This document shows positions 1-64,000 of a stretch of 64,000 bases of DNA, in pieces. Position 1 is the first letter of the stretch; each line of letters begins with the position of its first letter. The notes beneath the pieces are model-generated. The model was not told the DNA's origin and did not search any database. It was given only the letters and a program-made list of their open reading frames with translations. This DNA is from Streptomyces niveus (GTDB lineage Bacteria; Actinomycetota; Actinomycetes; Streptomycetales; Streptomycetaceae). The translations under genes and the position numbers were made by a program. The stretch spans positions 4,092,001-4,156,000 of the forward strand of contig NZ_CP018047.1 of the NCBI RefSeq assembly GCF_002009175.1. Direction: 5' to 3'.

Positions 1-236
1 TTCAACTCCCGCAGGAACTGAGCACGCCGACGCCGGCGGGCCGCGCCGCTCTCGTCGGAGTCGGGATCAGCGGCGGGGGCCGGTGGCGGATCGGGCGCGG
101 AATCAGGCAGGGGATCGGACCCTGTGGCTGGCGTGGTGTCCGCGTACGGGCGCGGGCGCGAGCCGTCCGGCTCCGCGTCGACCGCCCCGTCCCCGCCGCC
201 CCGCTCCCGCGGTTCACGCCGCTGCCGGTCCCGCAT
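1..236 (-). CDS. Conserved actinobacterial hypothetical protein, N-terminal part, cut by the window edge
   Basis: An open frame on the minus strand starts at ATG 236 and runs off the left edge with no stop (79 codons visible). The first 65 residues are rich in Pro, Asp, Gly and Arg. A basic patch then reads [12 protein letters not shown], which looks like the start of a folded or helical segment. A purine-rich GGTGAGG sits just before the ATG. It is divergent from upp, with 125 bp between them holding both promoters. The function is not recognisable. The codon pattern (G/C third positions) supports coding, and the overlapping longer frame in another phase does not have this pattern. Confidence 0.55.
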
Positions 237-361
237 CGCCGCCTCACCACCCCACGATTTCGTTGGCCGTGTCCCCTGTGCGCGTGTCCATGCACCTTCC
301 CTGCGAGCAGGGAATTGATGCCAGCGGGGGGCGCCGGCCGGGCCACGGTTACTGTGGAGCC

Positions 362-997
362 ATGCGGATTCACGTCGTCGACCACCCGCTGGTCGCGCAC
401 AAACTCACCACTCTGCGCGACAAGCGCACCGACTCCCCTACCTTCCGACGCCTCGCCGACGAGCTGGTCACCCTGCTCGCGTACGAGGCCACCAGGGACG
501 TGCGCACCGAGCAGGTCGACATCGAGACTCCGGTGACGCCGACCACGGGTGTGAAGCTCTCCTACCCGCGACCGCTCGTGGTGCCGATCCTGCGGGCCGG
601 TCTCGGCATGCTCGACGGCATGGTGCGGCTGCTCCCGACCGCCGAGGTCGGCTTTCTCGGGATGATCCGTAACGAGGAGACGCTTCAGGCGTCGACGTAC
701 GCGACCCGGATGCCCGAGGACCTCTCGGGCCGCCAGGTGTACGTCCTGGACCCGATGCTGGCCACCGGTGGCACGCTGGTCGCGGCGATCCGTGAGCTCA
801 TCAAGCGCGGTGCCGACGACGTGACGGCCGTGGTGCTGCTCGCGGCGCCCGAGGGCGTCGAGGTGATGGAGCGCGAGCTGGCGGGCACGCCGGTGACGGT
901 CGTCACGGCGGCGGTCGACGAGCGGCTGAACGACCGCGGATACATCGTGCCGGGGCTGGGCGACGCGGGCGACCGTATGTACGGGACGGTCGACTAG
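362..997 (+). CDS. upp: Uracil phosphoribosyltransferase
   Basis: 211 residues, the usual length for UPRT. The enzyme converts uracil and PRPP to UMP in cytoplasmic pyrimidine salvage. The PRPP-binding loop [11 protein letters not shown] and the uracil-binding C-terminal segment with [10 protein letters not shown] are intact, as is the conserved N-terminal DHPL. The frame is open further upstream, but ATG 362 matches the family start ([10 protein letters not shown]). The gene is monocistronic, convergent with the LytR_C gene, and followed by a strong hairpin at 1018-1043. Confidence 0.97.
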
Positions 998-1017
998 ACC
1001 CTGCGGGACGGTAGGCC

Positions 1018-1043
1018 AGGTCCTGCCCGCGGGGGCAGGACCT
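1018..1043. terminator. Bidirectional terminator between upp and the LytR_C gene
   Basis: A perfect 11-bp inverted repeat (AGGTCCTGCCC / GGGCAGGACCT) with a 4-nt loop lies between two convergent stop codons, 20 nt after upp and 12 nt from the end of the opposing gene. Confidence 0.8.
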
Positions 1044-1055
1044 GACCCCTGGCTC

Positions 1056-1697
1056 CTAACCCTTGTGGTCGCAGACGCTGCCGGGTGAGGGCTTGGTCAG
1101 GGTGGCCAGGGCCCGCTCGGCCTCCTTCTGCACGCTCAGGCTCTTGAAGGCCGTGCCGAGCAGCAGGTCGACGTCCTTCGTCTTGCGCTCGTCGTGCTGG
1201 GGCTTCGCGCCCTTCAGCTGAGCGCCGAGCACGGTGAAGGAACTGTCGGCCGCGGCCGGGGCGCCCAGCAGTATGCCGGTGCCGGGGATCTTCTTGTCGA
1301 AGGCCGCAGGTGCGTTGCCCACCTTGCCGATGACGAAGCCGCGCTTCTTCAGCTCGTCGGCGGTGGTCTTGGCGAGTCCGGCGCGCGGCGTCGCGTTGTA
1401 GATGTTGACCGTGATCTGGGCCGGTTTGGGCAGCGTCCTGACGGGCGCGGCGGACGGGGACGGTCTGCAGTCGGGCTGGCGGCCCGAGGCCGTCGCCGTC
1501 TTCTTCGTCGATCCGTCGTCGGCCGTGAACACGTCGATGAGCTGTACGGTTCCCCAGCCGGCGAGGCCGAGGGCGACGACTGTGGCGATGGCCGCGAGCA
1601 CGATCCTGCGGCGGTTCCGGGGGCGACGCATGCGGGGGTACTTGGCACCCGTAATGCGATATTTGCCGCCCATGCCAGGGGGGGTGAGCATGCTCAT
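1056..1697 (-). CDS. LytR_C-domain membrane-anchored protein
   Basis: 213 residues. A short basic cytoplasmic tail (RMRRPRNRRR) is followed by one membrane helix at about residues 32-52, then a Thr/Ser/Pro-rich linker and an extracytoplasmic LytR_C-type domain at about residues 92-185 (ITVNIYNATPRAGLA, then ADELKKRGF). LytR_C domains occur at the C-terminus of LytR-CpsA-Psr wall-polymer ligases; here the catalytic LCP domain is absent, so a wall-associated accessory role is inferred. ATG 1697 is used; an internal ATG at 1691 is possible. It converges on upp, and the VapB-like gene lies upstream on the same strand. Confidence 0.85.
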   Translation of the reverse strand: MSMLTPPGMGGKYRITGAKYPRMRRPRNRRRIVLAAIATVVALGLAGWGTVQLIDVFTADDGSTKKTATASGRQPDCRPSPSAAPVRTLPKPAQITVNIYNATPRAGLAKTTADELKKRGFVIGKVGNAPAAFDKKIPGTGILLGAPAAADSSFTVLGAQLKGAKPQHDERKTKDVDLLLGTAFKSLSVQKEAERALATLTKPSPGSVCDHKG

Positions 1698-1854
1698 GGC
1701 CGCAGCGTAGTGCTCGCAGGTAGTGATTCCTACTAAATGATCAACAGGTCGGGCCTCTGGGCGTCGGAAAGACCCCGAAAGGCTCAGTCCCGAGTCGGTT
1801 GAGTGCCCGTCAGCCGGTCAGCCCGTTGGTCGGCCAGCCGATCGGCCCGTCGGT

Positions 1855-2157
1855 TCAGCCGAGGTCCAGTTCGAGCACGCGCGCGTGCAGCACCTGCCGC
1901 TGCTGGAGTGCCGCGCGGACCGCGCGGTGGAGACCGTCCTCCAGATACAGGTCGCCCTGCCATTTGACGACGTGCGCGAAGAGGTCTCCGTAGAAGGTCG
2001 AGTCCTCGGCGAGCAGCGTCTCCAGATCCAGTTGCCCCTTGGTGGTGACGAGCTGGTCGAGGCGGACCGGGCGCGGCGCGACATCCGCCCACTGCCGGGT
2101 ACTTTCCCGGCCATGGTCGGGGTACGGTCGCCCATTTCCGATGCGCTTGAAGATCAC
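1855..2157 (-). CDS. Small conserved actinobacterial protein, VapB/ParB-like
   Basis: 100 residues starting MIFKRIGNGRPYPDHG. Middle motifs are VRLDQLVTTKGQLDLETLL and the C-terminal YLEDGLHRAVRAALQQ. The family is very conserved in Streptomyces and is often labelled VapB-family antitoxin, although no toxin gene is adjacent here and the DGLHRAVRA segment also recalls ParB-like nuclease folds. Function unproven. It sits beside upp/LytR_C, as it commonly does in the genus, which supports it being a core gene rather than a mobile toxin-antitoxin unit. Confidence 0.85.
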   Translation of the reverse strand: MIFKRIGNGRPYPDHGRESTRQWADVAPRPVRLDQLVTTKGQLDLETLLAEDSTFYGDLFAHVVKWQGDLYLEDGLHRAVRAALQQRQVLHARVLELDLG

Positions 2158-2313
2158 ACGGAAAGCCTACCGGGCGAGCGCCTCCGGGCGCAGCCATGGC
2201 GCGGTGGTGCAAAGGGATCCATACGGGTCAAAGTAGGAGCGGCGTATGAGTGGAACCGTCCCGTCCGGTGACGTCGCCGCCCATATCGCCTCCCAAGGAG
2301 GCCGAGCGCGAAC

Positions 2314-2351
2314 GGCGGGCGCCGAGGGAACTCGCTCCCTCGGCGCCCGCC
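2314..2351. terminator. Terminator downstream of the M28 peptidase gene
   Basis: A perfect 16-bp inverted repeat (GGCGGGCGCCGAGGGA and its complement) with a 6-nt loop lies 44 nt beyond the peptidase stop codon on the minus strand. Confidence 0.8.
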
Positions 2352-2394
2352 GTGAGTGGCTGTCAGGCTGTGGCTGAATCAGACCGGCGGGGTG

Positions 2395-3969
2395 TCAGGA
2401 CCTGGCCTCGTGCGTGTGCTCGTGGTCGTGCGCGTTCGAGGCGCCGACGCCGGTGTCGCCACCCGTGGTGCGCTCCGTCTTGGCCAGGGTCTGCGTCTTG
2501 GCCTTCGCGGTGAGCGGGCTCAGGTCGTGGGCGTACTGGCCCACGGCGTGGGCGATGACGTCGATGTTGACGTCGAACGCCTCCTTGTTGATGTTGTCCA
2601 GGTCGTCGCAGGCCGCGTGGTAGCAGGGGTCGTACGCGGCCCCGGCCTCGCCGCCGAACTTCGCCGCCTGCGCCTCGGTCTTGATGCCCTCGGCGCCGGT
2701 GAAGGTTCCACCGGAAGGGATGCCGATCTCGATGAACGGCCCGTAGTCGGAGCGGCCGGTGAAGTCGGTGCCCTCGTGCGGGTAGTTCCTGCCGTCGAGG
2801 AAGTCGGTGATGCCCTTCTCCAACTGAGCCGAGCCCTCCGGCCCCGCGCCCGCGCCGACGGCGTCGGAGTCGTCGCCGTCGTAGACGAACTGGCCGAAGT
2901 TCGGCGAGGCGATCATGTCGAAGTTCAGATAGAGCTTGATCTGTTCGGCCTGCTGGGGGCTGAGGCCCTTGACGTAGTCCTCGGCGCCGAGCAGCCCCAG
3001 CTCCTCGGCCGACCACCAGGCGAAGCGGACCTTGTTCGCGGTCTTCTCGCGGGACTTGGCGAGATCCAGGGCGACTTCGAGCAGACCGGCGGAGCCGGAC
3101 GCGTTGTCGTTGATGCCCGCGCCCTCGGTGACGGAGTCCAGGTGGGAGCCGAGCATCACCGTGTTGGCCGCGTTGCCGCCCTTGGTCTCGGCGATGACGT
3201 TGCGGGTGGTGCGCTTCTCCTGGAGCTGACGGATGTCCACGGAGACCGTCACGGGGCCCGCAGCGGCCTCGGCGGCGAGCTTGGCGCCCTCCGCCTGCGT
3301 GATACCGCCGGTGGGGATCCGGCCCGCGGCCGGGTCGCCCAGAGTGCCGCTGAGGGCGCCCTCGGTGTTGTTCGAGACGATCGCGGCGACCGCTCCCGCG
3401 CCGGCCGCCATCTGCTGCTTCGTGGCGAAGTCGCAACCGCCGCGCTGGATGAGCGCGATCTTGCCGGTGAAGGCTCCGGCGGCGTAGTCGGTGGCCTCGC
3501 AGCCGGTGGTCGCGTCGACCGGCACGACGGCGAGGCCGGCCTCGATACCGCCCACGGGCGTCGACTTCGTGTACGACATGGCCGTGATCTCGGAGTCGCG
3601 CGGCGTCGGCGCGGTGACCTTCAGCGTCTCGGCCCGCGTCTCGATGTACGTGAACTCGAAGCTGTCGTAGGAGACGTCGTAGCCGGCCTTCTTGAGGAGG
3701 CTGTACACGTACGCGGCGGAGGCATCGTGGCCGAGCGAGCCCGCGGCGCGGTGGCCGCCGGCGGAGTCGGCGATGTCCTGGAACTTCTTCAGGTGCTTGT
3801 ACGCGTCCTTGCCGGACGCCTCCTTGACGAGCTTCTTGGAAAGCTTCGCCGCGTCCTTCGCCGGGTCCGGCCTGTTGTGGGCGGAGGCGGAGGATGCGGA
3901 CAGCAGAAGCGGGGCCGCGAGCGCGGTGGCGGCTGCGACTGCCATGAGTCTGCGGGACGTTGCGTTCAC
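2395..3969 (-). CDS. Secreted M28-family zinc aminopeptidase with PA domain
   Basis: 524 residues. A Sec signal peptide (about residues 1-30, ending ASSASA) is followed by a peptidase domain with an inserted protease-associated domain at about residues 140-250, which contains IALIQRGGCDFATK. The M28 metal ligands are all present: H276 (GSHLDS), D288 (INDNASG), E322/E323 (SAEE), D351 (NFDMI) and H451 (CYHAACD). This predicts a co-catalytic di-zinc exopeptidase that releases amino-terminal residues from extracellular peptides. The C-terminus is His/Asp-rich. Monocistronic, with a strong terminator at 2314-2351. Confidence 0.93.
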   Translation of the reverse strand: MNATSRRLMAVAAATALAAPLLLSASSASAHNRPDPAKDAAKLSKKLVKEASGKDAYKHLKKFQDIADSAGGHRAAGSLGHDASAAYVYSLLKKAGYDVSYDSFEFTYIETRAETLKVTAPTPRDSEITAMSYTKSTPVGGIEAGLAVVPVDATTGCEATDYAAGAFTGKIALIQRGGCDFATKQQMAAGAGAVAAIVSNNTEGALSGTLGDPAAGRIPTGGITQAEGAKLAAEAAAGPVTVSVDIRQLQEKRTTRNVIAETKGGNAANTVMLGSHLDSVTEGAGINDNASGSAGLLEVALDLAKSREKTANKVRFAWWSAEELGLLGAEDYVKGLSPQQAEQIKLYLNFDMIASPNFGQFVYDGDDSDAVGAGAGPEGSAQLEKGITDFLDGRNYPHEGTDFTGRSDYGPFIEIGIPSGGTFTGAEGIKTEAQAAKFGGEAGAAYDPCYHAACDDLDNINKEAFDVNIDVIAHAVGQYAHDLSPLTAKAKTQTLAKTERTTGGDTGVGASNAHDHEHTHEARS

Positions 3970-4018
3970 AGGGGTCCTTCCGATGCGAACGATTGCGAGT
4001 GGTGCGGAGTGAAGCTAA

Positions 4019-7186
<3,168 letters not shown>

Positions 7187-7257
7187 GTTGGTTACTTCGG
7201 ACGCTAAGGTTCACTTCTCGCACCGTGAAGATTCGGTGTGTTTCTGGGGGTGGAAGC

Positions 7258-9408
7258 GTGTACGAGATGGTCAAGGGGGCCAACACCGGACTGGCGGTCC
7301 TGAGCGAGGACGCCGAGTCCGTGCGTGTGGGGCTGAGCTGGAGCAGCGAGGAGGGTGACGGGGACGCGGACGTCTCGGTGCTGCTCCTCGGCGACGGGGG
7401 GAAGGTCCGTGGCGACGCCGACTTCCTCTTCTACAACAATCCGGTGGCCGCTGACGGCACTGTGCAGTTGCTGGGGAAGACGCCTACGGACAGCGGCAGT
7501 GAGGACCGGATCAGCCTGGATCTCCACACCATGGCGCCGGATGTCGAGCGCGTCGTCGTGGCGGCGAGCCGGTACGACGACGCGCGGTTCGGCGACCTCA
7601 ACGGGTTACGGCTGACGGTCGCCGACCGTACCGGTGAGGACCTGCTGGGGTTCTCCATCGAGGACGCGAGCACGGAGAGCGCCTTCGTCTTCGGCGAGTT
7701 CTACCGGCGCGGCGGCGAGTGGAAGTTCCGGGCCGTCGGACAGGGCTACGAGACCGGGCTGGCAGGCCTGGCCACCGACTTCGGCATCGATGTGGACGAC
7801 GCGGAGCCGGGGGCTGAGCCGGAGCCGGGCGTGGAAGCGGGTCCGGGCGTGGACACGGATGCGGACGCTGCGGTGGGTGCCGGCGAGCCGGAGTCCGTCG
7901 TCGCCCCGGTGGCCCCGTCGGGCGAGGGGGCTCTGGCGCCGATCGCCGCCGGTCCCTCCGCGGTCATTCCGGCACAGGTGGCGGGCGAGAGCGCCGCACC
8001 CGCGGAGCCCGGGAAGGAAGAACCCGTCGCGCCGCCGCCCGTACGGAGGCCGCGTACGGCCAAGAAGAAGGTGACGATCCCGAAGGTCACCAAGAAGTCC
8101 CTCGCCGAGAACGAGTCGTGGCGACCGGCCCGCCTCTTTCCCGTGCCGTCGCTCAAGAACGACCGGGAGCGTGAGACGCGGGCGACTTCCGTCCTGCTGT
8201 CGGTGATGACGCAGGTCCCCGAGTTCGGGCGCCGGCTCACCGCCCCGTTCGGCGCCCCGGTAGGGCGGATGGAGACGTTCACCGAAGTGCCCCTGCGGCA
8301 CGGGGATACGCCGAAACGTCCCGACGGTGTCATTCGCGTGGAGCGGGCGGGCAAGTTGTGGACGGCGCTGGTCGAGACGAAGACCAACGGCAACGCGCTC
8401 AGGACCCAGCAGGTCCAGGACTACATGGACATCGCCGCCCGGCGTGGCTACGAGGCTGTCATCACCCTCTGCAACGATGTCGCGCTGGAGGGCAGCCCGC
8501 TCGTCGACGTGCGGGTCGACGGCCGCCGCAAGCACAAGGTCGTGCTCTGGCATCTCTCCTGGGCCGAGGTCGCCCATCAGGCGCAGATGCTGATCCGGCA
8601 CGAAGGCGTCGGCAACGCCGCGCACGCCTGGCTGTTGCAGGAGTTGCTCCACTACCTCCAGCACGAGAACTCCGGCTGTCACGGCTTCCAGAACATGGGT
8701 CCGGCATGGGTGCCGGTACGCAAGAGCATCGACGACGAGACGCTGTGCCAGGGCGACCCGCGTGCCGTGGACGTGGTGGAGAGCTGGGAGCGTCTCGTAC
8801 GGCAGGTGTGTCTGCGACTCGGCGGTGAACTCGGCCAGAAGGTCCTGCCCGTGCGCCGCGTCAGACGCGCCTCCGACCCCCACGCGCAGCGCGCCGCGCT
8901 CGCCGATCTGCTGTGCCACGAGGGGCGGTTGTCCGCCGAGCTGCGCATCGAGGGAACACCCGGCATCCTCGCGCTCGCCGCCGATCTGCGAACCGGAAAG
9001 CTGCGCACGTCGATGGATGTCCCGGCGCCCGACCACGGCTCTCCGCTGATCTCGACGAAGCGTCTGATCAGGCAACTCGCGGACGCGCCCGCGGATCTGC
9101 ACGTGCAGACCCTCGTGGGCGGAGGCGCGGAGGGACCGCGCGGGACGTTGGAGCGACTGCGTCCCGAACCGGCCGACCTGCTGCCGAAGGGTGAGGCACG
9201 GAGCGACGTGGAGATCACCGGCTTCCGGCTGTCCCTGTTCAAGGGCATGGGCAACACGCGCGGCAACGCCGAATCCAGCTTCATCCGCAGTGTCGACGAT
9301 GCCGTGGACCGCTTCTGCGCGAGCGTCGTCGCACCCCTCGAACGGCGTCCCACCCGACGGTCGCAGCCGGAGCGGCAGGAATCCGAACCGGTGCCGGCGG
9401 CCCGTTGA
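7258..9408 (+). CDS. TerD-domain protein fused to a PD-(D/E)XK-like nuclease domain
   Basis: 716 residues from GTG 7258, which follows GGGGGTGG; ATG 7267 is an alternative. Residues ~4-180 are a TerD (stress/tellurite, Ca-binding) domain: KGANTGLAVL at the start, then FLFYNNP and IEDASTESAFVFGEFYRR. An Ala/Pro/Glu-rich linker follows (about 185-270), then a Lys-rich patch. Residues ~275-480 hold a restriction-endonuclease-like core with RPDGVIRV (D356) and LVETKTNGNAL (E373, K375), followed by Gln residues in QQVQDYMD. This suggests a metal-dependent nuclease. A C-terminal ~200-residue region is not recognised. TerD proteins are tied to stress and phage-response systems; the nuclease assignment is inferred from motif spacing. 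Confidence 0.8.
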   Translation: MYEMVKGANTGLAVLSEDAESVRVGLSWSSEEGDGDADVSVLLLGDGGKVRGDADFLFYNNPVAADGTVQLLGKTPTDSGSEDRISLDLHTMAPDVERVVVAASRYDDARFGDLNGLRLTVADRTGEDLLGFSIEDASTESAFVFGEFYRRGGEWKFRAVGQGYETGLAGLATDFGIDVDDAEPGAEPEPGVEAGPGVDTDADAAVGAGEPESVVAPVAPSGEGALAPIAAGPSAVIPAQVAGESAAPAEPGKEEPVAPPPVRRPRTAKKKVTIPKVTKKSLAENESWRPARLFPVPSLKNDRERETRATSVLLSVMTQVPEFGRRLTAPFGAPVGRMETFTEVPLRHGDTPKRPDGVIRVERAGKLWTALVETKTNGNALRTQQVQDYMDIAARRGYEAVITLCNDVALEGSPLVDVRVDGRRKHKVVLWHLSWAEVAHQAQMLIRHEGVGNAAHAWLLQELLHYLQHENSGCHGFQNMGPAWVPVRKSIDDETLCQGDPRAVDVVESWERLVRQVCLRLGGELGQKVLPVRRVRRASDPHAQRAALADLLCHEGRLSAELRIEGTPGILALAADLRTGKLRTSMDVPAPDHGSPLISTKRLIRQLADAPADLHVQTLVGGGAEGPRGTLERLRPEPADLLPKGEARSDVEITGFRLSLFKGMGNTRGNAESSFIRSVDDAVDRFCASVVAPLERRPTRRSQPERQESEPVPAAR

Positions 9409-9508
9409 TGCCGGGTGAGTGACGGGCCCTGAGGGCCGATGGCCCCCGCATGCTCAATGAAGGAGGGAGTTCCCCTCACCCCCAGGTCTGTGGAGGGGGA
9501 GTGGCATC

Positions 9509-9625
9509 GTGCGGGGGCGGTACCGGTTCAAGGACCATCAGGCGCTGAGCCGGCCGGTGTGGATCGATGTCCGTGAGAAGGGCAGGTGGAGGCAGTTGGG
9601 GACGGTCGGCAGCCTGACCGGCTGA
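9509..9625 (+). CDS. Possible 38-residue basic peptide
   Basis: A short frame from GTG 9509 is preceded by GGAGGGG at 9492-9498 (about 10 nt away). The product is rich in Arg, Trp and Gly (RPVWIDVREKGRW). No family recognised. It could also be a remnant. It ends 28 nt before the 3' end of the convergent sigma-factor gene. Confidence 0.3.
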   Translation: MRGRYRFKDHQALSRPVWIDVREKGRWRQLGTVGSLTG

Positions 9626-9653
9626 GTCGCCGGGCTGAGTCGCTGACTTGGCG

Positions 9654-10928
9654 TCAGGCGCGCAGGCGTGCCGCCCGCATCATCAGGTAGCGGCTCTCGG
9701 GCACGCTCAGCGTGCGGTTGGCCGCCGACCGGTAAGCGGCCAGGGCCCCTTCCGTATCGCCCGACTTCTCCAGCAGATGCGCCCGCACCGCGTCGAGCCG
9801 GTGGTTTCCCGACAACTCCTTCTCAAGACCCTTGAGTTCCGCGAGCCCGGCCTCCGGGCCGTGCGCCATCGCCACGGCCACCGCCCTGCTCAGCTCGGCC
9901 ATCGGCTCTGGCCCGGGGGCACGGCGTACCAACTCGTCGTACAGAGCCACGATCTGGAGCCAGTCGGTCTCCTCCGTGCTCGCGGCCTCGTCGTGCAGCG
10001 CGGCGATCGCCGCCTGCAACTGGTAGGGCCCGGCCGGTCCTTGGGACAGCGACTCCTCGACCAGCGCCGTGCCTTCGGCGATCGCCGCGCGGTCCCAGCG
10101 GGTGCGGTCCTGCTCGTCCAGCGGAACGAGTTCGCCGTGCGGTCCCGTACGCGCGGCGCTCCGCGCCTCCGTGAGCAGCATCAGAGCGAGCAGGCCGGTC
10201 ACCGCGCCCTCCGTCGGCAGCAGCCGCCGTACCGCGCGGGTCAGCCGGATCGCCTCGTGCGCGAGGTCGGCGCGGTGCAACTCGCTGCCGGAGGTCGCCG
10301 TATGGCCCTCGTTGAAGATCAGATAGAGCACCTGGAGCACGGTGGCGAGCCGGCGGTCGCGGTCCTCCTGGCCCGGCTGCCGGAAGGGCACGCCCTTGAT
10401 CTTCTGCTTCGCCCTGCTGATGCGCTGCGCCATCGTCGCCTCGGGCACCAGGTGCGCGCGGGCGATCTCGGCCGTGGTCAGACCGCCGACGGCGCGCAGG
10501 GTGAGTGCGGTACGGCCGGCGGCGGGCAGTTCGGGATGGCAGCAGAGGAAGAGGAGAGTGAGGGTGTCGTCCTCCGAGGGGGCGCGGCTCTCGCCGGGCG
10601 GCGGCGCGGTGAAGGCGTCCCTGGGGGTCAGGGCGGCGGCGTTCTCCTCGCGTCTGCGCCGTGCCTCCTCGCTGCGGAGCTGGTCCACGAGCCGGCGGGA
10701 GGCGGTCTTGATCAGCCAGCCGCGGGGGTTGTCGGGCGCCCCGGCGGCCGGCCACTGCTGGGCGGCGGCGATGAAGGCTTCCTGTACGGCGTCCTCGGCG
10801 AGGTCGAAGTGGCCGTAGCGGCGGACGAGCGCGCCGAGGACCTGCGGCGCGTGCAGGCGCAGCAGGTCCTCGGTCGTGGCGGGGCGGTGGGCCGGTGGGC
10901 CCGGACCGTTCTTCGTACCGTCGTTCAC
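9654..10928 (-). CDS. ECF42-type RNA polymerase sigma factor
   Basis: 424 residues from GTG 10928; GTG 10964 is an alternative that leaves only 6 nt after the upstream gene. The sigma-2 region contains FDLAEDAVQEAF and NPRGWLIKTASRR. The sigma-4 helix-turn-helix contains LTTAEIARAHLVPEATMAQRI. A long C-terminal extension (about residues 190-424; FNEGHTAT, LLALMLLTEARS, YQLQAAIAALH) is typical of the ECF42 group, where it replaces a separate anti-sigma factor. It is co-transcribed with the DGPF gene at 10971-11387, the standard partner of ECF42 sigma factors. Confidence 0.93.
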   Translation of the reverse strand: MNDGTKNGPGPPAHRPATTEDLLRLHAPQVLGALVRRYGHFDLAEDAVQEAFIAAAQQWPAAGAPDNPRGWLIKTASRRLVDQLRSEEARRRREENAAALTPRDAFTAPPPGESRAPSEDDTLTLLFLCCHPELPAAGRTALTLRAVGGLTTAEIARAHLVPEATMAQRISRAKQKIKGVPFRQPGQEDRDRRLATVLQVLYLIFNEGHTATSGSELHRADLAHEAIRLTRAVRRLLPTEGAVTGLLALMLLTEARSAARTGPHGELVPLDEQDRTRWDRAAIAEGTALVEESLSQGPAGPYQLQAAIAALHDEAASTEETDWLQIVALYDELVRRAPGPEPMAELSRAVAVAMAHGPEAGLAELKGLEKELSGNHRLDAVRAHLLEKSGDTEGALAAYRSAANRTLSVPESRYLMMRAARLRA

Positions 10929-10970
10929 ACCGCGTATTACACCCCGTCGTGCGGGGGCGCGCACGGTGTC

Positions 10971-11387
10971 TCAGCCATCGATGCCCGGGCCGTCCGGGAT
11001 GGGCCGGATGACCACGGGATACACCGGGACGCCCTCGGGCTGGGGGCACGCCGCGACGCGGGCGGCGATCTCGGTGACCCGCTCCAGGCTGGCGCAGTCG
11101 AGCACCCAGTAGCCGGCGAGGAGTTCCTTCGTCTCGCCGTACGGACCGTCCGTGATCACCGGCTTTCCGTCCTTGTCCGCGCCGACGAAACGGGTCTGGG
11201 AGGGGGCGCTCAGGCCGTTCGCGTCCACCAGCTCACCGGTTTCGGCGAGGTCGTTGTTGATCTCGCCCATGAAGGCGAACATCGCTTGCAGGTCCTTCTC
11301 GCTCCAGGCCGCGCTGTGCTCGGACGCCTTGCCGTTCATCGCGTCGTAGTCGGCCTGCGAGCCCTGGACCATCACCAGATACTTCAT
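10971..11387 (-). CDS. DGPF/YCII-related protein, partner of the ECF42 sigma factor
   Basis: 138 residues. The DGPF motif appears as DGPYGETKE at about residues 80-88, and the ferredoxin-like start MKYLVMVQG and the end PVVIRPIPDG fit YCII-related (YciI) proteins. AAGGAGT lies 7 nt before ATG 11387. First gene of a two-gene operon with the sigma factor. DGPF genes are typical targets or partners of ECF42 factors; the biochemical role is unknown. Confidence 0.92.
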   Translation of the reverse strand: MKYLVMVQGSQADYDAMNGKASEHSAAWSEKDLQAMFAFMGEINNDLAETGELVDANGLSAPSQTRFVGADKDGKPVITDGPYGETKELLAGYWVLDCASLERVTEIAARVAACPQPEGVPVYPVVIRPIPDGPGIDG

Positions 11388-11615
11388 GACGTACTCCTTC
11401 TGTCCTCGGACGGCGGCTGACGGCTGTCTGCCAGCAGTTGCCTTGTCACCCGGTCACCCCTTGTGGGCGACTCTCACAGGGGACGTCGGAGCCGACGACG
11501 GGTTCTCTACAGCTCGCGGGATTTTTCTTTCGAATCACTCCGTCGGCTCCGCGACCGGGTCCGTGACCGGCTCGGGAGCCGCGAGGCGTAGCGATGTTAC
11601 GGATTGGGGTAGCGT

Positions 11616-11637
11616 CGCTAACTTGAACATGTTAGCG
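11616..11637. promoter_or_regulatory. Candidate operator upstream of the SDR gene
   Basis: The 22-bp sequence has 7-bp inverted arms CGCTAAC / GTTAGCG separated by 8 nt, the size and symmetry of a TetR-family operator. It lies 67 bp before the SDR start, in the 316-bp divergent gap (11388-11703) between the DGPF and SDR genes. No other coding sequence is seen there. The TetR regulator at 12667 is the natural candidate ligand; this is inferred. Confidence 0.5.
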
Positions 11638-11703
11638 TTGATGTCGTCGGGGTGGAGATCGCGCTCCCGGCCGAGATCCCCGTCGATGAAAGGGAGCAAT
11701 GTC

Positions 11704-12450
11704 ATGAGCGAGCAGCCCAGCACGGCGCGCCGCGTGGTGATCGTCACCGGAGGGTCCCGCGGGATCGGCCGGGAGAGCGCGGAGCGCCTGGCGGCGGACG
11801 GGCACACCGTCGTCGTCAACTACGCGGGGAATCGGACCGAGGCGGAGGCGGCGGTGGCCGCCATCACCGAGGCGGGCGGGACGGCCATGGCCTTCCGGGC
11901 CGACGTGGCCGACGAGGTCGCGGTCTCGGCGCTCTTCGACGCGGCGGAGGAGGCTTTCGGCGGTGTCGACGTCCTCGTGCACGCGGCGGGCGTCATGTCG
12001 GTCACGCCGCTGGTCGATACGGAGCTGGACGCGCTGGACCGTATGCACCGCACCAATATCCGCGGCACGTTCGTGGTCGACCAGCAGGCCGCGCGCCGGC
12101 TGCGGAGCGGCGGGGCGATCATCAACTTCTCCAGCTCGGTGCTGGGCCTGTCCTTCCCGGGATACACGGCGTACGCGGCCAGTAAGGGCGCCGTCGAGGC
12201 GATGACCCTGATCCTGGCGAGGGAGCTGCGCGGACGCGACATCACCGTCAACGCGGTCGCGCCCGGACCGACCGCCACGGCCCTGTTCCTGGACGGCAAG
12301 GACGAGGAGACCGTCTCGAAGCTGGCCGCGCAGCCGCCGTTGGAGCGGCTCGGCCGCCCGGAGGACATAGCCGAGGTCGTGTCCTTCCTCGCCGGACCGG
12401 CCCGCTGGGTCAACGGCCAGGTGCTGCGCGCCAACGGCGGCATCATCTGA
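11704..12450 (+). CDS. Short-chain dehydrogenase/reductase
   Basis: 248 residues from ATG 11704, with AAAGGGAG upstream. The cofactor loop is TGGSRGIG (residues 15-22), and an Asn-Tyr-Ala stretch after the second strand favours NADPH. The catalytic set is intact: Ser in NFSSSV, Tyr157 and Lys161 in YAASKG. Classical FabG-like SDR; reduces or oxidises an unknown carbonyl substrate in the cytosol. It starts a + strand unit followed by a tiny ORF and a TetR regulator, suggesting inducible expression. Confidence 0.92.
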   Translation: MSEQPSTARRVVIVTGGSRGIGRESAERLAADGHTVVVNYAGNRTEAEAAVAAITEAGGTAMAFRADVADEVAVSALFDAAEEAFGGVDVLVHAAGVMSVTPLVDTELDALDRMHRTNIRGTFVVDQQAARRLRSGGAIINFSSSVLGLSFPGYTAYAASKGAVEAMTLILARELRGRDITVNAVAPGPTATALFLDGKDEETVSKLAAQPPLERLGRPEDIAEVVSFLAGPARWVNGQVLRANGGII

Positions 12451-12524
12451 CGCCGCACGCGCGCCTCGCAGCCGCGTCATCCACCAGGTCCGCGACGTCC
12501 TGCGATCGAAGGAGGAGTCCTGTC

Positions 12525-12632
12525 ATGAGTGACACCGCGACAACCGTCGTGCCCGCCCGCGCCGGGCACCCCGTCCTTGACACGAACGTGCCCGGCACCC
12601 AGCGCGTCCACAGGGCCGTGCCGCATGCGTAA
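12525..12632 (+). CDS. 35-residue ORF with a very strong ribosome-binding site
   Basis: ATG 12525 is preceded by GGAGGAG at ideal spacing. The short product (MSDTATTVVPARAGHPVLD...) has no recognised domain. The gene sits between SDR and TetR on the same strand. It may be a small protein or the surviving 5' end of a truncated gene, since an SD this strong is unlikely by chance. Confidence 0.4.
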   Translation: MSDTATTVVPARAGHPVLDTNVPGTQRVHRAVPHA

Positions 12633-12666
12633 CAGCGCTACGGGGACCTTGATACGGTCGTCCGCC

Positions 12667-13383
12667 ATGAGCACACGAGCGCGGATCCTGGAAGTCGCGG
12701 CGCGGCTGGTCGCCGAATCTCCCAACGGCGACGTCTCCACACGGGCCGTGTGCGACGCCGCGCAGGTGGGTGCCCCGGCGCTCTACCGGTACTTCGGGGA
12801 CAAGGAAGGGCTGCTGTCCGCCGTCGTGGACCACGGCTTCGACAGATATCTGGAGACCAAGCGGCAGCGCGCTCCCCAGGACGATCCGATAGAGGATCTG
12901 CGCAAGGGCTGGGACAGCCATGTGGAGTTCGCGCTGGACAACCCGAATCTGTACCGGCTGATGTACTCCCCCGCGATGCGTACGCCCCCGGCGGCGGCGC
13001 TGGAGTCCCACGAGATCCTCACCAGGGACCTGCGGCGGGCGGCGGCGGACGGCAAGCTGCGGCTGGCGCCGGAGGCGGCGGCCCAGGTCGTCATGTCTGC
13101 CAACGTCGGGGTGGCGCTGATGCTCGTCGCCCGTCCCTCGACCTTCACCGACAGGGACACCTCCCGGCGGGTCCGTGACTCCGTGCATGCCACCGTCTTC
13201 ACCCCGGAAGTGATGGCGGACAGCGCGGCGCGGGCCGCGACCAGGACTCAACTGCCGACGGCGGCGGCCCAGTTGAACGTGCTGCTGGGGCGGTCGGCGG
13301 AGTCGGGGCTCAGCACCGCGGAGGTGGCGCTGATGACGGAATGGCTGCGCCGGCTCTCCACGACCGCCGAGAACGACGGATAG
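12667..13383 (+). CDS. TetR/AcrR-family transcriptional regulator
   Basis: 238 residues from ATG 12667. The N-terminal helix-turn-helix (ILEVAARLVAESP, then VGAPALYRYFGDKEGLL) is a clear TetR DNA-binding domain at residues ~5-50. The rest is the helical ligand-binding and dimerisation domain. It follows the SDR gene and small ORF, and probably represses that unit through an operator such as 11616-11637. Confidence 0.9.
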   Translation: MSTRARILEVAARLVAESPNGDVSTRAVCDAAQVGAPALYRYFGDKEGLLSAVVDHGFDRYLETKRQRAPQDDPIEDLRKGWDSHVEFALDNPNLYRLMYSPAMRTPPAAALESHEILTRDLRRAAADGKLRLAPEAAAQVVMSANVGVALMLVARPSTFTDRDTSRRVRDSVHATVFTPEVMADSAARAATRTQLPTAAAQLNVLLGRSAESGLSTAEVALMTEWLRRLSTTAENDG

Positions 13384-13394
13384 CCGCTACTCGC

Positions 13395-14135
13395 TCAGGC
13401 GGGGAGATCGGCGCAGGTGTCCGATGCGGGAAGTTCGTCCGCGAGGAATACCGTCTGCGCCATCATCTTGAACCCGGACATCTTTTCGCGGAATGTCTCC
13501 ACGGACTCCTCGGGGTGCACGGAGTCGATCACGGCGTGCTCGCCCACGGCGTTGAACTGGTGGCTCACCCCGCGCGGGATCTGCATGTCCACGAAGGAGC
13601 AGGGCGGCACGACCAGGTTGTACCGCGTCCGCACCACACCCGGCGGGGTGTCGGGCAGCGTGTCCTCGAAGGGAGCCAACGTGAAGGGAGTCACCCCGGT
13701 GACACCGGTGATCTCGAACGGGGAGAGGCTGCTCACCCGGATCCGCGTCGCCGGACCTGTCATCATCCGCACGAATCGAAGCCCCGTGTGCATATGCATA
13801 CGCGAACAGACTCCGCGCTCCTCCACATTGTAGAAATCCATCAGATAGCGATCGGCGAAGAAGTCGTCGAAGGGCGCTTCGAGCATATAGACGTCGCCCT
13901 CCTCGAAAGTCTGGAAACGCGTTATCCCATCACCGTCCGGCGTCGTGGCCGATTCGCTCCTCTTCGCGTCCCGCACGATCTTCGTGAACGCGTTCACCAC
14001 GGCCAGGGCGATGTCTTCGGGGAGTTGCAGGACAGGTGTGACGACATTCCTCGCGGCGTCCGTGAATTCGGCGACGTCGTGGACCTCGTTCTCCGCGTTC
14101 GCCTCGTGTTTCATTCTTGTATGGGAATTGTCCAT
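13395..14135 (-). CDS. Cupin-like protein of unknown function
   Basis: 246 residues from ATG 14135 (MDNSHTRMKHEAN), with GGAG 9-10 nt upstream. The middle part has a His pair in RMHMHTGLRFVRMMTG, and a later stretch reads PRGVSHQFNAVG followed by HAVIDSVHPEE, an arrangement resembling the two half-motifs of a cupin metal site. No exact family recognised. It is convergent with TetR and divergent from the zinc-ribbon gene. Confidence 0.7.
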   Translation of the reverse strand: MDNSHTRMKHEANAENEVHDVAEFTDAARNVVTPVLQLPEDIALAVVNAFTKIVRDAKRSESATTPDGDGITRFQTFEEGDVYMLEAPFDDFFADRYLMDFYNVEERGVCSRMHMHTGLRFVRMMTGPATRIRVSSLSPFEITGVTGVTPFTLAPFEDTLPDTPPGVVRTRYNLVVPPCSFVDMQIPRGVSHQFNAVGEHAVIDSVHPEESVETFREKMSGFKMMAQTVFLADELPASDTCADLPA

Positions 14136-14218
14136 GTGAATCAAGCTCCGTCGTCTAGGATCTGTCCGGTCGACATAACGAAACCATGTGCTTGTCGGGG
14201 CAGTTGGAGGGGGCCGCC

Positions 14219-15289
14219 GTGATCTGCCCGCACTGTGCGAAAGACCTTCGGTACCGGGAGCGGCTGAGTGGCACCTGCCCCACCTGCAAGCGGGGGTTCG
14301 CTCTCGAACCGAAGGGGAACCCGCTCCGCCTGCACGACATCCGGATGCGCAAGCTCATCGAGAAGCTCGGCAACCAGGAGGGGCTGCGTTACACGCCCAC
14401 CCAGCTCTGGTACGCCGCCGCGCGCAACCGCACACCTGCGGGAATCGTGGTGTACGGATGCGTCGCCGGCTTCCTCGTCGTCGTGACGTCCTTCGTCCTG
14501 CTGGTGGTCAGCGGCGCCTCCGAGTTCGATCCGGATGTGGTGCGCCCCGCCGTCGTGGTGGGCGTGGTGGTCCTGGCGCTGTCTCTCCTGCTGACGGCGC
14601 TCGGTTCCCGCCGCGCGAAGCGGACCGGCAAGGTCGACGTGCCGATGTCGCTCGCCGACTTCCATGTCCGGGTCATCGACCGCTGGACCTCCGTCTACAG
14701 CCGCCCGTACGGGCTCAAGGACGAGGGAAGCGTCCGGTATCCCGTGATCCCTGACGGCAGCACCCCGAGAGTGGTCCTCCTCTGCCCGGACCGCGCCGTG
14801 CTGGCCTGTCTCGCGCTGAACGGTGCGCACACGACGCACTCGCTCACGCTGGCGCAGTCACTGGACCAGCTCGGGAACATATCCGCCGGCCCGACCCCGC
14901 CCGGTGAAGGGGGCGTTGTGGGGATAGTCCTGCACGACGCCAGCCCGGCCGGGCTCGCCTTCGCCTCCGCGGCCAGGGCCGCGCTCGGCGGCCGGGTGGT
15001 GGTCGCCGGGATGCTGCCGCGCACGGTGATGGACAAGGAGAACGCCATACGGCTGCGGAAGCCGCTGGACCGCGGGGACCTGGACGCCATCCGTATGTCG
15101 TCGTCGGCGCTGACCGCTGCGGAGGCCGACTGGCTCACCCGCGGCTGGTGGTCGCCGATCGCCGCCGTACCGCCGGCGAAGCTGCTGGCCGTGGTCGCGC
15201 GGGCGGTGGACCGGGCCGAGGGGTTGGCGGACCCCGACCGGGGCCGCGCGCAGCAGGTCGGGTTCCTCACCTGGCCGACGGCGTCATGA
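14219..15289 (+). CDS. Membrane protein with N-terminal zinc ribbon and C-terminal TOPRIM-like domain
   Basis: 356 residues from GTG 14219 after GGAGGGGG. Residues 1-25 form a zinc ribbon (CPHC and CPTC knuckles). Two membrane helices span about residues 78-100 and 107-128. The cytoplasmic C-terminal part contains VVLLCPDRAV and VGIVLHDASPAGLAF, and ends in QVGFLTWPTA, motifs it shares with the next protein. The start of the next gene overlaps its stop (ATGA), so the two are translationally coupled. The family is unknown; homology between the two C-terminal domains is read directly from the shared motifs. Confidence 0.8.
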   Translation: MICPHCAKDLRYRERLSGTCPTCKRGFALEPKGNPLRLHDIRMRKLIEKLGNQEGLRYTPTQLWYAAARNRTPAGIVVYGCVAGFLVVVTSFVLLVVSGASEFDPDVVRPAVVVGVVVLALSLLLTALGSRRAKRTGKVDVPMSLADFHVRVIDRWTSVYSRPYGLKDEGSVRYPVIPDGSTPRVVLLCPDRAVLACLALNGAHTTHSLTLAQSLDQLGNISAGPTPPGEGGVVGIVLHDASPAGLAFASAARAALGGRVVVAGMLPRTVMDKENAIRLRKPLDRGDLDAIRMSSSALTAAEADWLTRGWWSPIAAVPPAKLLAVVARAVDRAEGLADPDRGRAQQVGFLTWPTAS

Positions 15290-16215
15290 GGGACTCGGGG
15301 CAGGTGGGGCGGACGAGGCCCGTGGGGGACGCGATTGTCGACCGCGTGCTGCGGACGGCCGCCGAGAAGGCCGCCGAGCCCGGTCAACTGCGCTTCACCG
15401 AGAGGCAGTTGTACTACGAGGTGTGCCGGGTGCTGATGCCGTGGCACCGGGCGCCCCGGCGTGCGCAGTTCACCTCGGCCCCCGCGCTGACGTACGAGGC
15501 GTACCTGGCCGCGCTGCGTCGCCACGGTCCCGGCTCGGTGGACGGCCTGCTGCCGCCCGTCGTGCCGAAGCCCCGGCAGGCGGCCGGACGGCACACTCCG
15601 GAACCCGACCTGTTCGACTACGGCCTGCCGAGGCTGCTGGTCTGCGAGTCCGACGACATCGCCGCCATGCTGCGGGCCAACGGGGTGCCGATGGAGTCGG
15701 CGTGCCCGGTGTACGGCGCTTCCGAACTGCCCCTCGATGAAGGGGTGCTGAGGATGCTCGCGCTGGCGGAGCGGGCGACGGTCTATCTCCTGCACGACGC
15801 GAGCGCGCGTGGGCTCACCTTCCCCGCGCGGTTCGCCCGGTCCGCCGACCTGCCCGACGGGGTCCGGGTCGTCCCGCTGGGACTGCGGCCCAGGCAGGCG
15901 GGGGCGCTGCATCTGGTGCACGGGCGGGGCCCGGCGTACGCGGCCGTTCCGGCCGCGTTTCCCGCCGCCGGTTCCGGTCTCGTTCGGGGGCCGGGTGCCG
16001 GTCAGGGGCCTGGTCAGGGGCTCGCGTTCGAGCTCGGTCGCTGGGAGCGCGACTGGCTGCGGCGCGGCAGATTCGTGGAGGTCGCCGCCGTGAACCCGGC
16101 GTCACTGATCCGTACGGTGCACCGTCTCGTACGGGAAGTACGCACGCCGCGCTCGCAGTTGACCGAACTTCGTCAGGTACGCCGGGCGGGTTTCCTGAGC
16201 TGGCCCACCGCATGA
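15286..16215 (+). CDS. Possible Spo11/TopoVI-A-like protein with TOPRIM-like domain
   Basis: 309 residues from ATG 15286, overlapping the previous stop by 4 nt. The N-terminal segment RFTERQLYYEV (residues 36-46) resembles the catalytic-Tyr helix of the 5Y-CAP domain of Spo11/topoisomerase VI A, with Tyr43/Tyr44 as candidates. Further on, LLVCESDD (E121) and VYLLHDASARG (D171) have the order and spacing of a TOPRIM fold, although the usual DxD is DxS here. It ends RRAGFLSWPTA, like its upstream neighbour. The Spo11/TOPRIM reading is inference. Middle member of a three-gene coupled operon. Confidence 0.75.
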   Translation: MRDSGQVGRTRPVGDAIVDRVLRTAAEKAAEPGQLRFTERQLYYEVCRVLMPWHRAPRRAQFTSAPALTYEAYLAALRRHGPGSVDGLLPPVVPKPRQAAGRHTPEPDLFDYGLPRLLVCESDDIAAMLRANGVPMESACPVYGASELPLDEGVLRMLALAERATVYLLHDASARGLTFPARFARSADLPDGVRVVPLGLRPRQAGALHLVHGRGPAYAAVPAAFPAAGSGLVRGPGAGQGPGQGLAFELGRWERDWLRRGRFVEVAAVNPASLIRTVHRLVREVRTPRSQLTELRQVRRAGFLSWPTA

Positions 16216-16745
16216 GAGGAACCGCAGTGCCGCAGCCGCAGAGGCGGGAGATCACCTACACCGACGAACTGCTCGCCGACCGGACGGTCCACCGGCGCTA
16301 CTCGGACGGCGGTCAGGAGTGGCGCAGCGCGGTCGGCGGCGGGGCCCGTCGGGTCGTGCAGTGGCGGGACGAGCGCGGTGGTTCGGGCACCGACGAACTG
16401 CTGGGCGGGCGGATAGTCAAGCGCGTGTACGCCAACGGGCGCTCGCCCATCTACGGCAGGGAGGCCGGCTACGGCCGGACGCTGTGGAGCGACGGGGTGC
16501 TGACGGTGAACCGGACGTCGTTCGGCGGCCGGCTGGGCACGGTCCTGGGCGCGGTCACCGCCGGCGCCGTCATCGGCGGGCTGGCCATGCCGCCCTCCTT
16601 CCTCTCCCCGGAAGAGGAGGAGGAACTGCGCCGACAGGCCGAGGCGAGTTCGTCGGGCGGTGGCGGGGACGGCGGCGGCGGGGGCGACGCCGGGTACGGG
16701 GACTGGGGCGACGGTTCCGGCGACTCGGACGACGACTTCGGCTGA
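16212..16745 (+). CDS. Small protein with a Gly/Asp-rich tail, third gene of the zinc-ribbon operon
   Basis: 177 residues from ATG 16212 (overlapping the previous stop); GTG 16227, which has AGAGGA upstream, is an equally good start. Residues ~20-95 contain two repeats of a D-E-L-L...R...R.Y..G pattern (TDELLADRTVHRRYSDG; TDELLGGRIVKRVYANG), suggesting a duplicated beta-rich unit. A hydrophobic stretch lies at ~103-122, then an acidic and Gly-rich tail (~148-177). Function unknown; operon position links it to the two preceding genes. Confidence 0.75.
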   Translation: MRGTAVPQPQRREITYTDELLADRTVHRRYSDGGQEWRSAVGGGARRVVQWRDERGGSGTDELLGGRIVKRVYANGRSPIYGREAGYGRTLWSDGVLTVNRTSFGGRLGTVLGAVTAGAVIGGLAMPPSFLSPEEEEELRRQAEASSSGGGGDGGGGGDAGYGDWGDGSGDSDDDFG

Positions 16746-16752
16746 GCCCGGC

Positions 16753-16780
16753 GGCCGGTCCCCCGGCCGGGGGACCGGCC
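16753..16780. terminator. Terminator after the three-gene operon
   Basis: A perfect 28-bp palindrome (GGCCGGTCCCCCGG and complement) lies 8 nt after the stop at 16745 and before the asparagine-synthase-like gene. Confidence 0.7.
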
Positions 16781-16838
16781 TGCGGCCCGGACCGGCGAGG
16801 GTGTGTTGGGACCACGAGAGAAGAGAGAGGGGCGCGAG

Positions 16839-18605
16839 ATGTCCCGCTGGTGTGCGTGTCTGACCGCCGACGATCCGGCCGGACACGTGGCGGCCATGGG
16901 CGGCCGTCCCGTACCGACACGGGCGGGGCGCCACGCGCTCGGCCTGCTCGACGGGCCCGGCGCCGCCGCGGGGCCGTACCGGGTGGGCGACGTGTACGCG
17001 ACCGGCGAGGTCACGCTCCACAACGCGCCCGAACTACGCGCCCGGCTCGCAGCGGCTGGGACGACCGGAGCGGCGGGGGCCGGTCCCGTCCCCCGCGACT
17101 GCTCGGACGGTGAACTGCTCCTGCGCGCCTACGTCAGGTTCGGCGCCGCCGGACTGGCCGCCGCCGACGGCATGTTCGCCCTCGCCATCGCCGAGGGCGA
17201 CGAACTCGTCCTCGTACGCGACCACATGGGTGCCCGCACCCTCTTCCACGCCCGCGCCGGCAGCGGCGACCGCGCCGCCTGGGCGGCCTCCACCTCCCTG
17301 CGGGCGCTTCAGCGCTGGCCCGCGCTGGACACCGGACTGCATCTGCCGGCGGTCCGGTCGTTCCTCACCTTCGCGTATCTCCCGGGCAGGGAGACCCTGT
17401 TGCGCGGGATCCACGAGGTGCTGCCGGGGCGGTGCGTACGGCTCAAGCCCGACGGTACGTCGGTCGAGGAGACCTACTGGGAGCCGGCCGAAGTGGCCGA
17501 CGAGCGCCCCGCCGCCGAACACGCCCGCGAGCTGCGCGAGTTGCTGGAGTCCGCCACCGCGCGGCGGCTGCCCGCCGCCGAACCGGTCGGCGTACTGCTC
17601 TCCGGCGGTGTGGACAGCAGCCTGGTCACCGCGCTCGCCGCCAAGCTGCACGACCAGGCCGTCAGGTCGTACTCGATCAGTTTCGGCGCCGACGCCCCGA
17701 ACGAACTCGCCTACTCCGGACTGGTCGCCGCCCACTGCCACACCGAGCACCAGGTCCTCACCGTGCCGGGCGGGGTGGTCGCGGCGCGGCTGCCGGAGAC
17801 CGTCGCGCTGCTGGACAGCCCGGTCGGCGACCCGCTCACGGTGCCCAACCTGATGCTCGCCGAGGCCGTCGCGGCGGACGGCATGAGCGTGGTGCTCAAC
17901 GGCGAGGGCGGCGACCCGGTCTTCGGAGGCCCCAAGAACCTGCCGATGCTGATCCATGAGCTGCACCGCCAAGAGGCCGGCGCGGACTCCAGGGCGCGGG
18001 CCTATGTGGACTCGTACCGCAAATGCCACTCCGACCTGCCGGTGCTGCTGACGCCCGGCGTGCTCGCCGAACTGGCGCAGGCGCCGCCCGTCACGGATCT
18101 GCTGGCGCCGTATCTGACACAGGGGCGGATGACCAGTCTGCTCAACCAGTTGCTGCACACCAACCTGCGGACCAAGGGCGCCCACCACATCCTCACCAAG
18201 GTGGAGCGCATCACCGCGTCCCAGGGGCTGGAGGGCCGGGCCCCGCTCTTCGACCGCGCGGTCGTCGACCACGCCTTCCGGGTGCCGCCCCGGCTCAAGC
18301 TCGCCGGTACGAGCGAGAAGTGGATTCTCAAGGAGGCGGTACGGGACCTGCTGCCGCCGACGATCGTGGACCGGCCCAAGAGCGGCATGCGGGTGCCTGT
18401 CCAGCAGTGGCTGGACGGACCCCTGCGCGAGCTGGGCCACGACCTGCTGCTCGGCGGATCCGCGCGTGCCCGGGGCCTGTTCCGTGAGGACACGATCCGG
18501 TCGTGGCTACGGAGGGAGGGGACGCTGCTGCCACGCCAGGGAGGCAAGTTGTGGCTGGTCCTGACGCTGGAGCTGTGGCTGCGTTCGTTCGAGGTCGGCG
18601 CCTGA
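16839..18605 (+). CDS. Asparagine-synthase-like ATP pyrophosphatase without the N-terminal catalytic Cys
   Basis: 588 residues from ATG 16839 (MSRWCACLTADD), with GAGAGAGG upstream. The N-terminal ~180 residues have the Ntn glutaminase fold (MFALAIAEGDELVLVRDHMGART). The C-terminal part is the AANH synthetase domain with PP-loop SGGVDSS (255-261) and the conserved NGEGGDPVFGG and EGRAPLFDRAVVDHAF segments. True AsnB enzymes expose Cys at position 2; here the first cysteines are Cys5 and Cys7, so glutamine hydrolysis is doubtful. It may use another nucleophile, like beta-lactam synthetases or lasso-peptide cyclases. No biosynthetic cluster adjoins it. Confidence 0.88.
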   Translation: MSRWCACLTADDPAGHVAAMGGRPVPTRAGRHALGLLDGPGAAAGPYRVGDVYATGEVTLHNAPELRARLAAAGTTGAAGAGPVPRDCSDGELLLRAYVRFGAAGLAAADGMFALAIAEGDELVLVRDHMGARTLFHARAGSGDRAAWAASTSLRALQRWPALDTGLHLPAVRSFLTFAYLPGRETLLRGIHEVLPGRCVRLKPDGTSVEETYWEPAEVADERPAAEHARELRELLESATARRLPAAEPVGVLLSGGVDSSLVTALAAKLHDQAVRSYSISFGADAPNELAYSGLVAAHCHTEHQVLTVPGGVVAARLPETVALLDSPVGDPLTVPNLMLAEAVAADGMSVVLNGEGGDPVFGGPKNLPMLIHELHRQEAGADSRARAYVDSYRKCHSDLPVLLTPGVLAELAQAPPVTDLLAPYLTQGRMTSLLNQLLHTNLRTKGAHHILTKVERITASQGLEGRAPLFDRAVVDHAFRVPPRLKLAGTSEKWILKEAVRDLLPPTIVDRPKSGMRVPVQQWLDGPLRELGHDLLLGGSARARGLFREDTIRSWLRREGTLLPRQGGKLWLVLTLELWLRSFEVGA

Positions 18606-18684
18606 GCCGGTGCTCGGGGCCTCCACGCCGCCGGCCACTCCCTGGGGACGGCACTGTCCGACCCGGCGCCTATCCTGCGATGCC

Positions 18685-20514
18685 ATGACCACCTCCCGGA
18701 CGGGCGCCCCCTCCGACGGCGCGAACGAACTCGACGCCCTGCGCGGCCTGTTGGCCACCGCCAAGGCCCCACAGGCCCGTAAGGCCGTACGGGAACTCCT
18801 CGTCCGCGCGGCCGACGCCCCGCCCGTCGACCCCGCCCAGGCCCTCGCGCTCGCCGCGCGTTTCGCGGCCGTCGGGCAGCCGACCACCGACACGCTCCTG
18901 AAGCTCTGGCCCAAGGTCGCCGACCCCGACGGCTTCGCCGAACAACTCCTCGCCCCCGCCTACGCACGCGAGAACCGCACCGACCTCAAGGTGAGCAAGA
19001 CCGTCCCCGAGGGCCTGCGGCATCTCGCCCCGGTCCTGCGCACACTCCGTCTGGACCGCTGCGCCGGGCTCACGGACCTCGCGCCGCTCGCCGGGTTCAA
19101 GGGGCTGATCAGCCTTGATCTGGGCGGCTGTTCGGGCTTCGACGACCTCGCGCCGCTCGCCGCCCTCACCGCCCTGGAGAGCCTGCGTCTGCACCGCTGC
19201 CGCAAGGTCAAGGACATCGCCCCGCTGCTGACCCTGCGCTCGCTGCGCCGGCTCGACCTCAGCATGACGGGCGTCGCGTCGGTCTCCGGCCTCGGCGCCG
19301 CGCTGCCCGGCCTGGAATCCCTCAGCCTTCAGGGATGCCGGGGACTGCGCGACATCCGCCCGCTCGCCGGTCTGCGCCGGCTCGCCACGCTCGACCTGGG
19401 CTGGACCGGCATCAAGGACCTCTCCGCCCTGACGGACGTCGGCGCGGTCACCGAGCTGGACCTCACCAGTTGCGCCCACCTCACCACCCTCAAGGGCATC
19501 GACGCGATGCCCGCCCTGCGCGTCCTGCGCATGGACAAGCTCCGCCGTCTCAGGTCGCTGGACGGCCTCGGCCACCACCCGGACGTCACCGAGCTGGTCC
19601 TCACCGAGTGCGCCGAACTCCACGACCTGCGCGCGATCCCGGGCCTGCCCGGTCTGCGGACCCTGGAACTCGCTGACTGTGAACGGCTCACCTCCACCGC
19701 CGGGGTCGAGGCGCTGACCGGACTCGACCTGCTCAGGGTGCGCAACTGCACGGCGCTGAGCGACTTCTCGTCGCTGGCGGGCGCCCCCGCCCCGCGCCGT
19801 CTCTTCCTGACGAACATCGACGGCGGCCCCGACCTCGGATTCCTGCCGGAACTGCCGGGACTGCGCGTGCTGCTGGTCGACCGGTTCCGTACGATCCGCA
19901 CGCTCGCCGGCGCGCCGGACCTGCCCGACCTGCGGATTCTCGACGTACGGCACTGTCCCTCGCTCGCCGATCTCGGCCGCGTCGGAGACCTGCCGAAGCT
20001 CCGGCAGGTCCAGATCTTCGGGTGCGACGTCCTGCACGACGCGGACGGACTGGCCGGCCGGGCGCCGCTGGACGAGCTGCGGCTGGAGGGCGTACCCCAA
20101 CTGGAGTCCCTGGACGCCCTCGCGGACTCACCCACCCTGCGCAAGATCAGGATCGAAACGTGCGACCGGCTGAAGGCGCCGCCGATGGGAGGGATGAAGG
20201 ACCTCCGCGAGCTGGAGTACCGGTATCAGGCGTGGCCCGACTTCGACTTCCTCATCGGCAGTACGTCGATCGAGTCCGTCAAGGCGCACTCGCTCGGGCT
20301 GCTCGATGTCTCCGCGCTGGCCGGGCTGCCCGCCCTTAGCAAGGTGGACTTCCGGCTCTCCTCGGCCACGAAGCTGGCCTCGTTCGCCCCGGTGCTGGAG
20401 ATCAGCGGGCTCACGCACGCGGTGCTGAGCGAGTACGTCGCGCGGCACGTGCCCGACGGGGCAGAGGTGAGGGCGGAGTTGAAGGCGCGGGGCGTGAGCC
20501 CGTACACGTTCTGA
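18685..20514 (+). CDS. Leucine-rich-repeat protein
   Basis: 609 residues from ATG 18685. After a ~110-residue helical N-terminal segment come about 16-18 leucine-rich units of 22-24 residues, from ~residue 115 to ~590. The pattern is L..L.L..C..L.DL.PLA, as in LRTLRLDRCAGLTDLAPLAG and LISLDLGGCSGFDDLAPLAA. No signal peptide or membrane segment, so a cytoplasmic scaffold or recognition protein. The repeats resemble internalin/Cys-containing LRRs. Partners unknown; the upstream synthase gene is on the same strand 79 bp away. Confidence 0.88.
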   Translation: MTTSRTGAPSDGANELDALRGLLATAKAPQARKAVRELLVRAADAPPVDPAQALALAARFAAVGQPTTDTLLKLWPKVADPDGFAEQLLAPAYARENRTDLKVSKTVPEGLRHLAPVLRTLRLDRCAGLTDLAPLAGFKGLISLDLGGCSGFDDLAPLAALTALESLRLHRCRKVKDIAPLLTLRSLRRLDLSMTGVASVSGLGAALPGLESLSLQGCRGLRDIRPLAGLRRLATLDLGWTGIKDLSALTDVGAVTELDLTSCAHLTTLKGIDAMPALRVLRMDKLRRLRSLDGLGHHPDVTELVLTECAELHDLRAIPGLPGLRTLELADCERLTSTAGVEALTGLDLLRVRNCTALSDFSSLAGAPAPRRLFLTNIDGGPDLGFLPELPGLRVLLVDRFRTIRTLAGAPDLPDLRILDVRHCPSLADLGRVGDLPKLRQVQIFGCDVLHDADGLAGRAPLDELRLEGVPQLESLDALADSPTLRKIRIETCDRLKAPPMGGMKDLRELEYRYQAWPDFDFLIGSTSIESVKAHSLGLLDVSALAGLPALSKVDFRLSSATKLASFAPVLEISGLTHAVLSEYVARHVPDGAEVRAELKARGVSPYTF

Positions 20515-20527
20515 GCCCGTACACGTT

Positions 20528-20547
20528 CCGAGGGGCCCGGCCCTCGG
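20528..20547. terminator. Hairpin between convergent genes
   Basis: 7-bp stem (CCGAGGG / CCCTCGG) with a 6-nt loop in the 36-bp gap between the LRR gene and the opposing hypothetical gene. Confidence 0.5.
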
Positions 20548-20550
20548 CGC

Positions 20551-21186
20551 TCACCCCTCCTGGGCCCTCGCCCAGGAGAGATAGTCCACGATCACCTCGG
20601 GCGGGTTCGCCGCTTCGGCGAGCCGGTCCAGGTCCTCGGCCCGGTACATGTCGAACGGCAGGACCGGTACGGTGCGCCCGAGGACTTCGGTGAGTTTGCC
20701 GCTCGTGTGCAGATGGCGGGCGAGGTCGAGACAGGCGTCGTCGAAGTGGGCGATCAGGAGATCGTCCCGAGCCTCCTGCTCCGCGTCGTCCTCCGCCGTC
20801 TCGTCGTCGGGGGCGTCCGAGTCGTCGAAGTCCTCGTACCAGAGGCCGAGTTCCCTGATCTCGGCGAGGTGCAGGGCGGCGCCCACCGGATCGTCCGCCG
20901 GTTCGGGACCGTGGCCGACGACGCCCGTCGTCTCGTCCAGCGGCCAGTACGCGTAACTCCAGCGCACCTCACCGGGATCGGGGGCCGGATCGCCGTGCTC
21001 GGCCAGTACCCGCCGTACCTCGCTCTCGGTGTTGTAACCGATCGCGAGGTACGGGCGGCGCCAGTCCAGCGAGTCGTGGCGCCAGATCCGGAAGGAGATT
21101 ACATAGATCTCGGGCCTGAGCGGCGCCGGAAGCGACTCCAGCGCCCGCTCACCCGCCCGTCTCATGTGCTCCTGGAACGCCGTCAT
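20551..21186 (-). CDS. Conserved hypothetical protein (possibly DUF4303-like)
   Basis: 211 residues from ATG 21186 (MTAFQEHMRRAGERAL). The N-terminal half has a beta-rich pattern (PEIYVISFRIWRHD, RPYLAIGYNTE) followed by VRWSYAYWPLDE, which faintly resembles DUF4303. A very acidic stretch lies at ~118-140 (DDSDAPDDETAEDD). No catalytic motif is visible. It is 46 bp from the formate dehydrogenase gene on the same strand, and convergent with the LRR gene. Confidence 0.75.
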   Translation of the reverse strand: MTAFQEHMRRAGERALESLPAPLRPEIYVISFRIWRHDSLDWRRPYLAIGYNTESEVRRVLAEHGDPAPDPGEVRWSYAYWPLDETTGVVGHGPEPADDPVGAALHLAEIRELGLWYEDFDDSDAPDDETAEDDAEQEARDDLLIAHFDDACLDLARHLHTSGKLTEVLGRTVPVLPFDMYRAEDLDRLAEAANPPEVIVDYLSWARAQEG

Positions 21187-21232
21187 GGCGGGCACCCTCG
21201 CACATGGCGCGGAACGGGACCGCGCCGGGGGC

Positions 21233-22396
21233 TCAGCCCTCCTTCGTGGAGTACGAGTGCGCACCCGTGCCCGCGAGCGCCCCGCCTTCCACGATCAGGT
21301 ACTCGTCACGGATGGGCGTCCCGGCGAAGTACGACTCCAGGATCTCCCGCGTGCCGGCCGCGTACCGCGCCTGCGCGGAGAGCGACGAGCCCGAGATGTG
21401 CGGCGTCATCGCGTGGTGCGGCATGGTGCGCCACGGGTGGTCGGCCGGGGCGGGCTGCGGGTACCAGACGTCGCCGCCGTATCCCGCGAGCTGCCCGCCG
21501 CGCAGCGCGCGGTCCACGGCGTCACGGTCGACGATCTTCGCGCGGGCGGTGTTGATGAGGTAGGCGCCGCGCTTCATGGTGCCGATGAGCTTGTCGTCGA
21601 ACAGGCCCTCGGTCTCCGGGTGCAGCGGCGCGTTGATGGTGACGACGTCGCAGTGCGGCACCATGTCGGCGGTCGACTCGTGCCACGTGAGGTTCAGCTC
21701 CTGCTCGACGGCCTCCGGAAGACGGTGGCGGTCGGTGTAGTGGAGCTGTACGTCGAAGGGCGCCAGCCGGCGCAGGACGGCGAGCCCGATACGGCCGGCC
21801 GCGACCGTACCGACGTGCATGCCTTCCAGGTCGTACGAGCGCGAGACGGCGTCCGCGATGTTCCAGCCGCCGTCGAGCACGATCTGGTGCGAGGGGATGA
21901 AGTTGCGTACGAGGCCCAGCACCGTCATCACCACGTGCTCGGCGACGCTGATGCTGTTGCAGTACGTCACCTCGGCGACGGTGACTCCGTTCGAGATGGC
22001 GGCGTCGAGGTCGACATGGTCGGAACCGATGCCGGCGGTGACGGCGAGCTTCAGGTTCTTGGCGGTGGCGATGCGCTCGGCGGTCAGATAGGCCGGCCAG
22101 AACGGCTGGGAGATCACGATGTCCGCGTCGACCAGTTCGCGGTCGAAGACCGATCCCGCGCCTTCCTTGTCGGACGTGACGACGAGGGTGTGGCCGCGGC
22201 TCTCCAGGAAGGAGCGGAGGCCGAGTTCACCGGAGACGCTGCCCAGCAGATGGCCGGGGGTGAAGTCGGTGCCCTGGGGGGTGGGGGTGGTCTGGCCGCC
22301 CGGATAGTGGTCGATGACCGGGAGGTCGTCGCGGGCGTAGGTGGTGGGCTGGCCGTCGGTCGGGTCGTCGTACAGCACACACAGGATCTTGGCCAT
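21233..22396 (-). CDS. fdh: NAD-dependent formate dehydrogenase
   Basis: 387 residues from ATG 22396 (MAKILCVLYDDP), the family's start. A D-isomer 2-hydroxyacid-dehydrogenase fold oxidises formate to CO2 and reduces NAD. Visible family signatures are SQPFWPAYLTAERI (substrate side), TAGIGSDHVDL, NSISVAEHVVM, the nucleotide-binding loop GTVAAGRIG, INTARAKIVDRDAV and the catalytic-His region TPHISGSSLSAQARY. The PFWP and SDHVD motifs separate FDH from other hydroxyacid dehydrogenases. The LysR gene lies directly upstream on the same strand and probably controls it. Confidence 0.93.
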   Translation of the reverse strand: MAKILCVLYDDPTDGQPTTYARDDLPVIDHYPGGQTTPTPQGTDFTPGHLLGSVSGELGLRSFLESRGHTLVVTSDKEGAGSVFDRELVDADIVISQPFWPAYLTAERIATAKNLKLAVTAGIGSDHVDLDAAISNGVTVAEVTYCNSISVAEHVVMTVLGLVRNFIPSHQIVLDGGWNIADAVSRSYDLEGMHVGTVAAGRIGLAVLRRLAPFDVQLHYTDRHRLPEAVEQELNLTWHESTADMVPHCDVVTINAPLHPETEGLFDDKLIGTMKRGAYLINTARAKIVDRDAVDRALRGGQLAGYGGDVWYPQPAPADHPWRTMPHHAMTPHISGSSLSAQARYAAGTREILESYFAGTPIRDEYLIVEGGALAGTGAHSYSTKEG

Positions 22397-22498
22397 GACG
22401 TTGCGGCTCCTCGTCCGTTGCTGCGGAATGCTTCGGAAGGTGCCACCCACGGTGTGTTCTGGCGTCGGGCCTGGTCAAAGCGTTGTTCTCTATGCCGG

Positions 22499-22515
22499 GA
22501 TAGACGAGAACTATC
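22499..22515. promoter_or_regulatory. Candidate LysR-type operator upstream of fdh
   Basis: GATAG-N7-CTATC is an interrupted palindrome fitting the T-N11-A pattern of LysR boxes. It straddles the last codons of the LysR gene, about 105-115 bp upstream of the fdh start. An overlapping GTTCTC/GAGAAC repeat (22485-22511) adds symmetry. Assignment is inferred. Confidence 0.45.
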
Positions 22516-23488
22516 GTCGCCGCGGGGGTGGTCCGGGCCCGGGACCTCGCGTACCGTCAGGCGGCGGACTGAGATACGTGTCGAGTAGACCGTCCAGCAC
22601 CTCCCGCACGCTCACCCGGCGCGCGGTCTCCAACAGCGCCTTCGCCAGCACCGGTTCGGGGCTCCGGTCGGCGATCACCAGACCCACCCGCGGGCCGTGC
22701 GCGGGGTGTTCGAGCGGAACCACGCGCATCGTGGCGGGCACGCCGAACATATGCAGCCAGGCGTGCGAGATGACGCTCGACCACCGGCCCGCCGCCATGT
22801 GCGTGTAGAGGCCCGCGACGGTGTCGGTCTCGATGGCGGGGGTGACGGTCGCGCCCTCGGCGGCGAAGTACTCGTCCATGATGCGGCGGTTGCGCATCTG
22901 CGGTGACAGCAGGCACAGCGCCAGCCCGGCGACCTCGGCCCAGCGCACCGACCGCTGTTCGGCGAGCGGGCTGTCGTGCGGGGTCAGGAGCAGATACCGC
23001 TCCTCGTACAGCGGTGTCCTGCGCACCTGGCGCAGGCTTTCGTCGTCCAGATACGTGAGCGCGATGTCCAGCTCGAAGGAGGTCAGCCGCCGGGTGATGT
23101 CCCGCGACGACAGAGTCTCCAGCGATACGCGGACGAGAGGGTGCTGCTCGCAGAACGGTGTGGTCAGGAGGGATGCGGCGGTCAGGGCGGTGGGAATGGC
23201 GCCGAGCCGCAGCGTCCCGGTGAGACCGCCGCGCATGACCGACAACTCGTGGTGCAGCGCGTCGCGTTCGGCGAGGATCCGGTGCGCCCACAGCAGCACG
23301 CGCTCGCCCTCGGGCGTCAGCCCTTCGAAGCGCCGGCCGCGCCGCACGATGGGCACGCCCAGTTCGTGCTCCAGCTTGCGTATCGCGGCGGAGAGGGAGG
23401 GCTGCGACACGAAGCAGGCGTCGGCGGCCCGCGCGAAGTGCCGCTCGCGGGCGAGCGCGACCAGATACTCCAGCTGCCGCAACAGCAC
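22511..23488 (-). CDS. LysR-family transcriptional regulator of formate dehydrogenase
   Basis: 325 residues from GTG 23488, preceded by GAGGAGGAGGGG. The N-terminal winged helix is classical LysR (FARAADACFVSQPSLSAAI, then LEHELGVPIVRR). A periplasmic-binding-protein-like effector domain follows at ~90-300. A Pro-rich tail ends the protein. Same orientation as fdh and directly upstream of it, so it is likely a formate- or stress-responsive activator of that gene. Confidence 0.9.
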   Translation of the reverse strand: MLLRQLEYLVALARERHFARAADACFVSQPSLSAAIRKLEHELGVPIVRRGRRFEGLTPEGERVLLWAHRILAERDALHHELSVMRGGLTGTLRLGAIPTALTAASLLTTPFCEQHPLVRVSLETLSSRDITRRLTSFELDIALTYLDDESLRQVRRTPLYEERYLLLTPHDSPLAEQRSVRWAEVAGLALCLLSPQMRNRRIMDEYFAAEGATVTPAIETDTVAGLYTHMAAGRWSSVISHAWLHMFGVPATMRVVPLEHPAHGPRVGLVIADRSPEPVLAKALLETARRVSVREVLDGLLDTYLSPPPDGTRGPGPGPPPRRR

Positions 23489-23681
23489 GACGACCCGCTC
23501 CCCTCCTCCTCGTCCCTGCCGATCTCCCCGGCGCCGGCCCCCTGCACAGCCCCTTGCACAGCCCCTGCCCGGTCTACCCCCGGCGCGGCCCTCTGCCCGG
23601 CCATCCTCACGTATCGGGAGCCGTTCCGGTACGGGTCTGCGACCACCGGCAGCGGCGTCGCCGTTACGGCACCCGCCGGGG

Positions 23682-24644
23682 TCATCCCGGCGTCGACCGC
23701 CCGTACCGCGCCGCCAGGTCCCTCAAGTGGGCCACCAGTTCCGGTGGTTCCGTGACATCGAAGTCGTGGCCGAGCATGCCGAGGTGGACGGCCAGCGTCT
23801 CCACCGAGTCCGCGCCCGTGTCCAGGACGCACGTCGTCGCGTCGATCGCCTCCACCACGCCCACCGCCGGGTTGATCCGCTCGACGACCACGTCGGCCGG
23901 CGCGTGGACCGTCACGCGGGCACGGTGGCGCCAGGCCGCCGCCGAGACACGGCGGGAGACGTACGCGGCCACGTCGCCGTCCGGTGCCGGGCGGGGGGTG
24001 AAGCGGGGGCCGGCCGGGAGGCGGGGATCGACGCGGTCGACGCGGAAGGTCCGCCAGTCGTCGCGTTCGACGTCCCAGGCCACCAGATACCAGCGCTGGC
24101 CCCAGTTGACGACCCGGTGCGGTTCCACGACACGGCGCGTGGACGCGCCGCCGTGGTCCCGGTAGTCGAAGCGCAGCCGCTCGCAGTCGCGGCACAGGGA
24201 CGTCAGTGTCGTGAGCAGGTCCGCATCGACCTTCGGGCCGGGCCGGTCCGCGGGCACCGGGACGGTGTACGTGCGCAGCGCGTCGACGCGCCTGCGCAGC
24301 CGGGACGGCAGCACCTGCTGGAGCTTCGCCAGGGCCTGGAGCGAGGTCTCCTCCACGCCCGCGATGGCGCCCTCGGCGACCGTACGCAGGCCGATCGCGA
24401 CGGCGACCGCCTCCTCGTCGGCCAGCAGGAGCGGCGGCATCGCGGTGCCCGCGGTCAGGCGGTAGCCGCCGGTGGCGCCGCGGGCCGCGAGGACGGGATA
24501 GCCGAGTTCGCGCAGCCGGTCGATGTCGTTGCGCACCGTGCGCCCGCTCACGCCGAGCCGTTCGGCCAGTTCAGAGCCCGGCCAGGCGCGCGGTGTCTGG
24601 AGCAGGGAGAGCAGGCGCAGGAGTCGTGCGGAGGTTTCCAGCAT
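23682..24644 (-). CDS. WYL-domain HTH regulator (YafY type)
   Basis: 320 residues. N-terminal winged helix (SELAERLGVSGRTVRNDIDRL) is followed by GATGGYRL, a hallmark of this group, then a WYL ligand-binding domain (VEPHRVVNWGQRWYLVAWD) at ~165-235 and a C-terminal WCX-type extension. ATG 24644. Divergent from the epoxide-hydrolase-like gene with 63 bp between starts, so it probably regulates that gene. Confidence 0.9.
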   Translation of the reverse strand: MLETSARLLRLLSLLQTPRAWPGSELAERLGVSGRTVRNDIDRLRELGYPVLAARGATGGYRLTAGTAMPPLLLADEEAVAVAIGLRTVAEGAIAGVEETSLQALAKLQQVLPSRLRRRVDALRTYTVPVPADRPGPKVDADLLTTLTSLCRDCERLRFDYRDHGGASTRRVVEPHRVVNWGQRWYLVAWDVERDDWRTFRVDRVDPRLPAGPRFTPRPAPDGDVAAYVSRRVSAAAWRHRARVTVHAPADVVVERINPAVGVVEAIDATTCVLDTGADSVETLAVHLGMLGHDFDVTEPPELVAHLRDLAARYGRSTPG

Positions 24645-24707
24645 GAGTGGCAGCCTGTCCTGTGTTTAGGAACGAAGTCTTCCTAATACGACTCTACTGT
24701 TCTGTTC

Positions 24708-25865
24708 ATGGAGAACAACAGCGGCGGCAGCCGCACCAGCGCCGATGTCCGCCCCTTCCGCATCGAGATCCCGCAGGCCGAACTCGACGACCTGCGCGAC
24801 CGGCTGCGCCGCACCCGCTGGAGCGACGAGGTCCCCGGCGTGGGCTGGACACGCGGTGTCCCGGTCGGTCATCTCAAGAAGCTGGCCGCGTTCTGGGCGG
24901 AGGAGTTCGACTGGCGGGCGGCGGAGGCGCGGCTCAACGAGTTCCCGCAGTTCCGCACCGAGATCGACGGCCAGAACATCCACTTCCTGCACGTACGGTC
25001 GGCGAACCCCGCCGCCACGCCGCTGCTGCTGGTGCACGACTGGCCCGGCTCCTTCACCCAGTTCGCCGAGGTCGTCGGCCCGCTGACGAGCGATTTCCAT
25101 GTCGTCGTCACCTCGACGCCCGGCGTCGGCTTCTCCGGTTCGCTCAGCGCTCCCGGCTGGAACAACGGCCGGATCGCGGGCGCGTTCGTCGAGCTGATGT
25201 CCCGCCTCGGATACGAGCGTTACGGAGTCCAGGGCGGCGGTGGAGGCGCCTGGATCGCCACCGAGATGGGCCGGCAGGCGCCGGACCGGGTCGTCGGAGT
25301 CCACGTCAACGGCTTCATCACCTTCCCCTCGGACGACCCGGCGGACTTCGACGGGCTCACCGAGGACGAACAGGCGCGCCTCGCCCGTCTCCAGGAGTTC
25401 CGGGACGACAAGATGGGCTTCAACGCCATCCAGTCGACCCGTCCCCAGACCCTCGCTTTCGGGCTGACCGACTCACCCGTCGGCCAACTCGCCTGGATCG
25501 TCGAGAAGTTCAAGGAGTGGACGGACACCGAGGCGGAACTGCCCGAGGACGCCGTCGGCCTGGACCATCTGCTGACCAACGTGAGCGTCTACTGGTTCAC
25601 CGGTACGGCGGGTTCCTCCGCCAACCTCTACTACGAGTCGGCGCACGACCCGGCCGCGTGGGCGCCGAAGGAGCGCGGCACCGTTCCCACGGGCGTCGCG
25701 GTCGCCCTGCCCACCGACGTCGCGATCCGCCGCTTCGCGGAGCGGGAGCACAACGTCACGCACTGGACCGAGCTGGAACGTGGTGGCAACTTCCTCTCGC
25801 TGGAGCAGCCCGAGTTGTTCGTCGTGGACGTGCGCGCGTTCTTCCGTTCGGTCGGCGAGCAGTAG
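24708..25865 (+). CDS. Epoxide-hydrolase-family alpha/beta protein lacking catalytic residues
   Basis: 385 residues. An EHN-type N-terminal domain (RPFRIEIPQAELDDLRDRL...TRW) and an alpha/beta-hydrolase core mark the epoxide hydrolase family, and LLVHDWPGSF stands where HGWPGS is usual. The nucleophile elbow reads YGVQGGGGGAW (172-182) instead of GGDWG/GGDxG, so the nucleophilic Asp is Gly178. The catalytic His in GGHF is replaced: ERGGNFLSLEQPE gives Asn361. The lid Tyr segment FTGTAGSSANLYYES is kept. Probably a non-hydrolytic pseudoenzyme or one with new chemistry. Divergent WYL regulator likely controls it. Confidence 0.9.
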   Translation: MENNSGGSRTSADVRPFRIEIPQAELDDLRDRLRRTRWSDEVPGVGWTRGVPVGHLKKLAAFWAEEFDWRAAEARLNEFPQFRTEIDGQNIHFLHVRSANPAATPLLLVHDWPGSFTQFAEVVGPLTSDFHVVVTSTPGVGFSGSLSAPGWNNGRIAGAFVELMSRLGYERYGVQGGGGGAWIATEMGRQAPDRVVGVHVNGFITFPSDDPADFDGLTEDEQARLARLQEFRDDKMGFNAIQSTRPQTLAFGLTDSPVGQLAWIVEKFKEWTDTEAELPEDAVGLDHLLTNVSVYWFTGTAGSSANLYYESAHDPAAWAPKERGTVPTGVAVALPTDVAIRRFAEREHNVTHWTELERGGNFLSLEQPELFVVDVRAFFRSVGEQ

Positions 25866-25880
25866 GGGAGAGGCCGGCGT

Positions 25881-27155
25881 TCAGTGGGGTGGGCGGCGGG
25901 AGTTGGCCCCGGCCCACCGCACCAGCGCCGTCGCCGCCTCCTCCGTACCGCCGTGGCCGAAACGCTCTGTCAGGGCCTGCGCCCGGCCGGGGGCGAGGCC
26001 GAGTCCCGCCGTGGACTTGGCCACCGCGTCCGCCAGCCGGTCGCGCAGCCCGGACAGGCCCCGGGGGTCGGAGAGCCGGTGGATCACCGCCACGATCGCC
26101 CGCGTCAGCGCCTCCGGGACGGCGGACGGCGACGAGGCCGGGACGTCGTAGTCGGCGGGTCCGCCCACGTCCGGCCAGTCCAACCGCGCGTCGCAGAAGC
26201 CGTGTTCGGAGAGCAGGCGGGCCTGGAGGTGATGGGTCTCGTTGGCGGACGGCAGCCACAGGGTCGGTACGCCGGTCGCCGCGGCGTCGTAGATGTTGCC
26301 GAGGCCCGGCGTCATGCAGGCGTACGCGGCGCCGCTCATCAGGTCCAGGACGGTGTCGCGGTCGTCGGTACGGATGTCGGTAGGGACGTCGGTACGGATG
26401 TCGGTAGGCACGTCGGCACGGACGTCCCTACGCGCGTCGGTCTGCGCCTTGGGGGCGCCGAGCGCGGCCGTGACCCCGCGGCTCGTCGTGACGACGACGG
26501 AGCGGCCGGCCGGCTGCGCGGCCTGTACGGCGTCCAGCATCAGCCGCGCGTACGCGGCGGCGTCGGACGGTTCCCAGTACGGATTCTGGAGACCGCCCAG
26601 ATTGAGCAGCACGTGCCGGCGCCGCCCGTCCCCCGGCCGTTCCGGCCGCCAGACCTGCCGGGCGGGGAGGCGCGGGACGATCGGCGGCACGATCACGGAG
26701 TTTCGCCGCAGCGCAGGGTCCGCCGCGATCCGCTCGCGGACCCCGAAGAAGTCCTGCGCGATGTACAGCGCGGCGTCCCCGGCCACCGCCGGGATCTCGG
26801 GCCAGAACCAGGTCAGCGCGTCGTAGACCGCCACGTCCAGTCCGGCCCGCCGGGCCAGCGCGGCCTCCTCGAAGTCCATGGCCGTCACGAACAGGTCGTA
26901 CCGGGGTGCCAACCGCCGCAGCCACGCCAGCCGTTCGCCGTCGGACAGGCCCGTGGTCCCGTACACCGCGTGATACGGCGGCCGGTGCTGGAGGTCGAGT
27001 GTGTGACCGCCTCCGAAGTAGGCCAACTCGCCGCACAGCGGCGCCAGTTCGCGGGCCAGGGCCGCCGTCGCGGCGGGTGGGCCGAAGCCGAAGGGCTGGG
27101 CGTTCAGCAGGAGGCGCGGCCCGGCCGCGCCGGTGGCTGCCATGTCGTCTGCCAT
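25881..27155 (-). CDS. GT-B glycosyltransferase-like protein
   Basis: 424 residues from ATG 27155; ATG 27143 is possible. The N-terminal start RLLLNAQPFGFGPPAATAALA resembles the first Rossmann half of MGT/MurG-like glycosyltransferases. The C-terminal half contains ACMTPGLGNIYDAAATGVPTLWLP, which matches the donor-sugar-binding loop of GT-B enzymes. Between the halves lies a repetitive Asp/Thr/Arg segment (about residues 237-264) encoded by a tandem DNA repeat. Substrate unknown. Convergent with the preceding alpha/beta gene. Confidence 0.75.
   Translation of the reverse strand: MADDMAATGAAGPRLLLNAQPFGFGPPAATAALARELAPLCGELAYFGGGHTLDLQHRPPYHAVYGTTGLSDGERLAWLRRLAPRYDLFVTAMDFEEAALARRAGLDVAVYDALTWFWPEIPAVAGDAALYIAQDFFGVRERIAADPALRRNSVIVPPIVPRLPARQVWRPERPGDGRRRHVLLNLGGLQNPYWEPSDAAAYARLMLDAVQAAQPAGRSVVVTTSRGVTAALGAPKAQTDARRDVRADVPTDIRTDVPTDIRTDDRDTVLDLMSGAAYACMTPGLGNIYDAAATGVPTLWLPSANETHHLQARLLSEHGFCDARLDWPDVGGPADYDVPASSPSAVPEALTRAIVAVIHRLSDPRGLSGLRDRLADAVAKSTAGLGLAPGRAQALTERFGHGGTEEAATALVRWAGANSRRPPH
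26364..26447. repeat. Degenerate 12-bp (24-bp higher-order) tandem repeat inside the glycosyltransferase gene
   Basis: Seven imperfect 12-bp units beginning GTCGG or similar (GTCGGTACGGAT / GTCGGTAGGGAC alternate). They encode Asp-Ile-Arg-Thr / Asp-Val-Pro-Thr on the minus strand. All units keep the frame. Confidence 0.8.
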
Positions 27156-27367
27156 ATCGGCTACCCCAGGGGGACGGATCGGAGTGCTCGGTCCCGGCGC
27201 ACAATACGGGAGATGACTACCCTGAGTGAAAACTCGATGACTCAACGACGTTACGACCTGACGACGCCGCGATGTCGCGATGTCGTGACGCCCGCGACAC
27301 CACCGCGCGACGGTGCCAGGGCATGACGGCGTGACGGCGTGACGACGACCCCGATCTGGAGAGCGCG

Positions 27368-28231
27368 ATGACCACCACCACGACCCCCGAAACCGGCACG
27401 CTGGCGGTGCCCGGCGCCGTCCTGCACTACGAAGTACGCGGCAGCGGTCCGCTCCTGCTGCTCCTGGGTGGCGGCAACTCCGACGCCGCCGTCTTCGAGG
27501 GCCTCGCCGCCCATTTCGCCGTCGACCACCGCGTCCTCACCCTCGACCCGCGCGGCAACTCCCGCAGTCCGCTCACCGGCCCACCGGTCGACCAGAGCAT
27601 CGAGGCCCACGCCGAGGACGCGGCCCTCCTGCTCGACCGGGTGGCCGTCCCCGACGAGCCGGTTCAGGTCTTCGGCAGCTGTTCGGGCGGCCTCATCGCG
27701 CTCCAGCTCGCGCTGGGACTCGCCGTCCGGCGGCCGGAGCGGATCGCCGCCCTGGTCGTACACGAACCGCCCGCTTTCGCGCTGCTGCCCGACGCCGTCG
27801 AGCGGCTGGCCTTCCTGGACGCCGTCCACGCCACGTACCGCCGCGAGGGGGTCCCGGCGGCGATGGAGCTGTTCAGCGCCGTCTTCGGCGGCCGTCCCGC
27901 GCCGGTGCTGCCCGAGGCGCACGACAACACCGATTTCTTCCTGGCGCATGTGATGCGCCCGTTCACGCGTTTCGTGCCCGACTTCGCGGCGCTCGCCCCG
28001 CTGGCCGGGCGCATCGTGGTGGCCGGCGGTGAGGACTCGCGCACGCACGACGTGCACCGCCCGGCGGTCGCGCTGGCCGAACGCCTCGGCAAGGAACTGG
28101 TGATGTTCCCCGGCGGCCATGTCGGCTACGCGAAGTGGCCCGACGAGTTCGGCCTGCTGCTCCGCACGGTGCTGGCCGGGTCCGCGCCCGCGAGGATGGC
28201 GGAGGGTGTGGTGGCGGAGGGTGTGGGATGA
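27368..28231 (+). CDS. Alpha/beta hydrolase
   Basis: 287 residues from ATG 27368, with GGAGAGCG upstream. The fold is intact: LLLLLGGGNSDAAVF oxyanion region, LDPRGNSRS, nucleophile elbow GSCSGG (Ser at ~101), an acid after VVAGGEDSR, and His in FPGGHVGYA. Serine hydrolase of unknown substrate. Monocistronic. Its 3' end carries a GTGGCGGAGG-like repeat (AEGVVAEGVG). Confidence 0.88.
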   Translation: MTTTTTPETGTLAVPGAVLHYEVRGSGPLLLLLGGGNSDAAVFEGLAAHFAVDHRVLTLDPRGNSRSPLTGPPVDQSIEAHAEDAALLLDRVAVPDEPVQVFGSCSGGLIALQLALGLAVRRPERIAALVVHEPPAFALLPDAVERLAFLDAVHATYRREGVPAAMELFSAVFGGRPAPVLPEAHDNTDFFLAHVMRPFTRFVPDFAALAPLAGRIVVAGGEDSRTHDVHRPAVALAERLGKELVMFPGGHVGYAKWPDEFGLLLRTVLAGSAPARMAEGVVAEGVG

Positions 28232-28261
28232 GGTGCGGTGAGGTGGGGCCGTCAGGGGGCG

Positions 28262-29044
28262 TCAGAGGCCACCGCCGTGGGTGACGCGGATCTTGGACTG
28301 GCCGTGCGGCAGGTCCTCCCAGTCGGGCATGAAGCGCGCCGTCAGGCCGTGCTGTTCGGCCAGGGCGATCAGTGTCTCCGTACGGTAGTAGAAGTCCTCC
28401 CGCAGGACTTGGTGCTCCCTGCCCTCGGTGCGGTCGAAGGTGAAGTCGAACCAGCCGCCCGGCGCCAGCACCCGGCCGACGTGCGCCAGGCACTCGTCGA
28501 TCACCGGCAGCGGTGAGTGCGAGAAGACACTGTGGGCGTGGACCACGTCGAAGTGCGCGTCGGGGAGGAAGGCGAACTTCAGGTCGCGGACCGGGGTGAG
28601 GGTGGGGAGACGGTCCTGGAGTCCGTGGCGGACGAGGGTGTCCTGGGCGGCGGCGAGTATGTCGGGGGAGATGTCGATGCCGTAGTAGTGCCCCGGCTCC
28701 AGATGGCCGATGAACCGCCAGCCCGCGCGCAGGTTGCCGCAGCCGATCTCCAGCATCCGGTGCCCGGGGCGCAGGCCGTGGCCGATGAGGTAGTCGAACT
28801 GCATCGAGCCGAGGGCCAGCCACCGTTCGTGGCTGCGGCTGCCGACCGCCGCGTCCGGGTCGGCACGGGTGTCGGAGCGCATCACGGCGCGGTAGTAGGA
28901 GATGTGGTCCGGCCAGCGGTAGCGCAGCCAGGTGTCCCGGGCGGCGCGGGCCAGATGGCGCGGTGCCCGGTCGGGGTGGCGCAGCGCGTAGGCGACGCGG
29001 TGGCCGAGCGCGGCACGGTTGACGGTGACGTTCCTGGCGGGCAT
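28262..29044 (-). CDS. SAM-dependent methyltransferase
   Basis: 260 residues from ATG 29044. Class I methyltransferase: motif I LEIGCGNLRAG (about residue 96), acidic end of strand 2 YYGIDISPD, then FDVVHAHSVFSH and GGWFDFTF. A basic helical N-terminal segment (1-60) precedes it. Small-molecule or glycan methylation is likely, but the substrate is not deducible. Convergent with the hydrolase and divergent from the sensor kinase gene. Confidence 0.87.
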   Translation of the reverse strand: MPARNVTVNRAALGHRVAYALRHPDRAPRHLARAARDTWLRYRWPDHISYYRAVMRSDTRADPDAAVGSRSHERWLALGSMQFDYLIGHGLRPGHRMLEIGCGNLRAGWRFIGHLEPGHYYGIDISPDILAAAQDTLVRHGLQDRLPTLTPVRDLKFAFLPDAHFDVVHAHSVFSHSPLPVIDECLAHVGRVLAPGGWFDFTFDRTEGREHQVLREDFYYRTETLIALAEQHGLTARFMPDWEDLPHGQSKIRVTHGGGL

Positions 29045-29290
29045 GTGTCGATTCCCTTACGTGCCGGTGGTGTTGGGGCGGTGGCGGGGGCGCTGCTGGG
29101 GGCGCTGTCACCAGCCTCGGCGCGGTCGGGGCATGGTGGTACGGCGTACCGGCCCCGTTTCGCGACCGGTACGGGCGACAGCCGTGTCAACCGATCGGCT
29201 GATGCGGGACCGGGGCCGGCACGTTAGGACGGAAACAGAACACGTGGCCCGTCCGGCTGCGGAGCGACGGCTGGGGAGGCGGCGGCATCC

Positions 29291-30640
29291 ATGGGGTCCG
29301 TGACGACGGCTGACGGGTCGAGGAAGGCCGAGGGGGCTGAGGCGGCCGGGACGACTGGGGCGGCGGCGTACCCGCCGGTGGCGCCGCGCGGCGATCCCGA
29401 CCCCGACCGGCGGTGGCTCACGGCCGTCATGCACGCCGCGTTCTTCCTGCTTCTCGGCGCCTCACTCGCCCGCTATCTGATCCGCCACGAGGGCGGGGAC
29501 CACACCGGCTGGGTCGTCGCGCTGTTCTCCGTGTTCGGGCTGCTCTATCTCCTGGGCCGGTTCCTGGCGCCCCCACCACCCTCCGGTACGCGGCCCGATG
29601 CCCGGTATCTGGCGTGGGTGAGCGCCGTGCTGACCGTCTGGGTCGTGCTGCTCGCGCTCGCGCCGAACGCCGCGTGGTGCGCGATGCCGCTGTTCTTCAC
29701 CGGCCTGCACACCCTGTCGACGCGGACCGCCGTGTCCCTCGCCGCCGTACTGACACTGCTGGTCGTGGCGTCCAAACTCCGCTTCGCACAGGGGGAGTTC
29801 GACCCCAACGCCGTCATCGCCCCGCCGGCCGTCGCCGCGGTCGGCACCGCCGTACTGATCCACCTCAAACGCCAGGCGGCCCGCCAGCGCGCGCTGATCG
29901 ACGACCTGGTCCGTACGCGCCGCGACCTCGCCGCCACCGAGCGCCGGGCCGGGATCCTGGCGGAGCGGCAGCGGCTGTCCACGGAGATCCACGACACCCT
30001 CGCACAGGGCCTGTCCAGCCAGCAGATGCTGCTCCAGGCCGCCGAACGCGTCTGGCACGCCGACCCGGACGCGGCGCGCGGACATATGCGGGACGCGGGT
30101 GAGATCGCGTCCCGCAGTCTCACCGAGGCACGCCGGTTCGTCCACGACCTCGCGCCGGCCGACCTCGCCGAACGGACGCTCGCCCCGGCACTTGCCGCGC
30201 TCGCCGACCGCGAGAGCGGTGCGGGGCTGACGGTGGTCTTCCACCTGGACGGCGCGCCGGGCCCGCTGCCGGAACGGGTCGAGGCGGCGCTGCTGCGCAT
30301 CGCGCAGGGCGCGCTGGCCAACGTGCGTGAGCACGCGGGCGCGACGCGGGCCGCGCTGACCCTGACCTGGGTGGACGATCAGATCTCGCTGGACATCGCG
30401 GACGACGGGCGCGGTTTCGCGCTCGTGGCAGCGGGGGACGGCGCGCCCGCTGCCGCGACGGGGCGCACCGGGCGCGGGCACGGAGTGCCGGCGATGCGGG
30501 CCCGGGCACGGCAGTTGGGCGGCACGCTCACCGTCGAGTCCGAGCCGGGCGAGGGCACGGTCGTCTCGGCGGCCGTACCTCTCGCTCCCGTTTCCGGTAC
30601 CGCTCTCGCGCTCGACACGTCGGGAAGGGGCACGTCATGA
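29291..30640 (+). CDS. NarL-type membrane sensor histidine kinase
   Basis: 449 residues; ATG 29291 is used, and GTG 29300 is possible. Five or six hydrophobic segments span ~43-195, followed by a HisKA_3 dimerisation domain with the phospho-acceptor H234 in STEIHDTLAQGLSSQ and a C-terminal HATPase domain (ANVREHAG N-box; IADDGRGF; GHGVPAMRAR). The response-regulator gene overlaps by 4 nt, so kinase and regulator form a coupled pair. Stimulus unknown; no large extracellular sensor domain, which suggests membrane sensing. Confidence 0.93.
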   Translation: MGSVTTADGSRKAEGAEAAGTTGAAAYPPVAPRGDPDPDRRWLTAVMHAAFFLLLGASLARYLIRHEGGDHTGWVVALFSVFGLLYLLGRFLAPPPPSGTRPDARYLAWVSAVLTVWVVLLALAPNAAWCAMPLFFTGLHTLSTRTAVSLAAVLTLLVVASKLRFAQGEFDPNAVIAPPAVAAVGTAVLIHLKRQAARQRALIDDLVRTRRDLAATERRAGILAERQRLSTEIHDTLAQGLSSQQMLLQAAERVWHADPDAARGHMRDAGEIASRSLTEARRFVHDLAPADLAERTLAPALAALADRESGAGLTVVFHLDGAPGPLPERVEAALLRIAQGALANVREHAGATRAALTLTWVDDQISLDIADDGRGFALVAAGDGAPAAATGRTGRGHGVPAMRARARQLGGTLTVESEPGEGTVVSAAVPLAPVSGTALALDTSGRGTS

Positions 30641-31314
30641 GTATGGGCGCGGAGCTGCCGGAGCCCACAACTCCCGTACGGCTGCTGCTCTGCGACGACC
30701 ACGCGGTCGTACGCGCCGGTCTGCGCGCGCTGCTGTCGAGCACGGACGGAATCGAGGTGGTCGGCGAGGCGGGTAGCGGCGAGGAGGCGCTGGCGGTGGC
30801 GGCGCGCGTACGGCCCGACGTCGTACTGATGGACCTCCAGCTCGGCGACGGTATGGACGGCGTGACGGCCACCAGACATCTGCTCACGGACGACGCGTAC
30901 GGCTCCGGGGCGACCGGGGCACCGCGCGTACTGGTGCTCACGATGTTCGACACGGACGCCGACATCACTCGCGCCATCGAGGCGGGCGCCACGGGCTATC
31001 TGCTCAAGGCGGAGCAGCCGGAGGAACTGTTCGCGGCCATCCGCGACGCGGCATCCGGCCGCGCCACCCTCTCGGCGCCGGTGGCGGACCGGGTCCTGGC
31101 CCAACTGCGGAGCCCGCGGCCCGCCTTGTCGGAGCGGGAGCTGGAAATACTCCGGCAACTGGCACGCGGGCTGGGAAACCGCGACATCGCCCGCGCGCTC
31201 TTCATCAGCGAGGCGACGGTGAAGACCCATCTGGGCCGTATCTACGGCAAGTTGGGGGTCGACACCCGCTCGGGGGCGGTGGCACTGGCGAAGGAGCAGC
31301 GACTGCTGTCCTGA
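30637..31314 (+). CDS. NarL/FixJ-family response regulator
   Basis: 225 residues from ATG 30637, overlapping the kinase stop. Receiver domain with acidic pair CDDH, phospho-acceptor D66 in VVLMDLQLGDG, Thr/Lys switch residues (LVLTMFD; LLKAE), and a C-terminal LuxR-type helix-turn-helix (LSERELEILRQLARG, then FISEATVKTHLGRIYGKL). DNA-binding output of the adjacent sensor kinase. Confidence 0.95.
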   Translation: MSMGAELPEPTTPVRLLLCDDHAVVRAGLRALLSSTDGIEVVGEAGSGEEALAVAARVRPDVVLMDLQLGDGMDGVTATRHLLTDDAYGSGATGAPRVLVLTMFDTDADITRAIEAGATGYLLKAEQPEELFAAIRDAASGRATLSAPVADRVLAQLRSPRPALSERELEILRQLARGLGNRDIARALFISEATVKTHLGRIYGKLGVDTRSGAVALAKEQRLLS

Positions 31315-31373
31315 GGCCGCTGCCCCGCGGCCACTGCCCTGAAGGCTGCCGTCTGCCGGTCGCGGTTCGGTAC

Positions 31374-31760
31374 TCAGCGGTCGACCCTCCACGGCGCGTC
31401 GGTCGGCGGTCCGCCCGTCGCGAGAATGTGGCGGACGATCCGAAGCGCCTCTTCGAGAGGCACGGTGTCCTCGTCGGGATACTCGTCGCTCTGTCCGTTC
31501 GCCAGGACGAATCCGTCGCTCCGGCCCTCGGCACCGGGGTACGTGGCGTGCTCGCCGGGATCGCCCTCACCGTCGAGGAGCATGACCATCGCGCGCTCGG
31601 CATTGGTCACGACGGCGAGCAGCCGACCGGACGACCCGGCCAGCCACGACTCGAACGCCCCGCCCGCGATCCTGCGCCTGAGCTCCGTGACTGCCTCGTC
31701 GGGAGCCAGAGCTCCGTCCCCGCGCCCGTCCACGAACGTCCACGACTCGACCACGGTCAT
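31374..31760 (-). CDS. Imm1-like immunity protein (orphan)
   Basis: 128 residues. The C-terminal half, GQSDEYPDEDTVPLEEALRI followed by a hydrophobic helix and PTDAPWRVDR, fits the Imm1 pattern (acidic/Tyr-Pro, 'VP..EALRIV', 'ATG..P....W'). Imm1 proteins neutralise deaminase-type polymorphic toxins. No toxin gene adjoins it: the neighbours are a response regulator (convergent) and SARP (same strand, 21 bp upstream). Family call is from pattern only. Confidence 0.6.
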   Translation of the reverse strand: MTVVESWTFVDGRGDGALAPDEAVTELRRRIAGGAFESWLAGSSGRLLAVVTNAERAMVMLLDGEGDPGEHATYPGAEGRSDGFVLANGQSDEYPDEDTVPLEEALRIVRHILATGGPPTDAPWRVDR

Positions 31761-31781
31761 GTCCTCGTCCTCGTCCTCGTC

Positions 31782-34700
31782 TTAGTCCTGGTCCTGGTTT
31801 TGGTCCGCATCCTGCTCCTCAGCGCCCAGTGCCCGCGCCTCGTCCATGTCCAGCAGGGCGCCCCGGTCGAACTCCGCGTCGAAGTCGCCCTCCCCGAGCC
31901 CGTCGCGCGCCGCTGCGGATATCCGGTCCACGTCCCGGCGTTCGGCGGGCGGCAGAGGTGCGCCCACGGACTCCCGAGCCGCCGCGGCCGCGCCGAGCAG
32001 CATCGCGGACTCGCCGTACCGGTCGGCCGCCGCCCGTGCTCCCGCCAACCCCTCCAGCGCCAGGGCCATTGCCCTGGGGTCGCCGAGTTCGCGTGCGGCG
32101 TCGAAGCCCTCCAGATGCAGGGTGCGGGCGGTCGCGGCGTTGCCGCGGAGTTCGGCGACGAAGCCCAGTTCCGCGAGGGCCAGCGTGCTGCCGGGCCCGT
32201 AACCGACCTCGCGGAACCAGGACAGCAGCTCGCGCATTTGGCGCTCGGCCAGGTCGTAGGCGCCCTCCAGGCGGGCGCCGAGCCCCAGCCCGATCTCGGC
32301 GTCGACCTCTCCTGACCTGAAGTTCTGTTCCCGCGCCAGCTTCCGGGCCCGCTCGTGGTACGTACGGGCCTGTGCGTGGTCGCCGGTCAGAAGGGAGATC
32401 CGCCCCAGGCCGGTGAGGCGCTTGGCGGCCTCGGTCCACAGCCCGAGCTGTTCGGCGATGGCCAGCCCCTCGCGGTGGAGGCCGGCGGCGTGCCCGTAGT
32501 CGCCCGTGATCTGGCTCAGCGTCGCCAGCGGGAACACGGTCTGGAGCCGTCCCCACCGGTCGCCGGTCTCGTCGAAGAGCCGCGCGCTCCGCTCGCCGTC
32601 GCGCTTGACCGCGTCGAGGTCACCACGGGCCATCGCGTGCCGGGCCCGTACGCTCAGGGCCGCCGCCGTCCCCCAGCTGTCGCCGAGTGCGCGGAAGGCG
32701 TCCAGGGCCCGGTTCACCAGGCTCTCCCCGGTGGCCACGTCGCCGGATCCCATCTGGGCGAAGCCCAGGAACCACAGGGCCGTCGCACGGCCGGCGGGGT
32801 CGTCCACCTTGTCGAGGTCGAGTCCGTGGGGCGCCGGGCCGCCTTCGTACGCCTCCAGTACGTCGCGGATCCGCCGTTCCGCGTCATCGGAGTCGCCCTC
32901 GAGGAGGCCGACACCGGCCCGCCAGGCCATGGCGAGGGCACGGTCGGGGGTGAGCGGCCCGTTCGAGGATTCGGCTGCGGATCGCGTCGCGGTTCCGGTC
33001 GCGAGCGCCGAGTCCAGGAATCGCCGGGCCTCGGCAGGCCGGCCGCGCAGCACCCAGTACCAGGCCAGCGCGTTCACCGTACGCAGGGCCCGTTCGCCGT
33101 CCCCGGCCCCCTGCCGTACGGCGAAGTCGAGCGCGCTCCGCAGATCGGCCGCCTCCCCGTCCAGCAGTTCCAGCCAACGGCGTTGCTCCGGACCTCGGAG
33201 CAACGGAGCCGCACGCAGGGCGAGTTCGGTGTAGTAGCGGCAGTGCTGTTCGCGTACGGGGGCCAACTCGTCCGCCGCCCGAAGTTGTTCGAGGCAGTAC
33301 TCCTTCACCGACTCCAGCAGCCGGTAGCGGGGCCCCTCCGGACAGTCGGACAGCACGACCAGGGATCTGTCCACCAGGCGGGCGAGCAGTTCCATCACAT
33401 CCGCCGGCCGTACGTCGTCCCCCGAGCAGACCGTCTCGGCCGCCTCCAGTGCGCAACTCCCGCTGTGGACAGCCAGCCTGCGCAGTACGACGCGCTCGGG
33501 CGCGGTGAGCAGACCCCAGCTCCAGTCGATCACCGCGCGCAGTGTGCGTTGACGGTCGGGCGCGTTCCGGGGGCCGACGGCGAGCAGTTCGAACCGGTCG
33601 TCGAGCCGGGCGACGAGACCGTGTACGCCGATGGTCCGCACCCGCGACGCGGCCAGCTCCAGGGCCAGCGGGATGCCGTCGAGACGGCGGCACACCTCGG
33701 TCACGGCCGCCTCGCCGTCCGTGCCCGTGTGGCCGCCCGTGCCTCTGCCGGCGCGCGCCGTGAAGAGCGCGACCGCGCTCGGCAGGGGGAGCGGCGGTAC
33801 GGCCCACACCTGCTCCCCGCTGATGCCGAGCGGTTCCTGACTGGTCGTCAATACCGTGAGCCCAGGGGCGTTGGGAAGCAGCGTGGCGGTCAACTCGGCG
33901 ACCGGATCGACGACATGCTCGCAGTTGTCGAGGAAGAGCAGCAGCCGTCTGTCGCGCAGCGCGCCGCTCAGCCGACGTGCCGGGGACGACAGCGGCCCGG
34001 CCGCACCGCCCCCACCACCCGCGCTGCCCGCCTCCTGGACGCCGAGGACTCGCATGACGGCCTCGGCCACCGCGTTCACCACGTCCGGATCGGCACGGGG
34101 GCCCGGGGCGGGTGCGAGCGCGGCCAGTTCGACCAGCCACACACCGTCGGGGTACGCCTCGGCGCACCGGCGCCCGACCTCCACTGCCAGCCGCGTCTTG
34201 CCGACCCCGCCGGGGCCGGTGAGAGTGACCAGCCGGGAGGCGGTGAGCAGTCCGCGCACGGTCGATGCGGCCTCGTCCCGGCCGACGATCTCCGTGATGG
34301 CCGTGGGCAGGTTCGTACGGACGGTGTCAGGGCCGGACGGCTCCGTCAGCGCGAAGTCCTGCCGCAGAACGGCCTGTTGGAGAGAGACGAGTTCACGGCC
34401 GGGCTCCAGGCCCAACTCGTCGGAGAGCCGGCGCCGGAGGTCCTCGAAACTGTCCAGCGCCTCGGTCTGGCGCCCCGCGCCGTACAGCGCGCGCAGATGT
34501 ACGGCCCGCAGCCGTTCCCGCAGGGGATGGGCGGCGACCAGACCGCCGAGTTCACCGGCCAGCTCCGCGTGCCCGCCCAACGCCAGCCGTATCTCCGCCT
34601 GTTCCTCCAGCGCCGTCAACCGCGCCTCTTCCAGACGGCCGATCTCCGCGAGGGCGAACGGCTCACCGGCGAAGTCCGCGAACGCCTCGCCCCGCCAGAG

Positions 34701-35099
34701 CCCCAGCGCCTCGGACAGCAGGTCCGCCTTCGTACGGGGCACGGCTTCGGCCCGCGCCCGGTCCAGCAGCGCGGTGAAGCTCTCCGCGTCGACGGCGCCG
34801 GGGCCGCTCCGCAGGAGATACCCCGAAACCCCGGCCCCGGAGACCACCAGGTCCCGGCCGCCCGGCTCGGCCCGCTCCAGCGCGCGGCGCAGTTGCGAGG
34901 CCTTTCCCTGCAACGTGTTGCCGGGGTCGTCCGGCAGCGCCGCGCCCCACAGACCGTCCACCAGCCGGCCGACGGAGACGGCACGCCCGGGGGACACCAG
35001 TAGGTGGGCGAGCAGCGCGCGGACCTTGGCGCCGGGGATCGGTACGGGGTCGCCGTCCGACGTCCACACGGTCAGCGGACCGAGCACCCCGAATCGCAT
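31782..35099 (-). CDS. SARP-family regulator with BTAD, NB-ARC and TPR domains (AfsR type)
   Basis: 1105 residues from ATG 35099 (MRFGVLGPLTVW), with GTGAGG upstream. An OmpR-like winged helix (1-95) and a bacterial transcriptional activation domain (about 100-245; EAFADFAGEPFALAE, FEDLRRRLSDELGLEPG) form the SARP core. A P-loop NTPase follows, with GPGGVGKTRLA at ~292-302, a Walker B LLLFLDNCEHV and the downstream GIPLALELAASRV. The C-terminal half is TPR-rich. The last residues (AEEQDADQNQDQD) come from a low-complexity CTCGTC/CTGGTC tract. Members activate secondary metabolism or stress genes; the divergent imine-reductase-like gene is the obvious candidate target. Confidence 0.94.
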   Translation of the reverse strand: MRFGVLGPLTVWTSDGDPVPIPGAKVRALLAHLLVSPGRAVSVGRLVDGLWGAALPDDPGNTLQGKASQLRRALERAEPGGRDLVVSGAGVSGYLLRSGPGAVDAESFTALLDRARAEAVPRTKADLLSEALGLWRGEAFADFAGEPFALAEIGRLEEARLTALEEQAEIRLALGGHAELAGELGGLVAAHPLRERLRAVHLRALYGAGRQTEALDSFEDLRRRLSDELGLEPGRELVSLQQAVLRQDFALTEPSGPDTVRTNLPTAITEIVGRDEAASTVRGLLTASRLVTLTGPGGVGKTRLAVEVGRRCAEAYPDGVWLVELAALAPAPGPRADPDVVNAVAEAVMRVLGVQEAGSAGGGGGAAGPLSSPARRLSGALRDRRLLLFLDNCEHVVDPVAELTATLLPNAPGLTVLTTSQEPLGISGEQVWAVPPLPLPSAVALFTARAGRGTGGHTGTDGEAAVTEVCRRLDGIPLALELAASRVRTIGVHGLVARLDDRFELLAVGPRNAPDRQRTLRAVIDWSWGLLTAPERVVLRRLAVHSGSCALEAAETVCSGDDVRPADVMELLARLVDRSLVVLSDCPEGPRYRLLESVKEYCLEQLRAADELAPVREQHCRYYTELALRAAPLLRGPEQRRWLELLDGEAADLRSALDFAVRQGAGDGERALRTVNALAWYWVLRGRPAEARRFLDSALATGTATRSAAESSNGPLTPDRALAMAWRAGVGLLEGDSDDAERRIRDVLEAYEGGPAPHGLDLDKVDDPAGRATALWFLGFAQMGSGDVATGESLVNRALDAFRALGDSWGTAAALSVRARHAMARGDLDAVKRDGERSARLFDETGDRWGRLQTVFPLATLSQITGDYGHAAGLHREGLAIAEQLGLWTEAAKRLTGLGRISLLTGDHAQARTYHERARKLAREQNFRSGEVDAEIGLGLGARLEGAYDLAERQMRELLSWFREVGYGPGSTLALAELGFVAELRGNAATARTLHLEGFDAARELGDPRAMALALEGLAGARAAADRYGESAMLLGAAAAARESVGAPLPPAERRDVDRISAAARDGLGEGDFDAEFDRGALLDMDEARALGAEEQDADQNQDQD

Positions 35100-35236
35100 A
35101 CGCCTCACCCTAACGCGCCCGCCCACCAGGCCTGTTGGCCGAAGGGCGGCCGACCGACAGCGGACCGACAGCCGATCGACAGCCCCGCTCGGCAGAGTTC
35201 TTCTCACCGACACGGCCCACCGAGCAGAGGAACGAC

Positions 35237-36187
35237 ATGACCACCAGGCCGACACAGACCGCACAGACCTCACAGACCGCGTCGAAGCAGACCGCGCCGG
35301 AACACACCGGGCAGCCGTCCGGCCTGCCCTCCGTCGCGGTGATCGGTCTCGGCAACCTCGGCCGTGTCCTGGCCTCGGCCTACCTCGGCCACGGCCACCG
35401 CACGATCGTCTGGAACCGCTCACCGGCCAAGGCCGACGACCTGGTCACCAGAGGCGCGATCCGGGCGGCGACGGCCGCCGAAGCCATCGCGGCGGCGGAC
35501 CTCGTCATCGTCTGCGTGCTGGACTACGACAAGGCACGGCAGATCCTGACGCCCGCCGCCGGCGCGCTCCGGGGCCGTACGCTGATCAACGTCACCTCCG
35601 GAACGCCCGAGCCCGCCCGCGAGTTGGCGGCCTGGGCGACCGAACAGGGCGCCGAGTATCTGAACGGGGCGGTCTACGCCGTACCGCAGACGATCGGGAC
35701 GCAGGACGCGTTCGTCCTCTACAGCGGTTCGTCGGCCGTCTTCGAGACGTACCGCGAGCAGCTGGACCTCCTGGGCGCCGCCACCTTCGTCGGCACCGAC
35801 CCGGGCCTGGCGTCGCTCTACGACATCTCGCTGCTCAGCGGCATGTACGGGATGTTCGCGGGCTTCTTCCAGTCGGTCGCGGTGGCCGACTCGGCCCAGA
35901 TCAAGGCCGCGGACATCACGAGCCTCCTGGTCCCCTGGCTGAACGCGGCGGCCGCGGCGCTGCCCGGCTTCGCGGCGGAGATCGACTCCGGCGACTACGC
36001 CACGGAGACGTCCAACCTCGACATCAACGCGGTGGGCCTCGCCAACATGCTGACCGCCACCAAGGCCCAGGGCATCGGGGTGGAGCTGCTGGCCCCTCTC
36101 CAGACCCTTTTCGAGAGCCAGATCGCCCAGGGCCACGGCGCGCAGAGCCTCGCCCGGACGGTCGAGTCACTTCGAGCCGGGCGCTGA
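35237..36187 (+). CDS. NADPH-dependent imine-reductase-like oxidoreductase
   Basis: 316 residues from ATG 35237 with GAGGAA upstream. Thr/Gln-rich N-terminal tail (1-32), then a Rossmann domain (VAVIGLGNLGRVLA) and NRSPAKADDL, where Arg after Asn favours NADPH. The C-terminal all-helical dimer domain contains LASLYDISLLSGMYGMFAGFFQ, the usual position of the catalytic Asp in imine reductases. 6PGDH-related family. Divergent from SARP with 137 bp between starts. Confidence 0.88.
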   Translation: MTTRPTQTAQTSQTASKQTAPEHTGQPSGLPSVAVIGLGNLGRVLASAYLGHGHRTIVWNRSPAKADDLVTRGAIRAATAAEAIAAADLVIVCVLDYDKARQILTPAAGALRGRTLINVTSGTPEPARELAAWATEQGAEYLNGAVYAVPQTIGTQDAFVLYSGSSAVFETYREQLDLLGAATFVGTDPGLASLYDISLLSGMYGMFAGFFQSVAVADSAQIKAADITSLLVPWLNAAAAALPGFAAEIDSGDYATETSNLDINAVGLANMLTATKAQGIGVELLAPLQTLFESQIAQGHGAQSLARTVESLRAGR

Positions 36188-36222
36188 GGCCCCGTTGGCC
36201 GAGAGTGGCCTCTTTCGCCCCG

Positions 36223-36259
36223 CGTATCCCCCGACCAGACTTTCCGGCCGGGGGATACG
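36223..36259. terminator. Inverted repeat after the imine-reductase-like gene
   Basis: A perfect 11-bp stem (CGTATCCCCCG / CGGGGGATACG) with a 15-nt loop lies 35 nt after the stop and 44 nt before the next start. Either a terminator or an operator for the following gene. Confidence 0.55.
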
Positions 36260-36302
36260 GCGTAACGGCCGGAGTTGGGGGACGCATGACACTCGGGGAC
36301 GT

Positions 36303-37016
36303 ATGACGAGGAAACGCCGGCGCAGGCGCCCGTCGGCCGCGCGCAGACGGTACGAGACGCGGCGCAACGCCCTGTTGGGCGGCGGCGTCCTGGCGCTGCT
36401 CGTGCTGACGACCTTCTGGGCCGAGATCTGGCCGTACGCCGCCGGGGCCGCGCTGACCGGTGCGGTGGGCGGCGTTGCCTGGTGGCTGTGGCGTACGGAC
36501 CGGCTGGTACGCGGCCGGGACGCCCGGTGGCGCGAGGCCGAGGCGATCGGGGCCGGGCAACGGTCGCTCGCCGAGGTGGACGCGATGAGCTGGCAGGAGT
36601 TCGAGAGGTACGTCGCCGACCTGTGCCGCCGCGACGGCTGCACGGACGTCGAGGTCAGCGGCCGGTCGGGCGACCTGGGCGCGGACGTGACGGGGACGCT
36701 GCCCGACGGCCGGCGACTGGTCGTCCAGTGCAAGCACTACGCCCCGCACCGCTACGTCCCCAGCGGCGACATGCAGAAGTTCGTCGGCACGGCCTGGCTC
36801 CACCACAAGGCGGATGTGGCGGTGTTCGCGGCCACCTGCCCGTTCAGCGAGGCGGCACTGGCACTCGCGGTCCAGCACGACATCCTCGCCGTCCACCGCG
36901 ACCTGCTGGGCCTGTGGAACACGGGCACGCCACTACCCGCACTGCTCCCCCTGAACGGCACGGGCCAGGGCGACCGCACCCACCGCAAACGCTGGAAGGA
37001 CACCTACGGCACCTGA
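36303..37016 (+). CDS. Membrane-anchored Mrr-like restriction-endonuclease-domain protein
   Basis: 237 residues from ATG 36303 (MTRKRRRRR). An Arg-rich start, two membrane helices (~24-41 and ~44-62), then a Mrr_cat-type domain at ~95-200: MSWQEFERYVADLCRRDG, GADVTGT (catalytic Asp) and VVQCKHY (Q-x-K). This predicts a metal-dependent nuclease core on the cytoplasmic side. No methyltransferase is nearby, so it is not a classic R-M enzyme; membrane Mrr proteins may act in DNA-damage or phage response. Confidence 0.85.
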   Translation: MTRKRRRRRPSAARRRYETRRNALLGGGVLALLVLTTFWAEIWPYAAGAALTGAVGGVAWWLWRTDRLVRGRDARWREAEAIGAGQRSLAEVDAMSWQEFERYVADLCRRDGCTDVEVSGRSGDLGADVTGTLPDGRRLVVQCKHYAPHRYVPSGDMQKFVGTAWLHHKADVAVFAATCPFSEAALALAVQHDILAVHRDLLGLWNTGTPLPALLPLNGTGQGDRTHRKRWKDTYGT

Positions 37017-37042
37017 CCGACCACGGCACCTGACCGACGGCG

Positions 37043-37186
37043 TCAGCGCTTCTTGGTCTTCCGCTTCTGCCGTGGAGTCCACGGGCCCCTGTGCGTCTGA
37101 CAGCGTGAATAGCCGATCATCGCCGGCTTCTGGCACGGCTTGCCTGTCGTGGTCTTGGTCGATCCGCACTTGACCTGCTTGCCCAT
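37043..37186 (-). CDS. Small Cys/His zinc-binding-type protein
   Basis: 47 residues from ATG 37186, with GGGAGGA upstream. The pattern is C-G-x-x-T...G-x-P-C, then A-x-x-G-x-S-R-C-x-x-H-x-G-P-W, and a Lys/Arg-rich tail (RQKRKTKKR). The three Cys and one His could bind one zinc. A clear paralogue lies at 44919-45098 in the accessory region. Function unknown; such proteins are often seen in phages and integrative elements. Confidence 0.7.
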   Translation of the reverse strand: MGKQVKCGSTKTTTGKPCQKPAMIGYSRCQTHRGPWTPRQKRKTKKR

Positions 37187-37297
37187 ACGTCCTCCCGGGA
37201 TCACGGGCAGTACGCCGGACACCATCGTCCCCTGGGGCCATTGGTCACGGAAGGCGCGAATTGCGCCGTATCCCGTCATCACCCGCATTCGGCCGAT

Positions 37298-37453
37298 TCA
37301 CAGGCCCCTGTGACCGGTTCCCGCCGTCGGGTCCGGCATCAGGCTGTTCGCCCGGGTGCGTCCGCGACATTGATGCGGGTCCAAGAAGGCGTACACGTCG
37401 GGCAGTTCGGCGAGGGGTCCCGGTGCTCGTACGGCCTGCTCCGCCTCGGTCAT
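37298..37453 (-). CDS. Doubtful 51-residue ORF
   Basis: An in-frame reading from ATG 37453 (MTEAEQAVRAPGPLAELPDVY) has AAGGTG upstream, but no recognised domain. It may be the 5' remnant of a decayed gene. The rest of the 425-bp gap 37187-37611 holds only the katG terminator. Confidence 0.25.
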   Translation of the reverse strand: MTEAEQAVRAPGPLAELPDVYAFLDPHQCRGRTRANSLMPDPTAGTGHRGL

Positions 37454-37502
37454 GACGGCACCTTACCGACGCGGCCGACGTACGCCCCGTAAAACGCGAG
37501 AC

Positions 37503-37538
37503 GGCCAGGCCGGCCCGTGAGTACGGGCCGACCTGGCC
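37503..37538 (-). terminator. katG terminator
   Basis: 15-bp stem with one mismatch (GGCCAGGCCGGCCCG / CGGGCCGACCTGGCC) and a 6-nt loop, 74 nt after the katG stop on the minus strand. Confidence 0.75.
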
Positions 37539-37611
37539 GAAACAGCCGGCTCAGACGTTGGACATCCGATGTCAGATGTCAGACGCTCAACCTGTCCAGA
37601 GACTCAGCCGC

Positions 37612-39879
<2,268 letters not shown>

Positions 39880-40093
39880 TCAAGGTGCTCAGGAGAGGCT
39901 GTGGCTGTCGGACGCGGTCGGGCGGTGCCCCCGCCGACCAGGCTTGACCGCGGCGTACGGGCTCTGCCGCGTAAGCGAGTGGGGAGCCCCACAAGGCCCC
40001 ACACGCGACGTTCCTTGGCTATTCGCCGGAACCGATCCTACGATGGACGGAGTCCAAGTCAAGAAGCGAGCTAAACGTACATCCAGTAATAAT

Positions 40094-40140
40094 CCGGACG
40101 TCCGGTGGATGTCCGCCGGTATTTTCGGAATCCGTTTCCG
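40094..40140. promoter_or_regulatory. Palindromes in the katG/fur divergent promoter region
   Basis: The 316-bp gap 39856-40171 has no coding sequence. It contains a perfect 12-bp palindrome CCGGACGTCCGG (40094-40105) and an interrupted repeat CGGAA-N5-TTCCG (40126-40140), both within 80 bp of the fur-family start. Either could be an autoregulatory site. The AT-rich stretch AGTAATAAT just upstream may hold a -10 region. Confidence 0.4.
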
Positions 40141-40171
40141 GAATCTCGCGAACGCGAACAGGTGAACCGAC

Positions 40172-40582
40172 ATGAGCGACCTGCTGGAGCGACTACGGGG
40201 CCGTGGCTGGCGGATGACCTCCCAGCGCCGGGTCGTCGCGCAGGTGCTCGACGGCGAACACGTCCATCTCACGGCCGACGAGGTCCACGCGCTCGCGGCG
40301 CGCCGGCTGCCCGAGATCTCGCGGGCGACCGTCTACAACACGCTGGGTGAGCTGGTCTCCATCGGCGAGGTGATCGAGGTCTCCACGGAGGGCCGCGCCA
40401 AACGCTACGACCCCAACGCCCATCACCCGCACCAGCACCTGGTCTGCTCCAACTGCGGCACGATCCGCGACGTCCACCCGACGGGCGACCCCCTGTCCGC
40501 GCTCCCACCGGAGGAACGGTTCGGCTTCACGCTGTCGACGGCGGAGGTCACCTACCGGGGGCTGTGCCCGTCCTGCGGTTAG
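40172..40582 (+). CDS. Fur-family (PerR/CatR-like) metalloregulator
   Basis: 136 residues from ATG 40172. Winged helix (RMTSQRRVVAQVLD, then ISRATVYNTLGELVSIGEV), metal-sensing segment HHPHQHLVCSNCG, and a second CPSC at the C-terminus that completes a structural zinc site (Cys2-Cys2). Divergence from katG is typical of peroxide-sensing repressors in actinobacteria (FurA/CatR type). It probably represses katG and itself, with release by peroxide. Confidence 0.93.
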   Translation: MSDLLERLRGRGWRMTSQRRVVAQVLDGEHVHLTADEVHALAARRLPEISRATVYNTLGELVSIGEVIEVSTEGRAKRYDPNAHHPHQHLVCSNCGTIRDVHPTGDPLSALPPEERFGFTLSTAEVTYRGLCPSCG

Positions 40583-40754
40583 GCGCTGTCCGTCCGTACG
40601 GGGGGACCGGATCCGCGCCGTACGAGGGTGCCCGGTTTCCGCCCGTAATCCGACCGGAAACCGGTCCGTACGTTCGCGCGCCCGTCGCGCGACCGCAACG
40701 CGCGAACTGCTTGCGTGAAGTGCTCGCGCGAACTGCTCTGCTCTGTGCAACGTC

Positions 40755-40787
40755 GAAGGCCCCCGCTGCTCGCAAGCGGGGGCCTTC
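40755..40787. terminator. Terminator between the fur-family and secreted-protein genes
   Basis: A perfect 13-bp stem (GAAGGCCCCCGCT and complement) with a 7-nt loop and a T-rich tail (TTCTGTTCATT) lies between the convergent genes at 40582 and 40850. Confidence 0.85.
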
Positions 40788-40849
40788 TGTTCATTGCCTG
40801 AGATCCGATCGCGGGAATCGGACGGTGTCGAACTCCCCGGCGGGGTGAC

Positions 40850-42472
40850 TCAGTCGGTCACCGTGATGAGCAACGGGCCCCCGGGTGGGGTCGGCCTGTT
40901 GCCGCCGGGGTAGCCGTACGGCGCGCGCAGTCCCGCGACGTCGGTCACGGTGAAGCCGACCGTGTAGACACCCGGCTCAAGCCCCCCGTTCAGGGGTACG
41001 GACAGTACGAGTGGGCCCTCGGTCACTGGGCTCAGACCACCGGAACGGCCGTCGACCGAGGCTCCGTCGGCGTCGTAGACGGTGAGGCTGAACTGGGTGA
41101 CGCCTACGAAGGACGTCACATCGAGGGTGAGTCTGGCGGAGTCCGGCAGAGAGCCGGCGGAGAAGGTCGTCCTGTCGAGTGAGGCCGCGTTCACCACCGG
41201 CGGGGTGTTGTGCGGAATCTGCGTCGCCACCAGACTCAGGGCCGGTCCCTGGAAGGCCGCACCGTAAGCGGCCGAGTTACCCTCACCGTCGGTGAGACCG
41301 ATCCCCGTGATCGTGCACTTCCTCGTGTAGATCGGCCCCGCGGTGATCTGCACCGAGATCGTCCCGTCGGGCGCGATCGCCGGGTTCTCGGTGACCGAGC
41401 CCCAGCACTCTTCCGTCAGCACCGTCACGGACCGGATGCCGTCCCGGACGCCGGACGGCTTCAGCTTGACGGTCAGACGGGCGGGGAGGTTCCAGTTGTT
41501 GAACTGCTCCGGGCTGATGGCGAATTCCGACGCCCGCAGCGTCTCGTTCCGGGTCACTTGCACGCTCACGGGCTCCTGCGACAGGTCCCTGATCACGCTG
41601 ACGTTCCCCGCGGCGTCGGTGAGCCTGAGCCGCGACGCCGACCAGTCCCCGGCGGGTGCCCCGGCCGGAATGGTGACATCGACGGTGCAGAACACGTCGT
41701 GATTGTCGTATGCCTCGTACTCACCGCACTTCGACGAGCCGTCGTCCCCCGGCACCAGCCGCATCGATCCGCTGACCGCGGCACCCTGCGGGCCGCTGAG
41801 GAGGAGCTGTCCGCGGAAGAAGCCGGACTCGGCATCACTGATGAACACCTGGTAGCGCGCGGTGACGGACTCATCGGCGTTGTAGAGGTACTTGGGCTGG
41901 TCGAGCACGAATCCGAAGCTGTCGTGCGTCGGTCCGGTCGAGTCGACGAGGTGCGTCGCGGTGAACTCCGCGTCGAAATCGGCCAGTTTTTGGCGCCCCA
42001 CCGTGGCCGTGCCGCCCTGGTCGTCCCTCGCGGTGACCTTCACGACGGCCCAACGTGCCGTGGACCCGGCCGCGTACTGCGGTAGGGGAAAGTCGTAGCT
42101 GTAGTCGGCGGATGTCATCGTGCCGGCGACGGGATTCGCCTGGTAGGGCCAACGCGGCTGGAACGAGAACGTCAGATCGTGCGGCGCCCCGATCAGAGCT
42201 CCGTCGTCACCGATCTGCTGAACCGTGATCGCCCCGAACATGTCGGTCGCCGCGGCGTTGCCGTCCGTCATGGTCCAGTCGACGGTCACCGTGGCGCTGC
42301 CGGACGTGGCGTCCACCGTGTCCTGCTCGACGGCGAGCGCCGTCAACGCGATCCCGGCCTGCCGCCGCTCCTCGGCCTGCGCGGGCGCCCCCACCAGCGT
42401 GCCGACGAGCAGCCCTCCCACAGCGGCTGCCAGAACCTTCAACGCCCAAGGTCTCTTCTTGACCAGCTTCAC
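40850..42472 (-). CDS. Secreted protein with Ig-like/beta-sandwich repeats
   Basis: 540 residues from GTG 42472 (VKLVKKRPWALKVL), which has GGGAGGGG 5-6 nt upstream; an earlier GTG at 42496 has no such site. A Sec signal peptide ends near APAQA (residue ~33). The mature part is rich in Thr, Ser, Val and Gly, and shows repeated beta-sandwich-like patterns (VTVDWTMTDGNAAATD, LRLTDAAGNVSVI, VGFTVTDVAGLRAPYG), so three to four Ig-like modules are likely. Extracellular, possibly wall- or surface-associated; no LPXTG motif or C-terminal TM segment. Last gene before the tRNA-derived repeat. Confidence 0.8.
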   Translation of the reverse strand: MKLVKKRPWALKVLAAAVGGLLVGTLVGAPAQAEERRQAGIALTALAVEQDTVDATSGSATVTVDWTMTDGNAAATDMFGAITVQQIGDDGALIGAPHDLTFSFQPRWPYQANPVAGTMTSADYSYDFPLPQYAAGSTARWAVVKVTARDDQGGTATVGRQKLADFDAEFTATHLVDSTGPTHDSFGFVLDQPKYLYNADESVTARYQVFISDAESGFFRGQLLLSGPQGAAVSGSMRLVPGDDGSSKCGEYEAYDNHDVFCTVDVTIPAGAPAGDWSASRLRLTDAAGNVSVIRDLSQEPVSVQVTRNETLRASEFAISPEQFNNWNLPARLTVKLKPSGVRDGIRSVTVLTEECWGSVTENPAIAPDGTISVQITAGPIYTRKCTITGIGLTDGEGNSAAYGAAFQGPALSLVATQIPHNTPPVVNAASLDRTTFSAGSLPDSARLTLDVTSFVGVTQFSLTVYDADGASVDGRSGGLSPVTEGPLVLSVPLNGGLEPGVYTVGFTVTDVAGLRAPYGYPGGNRPTPPGGPLLITVTD

Positions 42473-42730
42473 GAATACCCCTCCCTCAGAACCCACCGCA
42501 CGGCGGGCCGGGCGATGGTAACAACGCCAACTTCCCTGCTCCAGCAGGTTTTTCCCGCCCCGCGAAGGACGGTGGAGCGACGAGTGCGAGGCAGTTGCGG
42601 GGTGGGAGCCGCAGCCGCGCCCGGGAGACGCACTCGCGGACGCGCATGACTGGGCCGACGGCTACGGAGTCTCGCGCGGTAAGCCGGGAATTGTCCGAAG
42701 CGGGCGGAGTCCGACGGGGACGGACAACGC

Positions 42731-42845
42731 CGAAGGCCCGCCACCGCTAGCGACGGCGGGCCTTCGACTATTGCCCGGTGAGAGCAATGGCGGAGGATAC
42801 GAGATTCGAACTCGTGAGGGGTTGCCCCCAACACGCTTTCCAACT
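42731..42845 (-). repeat. Attachment-site copy 1: 3' half of tRNA-Ser(GGA) plus terminator
   Basis: This 115-bp segment matches 44676-44790 at 112 of 115 positions. Read on the minus strand, it holds the anticodon loop TTGGAAA (GGA anticodon), the variable and T arms (GTTCGAATC) and the acceptor end with encoded CCA, followed by a GC-rich hairpin (42732-42765). The 5' half of the tRNA (D arm and 5' acceptor strand) is missing, so it is a fragment, not a gene. This is typical of an attR generated by integration into a tRNA gene. Confidence 0.9.
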
Positions 42846-42989
42846 GTGGTGTGGTGGCGGGTTGTGTGCGAGGGCGTTCAACTGGGTTCATGGGCGGCTG
42901 GCTGCCGACGTGGGGACGGTTGAGGGTCTCGCCTGAACGGCCGTGAACGGGGCTGAATGAGACGGGAACTGAGACGGCCGCCCATGGTT

Positions 42990-43412
42990 TTAGAGCTGAC
43001 CTCGCCACCATGGCGCGTCCAGGCTGTCAGCCGGGATGACCTTGGCCCTTGTCAAAATCTTCCTGTCGAGGGCCCGCACGAGGGCGCGCAGCTCACGCGC
43101 GCTCTTCCTGGGCAGTGAGTGAAGCACGGCTTCGAGGTGCTCGCGGAAGTCAGCGCCGTAACACCCGCACTCAGGGATGCCGCAATCGGGACCTGCGAGT
43201 GGGTCTACAAGTTGCCTGAGGGGGCCATGGGCATAGGCCTGCCAGTGCCAGAACGCTTCTTCTGTGGCTCCGGGCCAGAAGCGGGCCCGCTCCAGCCGAC
43301 GCAGGTCAGCTGTGCAAGATCCTGAAAGGCGATCAATGAACGGGTACCGTCGCCGCCTCCAGGGACGGATAGAGACGTCGCCCCGCAGGGCTGACGGGCG
43401 CCTACGCGGCAT
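42990..43412 (-). CDS. Conserved hypothetical protein in the element remnant
   Basis: 140 residues from ATG 43412, with GAAGGGG upstream. Basic N-terminus (WRRRRYPFIDRL), Cys cluster CGIPECGCYG at ~residues 76-86, and a C-terminal helical part (KSARELRALVRALDRKI). No recognised family. The gap 42846-42989 contains a 23-bp sequence repeated near the integrase stop. The 262 bp after the start (43413-43674) hold no convincing gene. Confidence 0.6.
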   Translation of the reverse strand: MPRRRPSALRGDVSIRPWRRRRYPFIDRLSGSCTADLRRLERARFWPGATEEAFWHWQAYAHGPLRQLVDPLAGPDCGIPECGCYGADFREHLEAVLHSLPRKSARELRALVRALDRKILTRAKVIPADSLDAPWWRGQL

Positions 43413-43674
43413 TGCCCCTTCGGTTGTCGGTCATGTGGGCAAGCTACAGAACCACGCGTCAGGTGGCCACCGCGTATCCGGTGGCCGAAGCCCTGAGCTT
43501 GGGAATCGCGGGCAACGCCATGCCAGCACACTATCTGACCAGGAGCTATGTACCCGTTGGGTCGGAAGGGGGCACTGTTTCGGTAGCCGCCCTTGACCGT
43601 GGTTCGCGTACCAACTGGTGCGCATCTGGTGCGAGCCTTCTGCGGCTACGGGCTACTGCCCGCCGGGCTGCGTG

Positions 43675-44154
43675 TCATCGTGCCGTGATCGACTTGGCCG
43701 CCCCAAGATCACGGCGCATGGCGGTGCGGAGCTCGGCCACGGCAACATCAAACCTCTCTTCCAACTCCACATACGCCGCGTCGTCGACCGAGGCACCTGC
43801 CACGAGCAGGTCTCGGGTATCCCTCAGGACCACGAACGCTGATCGTGCGGCTTCCACGATCTCCGGTGGTGCGACGATGGCCAACTGGTGGCGGATCTCG
43901 TACGCACCAGGCGTCAGGAACACTTCACGGACCCTCCGCGGCCGCTCGGCGGCCGGGATGTCCTCCTGCGCGCACTCATTGAGCGCTGTCCGGATCCGTG
44001 AGAGCGCAGCGGTGTAGTCGGCATACATCTGCCTTCGCACATCGAGGTCCTGCCCGGCACGGTCCCTGCGCCACCTAACCCGATCAGCGAGCAAGGTGGA
44101 ACCAACCCCGATTGCCGCACCAAGTGCCGTACTGGCCAGCGATATCCACTCCAT
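43675..44154 (-). CDS. Single-TM helical protein
   Basis: 159 residues from ATG 44154. One N-terminal membrane helix (WISLASTALGAAIGVGSTLL) then a basic R-W-R-R stop-transfer signal, and a cytoplasmic four-helix-like domain (MYADYTAALSRIRTAL; IVEAARSAFVVLRDTRDLL). The same architecture is found at 49567-50136. Function unknown; proteins like this are frequent in actinomycete accessory DNA. Confidence 0.7.
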   Translation of the reverse strand: MEWISLASTALGAAIGVGSTLLADRVRWRRDRAGQDLDVRRQMYADYTAALSRIRTALNECAQEDIPAAERPRRVREVFLTPGAYEIRHQLAIVAPPEIVEAARSAFVVLRDTRDLLVAGASVDDAAYVELEERFDVAVAELRTAMRRDLGAAKSITAR

Positions 44155-44169
44155 GACAGGAGAGGCTAG

Positions 44170-44652
44170 AACCTCCGCCTGTCGGCCGCCCCGGCGGTTA
44201 CGCAGACCCGGCGGGAACACAAGTCCACCAAGTCCAGGGCCGGACGCCGCACGGTCGGTCTGCCCGACCCGCTGATCAAGCTCCTTCGGCACCACCAGGA
44301 CGTACAGGCGGGGGAGCGGCTGTCAGCTGGAGCCGACTGGGAGGAAAAGGGGTACGTCTTTGCCTCGCCCCTCGGCGGTCCGCTGAGCCCGAACACCGAC
44401 TATCACGTGTTGAAGCGGCTGTTGCGGGACGCGGGTGTACGGGACGGCCGGCTGCATGATGCTCGCCACACTGCCGCGACCGTCCTGCTTCTCCTGGGAG
44501 TCCCTGACGTCGTGGTCGACTCGATCATGGGCTGGGAGCCTGGGGGAGCGGCCCGGATGCGCGCCCGGTACATGCACATCACCGGGCCCATGCTCCGGAA
44601 GGTCGCGCAGCAGGTCGGCGACATGCTCTGGGAGCCGCCGCAGGGCGAATGA
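44170..44652 (+). pseudogene. Tyrosine-recombinase (phage-type integrase), C-terminal fragment
   Basis: Open from just after a TAG at 44167-44169; recognisable integrase sequence starts about 44212 (KSTKSRAGRRTVGLP). It contains Arg in the R-x-G-R-R region, the HDARHTAAT box (H-x-x-R), GVPDVVVDSIMGW, and the tyrosine nucleophile in RARYMHIT. The N-terminal arm-binding and core-binding domains are absent and no proper start is present, so it cannot be a working integrase. It ends 23 bp before att copy 2, matching the usual int-att arrangement. Confidence 0.85.
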
Positions 44653-44675
44653 GACGGAAACTGAGACGGACACGT

Positions 44676-44790
44676 CGAAGGCCCGCCATCGCTAGCGCTG
44701 GCGGGCCTTCGACTATTGCCCGGTGAGAGCAATGGCGGAGGATACGAGATTCGAACTCGTGAGGGGTTGCCCCCAACACGCTTTCCAACT
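44676..44790 (-). repeat. Attachment-site copy 2: 3' half of tRNA-Ser(GGA) plus terminator
   Basis: Same 115-bp unit as 42731-42845. The three differences all fall in the loop and upper stem of the terminator hairpin; the tRNA-derived 91 bp are identical. Sequence similarity stops on both copies at the same base, just 5' of the anticodon loop, which marks one end of the crossover region. Confidence 0.9.
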
Positions 44791-44918
44791 CTGCATGGAC
44801 GTGTTCGTCCTGGTTCGTGCGTGTCCACTCACCAGGTCAAGGTCAGGCATGGTGAGTAGTTGAACGACCGCGTACGGCAGCGAACGAGACTACGAATGAG
44901 ACTGTGGCACGTGAAGTG

Positions 44919-45098
44919 CTACCGGGCCCTGCGGATCTTGCGCTTCTTCGCCTTAGCTTCCGTCTCCTTGCGCTGCACAACCCCGTAGGCCGACCAAGGG
45001 CCTTGGTGCTTTGCGCAACGTGAGGTGCCGACCACGGCCAGGTTCCGGCAGGCTCTACCAGCTTTGGTACGTGCACCACACCTGGACTGAGATGCCAT
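44919..45098 (-). CDS. Small Cys/His zinc-binding-type protein, paralogue of 37043-37186
   Basis: 59 residues from ATG 45098, with AAGGGG 6-7 nt upstream. It shares C-G-x-x-T-x-x-G-x-x-C, then A-x-x-G-x-S-R-C-x-x-H-x-G-P-W, with the protein at 37043-37186, and ends in a long basic tail (KAKKRKIRRAR). Zinc binding and nucleic-acid contact are inferred. First gene after att copy 2. Confidence 0.65.
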   Translation of the reverse strand: MASQSRCGARTKAGRACRNLAVVGTSRCAKHQGPWSAYGVVQRKETEAKAKKRKIRRAR

Positions 45099-45176
45099 TC
45101 CATACCCCTTACGAAGAGGCCTGGTAACTCCAGACTCCAGGCAGGCTTCCACGCGGTACGGCCAGAGGGGAGGTGT

Positions 45177-45281
45177 ATGGATGACGCACGGGAGCACGCT
45201 CAGGAACCCCCTGGAGTATTCGGCACAGATCGTGGAGCGTCCTGGCCACCAGTCCTCGTCAGCAGTAGCACCGCTGAGTAG
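45177..45281 (+). CDS. Possible 34-residue peptide
   Basis: ATG 45177 follows GGGGAGG at 5-nt spacing and reads MDDAREHAQEPPG... to a TAG. No family. The SD is strong but the peptide is low in structure. The rest of the 464-bp gap 45099-45562, between the zinc-type gene and the TIR gene, holds no credible gene and must carry the TIR promoter. Confidence 0.25.
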   Translation: MDDAREHAQEPPGVFGTDRGASWPPVLVSSSTAE

Positions 45282-45562
45282 GCTGAACTGTCCCGTACCC
45301 AAGGAGGTCGGCTCCTCGGTCCACAGTGCCTGACAGAGGCGGGCCCCGGTTCGCTGGCTGGCGCAGCCGACCATGAGACCAGGCGTTAGACGTTGCGCGC
45401 GGGTGAACGGCAGACCTGGCAAGGTCTGCGAGCGCTTACGTCCCTGCAGGCTGCTGCGAGTGCATCTGTGTCGACGAGGCATTGGATTCCCCCGATCACC
45501 GGACAAGTGACACAGATCCTCGACATCATGAGCTCTTGAGTCCACACACGCCCAAGAAGGGA

Positions 45563-46087
45563 ATGTCCGTGCGTGTTTTTATTAGTTGGTCAGGGAAAGC
45601 GTCGAAATTGTGCGCAGAGACGCTTCGCGATTGGCTTCCGTACATGAATCCTGCGATCAACCCCTTTGTTTCGTCGCAAGACATTTCAAAGGGAGAGAGG
45701 GGGTTGGGAAAAATCGCCAGTGAACTGCAGGGGTCAGTCTATGGGATTGTATGTGTGACTCGAGAAAATCAGGCGGCCCCGTGGATCAATTTTGAATCTG
45801 GAGCCCTGTCTAGGGAGCTGGATGAAAGCATGCTCGCACCTTTCCTGTTGGATCTCTCTGTGAGAGATCTCGCAGGGCCAATTGCGCAGTTCCAGGCCAC
45901 AGAAAGTGAATCTAAAGAGGATGTCTGGGCGCTAGTGAAAGGCATAAATGAGAAATGTAGTGCAGGTATTGAGGTTGAACGGCTAGAGGTCCTATTCAAT
46001 AGATTCTGGAACGACCTTGATAGAGGTCTCCGTGAAGTTAGATCCATGCAGCCGGAAGATGTCCCCCCCCGGTCGGGATACTCCTGA
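45563..46087 (+). CDS. TIR-domain protein (Thoeris ThsB-like), frame broken near its C-terminus
   Basis: ATG 45563, with AAGAAGGGA upstream. Residues 1-~150 are a TIR domain: VFISWSGKASKLCAETLRDW, then VSSQDISKGERG, IVCVTRENQ and WINFESGAL, with E78 as candidate catalytic Glu of the NAD-cleaving enzymes. TIR enzymes of Thoeris systems turn NAD into an ADP-ribose signal upon phage infection. The frame meets a run of eight C (46063-46070), after which it soon ends (174 aa); the natural continuation lies one base over, up to 46493. The next gene encodes a two-TM macro-domain protein. The base composition is clearly more AT-rich than the chromosomal flank. Confidence 0.85.
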   Translation: MSVRVFISWSGKASKLCAETLRDWLPYMNPAINPFVSSQDISKGERGLGKIASELQGSVYGIVCVTRENQAAPWINFESGALSRELDESMLAPFLLDLSVRDLAGPIAQFQATESESKEDVWALVKGINEKCSAGIEVERLEVLFNRFWNDLDRGLREVRSMQPEDVPPRSGYS

Positions 46088-46493
46088 TATTCTCAATGAA
46101 CTGGTTTCCCTGGTGCGGGAACAAACGATGCGAATCCACAAGCTGGAGGAGAGGTTCGAATCCGTAAGGGGGTCCAATACGTCGAACAGCTATACAATTA
46201 ATGACCCTCGGCAAGTCACGATTGGGGTAGACGAGCTACCTCGCGCTCGCGAGGAGCGCGCATTGAGTCTCGATCGCTTTGTTGAGCATGTTGTAAGTTT
46301 GCTCGGCCAATCCAACCTCTTGGGACTGCAAAAAAGAGGGGAGCGTCTGCACTTCATTGTAAGCAAGGACGGGCTAGACCAAGCTCGACTAGGGGTTCAT
46401 AAGCTGCAGTCCCTTGCCGGAGAATACTTGGTTGAGGCCGTCATTGAGGGGAAAGGGAAGGGGGCAGAGAATCGTGTCCACCTCACTCCCTGA
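46071..46493 (+). pseudogene. Out-of-frame C-terminal extension of the TIR protein
   Basis: In the frame +1 to the TIR gene, 140 codons continue without a good start codon or RBS. The sequence begins GRDTPDILNELVSLVREQ, the short coiled-coil segment that commonly follows this type of TIR domain, then a Ser/Asn linker and a ~90-residue alpha/beta module (RALSLDRFVEHVVSLLG ... LQSLAGEYLVEAVIEGKG). Removing one C from the run at 46063-46070 would give a continuous protein of about 309 residues. Internal ATG 46128 could start it separately, but has no SD. Confidence 0.75.
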
Positions 46494-47373
46494 TCGAGCT
46501 AGGCGCTCGAATCGTGCATGGCGGCTTGCGGCAACACTTCGCACAAGGCACGGGCTCCAGTTGGCTCTCGTGAACGCATCCGTTGCGTTTGCTGCAGCGT
46601 CAGGGCTGGTTCAGCTAATTCTGACGGTCACTTCAGTGGAGGTCTTGCAAGGTTGGGAGGCGTTAGTTGTTCTCTTCGGCGCATCCGCTCTCTGGGGAGT
46701 GGTGAAATCCATACCTAAGGAGTCGGTTAGTCGTGAATTCCGCAATCCTCCTTTCAAGGTCACAGTGAAGACAGGAGATCTCTTTGCAGAGCAAACTCAG
46801 CTCGTGATTGGGTTTACTGACACCTTCGATACGGCTGTAGGGAACCGGGAACCGATATTCGAGCAGAGTGTTCAAGCCCAGTTCGCGGCACGGCTATATG
46901 CGGGGGATATTTCACTTCTGGATGACGAACTAAACGTGGCCCTGCAAGATAAGTCCATCGAATCCATTGAATCGCCAGTAGTGAAACCAAAGGGAAAGCT
47001 GGGTCGTTACCCCATTGGGACAACTGTGGTAATTGGGGGTGAGCGAAGCTGCTACTGTGTCGCCTACTCGAAAATGGGCAATGATCTGGTCGCCCGTTCT
47101 AGTATCGATTTCTTGTGGAGCGGCTTGCATCAGTTATGGGGTGAGATATCGATCAAGGGGCATCGAATGCCCGTTGCGATGCCGGTCGTTGGTTCAGGTC
47201 TTGCCAAATTGGATAATGTGGACTATCAAGGGCTGGTGAAATTCGTAATCACGTCCTTCGTTTCCCATTCGCGTGATGCGGTTGTTGCGGGCGAATTGAT
47301 AATCGTTGTTCATCCACAGGATTCTGAAAAAGTTGATATGAATGAAGTGCAGGCATTTCTTAATTCCCTATAG
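46474..47373 (+). CDS. Two-TM macro-domain protein (type II Thoeris effector-like)
   Basis: 299 residues from GTG 46474, with GGAAGGGGG upstream; it overlaps the TIR extension by 20 nt. Two membrane helices at residues ~28-52 and ~60-78, then a cytoplasmic macro-like domain (~88-299): VTVKTGDLFAEQTQLVIGF, DTFDTAVG, FEQSVQAQF, then RYPIGTTVVIGG and MPVVGSGLAKL, the last two forming the usual ADP-ribose phosphate loops. In type II Thoeris the TIR product binds the macro domain and activates the membrane part, causing growth arrest or death of infected cells. Coupled translation with the TIR frame supports a two-component system. Confidence 0.82.
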   Translation: MSTSLPDRARRSNRAWRLAATLRTRHGLQLALVNASVAFAAASGLVQLILTVTSVEVLQGWEALVVLFGASALWGVVKSIPKESVSREFRNPPFKVTVKTGDLFAEQTQLVIGFTDTFDTAVGNREPIFEQSVQAQFAARLYAGDISLLDDELNVALQDKSIESIESPVVKPKGKLGRYPIGTTVVIGGERSCYCVAYSKMGNDLVARSSIDFLWSGLHQLWGEISIKGHRMPVAMPVVGSGLAKLDNVDYQGLVKFVITSFVSHSRDAVVAGELIIVVHPQDSEKVDMNEVQAFLNSL

Positions 47374-47689
47374 GTTTGCTTCGGTGGGGTGCAAGAGACG
47401 CAAGTTATCGGTCTGAGTACGGTCGGACTGGGTGGCTGGTTGACTGCGCGACGGCATTTTGGCTTGGCTGTGCGAGTTGACAAACGAGTCGACACTCGCC
47501 CCCATGGTGGCTTGCCTAAAGCCGTGGAACAGTCTGCCCCGGCCACAGCGGGTTTCTCCTTACCGCTGCAGCTCGGTCCTCAGTAGCGCGACCGGCGTAG
47601 CCGGTACCGGAGCGGGGGGGTGCCCCTATGGGTTTGGTCAAGCGCCCAGGATCGATACTGGGCATCGACTGTCTCTGCGGGGGGAACCG
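47374..47689. other. 316-bp gap with no credible gene
   Basis: Between the macro-domain gene and the small membrane gene both strands show only short, unbiased frames without an RBS. The promoter of the 47690 gene must lie here; no repeat or clear hairpin seen. Confidence 0.5.
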
Positions 47690-47908
47690 ATGAATGCGTG
47701 GGCAGAGGTTGGGTGGGGTGTGGTCTTTGGTGCCGCTACTTTGATGGTGGCGTTCAACTATCGCGATGTTGCGTGGCGGATCCATGGCTTCATGGCGAAC
47801 ACGGTGGGGGTCAATCGGCTCCTGACACCGGCGATGGTCAGGTTCACCTGTGGTGTTCTGGCCATCGCTTCGATTGTGAGCGTCGTGGTCGGTCTGGCCC
47901 GGCCCTGA
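47690..47908 (+). CDS. Small two-TM membrane protein
   Basis: 72 residues from ATG 47690 after GCGGGGGGAACC. Two hydrophobic helices (about 7-22 and 51-69) separated by YRDVAWRIHGFMANTVGVN. Function unknown. Ends 26 bp before the IS110 transposase gene on the other strand. Confidence 0.6.
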   Translation: MNAWAEVGWGVVFGAATLMVAFNYRDVAWRIHGFMANTVGVNRLLTPAMVRFTCGVLAIASIVSVVVGLARP

Positions 47909-47934
47909 GCGACTGGCGAGGATCCGTAGATGGT

Positions 47935-49137
47935 TCATGTCGCTGTGGCCGGCCGGGCTTCGTAGAAGGTGCCGTCGCGGAGCATGGCGAAGAGGATGTC
48001 GGCCCGGCGTCGGGCGAGGCAGAGCCGGGCCTGGGTGTGGTGCTTGCCCTGGCTGATTTTCTTGTCGTAGTAGGCCCGGGAGGCCGGGTCGCCGAGGGCA
48101 GCGAACGCGGAGAGGAAGAAGGCTCGTTTGAGCTGTTTGTTCCCCCGCTGGGAGGGCTGTTCGCCTCGGATCGACGAGCCCGAGTTGCGGGTCGCCGGGG
48201 CGAGCCCGGCGTAGGCGGCGAGGTGGGCGGCGGAAGGGAAACTGCTGCCGTCGCCGACCTCGATGAGGATCCTTGCTCCGGTCCTGATACCGACTCCCGG
48301 CATCGAGATCAGGACCTTCGAAAGAGGGTGGGCCTCCAGCAGTTCCTCGATCCGTCCGGCCAGGAGCTTTCGCTGGTCGAGGACGGCGGTGAGCGAGGCT
48401 GCCAGGCTCGGGACGATCAGCGCGGCCGCTTCGGTGCCGGGAACCACCACGATCTGCTCGTCCAGCGCGGTGAATATGTCCTCGGCCAGCCGTTCGGCCA
48501 TGCGCGGGGCCTTCGGCGGCAGCAGCGTGACCAGTCGGCGTCGGCCGGCCTTGCGGATCTGGGCCGGTGACCCGAACCGTTCCAGCAGGGCCAGGACGGC
48601 CGGGTGCTGCAACCGCGGGCCCAGGACCCGTTCCAGGGACGGGTGGATCTGGGTCAGCAGGCCGTGGAGTCGGTTCGCGACCCGGGTGGCCTCGCCAGTC
48701 AGGTCGTCGTCGAATCCGACGATCATCTCCAGCTCGGCGATCGTCTCGTCTTCGAGGTCGACCGAGCGCAAGGTGTGTGGCATCGCGCGGGCGGCGTCGG
48801 CGATGATGAACGCGTCCTTCGCGTCGGTCTTGGCCTCGCCGGGGTAGAGGTCGGCGATCCGCCGCATCGTCGGGCCCGGCAGGTAGGCGACCGGGCAGCC
48901 CATGTCCCGGGCCACCGCCAGCGGCAGGGCGCCGATCGAGGCCGGCTGGTCGACCACCACCAGCACGGTCCCGTGCTTGGCCTGGAGTTTCGCGAACAAC
49001 TCCCGGAGCTTGGGTTCGGTGTTGGGCAGTCGCTTGTCGAACGCCTTCTTCCCGGCCGGTGTGACGGCGGTGGCGTGGTGTTCACCCTTGCCGACGTCCA
49101 GGCCGAGATAGACGTCGATGTCACCGGTGTCGATCAC
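47935..49137 (-). CDS. IS110-family transposase
   Basis: 400 residues from GTG 49137. N-terminal RuvC-like DEDD domain: YLGLDVGKGEHHATAV (first Asp), VVVDQPASIGA, and TDAKDAFIIADAARAMP, the family's DAKDA signature. C-terminal Tnp_20 part with SMPGVGIRTGARILIEVGD and the Ser-containing YAGLAPATRNSGSSIRG that carries the serine nucleophile. Complete length, so potentially active. IS110 elements lack terminal inverted repeats, so ends cannot be set from this copy alone. Confidence 0.95.
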   Translation of the reverse strand: MIDTGDIDVYLGLDVGKGEHHATAVTPAGKKAFDKRLPNTEPKLRELFAKLQAKHGTVLVVVDQPASIGALPLAVARDMGCPVAYLPGPTMRRIADLYPGEAKTDAKDAFIIADAARAMPHTLRSVDLEDETIAELEMIVGFDDDLTGEATRVANRLHGLLTQIHPSLERVLGPRLQHPAVLALLERFGSPAQIRKAGRRRLVTLLPPKAPRMAERLAEDIFTALDEQIVVVPGTEAAALIVPSLAASLTAVLDQRKLLAGRIEELLEAHPLSKVLISMPGVGIRTGARILIEVGDGSSFPSAAHLAAYAGLAPATRNSGSSIRGEQPSQRGNKQLKRAFFLSAFAALGDPASRAYYDKKISQGKHHTQARLCLARRRADILFAMLRDGTFYEARPATAT

Positions 49138-49262
49138 GTGCGTCCTTTGGTCGTGCCCTGCCCGGCCTCACCCACGGCACCGATCCGCCACATCCACATT
49201 ACGAAGAGCCTCCCGGCCTGCTGGACAGGCCGTGTCATGCCCCTAATCAGCGGTCAGTCAGT

Positions 49263-49334
49263 GCCTCCGGGCCCGGTGACACCCCCCCCGGATCATGGTT
49301 GACAAGGGGGGGAAGTCATGCCGGGCCCGGAGGC
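49263..49334. ncRNA. Long hairpin upstream of the IS110 transposase; possible bridge-RNA region
   Basis: Outer arms GCCTCCGGGCCCGG (49263-49276) and their exact complement (49321-49334), then TGAC/GTCA, and a C8/G7 pairing form a 72-nt imperfect hairpin 126-197 bp upstream of the start codon. IS110 elements carry a structured non-coding RNA in this 5' flank that guides insertion. The gap 49138-49566 (429 bp) has no coding sequence. The assignment as bridge RNA is inferred from location and structure. Confidence 0.4.
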
Positions 49335-49428
49335 CGGGAGCCCCGTTGCGGGGCCACGAAAAAGGTAATGGGGGGGCGACACGGGTGGCGGGAAGCCGGG
49401 GAGCTCGCGGCGAGCGGAGCAGGGTGCC

Positions 49429-49465
49429 TTGAAACCGTAGAGAAGTTAGAACTCAACGGTTTCAA
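49429..49465 (-). terminator. Terminator downstream of the 49567-50136 gene
   Basis: Perfect 10-bp arms TTGAAACCGT / ACGGTTTCAA with a 17-nt loop lie 102 nt beyond the minus-strand stop. Confidence 0.5.
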
Positions 49466-49566
49466 GAGGATCCAGCGGCCGACTGCCGTACTCCGATGAC
49501 CTGCACGTATCCCCCAACGCCGTTCGTCGCGAAGCCTCTTGGGGGACACCTGGGGGAGAGCGGCCG

Positions 49567-50136
49567 TCAGGTTGAGGCGCTGTCGCCCTCCCGGCGAGCC
49601 GAGGGAAGGAGAAGATCCCGCTCAGGGTGCCGCTCGCCTGAGACCTTGCCCTGCACCCCCAGGTCCACCCGAGCTGCCTCGTGGAACTCGTTGATCCCCC
49701 GGAAGGCCACACGGTGCAGCTCCCGCCACTCCTCCAGGGTCCCTGTGGTCATCCCAGTCGCCTGCCAGTCGATCGCGCGGATGGCACCGTGCAGTTCATG
49801 CGCCGCCTCAACAACGTCATCGCCACCGAGCAACATGACTTGCTCGAACGCCTGCCCCCGGAAACGCTCCGCCTCGGCCATGTCCGCCACCATGTCCGGC
49901 TCGGGCAGCTCGCTCGCGCGGATGTTTTCCCGATGCTCGTAGAGCCGCACCGCCAGAAAGATGCCGGACCGCACCCGGTCCACGTACCCGCCGTACGCGT
50001 CGAGCTTCCGGTCGTCCCACCGCGTCAACAGCTCCCTCCGGTGCCGGCTCCGCTCCATCACGTAGTTGGTCAGATGCGTTGTCAGCGCACCGAGCAACAC
50101 CGCAGCGACAGTTACCAGTTGCTCGCCGGTCCCCAA
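49567..50136 (-). CDS. Single-TM helical protein, paralogue-like of 43675-44154
   Basis: 189 residues from TTG 50136, with GGGGGA 5 nt upstream. One N-terminal membrane helix (QLVTVAAVLLGALTTHLTNYV), then basic ERSRHRRELLTRWDDRKLDAY and helical cytoplasmic domain (GSFAEQ-like helices FEQVMLLGGDDVVEAAHEL and EWRELHRVAFRGINEFHEAARVD split by a short linker). Same layout and similar R...R.xYa.Y...vr pattern as the protein at 43675-44154. Function unknown. Divergent from the kinase gene. Confidence 0.7.
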   Translation of the reverse strand: MGTGEQLVTVAAVLLGALTTHLTNYVMERSRHRRELLTRWDDRKLDAYGGYVDRVRSGIFLAVRLYEHRENIRASELPEPDMVADMAEAERFRGQAFEQVMLLGGDDVVEAAHELHGAIRAIDWQATGMTTGTLEEWRELHRVAFRGINEFHEAARVDLGVQGKVSGERHPERDLLLPSARREGDSAST

Positions 50137-50278
50137 CTCGTCCCCCAGAGACAGCAGTCATCTACACCTCTAGAGGATCTTAGGAGCGTGACCGATTCGT
50201 CGTCAGCAGAACCCCTGATAACGGAGAGCGGTTGTCGGTACGCTGTGCCCTGCAAAGTGTGCCGTCGCGGGAGGGCCG

Positions 50279-52375
50279 TTGAACTGGCAGGACGATGCAG
50301 CGCCGTCGATGATTGGCCTCTTCAAAGTGGAACGCCGGATCGGGGCGGGCGGGATGGGCGTGGTCTATCTGGCCACATCGCCCTCCGGCCGCGAGGTGGC
50401 AGTCAAAGTCATCCGCAAGGAGCACGCCGACGACCCAGAATTCCGCGCCAGGTTCCGCCGAGAAGTTTCGGCGGCGCGTCAAGTGAGCGGAGCATTCACC
50501 GCACCTGTCCTTGACGCGGACCCCGACGCGAAGTCACCGTGGATGGCCACTCTGTACATCCCCGCCCCCACGCTGTCGGAACGAATTCACACTGGCGAGC
50601 TACTCACCGAAGCCGACGCCCGAACCCTCGGCTGCGGCCTCGCAGAGGCGCTTCGTGACATCCACCGTGCCGGACTCGTCCACCGAGACCTCAAGCCCAG
50701 CAACGTCCTCTTGACTGACGACGGACCCCGTGTCATTGATTTCGGGATCGCGCGCGTCACGGACGGGGATCTGCTAACCCACACTGGCAAGGTTATAGGG
50801 ACCCCCCCATTCATGGCCCCCGAGCAGATGCGCTCGGCACGTGATATCGGGCCGGCCGCCGATGTTTTCGCCTTTGGCTGTGTCCTCACTTACGCTGCCG
50901 CTGGCCACGGCCCTTTCGACGCAAGCACACCGTACGCCGTCGCCTACAAGGTTGTTCACGAGGCGCCCGACCTTGATGGCGTACCTGACGAACTACGTTC
51001 CATTATCGAAGGATGCCTACGCAAGGCGCCTGAAGACCGTCCGACCCCAGATGAACTACTCACCCTGCTTATTTCGGGTGAACCGTTATGGCGACCCCAA
51101 CGGAATATCAGGACTCGAATACCTGCGAAAATAGTACGCCACATCTCCATAGGAATAGCCATTCTCGCCGTTAGTGCCTCGGTGTTTATTTTGCGACCGA
51201 ATGGCACATCCAATGATTCTCCAAAAACGAAACAATCGACGCTTCCAAGCGCAGCCCCAGCATCGCCAATCGGTCCACAAATTGAACCGGCCGCCGAAAA
51301 TCGCCCCGACGGCTGGGCGCTATGGGAGAAATCACTGAGGAAGAATTCACAGAGCGTCGCATACGGCTACGTGCCCACGTGTACAGCGTTGAACTCAAGT
51401 CTGATCTGTTCGGCGGAAGGGATCATCGCAGCCCGAATCGATCCCGAAGATGGTGACATCATCTGGAGCAAATCCACAACAGAGGATCTCCGTGGAGGCG
51501 AGGTTATAGGGTCCTCAGATGGAGTCGTTCTCGTCATGACTGGGGACCAAGGGGAACTTCTGGCACTCGACATAAAAACGGGAGGTCAGCTCTGGTCCAC
51601 ACAGATAACTGGGGGCCTTTCGGATGTCACGGTGCGGGGATCCACTGTTTACATATTCTTCTTTGACGCAGAAGGAAGCCGCATTGAAGCGCGTGATGTA
51701 CGCACTGGGAAGTTACGCCGCCCCCCTCTGCGGCTTGACACGGACCGCGACTACAGTCTGTTAGTGGGACACGGTGGAGCCCTATACATTTTTGAGTATA
51801 TTGTTAGCGATTCATCCCCCAACTCCGTCGACTCCCTCGACCCCAACACCCTGAAGAAACAGAAGACCTACACCCTCTCCGAGAAGATAGGGGAACCAAT
51901 CGCGGCTGACCGTGACGGGGTGATATTCCTATCCGACTCAAAAACAATCACCCGTCTCAGCGTAGCCACCGGGCAGGAACGGCGCGTCTCATTGCAACAT
52001 CCAATCACGGGTCAACCGGTACTCAACGACGCCACGCTTATCATGAGCCGACCCGACGGAATGACAGCCGCCTATAACACAAAAACAGGCAAACGACTCT
52101 GGGTCACGAGAACTAATGTCGAGTCACCGGGGAAACCCGTCATCGCCGATGATCTCCTCTACACACTCGCTGCGGACGGGCGCATCACATGCCTAGAAAT
52201 CAGCAATGGGACCGAACTCTGGCGTAGCGCTGCACGTCGTAACCCCGACGTCCCCATCCAAGGGGTAGGGACGTCTAATTCCAATAAACCCGCCATATAC
52301 AACGGTGTCGCATACGCTGGTTCCAGCACGGGGTCAATCTTCGCGATCTCCCCACCCAACCGAGTTCACCCATGA
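50279..52375 (+). CDS. Membrane Ser/Thr protein kinase with C-terminal PQQ-like beta-propeller
   Basis: 698 residues from TTG 50279, with GGGAGGG upstream; ATG 50309 is an alternative. Hanks-type kinase domain (12-270): IGAGGMGVVYLA, K43 in VAVK, catalytic HRDLKPSN (D137, N142), DFG at 154-156, APE at 180-182. One TM helix at ~289-305, then an extracytoplasmic region with PQQ/WD-like repeats (GDIIWSKST, GELLALDIKTGGQLWS, TKTGKRLWVT, ISNGTELWRS). It senses an unknown ligand outside and signals by phosphorylation. The 3' part is markedly AT-richer than the kinase part, suggesting domain swapping or transfer. Confidence 0.93.
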   Translation: MNWQDDAAPSMIGLFKVERRIGAGGMGVVYLATSPSGREVAVKVIRKEHADDPEFRARFRREVSAARQVSGAFTAPVLDADPDAKSPWMATLYIPAPTLSERIHTGELLTEADARTLGCGLAEALRDIHRAGLVHRDLKPSNVLLTDDGPRVIDFGIARVTDGDLLTHTGKVIGTPPFMAPEQMRSARDIGPAADVFAFGCVLTYAAAGHGPFDASTPYAVAYKVVHEAPDLDGVPDELRSIIEGCLRKAPEDRPTPDELLTLLISGEPLWRPQRNIRTRIPAKIVRHISIGIAILAVSASVFILRPNGTSNDSPKTKQSTLPSAAPASPIGPQIEPAAENRPDGWALWEKSLRKNSQSVAYGYVPTCTALNSSLICSAEGIIAARIDPEDGDIIWSKSTTEDLRGGEVIGSSDGVVLVMTGDQGELLALDIKTGGQLWSTQITGGLSDVTVRGSTVYIFFFDAEGSRIEARDVRTGKLRRPPLRLDTDRDYSLLVGHGGALYIFEYIVSDSSPNSVDSLDPNTLKKQKTYTLSEKIGEPIAADRDGVIFLSDSKTITRLSVATGQERRVSLQHPITGQPVLNDATLIMSRPDGMTAAYNTKTGKRLWVTRTNVESPGKPVIADDLLYTLAADGRITCLEISNGTELWRSAARRNPDVPIQGVGTSNSNKPAIYNGVAYAGSSTGSIFAISPPNRVHP

Positions 52376-52482
52376 AATAGAAGTTACCCAACGGTATTGG
52401 TGTTGACATCCTAGTCAACACGTAGAGCTAAGGGCTGTCCCGTAACTGCTGTTCATCTCCAGCGGGAGACAGCCCGCGGAGG

Positions 52483-52863
52483 TCAGCAGAAGATGAGCTC
52501 GACTTCCTTCTCCAAGCAGTACTTCATGACAGTGACCAGTTGGCGCACGTCGTCGAGGCGTCGCTCAAGAACGGGGCCCCCGTCCCCGTGCTGCCGCTGC
52601 TCGGTGATTGCTTCCAGCCTGGGCAGCATGGCCGCGCATTGAGCGGGCGCGAGAGAGCCGTCGTCGTCTGGATGGTCGAGTAGCGGTGCCAGCGTGGTGG
52701 AGACGCTGCTCCACACGCGGTCTCCACCGAATCCATTCATCTCCGCAAGGGTGAACCCCTCTGCCTGGGCCAACCACTCCCTGAACATGTTGAAGCCGGT
52801 ATAGGACCAGGAGACGTCTGGGCTGGTCACGTCGTCGTCTCCGGGGGAGAGCATGAGCCCCAT
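52483..52863 (-). CDS. Hypothetical passenger protein inside the IS
   Basis: 126 residues from ATG 52863, with AGGAGG upstream. Sequence features: acidic start (LSPGDDDVTSPDVSWSYTG), FREWLAQAEGF, and a helical second half (LPRLEAITEQ, LDDVRQLVTVMKYCLEKEVEL). No known family; not a transposition helper that I recognise. It lies between the left inverted repeat and the transposase, divergent from the latter. Confidence 0.7.
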   Translation of the reverse strand: MGLMLSPGDDDVTSPDVSWSYTGFNMFREWLAQAEGFTLAEMNGFGGDRVWSSVSTTLAPLLDHPDDDGSLAPAQCAAMLPRLEAITEQRQHGDGGPVLERRLDDVRQLVTVMKYCLEKEVELIFC

Positions 52864-52938
52864 CCTGTTCCTCCTTGCCTGCCCGGTGCCCAGGATCAGT
52901 CGCGGGGAGACGTGTCGGCAACTGAAATGATCTGTCGT

Positions 52939-53706
52939 ATGGCTGGTGTGATCACGGCGTCGGAGTCCTCGTGGATAGCCCCGTTCACCGGACTAAGCCC
53001 CCGCCCTTTTGGGAAGTTGGTGGCGGTTCTGCGGCGCGAGGGTGCAGACGCGGTCCGCAGGGGCCGGCCGTGGAGCCTGCCGCTTGAGGACCGGGTCCTG
53101 TTGGTCGCGACGTACTGGCGCACGAACCTGACCATGCGCCAACTGGCCCCGCTGTTCGGGGTTTCCAAGTCGGCTGCGGACCGGATCATCGATCACCTCG
53201 GGCCGATGCTCGCCCTGCGGCCCCGCAAGCGGTTCGCGAAGGACACGGTGCTGATCGTGGACGGCACTCTCGTACCCACCCGCGATCACACGGTCGCCGA
53301 GCAGTCGAAGAACTACAGGTACTCCACCAACCACCAGGTCGTCATCGACGCCGATACCCGCCTCGTCGTGGTGGTCGGGCGGCCCCTGCCCGGCAACCGC
53401 AACGACTGCAAGGCGTGGGAGGAGTCCGGTGCGAAGGCCGCCGTCGGCGCAACCACGACCATCGCCGACGGGGGCTACCCGGGCACCGGGCTCGTGATGC
53501 CCCACCGGCGCCGCAAGGGCGAGGAGCTGCCCGGCTGGAAGCAGGCCCACAACAAGTCCCACAAACAGGTCCGTGCCCGCGTCGAGCACGTCTTCGCCCG
53601 CATGAAGACCTGGAAGATTCTCCGCGACTGCCGCCTCAAAGGCGACGGCGTTCACCACGCCATGCTCGGTATCGCCCGGATGCACAACCTCGCCCTCGCC
53701 GGATAG
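52939..53706 (+). CDS. IS5-family DDE transposase
   Basis: 255 residues from ATG 52939. N-terminal helix-turn-helix (TMRQLAPLFGVSKSAADRII) and a DDE_4-type catalytic domain: VLIVDGTLVP (D1), IADGGYPGTG (D2), and RARVEHVFARMKTWKIL (E). The conserved K-N-Y-R-Y-S-T-N-H and PGNRND spacers are as in the group. Complete, so likely functional. Confidence 0.93.
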   Translation: MAGVITASESSWIAPFTGLSPRPFGKLVAVLRREGADAVRRGRPWSLPLEDRVLLVATYWRTNLTMRQLAPLFGVSKSAADRIIDHLGPMLALRPRKRFAKDTVLIVDGTLVPTRDHTVAEQSKNYRYSTNHQVVIDADTRLVVVVGRPLPGNRNDCKAWEESGAKAAVGATTTIADGGYPGTGLVMPHRRRKGEELPGWKQAHNKSHKQVRARVEHVFARMKTWKILRDCRLKGDGVHHAMLGIARMHNLALAG

Positions 53707-53847
53707 ACCACCCAGCCGTACAGCAGCCCACCATGCCCGAGGCCACTCAGAGATCATTTACGGGACAGCCCTTAGTACTCCACGTGGTCGTATGAGCCGT
53801 TGCGATCAGCACTACGGTTCACTCGGGACCCGACGGAGGTCAATCGG

Positions 53848-54771
53848 ATGAAGAGCTACGAGGCAGAGGCGTTGGTCAGCCTCAGCCGGGCATACGTGCG
53901 GCATGCGCCTCTGTCAATCGGGAAGGCATTGGTTGCAGCGCAGTACCTGAACCCTCGGTTGCGAGACAGCCCTCGGCATCGCGTTGCCGGCTGTCGGTTC
54001 GGGGCTAGGTTCACGGTGGACACTCGGGACCTGATTCAGCGGTATCTGTACATGTTCGGCGTATGGGAACCGCACATGACGCGGTGGTTGCAGAGTCGGC
54101 TAGGGTCAGGGGACACGTTTCTCGATGTTGGGGCGAACATCGGGTACTACAGCGTGCTCGCCGCACAACTCGTAGGGGACCGGGGCCACGTGGTGGCCAT
54201 CGAGGCTTCATCGGCGTTCCATCAGAAGCTTCAGCAGCAGGCGCGGCTTAATGACGCTCGCAACATCCGTACTGTGAACGGCGCCGTCTCCGACGAGCGG
54301 AGGACGCTGATCTTCGTGTTGGCCAGCTCGTCCAACATGGGCGCCAACAGCATCGTCCCGTACGACGGGCCAGCGGAGTCGTCGTTCGAGGTTGAGGCGT
54401 TTCCGCTGGGCGAGCTGCTTACTCCCGAGGAGATCAGCACCGCACGAGTGATCAAGATCGACGTCGAAGGTGCTGAAGGATCAGTGGTGCGCGGCATGAT
54501 CCCCTTGCTGGACAAGCTGCGGCCAGAGTGCGAGATCACGGTTGAGGTGACTCCCGACCGCATGGCCCAGCTCGGCGATTCCGCCGAGGAGTTGATGCAG
54601 ACCATGCAAGAGCATGGGTTCCACGCCTATCGGCTCTCCAACGAATACACCCCGGAGAGCTACGTGGCGGCCCTACGAGGGGAGCGAGCGATCCCTGTTC
54701 GCTGGCGGGGGCCAGCGGTCGAAGAGAGCGATCTGATCTTCTCGCGCATCGACGCCGAAACCCTGCCCTGA
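53848..54771 (+). CDS. FkbM-family methyltransferase
   Basis: 307 residues from ATG 53848, with GGAGGTC upstream. SAM-binding motif I FLDVGANIGYYSVLAAQ, strand-2 acid VVAIEASSAF, then TVNGAVSD and the FkbM signature VIKIDVEGAEGSVVRGM. It methylates an O atom of a small molecule or glycan; target unknown. Starts 74 bp after the right end of the IS. Confidence 0.92.
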   Translation: MKSYEAEALVSLSRAYVRHAPLSIGKALVAAQYLNPRLRDSPRHRVAGCRFGARFTVDTRDLIQRYLYMFGVWEPHMTRWLQSRLGSGDTFLDVGANIGYYSVLAAQLVGDRGHVVAIEASSAFHQKLQQQARLNDARNIRTVNGAVSDERRTLIFVLASSSNMGANSIVPYDGPAESSFEVEAFPLGELLTPEEISTARVIKIDVEGAEGSVVRGMIPLLDKLRPECEITVEVTPDRMAQLGDSAEELMQTMQEHGFHAYRLSNEYTPESYVAALRGERAIPVRWRGPAVEESDLIFSRIDAETLP

Positions 54772-54780
54772 TACGAACCT

Positions 54781-54813
54781 GGCCCGGCCCCCTCAAATCG
54801 AGGAAGCCGGGCC
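54781..54813. terminator. Terminator between convergent genes
   Basis: GGCCCGGC / GCCGGGCC arms with an inner CCTC/GAGG pair lie between the methyltransferase stop (54771) and the end of the small Cys-rich gene (54833). Confidence 0.65.
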
Positions 54814-54832
54814 GTGCCGATCGGTACGGGCG

Positions 54833-55009
54833 CTACGACCAGCGGATGGGGTCCCACTTCCCGTCGGCACACACCGGGCACGGCACCCGGTAAGTACGAC
54901 GGCACGTGTGGCAGCCTCGGAAGCCAGAGCAGTCCGGGCACCAGATGACTCCGCGACCCGCGCAGCATCCGCAGAACGTCGCGGCCCTCGCACCCGTCTT
55001 CGACGTCAT
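54833..55009 (-). CDS. Small Cys-rich zinc-finger-like protein
   Basis: 58 residues from ATG 55009. Four C-x-x-C-type knuckles (FCGCC, WCPDC, GCHTC, PCPVC) with Gly between resemble a DnaJ-type zinc domain. Last gene of a five- to six-gene minus-strand operon; starts 10 nt after the stop of the preceding gene. Confidence 0.7.
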   Translation of the reverse strand: MTSKTGARAATFCGCCAGRGVIWCPDCSGFRGCHTCRRTYRVPCPVCADGKWDPIRWS

Positions 55010-55019
55010 CTGGTCGGAC

Positions 55020-55370
55020 TCACCCGAAGGCTTCCGCCGGCAGACGCGGGTCGTCCCCCTCGTCGCCCTCCTCATCTTCGTACGGCACAGACAGCCGCGC
55101 GCCCCTGCTCTCCGCCACCCTCAGCACGTCGCCCAGGACCTCGGTCACCCGCGCAAGAGCGAACCGGAGTTCACGAGCGCCTACCTGCGGATCGGCCAAT
55201 ACCGCCTTTGCACCGCCCAGCACTTCGGCGCCCGTACTTGTCTGCGCCGCCTCCACTCCGTCCGCGAGCCGGGAGAGAACCCCCTCATCGGTGCCGGAAC
55301 TAAGGAAGCACGGCTTTCCCTCAGGTGTCGTCCACGGCAGCAGGCGCAGAGTATTCGTGTGTGCAGTCAT
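55020..55370 (-). CDS. Small conserved protein of integrative elements
   Basis: 116 residues; ATG 55370 overlaps the GntR stop (ATGA). Pattern: LPWTTPEGKPCFLSS, then a helical core (VLSRLADGVEAAQ, ARELRFALARVTEVLGDVL) and an acidic tail (YEDEEGDEGDDP). Related proteins commonly sit next to GntR genes in actinomycete plasmids and AICEs; role unknown. Confidence 0.75.
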   Translation of the reverse strand: MTAHTNTLRLLPWTTPEGKPCFLSSGTDEGVLSRLADGVEAAQTSTGAEVLGGAKAVLADPQVGARELRFALARVTEVLGDVLRVAESRGARLSVPYEDEEGDEGDDPRLPAEAFG

Positions 55371-56125
55371 CCGGCCGTCTCCATTTCTTCAGTCGCGGAA
55401 GCCGCGGATCGGGTGGTGAAGAGAACTTCGATGCGGTCGCCCGGCATCACGAGGAACGCGCCTTCAACGACACGGTCACTGGCGTCGGTTGAGGTGCGCT
55501 CCACCGCGAGGACCGGTGTCCGGGTGCTGATGTTGAGCGTGTGCGCTTCCTCCGCCGTCGGGAATCGGGCGGTGACTCGCTCGGTGGTCGTCACCACCTC
55601 TACCCCGTCCGCCGACAGCAGTTCGCGCACGCTGTCACCCCAGGGAGATCCGTCCGCCTCGGGCACGCCGAGGCTCGCCACGGCGTGCGGCACGTAGATA
55701 CGGGTCAGGCTCCGCGGTGAAGCGCACTGACGACTGACGAAGACGAACTCCGTCAACGGGCTGCCGACCCGCACGTCCAGGAGTGAGGCGAGACGCCCCT
55801 CAGCCTCAACCATCGTGATGTCGAGACTGACATCGCTGACGGTGTCCGTCCCCAGGTTGAGCGCCGCCTGGCCATCAGCCAGACACCTGTCACTCGCGTA
55901 CGCGATTCGCTGCCCCGGTCGGCGGACGAAGTTGCCGATGCCGTGCCGCTTCTCGATCAGGCCCTCGCTCTGGAGAAGTTCGAGTGACATACGCAGAGTT
56001 GGCGTACTGACGCGGTAGCGAGCGGCCAGTTCCGCCTCTGCGGGCATCCGCTCCCCCATCGGCCAGGTACCGGCCGTGATCAGGCGCCGGAGATCGTCCG
56101 CGATCTGCTCGTAACGGTTAGCCAT
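55367..56125 (-). CDS. GntR-family regulator (HutC/UTRA type)
   Basis: 252 residues from ATG 56125 (MANRYEQIADDLRRL). Winged helix (ERMPAEAELAARYRVSTPTLRMSLELL) and RHGIGNFVRRPG, then a UTRA ligand-binding domain (~90-240; ITMVEAEGRLASLLDV, VERTSTDASDRVVEGAFLV). KorSA-like regulators of this type control transfer and replication genes in AICEs. Overlaps neighbours on both sides, inside a tight operon. Confidence 0.9.
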   Translation of the reverse strand: MANRYEQIADDLRRLITAGTWPMGERMPAEAELAARYRVSTPTLRMSLELLQSEGLIEKRHGIGNFVRRPGQRIAYASDRCLADGQAALNLGTDTVSDVSLDITMVEAEGRLASLLDVRVGSPLTEFVFVSRQCASPRSLTRIYVPHAVASLGVPEADGSPWGDSVRELLSADGVEVVTTTERVTARFPTAEEAHTLNISTRTPVLAVERTSTDASDRVVEGAFLVMPGDRIEVLFTTRSAASATEEMETAG

Positions 56126-56330
56126 GCGCTTCCCCCTGGCTGGAGTTGTCGGCGGCTCCGTCTCGGGCCTGATGGCACGAGCACTCGCACGTCTCGTAGA
56201 CGAGCGGCGGAGCGACCGGCGGCCCCATCGGCACCGACTCGTCGCACCTGGCATGCGCGCCAATACGGCAGGTGAGCGAGTTGTACGGTGCTGCGGCCGA
56301 GCCCGGTGATCGGTAGTGATTCGGCGGCAT
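56118..56330 (-). CDS. Small Cys/His-containing protein
   Basis: 70 residues from ATG 56330, coupled to the previous stop (TGATG) and overlapping the GntR start by 8 nt. Contains LTCRIGAHARCDES and ETCECSCHQ, a pattern compatible with a small zinc site. Typical of actinomycete integrative elements; function unknown. Confidence 0.7.
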   Translation of the reverse strand: MPPNHYRSPGSAAAPYNSLTCRIGAHARCDESVPMGPPVAPPLVYETCECSCHQARDGAADNSSQGEAHG

Positions 56331-56671
56331 CAGTTCGCCTCCGGTGCGTCGAAGTACGGGCGAATCAGCAGCGTGCGAGGTCGCGAGGCGCACCACTCCC
56401 GGACCCGTTCTTCGTGGGCCAGGAGATACGGGCGAACAAGAGCGTGGTCCTCGGCGCGCAGCGGTTCCGCGTGTTTCGGGTACCACAGAGGGCGCCCCAC
56501 CAGCAGCGCCGGAGTTGAAGCGAAGGCTTCGTACGTGCACGCCCCGGACCTGCGCCGATGCCGGCCTATCGACGGAGCGAGGCGAGGAGGCACTAACTGC
56601 CGTCTGGTCCATGCGCCAGCGCGGCGGATATGGTCGAACACGCTGATCAGCTCCCTAAAGCTGAAGGCCAT
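56330..56671 (-). CDS. Small basic conserved protein
   Basis: 113 residues from ATG 56671, overlapping the upstream gene by 17 nt. Basic and aromatic (RRAGAWTRRQLVPP; RPLWYPKHAEPL), with DHALVRPYLLAHEERVREW near the end. Start choice is moderate; a later GTG is possible. Operon member; function unknown. Confidence 0.6.
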   Translation of the reverse strand: MAFSFRELISVFDHIRRAGAWTRRQLVPPRLAPSIGRHRRRSGACTYEAFASTPALLVGRPLWYPKHAEPLRAEDHALVRPYLLAHEERVREWCASRPRTLLIRPYFDAPEAN

Positions 56672-56933
56672 GCCCTCGGACGGCGTAGACCGTCGTCGGG
56701 GCTTCCTTGCCGAAAGCGGCCCACACCCGGCGACCGTTCGCGCTGGTGACGAGCCCGAAACAATCGGCCTCTTCCAGCGCTGCGAGCACCTCGCGCCACG
56801 TCTCGACGTCGACCCGGCCCGGTAACTCCGTCTCGATGTAGGTGAGGTCGGCGTGATCCGTCGTATGCGGCGCGAGCCCGGCGGCGGAGAGACGCGCAGC
56901 CACGCGGCCAGCACGAATTGCAGATGCGGACAC
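56655..56933 (-). CDS. Small conserved protein, first gene of the minus-strand operon
   Basis: 92 residues from GTG 56933, with GGAGAG 5 nt upstream. Starts SASAIRAGRVAARLSAAG, then a beta-alpha core (YIETELPGRVDVETWREVL; ANGRRVWAAFGKE). No recognised family. Divergent from the second GntR gene across a 76-bp AT-rich promoter region. Confidence 0.7.
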   Translation of the reverse strand: MSASAIRAGRVAARLSAAGLAPHTTDHADLTYIETELPGRVDVETWREVLAALEEADCFGLVTSANGRRVWAAFGKEAPTTVYAVRGHGLQL

Positions 56934-56970
56934 AAGCTCTCCGTCGCCACACAGTCACTATAGGTGAAGT

Positions 56971-57003
56971 TAGTTAACTAGATTAGAGCTAGTGGACTAG
57001 ATT
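56971..57003. promoter_or_regulatory. Candidate GntR operator between divergent genes
   Basis: Two exact ACTAGATT direct repeats (56977-56984 and 56996-57003) and a CTAG-N7-CTAG inverted element occur in the AT-rich 76-bp gap between the 56933 and 57010 starts. Probably the site of the GntR encoded at 57010. Confidence 0.5.
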
Positions 57004-57009
57004 TTCCAT

Positions 57010-57765
57010 ATGCGAGAGCAACCGCCCTACCTCCGGATCGCCGACGTGATCAGGCAGCGCATCGCTGACCAGGAGTGGACTCCGGGAGACCGGCTTCCGT
57101 CGCGCGCTCAACTCGCGCAGGAATGCGGCGTGGGCGAGAACGTCATTCGCCGTGCGCAGGAGCTTCTGATCTCGCTCGGAGTCCTGGAAGGGCGCGCCGG
57201 ATCAGGCACGTACGTCGCGGCGCCGCGCGAGCGGCTGCGCATGGTGCGTTCGCAGTACCGCGAGCAGCGCGGCGGGTCGCCCTTTCGCGCCGACATGTCG
57301 TCGCTCGGCAAGCGGGGAACGTGGGAGAGCCGTACGGAGGCGAAGGTTCCCGCTCCTGCGGGCATCGCCGAACGCCTCGGTATCGCCGAGGGAGATCTCT
57401 GCGTACGTACGGCGTACGAGTTCCTTGTCGACGGCAAGCCGGCCCAGACGTCGACAAGTTGGGAACCGTACGAGATCACGTCGGGCACGCTGGTCGTACT
57501 GCCCGAGGGCGGACCGCACGCGGGCAAGGGCGTGGTCGATCGAATGGCGGAGATCGGCATCACCGTCAGCCATGTGGTGGAGCAACCGGAACCGGGCCAG
57601 GCGGAAGCCGAGGAGGCGACGCTCCTCGGCATTCAGCGCGGCTCGCTGGTCACGCGCATTCGCCGGACGTACTACAGCGACGAATCCCGCCCGGTGGAGA
57701 CTGCAGACATCGTCATCCCCGCGTCTAGCTGCGAGATCATCTATGAGGTTCCGGTCAAGGGCTGA
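57010..57765 (+). CDS. GntR-family regulator (UTRA type)
   Basis: 251 residues from ATG 57010. Winged helix (DRLPSRAQLAQECGVGENVIRRAQELL, in two motifs) and RAGSGTYVAAPRER, then a UTRA domain (~85-245; GIAERLGIAEGDLCVRTAYEF, RRTYYSDESRPVETADIVIP). It likely controls its own promoter, the divergent small-gene operon, and possibly the NB-ARC gene 94 bp downstream on the same strand. Confidence 0.9.
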   Translation: MREQPPYLRIADVIRQRIADQEWTPGDRLPSRAQLAQECGVGENVIRRAQELLISLGVLEGRAGSGTYVAAPRERLRMVRSQYREQRGGSPFRADMSSLGKRGTWESRTEAKVPAPAGIAERLGIAEGDLCVRTAYEFLVDGKPAQTSTSWEPYEITSGTLVVLPEGGPHAGKGVVDRMAEIGITVSHVVEQPEPGQAEAEEATLLGIQRGSLVTRIRRTYYSDESRPVETADIVIPASSCEIIYEVPVKG

Positions 57766-57859
57766 GAGCTACCTCAGCTCTCGCGTCCAGGGCAGGCAGC
57801 GTGGCCTTGTCGAGGACTGATGCCGTCACGACTGCGTACCGAAACCCCCAGCTCTGCCC

Positions 57860-60439
57860 ATGGATCTGTGGCGGTGGGCATTCTCGTCGTACCGGGGACG
57901 GGCGACGGATGCGGGGTTTGCGGACGTGGTGGGTGGGCATGCGGGGCGGGGCCGGTGGCAGTGGGTGCTTGGCCGACTGCTGTGGGCGCTGGCAGGGGCC
58001 GCGGTTGCGGGCGGGATCGCGTGGGCGGTCGCGCGGGTCGGGCTGGAGACGGCGGACCAGCTCTCCAGTGTGATCGGCGGGACCGTCGGCCTGATCGGTC
58101 TCGCCGTCTCGCTGGTCGCCCTGCGCTCTCCCGTTCCGGCCACGCCCCCCGTCACAGGCGGTGGGGCGGGCGGGCGTTGGGTGCGGGCGGCTGCCGCCCA
58201 CGCCTCCTACCATGCTCCCGCCATCCAGGCGCCAGTCCGTGGCCGTGACAGTCAGCTCGCCGACCTCCAGCGCTTGGCGGCCGACCGGGAGGGCGGGCTC
58301 GTTGTGGTCTGCGGGACGGGTGGGCTGGGCAAGACCACCCTCGCCGCCCAGGCCGCGCAACAGGCCGAGACGGGAGGGCGGGCGGTGTTCTGGGTGCGGT
58401 GGCAGGACGACGCCGCCCGTCTCGCCCACGACCTCACCCGCATCGCCCAGGTACTGGGACTCCCCGAAACCAGGCTCCACGACGCCCAGAACGGCCGGGC
58501 CGCCCTGGTCGACGTGGTGTGGGAACAGCTGGCGGCGGTGCGGGGGTGGGTGATCGTGATCGACAACGTCGACACCCCCCGCAACCTCGGCCCCGGCAGC
58601 GAACCACCGGGCTCCTACCGTGGCTGGGTACGACCCGACGGCGCCGGACTCCTCCTGGTCACCAGCCGCGACACCGCGCCCACCACCTGGGGACCGCGCG
58701 CCCGCCTCGTTCCCCTCGAACCCCTGGCCCCCGGCCCCTCGGGAGCGGTGCTGCGCGATGCCGCACCCGCCGCCGGTACGGCGGAGGAGGCCGCCGCGCT
58801 CGGAGAACGGCTCGGTGGGCTCCCCCTCGCCCTGGACACCGCAGGCCGCTACCTCGCCAACCCCACCAGCCGCTACCGCACCTTCACCGCCTACCAACAC
58901 GCCCTCGCCACCGAGTTCGGTGACCTCGTCGGTGCCGAACACCCGCAGGCCGCCGACCCGGAGGTCGCCCGCAGCGTGGTGCGGCACACCTTCGATCTCT
59001 CCCTCACTCAACTCCACACCGACGGCTACACCCTCGCCCGCCCCGCCCTGTTCCTCCTCGCCCTCCTCGCCCCCGCACCCGTCCCCCGCGCGTTCCTCAC
59101 CCCCGCCCTCCTCACCGACGCCACCGGACAGACCGCGACGGCGGCCGAACTCGACGCCGCCCTCGCCGCCCTCCACCAGTACGGCCTGATCAACACCCCC
59201 GCCACGCCGCCGACAGGCAGCGGCGGCGGGCAAGCGCTCACGGTCGGACAGGTCGTGCTGCACCCCCTGGTCCACGACGTCATCGCACTCACCGCACCCC
59301 CCGGCACCGACCACGCCACCTGTCACACCGCCCTCGACACCCACCTCACCCAAACCGTTCACGACACCACCAGCGCGGGCCGCGCCGGCTGGCTCACCGC
59401 ACGCCTCCTCGCTCCACACCTCCCACCCCTCCTCCACCGCACACCCCACGCCGACTTCACCACCACCCGTAACCTGCTCACCGACCTCGCCTACACCCTC
59501 GATGACGCGGGTGCCGCAGGCGAACAACACCTCCTACTTCAGTGCCTCCTCGACGCCGAAACCCTCCACCAGGGCCCGGGCCACCCCGACACCCTCGGCA
59601 GCCGCAACAACCTCGGCCTCGCGCTCAATGCGCTTGGGCGTAACCAGGAGTCTGCCGACCTCCACCAGCAGACCCTCACCGACTCCGAACGCGTTCTAGG
59701 CCCGGACCACCCCGACACATTGTCCAGCCGCAGCAACCTCGGCCTCGCGCTCAATGCGCTTGGGCGTCATCAGGAGTCTGCCGACCTTCACCGGCAGACC
59801 CTCACCGACCGCGAACGCCTCCTGGGCCCGGACCACCCCGACACCCTCGGCAGCCGCAACAACCTCGGCATCGCCCTGTACGAGCTGGGGCGTTATCAGG
59901 AGTCTGCCGACCTCCAGCGGCAGACCCTCACCGATTACGAACGTGTCCTGGGCCCGGACCATCCCCGCACGCTCTCCAGCTGCAGCAACCTCGCCAGCGC
60001 CCTCTATGCGCTTGGGCATCATCAGGAGTCTGCCGACCTCCACCAGCAGACCCTCACCGACTCCGAACGCGTTCTAGGCCCGGACCACCCCGACACATTG
60101 TCCAGCCGCAGCAACCTCGGCCTCGCGCTCAATGCGCTTGGGCGTCATCAGGAGTCTGCCGACCTCCACCAGCAGAACCTCACCGACTCCGAACGCCTCC
60201 TGGGCCCGGACCACCCCGACACCCTCAAGGGCCGCAACAACCTCGGCATCGCCCTGTACAAGCTGGGGCGTTATCAGGAGTCCGCCGACCTCCAGCAGCA
60301 GAACCTCACGGACCGCGAACGTGTCCTGGGCCCGGACCACCCTCACACCCTCGTCAGCCGCAACAACCTCGCAGCAGCACGAGCTGCGGTAGCGCGTACC
60401 CAACGACGGCGATTGCCGTGGCAGCGCTCCCGACGCTGA
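57860..60439 (+). CDS. Transmembrane NB-ARC/TPR STAND protein
   Basis: 859 residues from ATG 57860. Two N-terminal membrane helices (~36-60, ~68-88), a linker, then an NB-ARC NTPase: GRDSQLADLQRL, P-loop GTGGLGKTT (152-160), Walker B VIVIDNVD (D235), LVTSRD and GGLPLALDTAG. After a winged-helix-like region come six complete 42-residue TPR-like repeats and one partial (~578-850) with S-R-N-N-L-G-x-A-L...G-R-x-Q-E-S-A-D-L. STAND proteins sense a ligand with the repeat part and act through the N-terminal domain, here membrane-located. Many bacterial homologues are phage-defence receptors. GntR gene just upstream. Confidence 0.92.
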   Translation: MDLWRWAFSSYRGRATDAGFADVVGGHAGRGRWQWVLGRLLWALAGAAVAGGIAWAVARVGLETADQLSSVIGGTVGLIGLAVSLVALRSPVPATPPVTGGGAGGRWVRAAAAHASYHAPAIQAPVRGRDSQLADLQRLAADREGGLVVVCGTGGLGKTTLAAQAAQQAETGGRAVFWVRWQDDAARLAHDLTRIAQVLGLPETRLHDAQNGRAALVDVVWEQLAAVRGWVIVIDNVDTPRNLGPGSEPPGSYRGWVRPDGAGLLLVTSRDTAPTTWGPRARLVPLEPLAPGPSGAVLRDAAPAAGTAEEAAALGERLGGLPLALDTAGRYLANPTSRYRTFTAYQHALATEFGDLVGAEHPQAADPEVARSVVRHTFDLSLTQLHTDGYTLARPALFLLALLAPAPVPRAFLTPALLTDATGQTATAAELDAALAALHQYGLINTPATPPTGSGGGQALTVGQVVLHPLVHDVIALTAPPGTDHATCHTALDTHLTQTVHDTTSAGRAGWLTARLLAPHLPPLLHRTPHADFTTTRNLLTDLAYTLDDAGAAGEQHLLLQCLLDAETLHQGPGHPDTLGSRNNLGLALNALGRNQESADLHQQTLTDSERVLGPDHPDTLSSRSNLGLALNALGRHQESADLHRQTLTDRERLLGPDHPDTLGSRNNLGIALYELGRYQESADLQRQTLTDYERVLGPDHPRTLSSCSNLASALYALGHHQESADLHQQTLTDSERVLGPDHPDTLSSRSNLGLALNALGRHQESADLHQQNLTDSERLLGPDHPDTLKGRNNLGIALYKLGRYQESADLQQQNLTDRERVLGPDHPHTLVSRNNLAAARAAVARTQRRRLPWQRSRR
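59591..60346 (+). repeat. Six tandem 126-bp repeats coding for TPR units
   Basis: Exact 126-bp periodicity, starting at ACC 59591. Units 1/2 junction and units 4/5 junction share a stretch of about 145 bp that appears identical (starting 59651 and 60029, 378 bp apart), including the rare codons TTG and CTA, so a three-unit block has been duplicated recently. Confidence 0.9.
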
Positions 60440-60715
60440 CCGGACCGCCGGACCAATCCCCGAGCTTGGACCCGGCGGCAACATCAGGACCTGCTAGAAC
60501 ACCGTGATCGCCAATTTCGGTTGGAGAACACCAAGTCAGGGACGGCTACGGAAATCGCCTCGTGTCGAGCCGGGCAGAAGCCCAAGTCGGCCTCCGGGTG
60601 ACGCCACGAGCTGCAGGCGGTCCGATGGTTCTCGGTGAACAGTGCCAGACGGGCGCGGTCGAAATCGGGAACCCAGATCTCAACGTGTGCAAAGTCCCGG
60701 TGACCGGCCGTCTGC

Positions 60716-61492
60716 TCACACCGCAGCCGACGTGACCGGGTACTGCCACCTCATATACGACAAGGCCCGCGCCCGCGCCTCCACGATCGCCATGCGCGCA
60801 TCCCGCTCCGCCGGATCCGTGTGGGCGGCCTGGCCCGTCGCCTGGCCCGGCCACTTGCGGTACAGGAGACCGACCTCGCTCGTGAACCAACCGCAGCTGA
60901 CGGAATCCAGCGCGAGCAGCAGCCCCGTGTCCTCCGAGGCCGGCAGTGCCATCCAGCCGCCCAGGGCGAGCACCAGGTCGCGGCGAGCGAAGAGCGTTGC
61001 CGGGTGGACCGGGGCGCGGAAGTCGTGCGTCGACCAGTAGTCGAGTACGGCGCCCCGCTCCAACGGGCCGTTGTCAGGGTCGCCTTCGAAGCCGACCGTG
61101 GAGCCGTCCGGCATCAGGTCCAGGACGCGGGACGTCGCCCACCCAAGCGTGGCGTCGCCTTCGAGCGCGGCCAGGTCGCGGGCCAGCGCGCCGTCCGGCA
61201 ACTGGTCGTCGGCGTCGAGGACTTTGACGTACTCGCCGTCCGCGTACGCGAGAGCCAACGTACGGGCCGTGCCCGGTCCGCCGTGACGTCCCTGCTTGAA
61301 GAACACACGCGGGTCGTCCGGGACGTGCGGCGCGACGTCGTCGCTCCTGCCGTCCTCCTGGACGAGCCACTGCCACTCCCACCCCTCGGGCAACTCCTGT
61401 GCACACAGCGACGTGTACGCATCCGGCAGGAGGTGAGCCGAGGGACCGTGCACGGCGGTGATGACGGTGATGAGCCGACGCACGGCACTCAC
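60716..61492 (-). CDS. Family 2 glycosyltransferase
   Basis: 258 residues from GTG 61492 (61495 is also possible), overlapping the GntR stop. GT-A fold: ITVITAVHGPSAHL at the start, WLVQEDGRSDD, DGEYVKVLDADDQLPDGAL (D-x-D metal motif), and a GGWMALPASEDTGLLL acceptor-side segment. UDP-sugar-dependent transfer to an unknown acceptor. Found coupled to GntR genes in other actinomycete elements. The 276 bp to the NB-ARC gene (60440-60715) show no gene. Confidence 0.87.
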   Translation of the reverse strand: MSAVRRLITVITAVHGPSAHLLPDAYTSLCAQELPEGWEWQWLVQEDGRSDDVAPHVPDDPRVFFKQGRHGGPGTARTLALAYADGEYVKVLDADDQLPDGALARDLAALEGDATLGWATSRVLDLMPDGSTVGFEGDPDNGPLERGAVLDYWSTHDFRAPVHPATLFARRDLVLALGGWMALPASEDTGLLLALDSVSCGWFTSEVGLLYRKWPGQATGQAAHTDPAERDARMAIVEARARALSYMRWQYPVTSAAV

Positions 61493-62277
61493 CACCTTTC
61501 CAGGGGAGTGGTGAAGAGCATTTCGGTGCGGTCGCCAGGAAGCGTCACGTCGGACATCTCCACGGCGCGGCCCTCGATGTCGTACGACGTCTTGCGCAGC
61601 AGCAACACCGATGTGCCCGGCGGAAGTTCGAGTTCTTCCGCTTCCTCCGGCGTCGGTGGGCGGGCGGTGACGCGTTCTTCTATGCGACCGAGTTCGATGC
61701 CGACCGAATGGAGCTGGCTCTGAGTGCCGCCTGGCCAGGGCTCGTTGGCCGCGTCCAGTAGATCCGGGTTGGCTTCCACCAGCGAGCGGACGAGGTATGA
61801 GGTCACCAGGGTGAAGGGGGCGTTCTCGGCGTCGTACCGCGTACGGAAGGTGCGCTCGATGAACGCGGTCCCCTCAGGTACGTCGAAGACATCCGCGAGC
61901 TCCGAGCCGGCCTTGATCTCCCGGTAGGCCGCGTGGAAGACGAGATCGTTCACCGTCAGGCCGGTGTCATGCTCCGTCGAGCCCGTCTTCAGCCGCTCAC
62001 CCTTGGGCTCACGCGCCCGATCCTTCTCCCACTGGTGCCGCTCGTTCGTGCGCAGCACGGTCGTGCGGGGCTTGCGGACGAAGTTTCCGCGGCCGTGCAG
62101 CTTCTCGATCAGCCCCTCGTCCTGGAGCAGCCGGAGCGCGTCACGGATCGTCGGCACGCTCCGCCGGTGATCCTCCGCGAGTTTCGTCTCCGAGGGAAGG
62201 CGGTCGCCGGGCCGCAGCTCACCTGCGCGGATGGACCGGCGAAGTTCGTCCGCGATTCGTTCGTACGCCTTGGCCAC
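61489..62277 (-). CDS. GntR-family regulator of the transfer module
   Basis: 262 residues from GTG 62277. Winged helix (DRLPSETKLAEDHRRSVPTIRDALRLL in two motifs), LHGRGNFVRKP, and a UTRA domain (ELADVFDVPEGTAFIERTFRTR; TSVLLLRKTSYDIEGRAVEMS). Divergent from the transfer genes starting at 62476, with a striking repeat array between them. Confidence 0.9.
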   Translation of the reverse strand: MAKAYERIADELRRSIRAGELRPGDRLPSETKLAEDHRRSVPTIRDALRLLQDEGLIEKLHGRGNFVRKPRTTVLRTNERHQWEKDRAREPKGERLKTGSTEHDTGLTVNDLVFHAAYREIKAGSELADVFDVPEGTAFIERTFRTRYDAENAPFTLVTSYLVRSLVEANPDLLDAANEPWPGGTQSQLHSVGIELGRIEERVTARPPTPEEAEELELPPGTSVLLLRKTSYDIEGRAVEMSDVTLPGDRTEMLFTTPLERW

Positions 62278-62324
62278 CGGTGCTCACCTCATCGCTCGTA
62301 TCAACTTCGCCAGCATACGACTCA

Positions 62325-62414
62325 TAAAGAGGTCTTGACGACCAGAGGAGAGGTGAGTCATAGTCCCTAGCAACTCCTAAAGAGGTCTTGAGGAGAAGAT
62401 CTCTTTAGGAGTTG
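62325..62414 (+). promoter_or_regulatory. Operator array and promoter for the transfer module
   Basis: Two exact 14-bp direct repeats TAAAGAGGTCTTGA (62325-62338 and 62378-62391) and perfect 14-bp inverted arms CAACTCCTAAAGAG / CTCTTTAGGAGTTG (62371-62384 and 62401-62414). The first repeat overlaps a TTGACG -35 (62335-62340) with CATAGT 18 nt downstream as possible -10. Binding of the divergent GntR protein here would repress the rightward genes. Confidence 0.7.
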
Positions 62415-62475
62415 TGCTGCTTCGCGACGTCGTGAAGCAGTCCGAAGGAAGCGACTACTTCCCGAAGGGGGACCG

Positions 62476-62859
62476 ATGCACCTCGCGCTTGGTGATGTCG
62501 TCCGCGATCGGACCGACATGGCTCTCGGCACTGTGGTTGGCGTGGCCACGCAGGCGGGTGTCAGCAGTCTCAGCCGCGTCGCCGTTCACGTACCGGGCGG
62601 CTCGATCCGTCTCAGCGATCCGTACGACCTTGAGATCGTGGCGCGCCACGCCAGGGCGGCGACCGCCCGCCGCGGTCTGGCGACCCTGGTCGTCCTCGCG
62701 GTCGCCGTACTCGCCGCGGTCCTCGGCTGCCTGTACGCGCGTACGGCGGGCGCCGACTGGCTGCTGATGTTCCTGGCCGGTCTGGGCGCATTCGCCGCGG
62801 TGACCGCGACGTACCACGTGGGCGTCCGTCTGACCGGCCCCCGGCGCTTCCGCGTCTGA
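62476..62859 (+). CDS. Two-TM membrane protein of the transfer module
   Basis: 127 residues from ATG 62476, with GAAGGGGG upstream. Residues 1-60 are a small beta-rich domain (LGDVVRDRTDMALGTVVGV, AVHVPGGSIRLSDPYDLE), followed by two helices (~67-86, ~93-113). First gene after the operator array. Typical companion of DUF2637/FtsK genes in AICEs; role unknown. Confidence 0.8.
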   Translation: MHLALGDVVRDRTDMALGTVVGVATQAGVSSLSRVAVHVPGGSIRLSDPYDLEIVARHARAATARRGLATLVVLAVAVLAAVLGCLYARTAGADWLLMFLAGLGAFAAVTATYHVGVRLTGPRRFRV

Positions 62860-62897
62860 GCACTCCTCCACCCCATCCGGACTCAGGAGCGATTCCG

Positions 62898-63221
62898 ATG
62901 CGCACGACGTACGCCGGTAGTCAGACAGTCGTCAGCGTCCTCGAAGCCTTCGAGGCACGCGAGTTGAACGAGGTGACCAACGACCTGGCCGGACCGGTCT
63001 TCGAGGACTTCCGGGAGCTGTTCCTCGGTCCGGCCGACGAGTCCGCCGAGGCGAGCGCAGTGCGTCGGGAAGCGGCTCGCGCCGTCCTGGCGGAGCTGCT
63101 GGCCGAGAGCCGGGATGACGAGATCTCCATGCTCAACGCGGTTTACGCGGTACAGCTCAGCAGCCTCGCGCCGCTGCGACACCTCAACGAGTTCCCGCTG
63201 GTGGGGAGGGTTGCCGCGTGA
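62898..63221 (+). CDS. Small helical protein of the transfer module
   Basis: 107 residues from ATG 62898, with CAGGAGCG upstream. All-helical and acidic (VLEAFEARELNEV, ARAVLAELLAESRDDE). Its stop overlaps the next start (GTGA), so translation is coupled. Function unknown. Confidence 0.75.
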   Translation: MRTTYAGSQTVVSVLEAFEARELNEVTNDLAGPVFEDFRELFLGPADESAEASAVRREAARAVLAELLAESRDDEISMLNAVYAVQLSSLAPLRHLNEFPLVGRVAA

Positions 63222-64000
63222 CCAGCACGCAAGCGCCCCAGTCCCCTCCCCCTCCACTCAGCCGGACAGAAAAGGCGCTGCTCGGCGTCGTCGTCCCGGC
63301 CGGCGCCGGAGTGGGCGGCCTCGGACTCGTCGCCTCCTTCGACTCCGTCTCGTCCGCCGCTGCTCGTTGGGGATTCGGCGAGCCCTGGATGCTGCCGATC
63401 GGCATCGACCTCGCCATCCCCGTCTTCACCGCGGCCAACCTGCTGTTGATCCGGCTCGGCATGCCGCTTGCGTGGGTGCGGTTCGTGCCGTGGGCGCTGA
63501 CGCTCGTGACCTGCTGGCTGAACATCGCGGCAGGAGAGTCGGTCTCGGCGAAGATCGCCCATGGAGCGATGCCGCTGCTGTGGGTCGTGCTCAGCGAGAT
63601 CGCCGCTCACGTCTACGCCGTACGCATCGGTGTGGCGACCGGCGCCCGGATGGAACGCATCCGCCGCTCGCGATGGCTGTTCGCTCCTCTCACCACGCTG
63701 ATGCTGTGGCGCCGGATGGTGCTGTGGGAGACGACCGACTATCGCGAAGCGCTGGACCTGGAGAAGAACCGACTCCTGGTACGCGCCGAGCTGCGCGAGA
63801 CCTACGGCCGCGCCTGGCGACGCAAAGCGCCGTCCCGCGATCTCGTGTTGCTCAGGTTGGGCGAGCTGTCTCCGGAGCCGCAGCCACAGCCGGAGCCCGA
63901 CCCTCCGTCGGAGCCCGACATCCGCCCCGAGCCCGAAGCGGAACCGAAGCCACGTAAGGGCCGGAAGTCCGGAGCAGGCGTCTACCGGCCGCGCATGACG
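63218..64000 (+). CDS. DUF2637-like membrane protein (transfer/spread type), C-terminus outside the window
   Basis: 261 codons visible from GTG 63218; no stop before the edge. Four membrane helices (~22-42, ~56-77, ~85-102, ~115-135), then a cytoplasmic region with an Arg-rich helix and a long Glu/Pro-rich linker (PEPQPQPEPD). This is the layout of DUF2637 proteins encoded next to TraB/FtsK translocases in Streptomyces plasmids and AICEs, often called Spd proteins. Confidence 0.85.
   Translation, partial: MTSTQAPQSPPPPLSRTEKALLGVVVPAGAGVGGLGLVASFDSVSSAAARWGFGEPWMLPIGIDLAIPVFTAANLLLIRLGMPLAWVRFVPWALTLVTCWLNIAAGESVSAKIAHGAMPLLWVVLSEIAAHVYAVRIGVATGARMERIRRSRWLFAPLTTLMLWRRMVLWETTDYREALDLEKNRLLVRAELRETYGRAWRRKAPSRDLVLLRLGELSPEPQPQPEPDPPSEPDIRPEPEAEPKPRKGRKSGAGVYRPRMT

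Follow-up and report, generated by a model that had tools for sequence, protein, structure and literature searches.

Does Streptomyces niveus carry a type II Thoeris system against phages, and is the gene that would raise its alarm intact? The locus lies in a stretch of 64,000 nucleotides that was analysed as a whole (the window), in which a TIR-type gene and a TM-macro gene are adjacent on the same strand. A sequence-only reading of the window had taken the two for a diverged type II Thoeris in a tRNA-linked element. From the gene layout, the protein families, the modelled macro fold, the pairing in relatives and the frame split, we conclude that the pair is probably a type II Thoeris-like abortive-infection system in a tRNA-Ser island, with the TIR gene split at a run of eight cytosines (C8). 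The features of the locus are as follows.

45569..46087 (or from 45563), plus strand: N-terminal part of the TIR gene (TIR domain, WINFESGA active-site motif); ORF list, Pfam, PADLOC
46059..46493, plus strand: ORF2, the C-terminal module of the TIR protein in a separate frame; ORF list, alignment to relatives
46063..46070, plus strand: C8 run in the TIR/ORF2 overlap, the point where the frames part; sequence scan
46474..47373, plus strand: TM-macro effector gene (ThsA_Macro), 299 aa, GTG start; Pfam, PADLOC, structure model
46546..46707, plus strand: two predicted membrane helices, residues 25-52 and 61-78; hydropathy (best 19-residue values 1.88 and 1.69)
46714..47370, plus strand: macro domain, residues 81-299, with ligand-site positions D102, D119, Q134, S199, S241, A244 and H280; structural alignment

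The TM-macro effector and its TIR partner

The effector is a TM-macro relative of ThsA. Its 299-aa frame contains the two membrane helices and the macro domain that had been read from the letters, GSGLAKL and PIGTTVVIGG loops included. It matched Pfam ThsA_Macro with E=8.8e-52 (175.9 bits, cut-off 25) and the PADLOC ThsA models with a best E of 1.5e-79. The sequence-only reading had been made to depend on a macro domain in this protein, and the structure model predicts one with a ThsA-type fold. In structural alignment, the window macro domain was 24-25% identical to ThsA of E. coli CFT073 and Pseudomonas corrugata and 23% identical to the ThsA macro domain-signal complex (PDB 8r66). The pocket of solved ThsA is kept at the equivalents of D83, D100, S175, S217, G218 and H259 and changed at N114 (to Q), T220 (to A), L113 (to V) and I219 (to L); the equivalent of K262 is D, as in 9uuz. 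The N114 and T220 changes are clade-wide, and three retained contacts vary within the clade, G242 being present in 22, H280 in 29 and S199 in 43 of 62 aligned rows. These clade-wide changes make it less certain that the signal is histidine-ADP-ribose (His-ADPR), the signal of known type II Thoeris (Sabonis et al. 2025, as quoted in passages of PMC12847820).

The TIR frame has the W-x-N-F-E-x-G-A active-site motif reported for it, as APWINFESGA. The GTG at 45569 appears to be a better start than the ATG at 45563, given the M[RK][VI]FISWSG start of the relatives and the AAGAAGGGA upstream. The TIR domain itself is complete, and its match to Pfam TIR_2 (E=7.9e-6, 26.8 bits) fell just below the cut-off of 28, which all four scanned relatives passed. 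The frame matched the PADLOC TIR-TM family (E=1.3e-58), and the relatives P0002 and P0010 matched it too, a likeness that places the window TIR domain in this family. The TIR-TM match ended at 164-233 of 293 model positions in the window frame, P0002, P0010 and P0014, leaving the C-terminal domain of window-type TIR proteins uncovered, and a membrane-like stretch after residue 150 was found in none of the 115 listed relatives of at least 240 aa. P0002 and P0008 also matched phrog_13899 in PHROGs.

ThsB, the usual partner, was searched for in several ways. The PADLOC ThsB models did not match the window TIR at E<=1, ThsB_TIR (PF08937) had no match at E<=0.001 across the window's whole genome, and the window TIR did not align with E. 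coli ThsB2 (EcThsB2, E=4.7); weak ThsB matches were seen in two of five scanned TIR relatives (E 0.037 and 0.0088). Judged by these searches, the window TIR belongs to a family other than ThsB. The profile of A1 had no match among solved chains at E<=0.01, and NCBIfam had none at E<=1 for the TIR, ORF2 or macro frame. The only other TIR_2 match of the genome lies at G000:C1:2471813-2472175 on the minus strand, within an open frame of 1011 codons, so the genome may hold another source of signal.

The pairing of a TM-macro protein with a TIR protein is a published phage-defence architecture, and passages of the same source list 11 ThsB subfamilies; a partner matching ThsB_TIR or the PADLOC ThsB models is usual but does not occur in every system (Shi et al. 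2024, PMC11204291). Like the type II Thoeris of E. coli CFT073 and P. corrugata, the window has a TM-macro ThsA effector and a TIR-domain gene in the same operon. Unlike them, it has one TIR gene, from another family and with a C-terminal sensor-like module, and here TIR and module lie in two frames where type II Thoeris has an intact gene. In view of the different TIR family and the split gene, we file the pair as a variant and not as standard type II Thoeris; the idea of a diverged type II system holds for the pairing and the ThsA-type macro fold, and fails for a TIR that is split and outside the ThsB family. The pair is likely to work as type II Thoeris does. We did not meet this variant in the literature on Thoeris, ThsA-ThsB, His-ADPR and defence in actinomycete integrative elements (AICEs), which was covered mostly at the level of records, with PMC11204291, PMC12847820, PMC11312562 and PMC9513070 consulted as texts. 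A literature search for 'Thoeris II' with Actinobacteria returned no match, and the word Thoeris is absent from the main text, in the form available, of an Actinobacteria paper (PMC10482375).

The split of the TIR gene

The TIR gene had been described as overlapping the macro gene and as coding for an additional C-terminal module of about 90 residues. The TIR frame stops at 46087, 17 nt past the C8 run, and does not reach the macro gene; the overlap with the macro start, of 20 nt, belongs to ORF2. This frame opens with a separate ATG at 46059, 26 nt ahead of the TIR stop codon. The module thus exists, fused to the TIR domain in the closest relatives, and in the window it is read in another frame, so that one intact protein of TIR and module is not encoded by this sequence.

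Relatives of the TIR frame were taken as the best 120 of 291 proteins, in a search that reaches proteins up to about 305 aa; among these, 115 of the 119 non-own relatives have at least 240 aa. In the closest of those listed, P0002 (Streptomyces sp. MNU77) and P0010 (S. rubiginosohelvolus), the TIR domain runs unbroken into sequence that is 61% and 65% identical to ORF2, respectively. P0002 and P0010 are themselves 65% identical in this region, ORF2 being no more diverged from either. Read from these alignments, module and TIR are one protein in the closest relatives, and intact copies exist in other strains. ORF2 is also free of stops over 144 codons, a stretch equalled in 94 of 20,000 Markov resamples. 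On these grounds the break is likely to be recent, or else an artefact of the sequence.

ORF2 matched no family in Pfam, PADLOC, NCBIfam (E<=1) or PHROGs (E<=0.01), and the model of a relative predicts a coil helix and a small alpha/beta domain for the module. We rejected ORF2 as a stand-alone partner gene, since relatives carry its sequence fused to TIR; a search covering proteins of about 79-252 aa, with 47 candidates, gave no relative that stands alone. In the alignment of relatives the C-terminal module of TIR proteins is hypervariable, which makes the proposed role of the module as a sensor for infection more likely.

It is plausible, though short of probable, that the frame was broken by a mistake of sequencing or assembly within the C run, in which case the TIR-sensor protein would be intact in the strain and the system would work; this alternative concerns the cause of the split alone. 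Some sequencing methods are prone to error at long G/C runs, and the conservation of the remainder of the gene described above points the same way. Against an error, the genome is a single contig with a marker completeness of 99.99, and another run, of seven cytosines at 50802, sits in an open kinase frame of 698 codons.

That the C8 run is a switch, with slippage in replication, transcription or translation setting the amount of full-length TIR-sensor protein, we consider improbable. One of the two C8 runs of the window falls exactly at the join of both domains, the frames are open on both sides and ORF2 has a start of its own, as a switch would have it. However, shuffled windows held a mean of 10 C8 runs, so that such runs arise by chance, and at the same site the longest C run was 2-4 in seven relatives other than the two closest. 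There is thus no sign of a conserved switch, and a conserved phase-variable tract is unsupported.

Pairing and spread in relatives

The survey of homologues found relatives paired with TM-macro genes, as the sequence-only reading had anticipated. A TM-macro gene lay within the surveyed stretch in 8 of 13 non-own loci of the TIR family (L032-L036 and L038-L045, L035 and L038 being on the same contig). None was found in the surveyed stretch of the other five (L033, L039, L042, L044 and L045), so that the family is not always accompanied by such a gene. Searching from the other side, we saw a TIR relative in the short surveyed stretch of 5 of 30 non-own ThsA_Macro loci (L002-L031), L029 being a weak case and L027 the S. 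humi contig again, and none in the short stretch around the remaining 25. A motif scan for macro genes missed those found by tblastn in L010, L018 and L043, and its empty rows carry little weight.

Where the genes are close, the gap between TIR and macro was 30, 30, 11, 5 and 12 nt in L034, L035, L057, L058 and L091, respectively; L093, with a computed value of -514 because its longest frame begins far upstream, is left out. In L032, from Streptomyces sp. AC550_RSS872, the gap is 619 nt and is occupied by a canonical ThsB_TIR gene (E=3.1e-11); this three-gene version has the same kind of TIR (306 aa) and a TM-macro gene, whereas the window lacks the ThsB_TIR gene between them. A ThsB_TIR match was present anywhere in 4 of the 10 genomes with TIR beside macro (the full-length TIR kind being that of G327, G627, G277, L032 and L034), and at the locus only in L032. 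Given this and the absence of ThsB_TIR from the window genome, it is likely that in the two-gene form the signal is made by the pair's own TIR protein. TIR and macro distances correlated over 15 pairs with r=0.74, or 0.81 without L058 (0 of 20,000 permutations in each case), a value to which shared strain ancestry may add; eight of these pairs were assigned indirectly, their genes not seen adjacent.

Some loci were built differently. In L033 (5001-5567), the S. ipomoeae TIR protein has a low-complexity tail in place of the C-terminal module, and neither tblastn nor the motif found a macro gene in 10.5 kb. The TIR relatives of L055, L056 and L058 adjoin a second protein of 411-435 aa, with TIR_2 matched in L055 and L058, and L055 and L056 also carry a KGGTGRT ATPase-like frame.

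Of 394 Streptomycetaceae genomes, 40 carry ThsA_Macro, and 10 of 392 Streptomyces genomes, the own one among them, have a TIR relative at E<=1e-20. This patchy spread fits a mobile defence. A phylum survey with A3, in which at most six candidates were scored per genome, found 3 of 396 genomes, again with the own genome counted, and a first search of genome contigs with the macro protein gave no match. In 23 of the 40 positive genomes there were two ThsA_Macro matches, for example at G316:C1 975087-975647 (minus strand) and 976724-977281 (plus strand), about 1.1 kb apart on opposite strands; a TIR relative was not seen in the surveyed stretch of this example (L008). Seventeen viral contigs (L065-L081) carry the same TIR family. 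Phage origin was considered and dropped, as a pattern scan of viral contigs matched 32 stretches, none of them confirmed as a TM-macro relative. Eleven plasmid records had a TIR match, none covering 80% of the query.

The tRNA-Ser island and the proposed alarm

The link to a tRNA that had been proposed for the element is supported, though it takes another form within the window, where ARAGORN found no tRNA. The features that bear on it are these.

42789..42841, minus strand: second copy of the tRNA-Ser 3' end, bounding a small likely remnant element together with 44734-44786; exact 53-nt repeat
44407..44652, plus strand: remnant of an integrase C-terminus, flanked by the two tRNA fragments; Phage_integrase E=1.9e-5, 24.9 bits, below the cut-off of 27.1
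44734..44786, minus strand: 3' end of tRNA-Ser(GGA), a likely attachment-site copy, at the near end of the pair's segment; exact 53-nt repeat

The 53-nt tRNA-Ser 3' end thus occurs in two exact copies (0 in 100 shuffles), and an intact tRNA-Ser(GGA) lies at window-equivalent positions 71585-71672, about 7.6 kb beyond the window end. An integrase frame (70244-71503) adjoins it, a DnaB-N/DUF3987 frame was also found, and a fourth tRNA-Ser match, 83% identical, lies elsewhere in the genome. The pair sits at the far end of this larger segment, which spans 44.7-71.6 kb. The AT-rich composition earlier taken as a mark of acquisition was confirmed, with a G+C content of 0.55 at 45001-47000 versus 0.67-0.75 before 44 kb, and supports a foreign origin. 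As in AICEs, direct repeats of a tRNA 3' end and an integrase beside the intact tRNA are both present. A scan of 10 of the island's frames found no FtsK/TraB transfer gene at E<=0.001, so we call the element AICE-like at most. Accretion and decay have been described for Streptomyces AICEs, many cargo genes being apparently pseudogenised according to the portion of PMC9513070 consulted, and by comparison the tRNA-Ser island matches this picture.

The TIR gene could accordingly be a fresh pseudogene and the system decaying island cargo, an explanation that is tenable without being one we would call probable. Besides the habit of AICE cargo, the integrase remnant and the transposases nearby speak for it; against it, no second lesion was seen, and apart from the split neither the macro frame nor either TIR frame is interrupted. 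The transposases, one of IS110 type (47935-49137) and one DDE (52912-53706), lie downstream of the pair and flank a Ser/Thr kinase with a PQQ-type propeller (50279-52375) in the same island. PADLOC PD-T4-6 kinase models match this kinase, probably via the shared kinase fold. The island also holds an AAA/NB-ARC and TPR protein of 859 aa, STAND-like (57860-60439).

If the pair works as a type II Thoeris-like system, the C-terminal module of an intact TIR protein would sense a phage component, as its hypervariability suggests. The TIR domains, with their conserved NADase motif and fold, would then assemble and convert NAD+ to an ADP-ribose-type signal, and this signal would be bound by the TM-macro protein of the adjacent gene, in keeping with the fold and pocket of its macro domain. 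The TM-macro protein would cluster and damage the membrane, as proposed in print for TM-macro ThsA, and the infected cell would die before phage release. We think it quite unlikely that the two genes are instead a regulatory or metabolic ADP-ribose pair. ThsA_Macro domains do occur on other proteins, such as those with SARP-type domains (PF03704, PF00486), and defence is a predicted role of the pair; but the architecture is published as phage defence in the passages of PMC11204291 cited above, and the patchy spread, the island location and the hypervariable module fit defence.

With the sensor module out of frame with TIR, the system is probably either inactive or dependent on slippage at the C run, and the alarm is likely to be weak or silent in the S. 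niveus strain. Where a locus is called Thoeris on account of its effector, the partner gene of a particular strain may be split and possibly inactive. TIR signalling systems vary in how they sense phage and in the nucleotide they use. A tentative and rather doubtful extension is that TM-macro immunity has an actinobacterial branch to which these genes belong. In it, the canonical ThsB would be replaced by a TIR with a swappable, fast-evolving phage-sensor domain, and the macro pocket (Asn to Gln, Thr to Ala) would read an ADP-ribose signal other than His-ADPR. The two clade-wide pocket changes offer a direct test for another signal, and the natural relatives, which join a conserved enzyme domain to a fast-changing C-terminal domain, allow sensing specificity to be compared.
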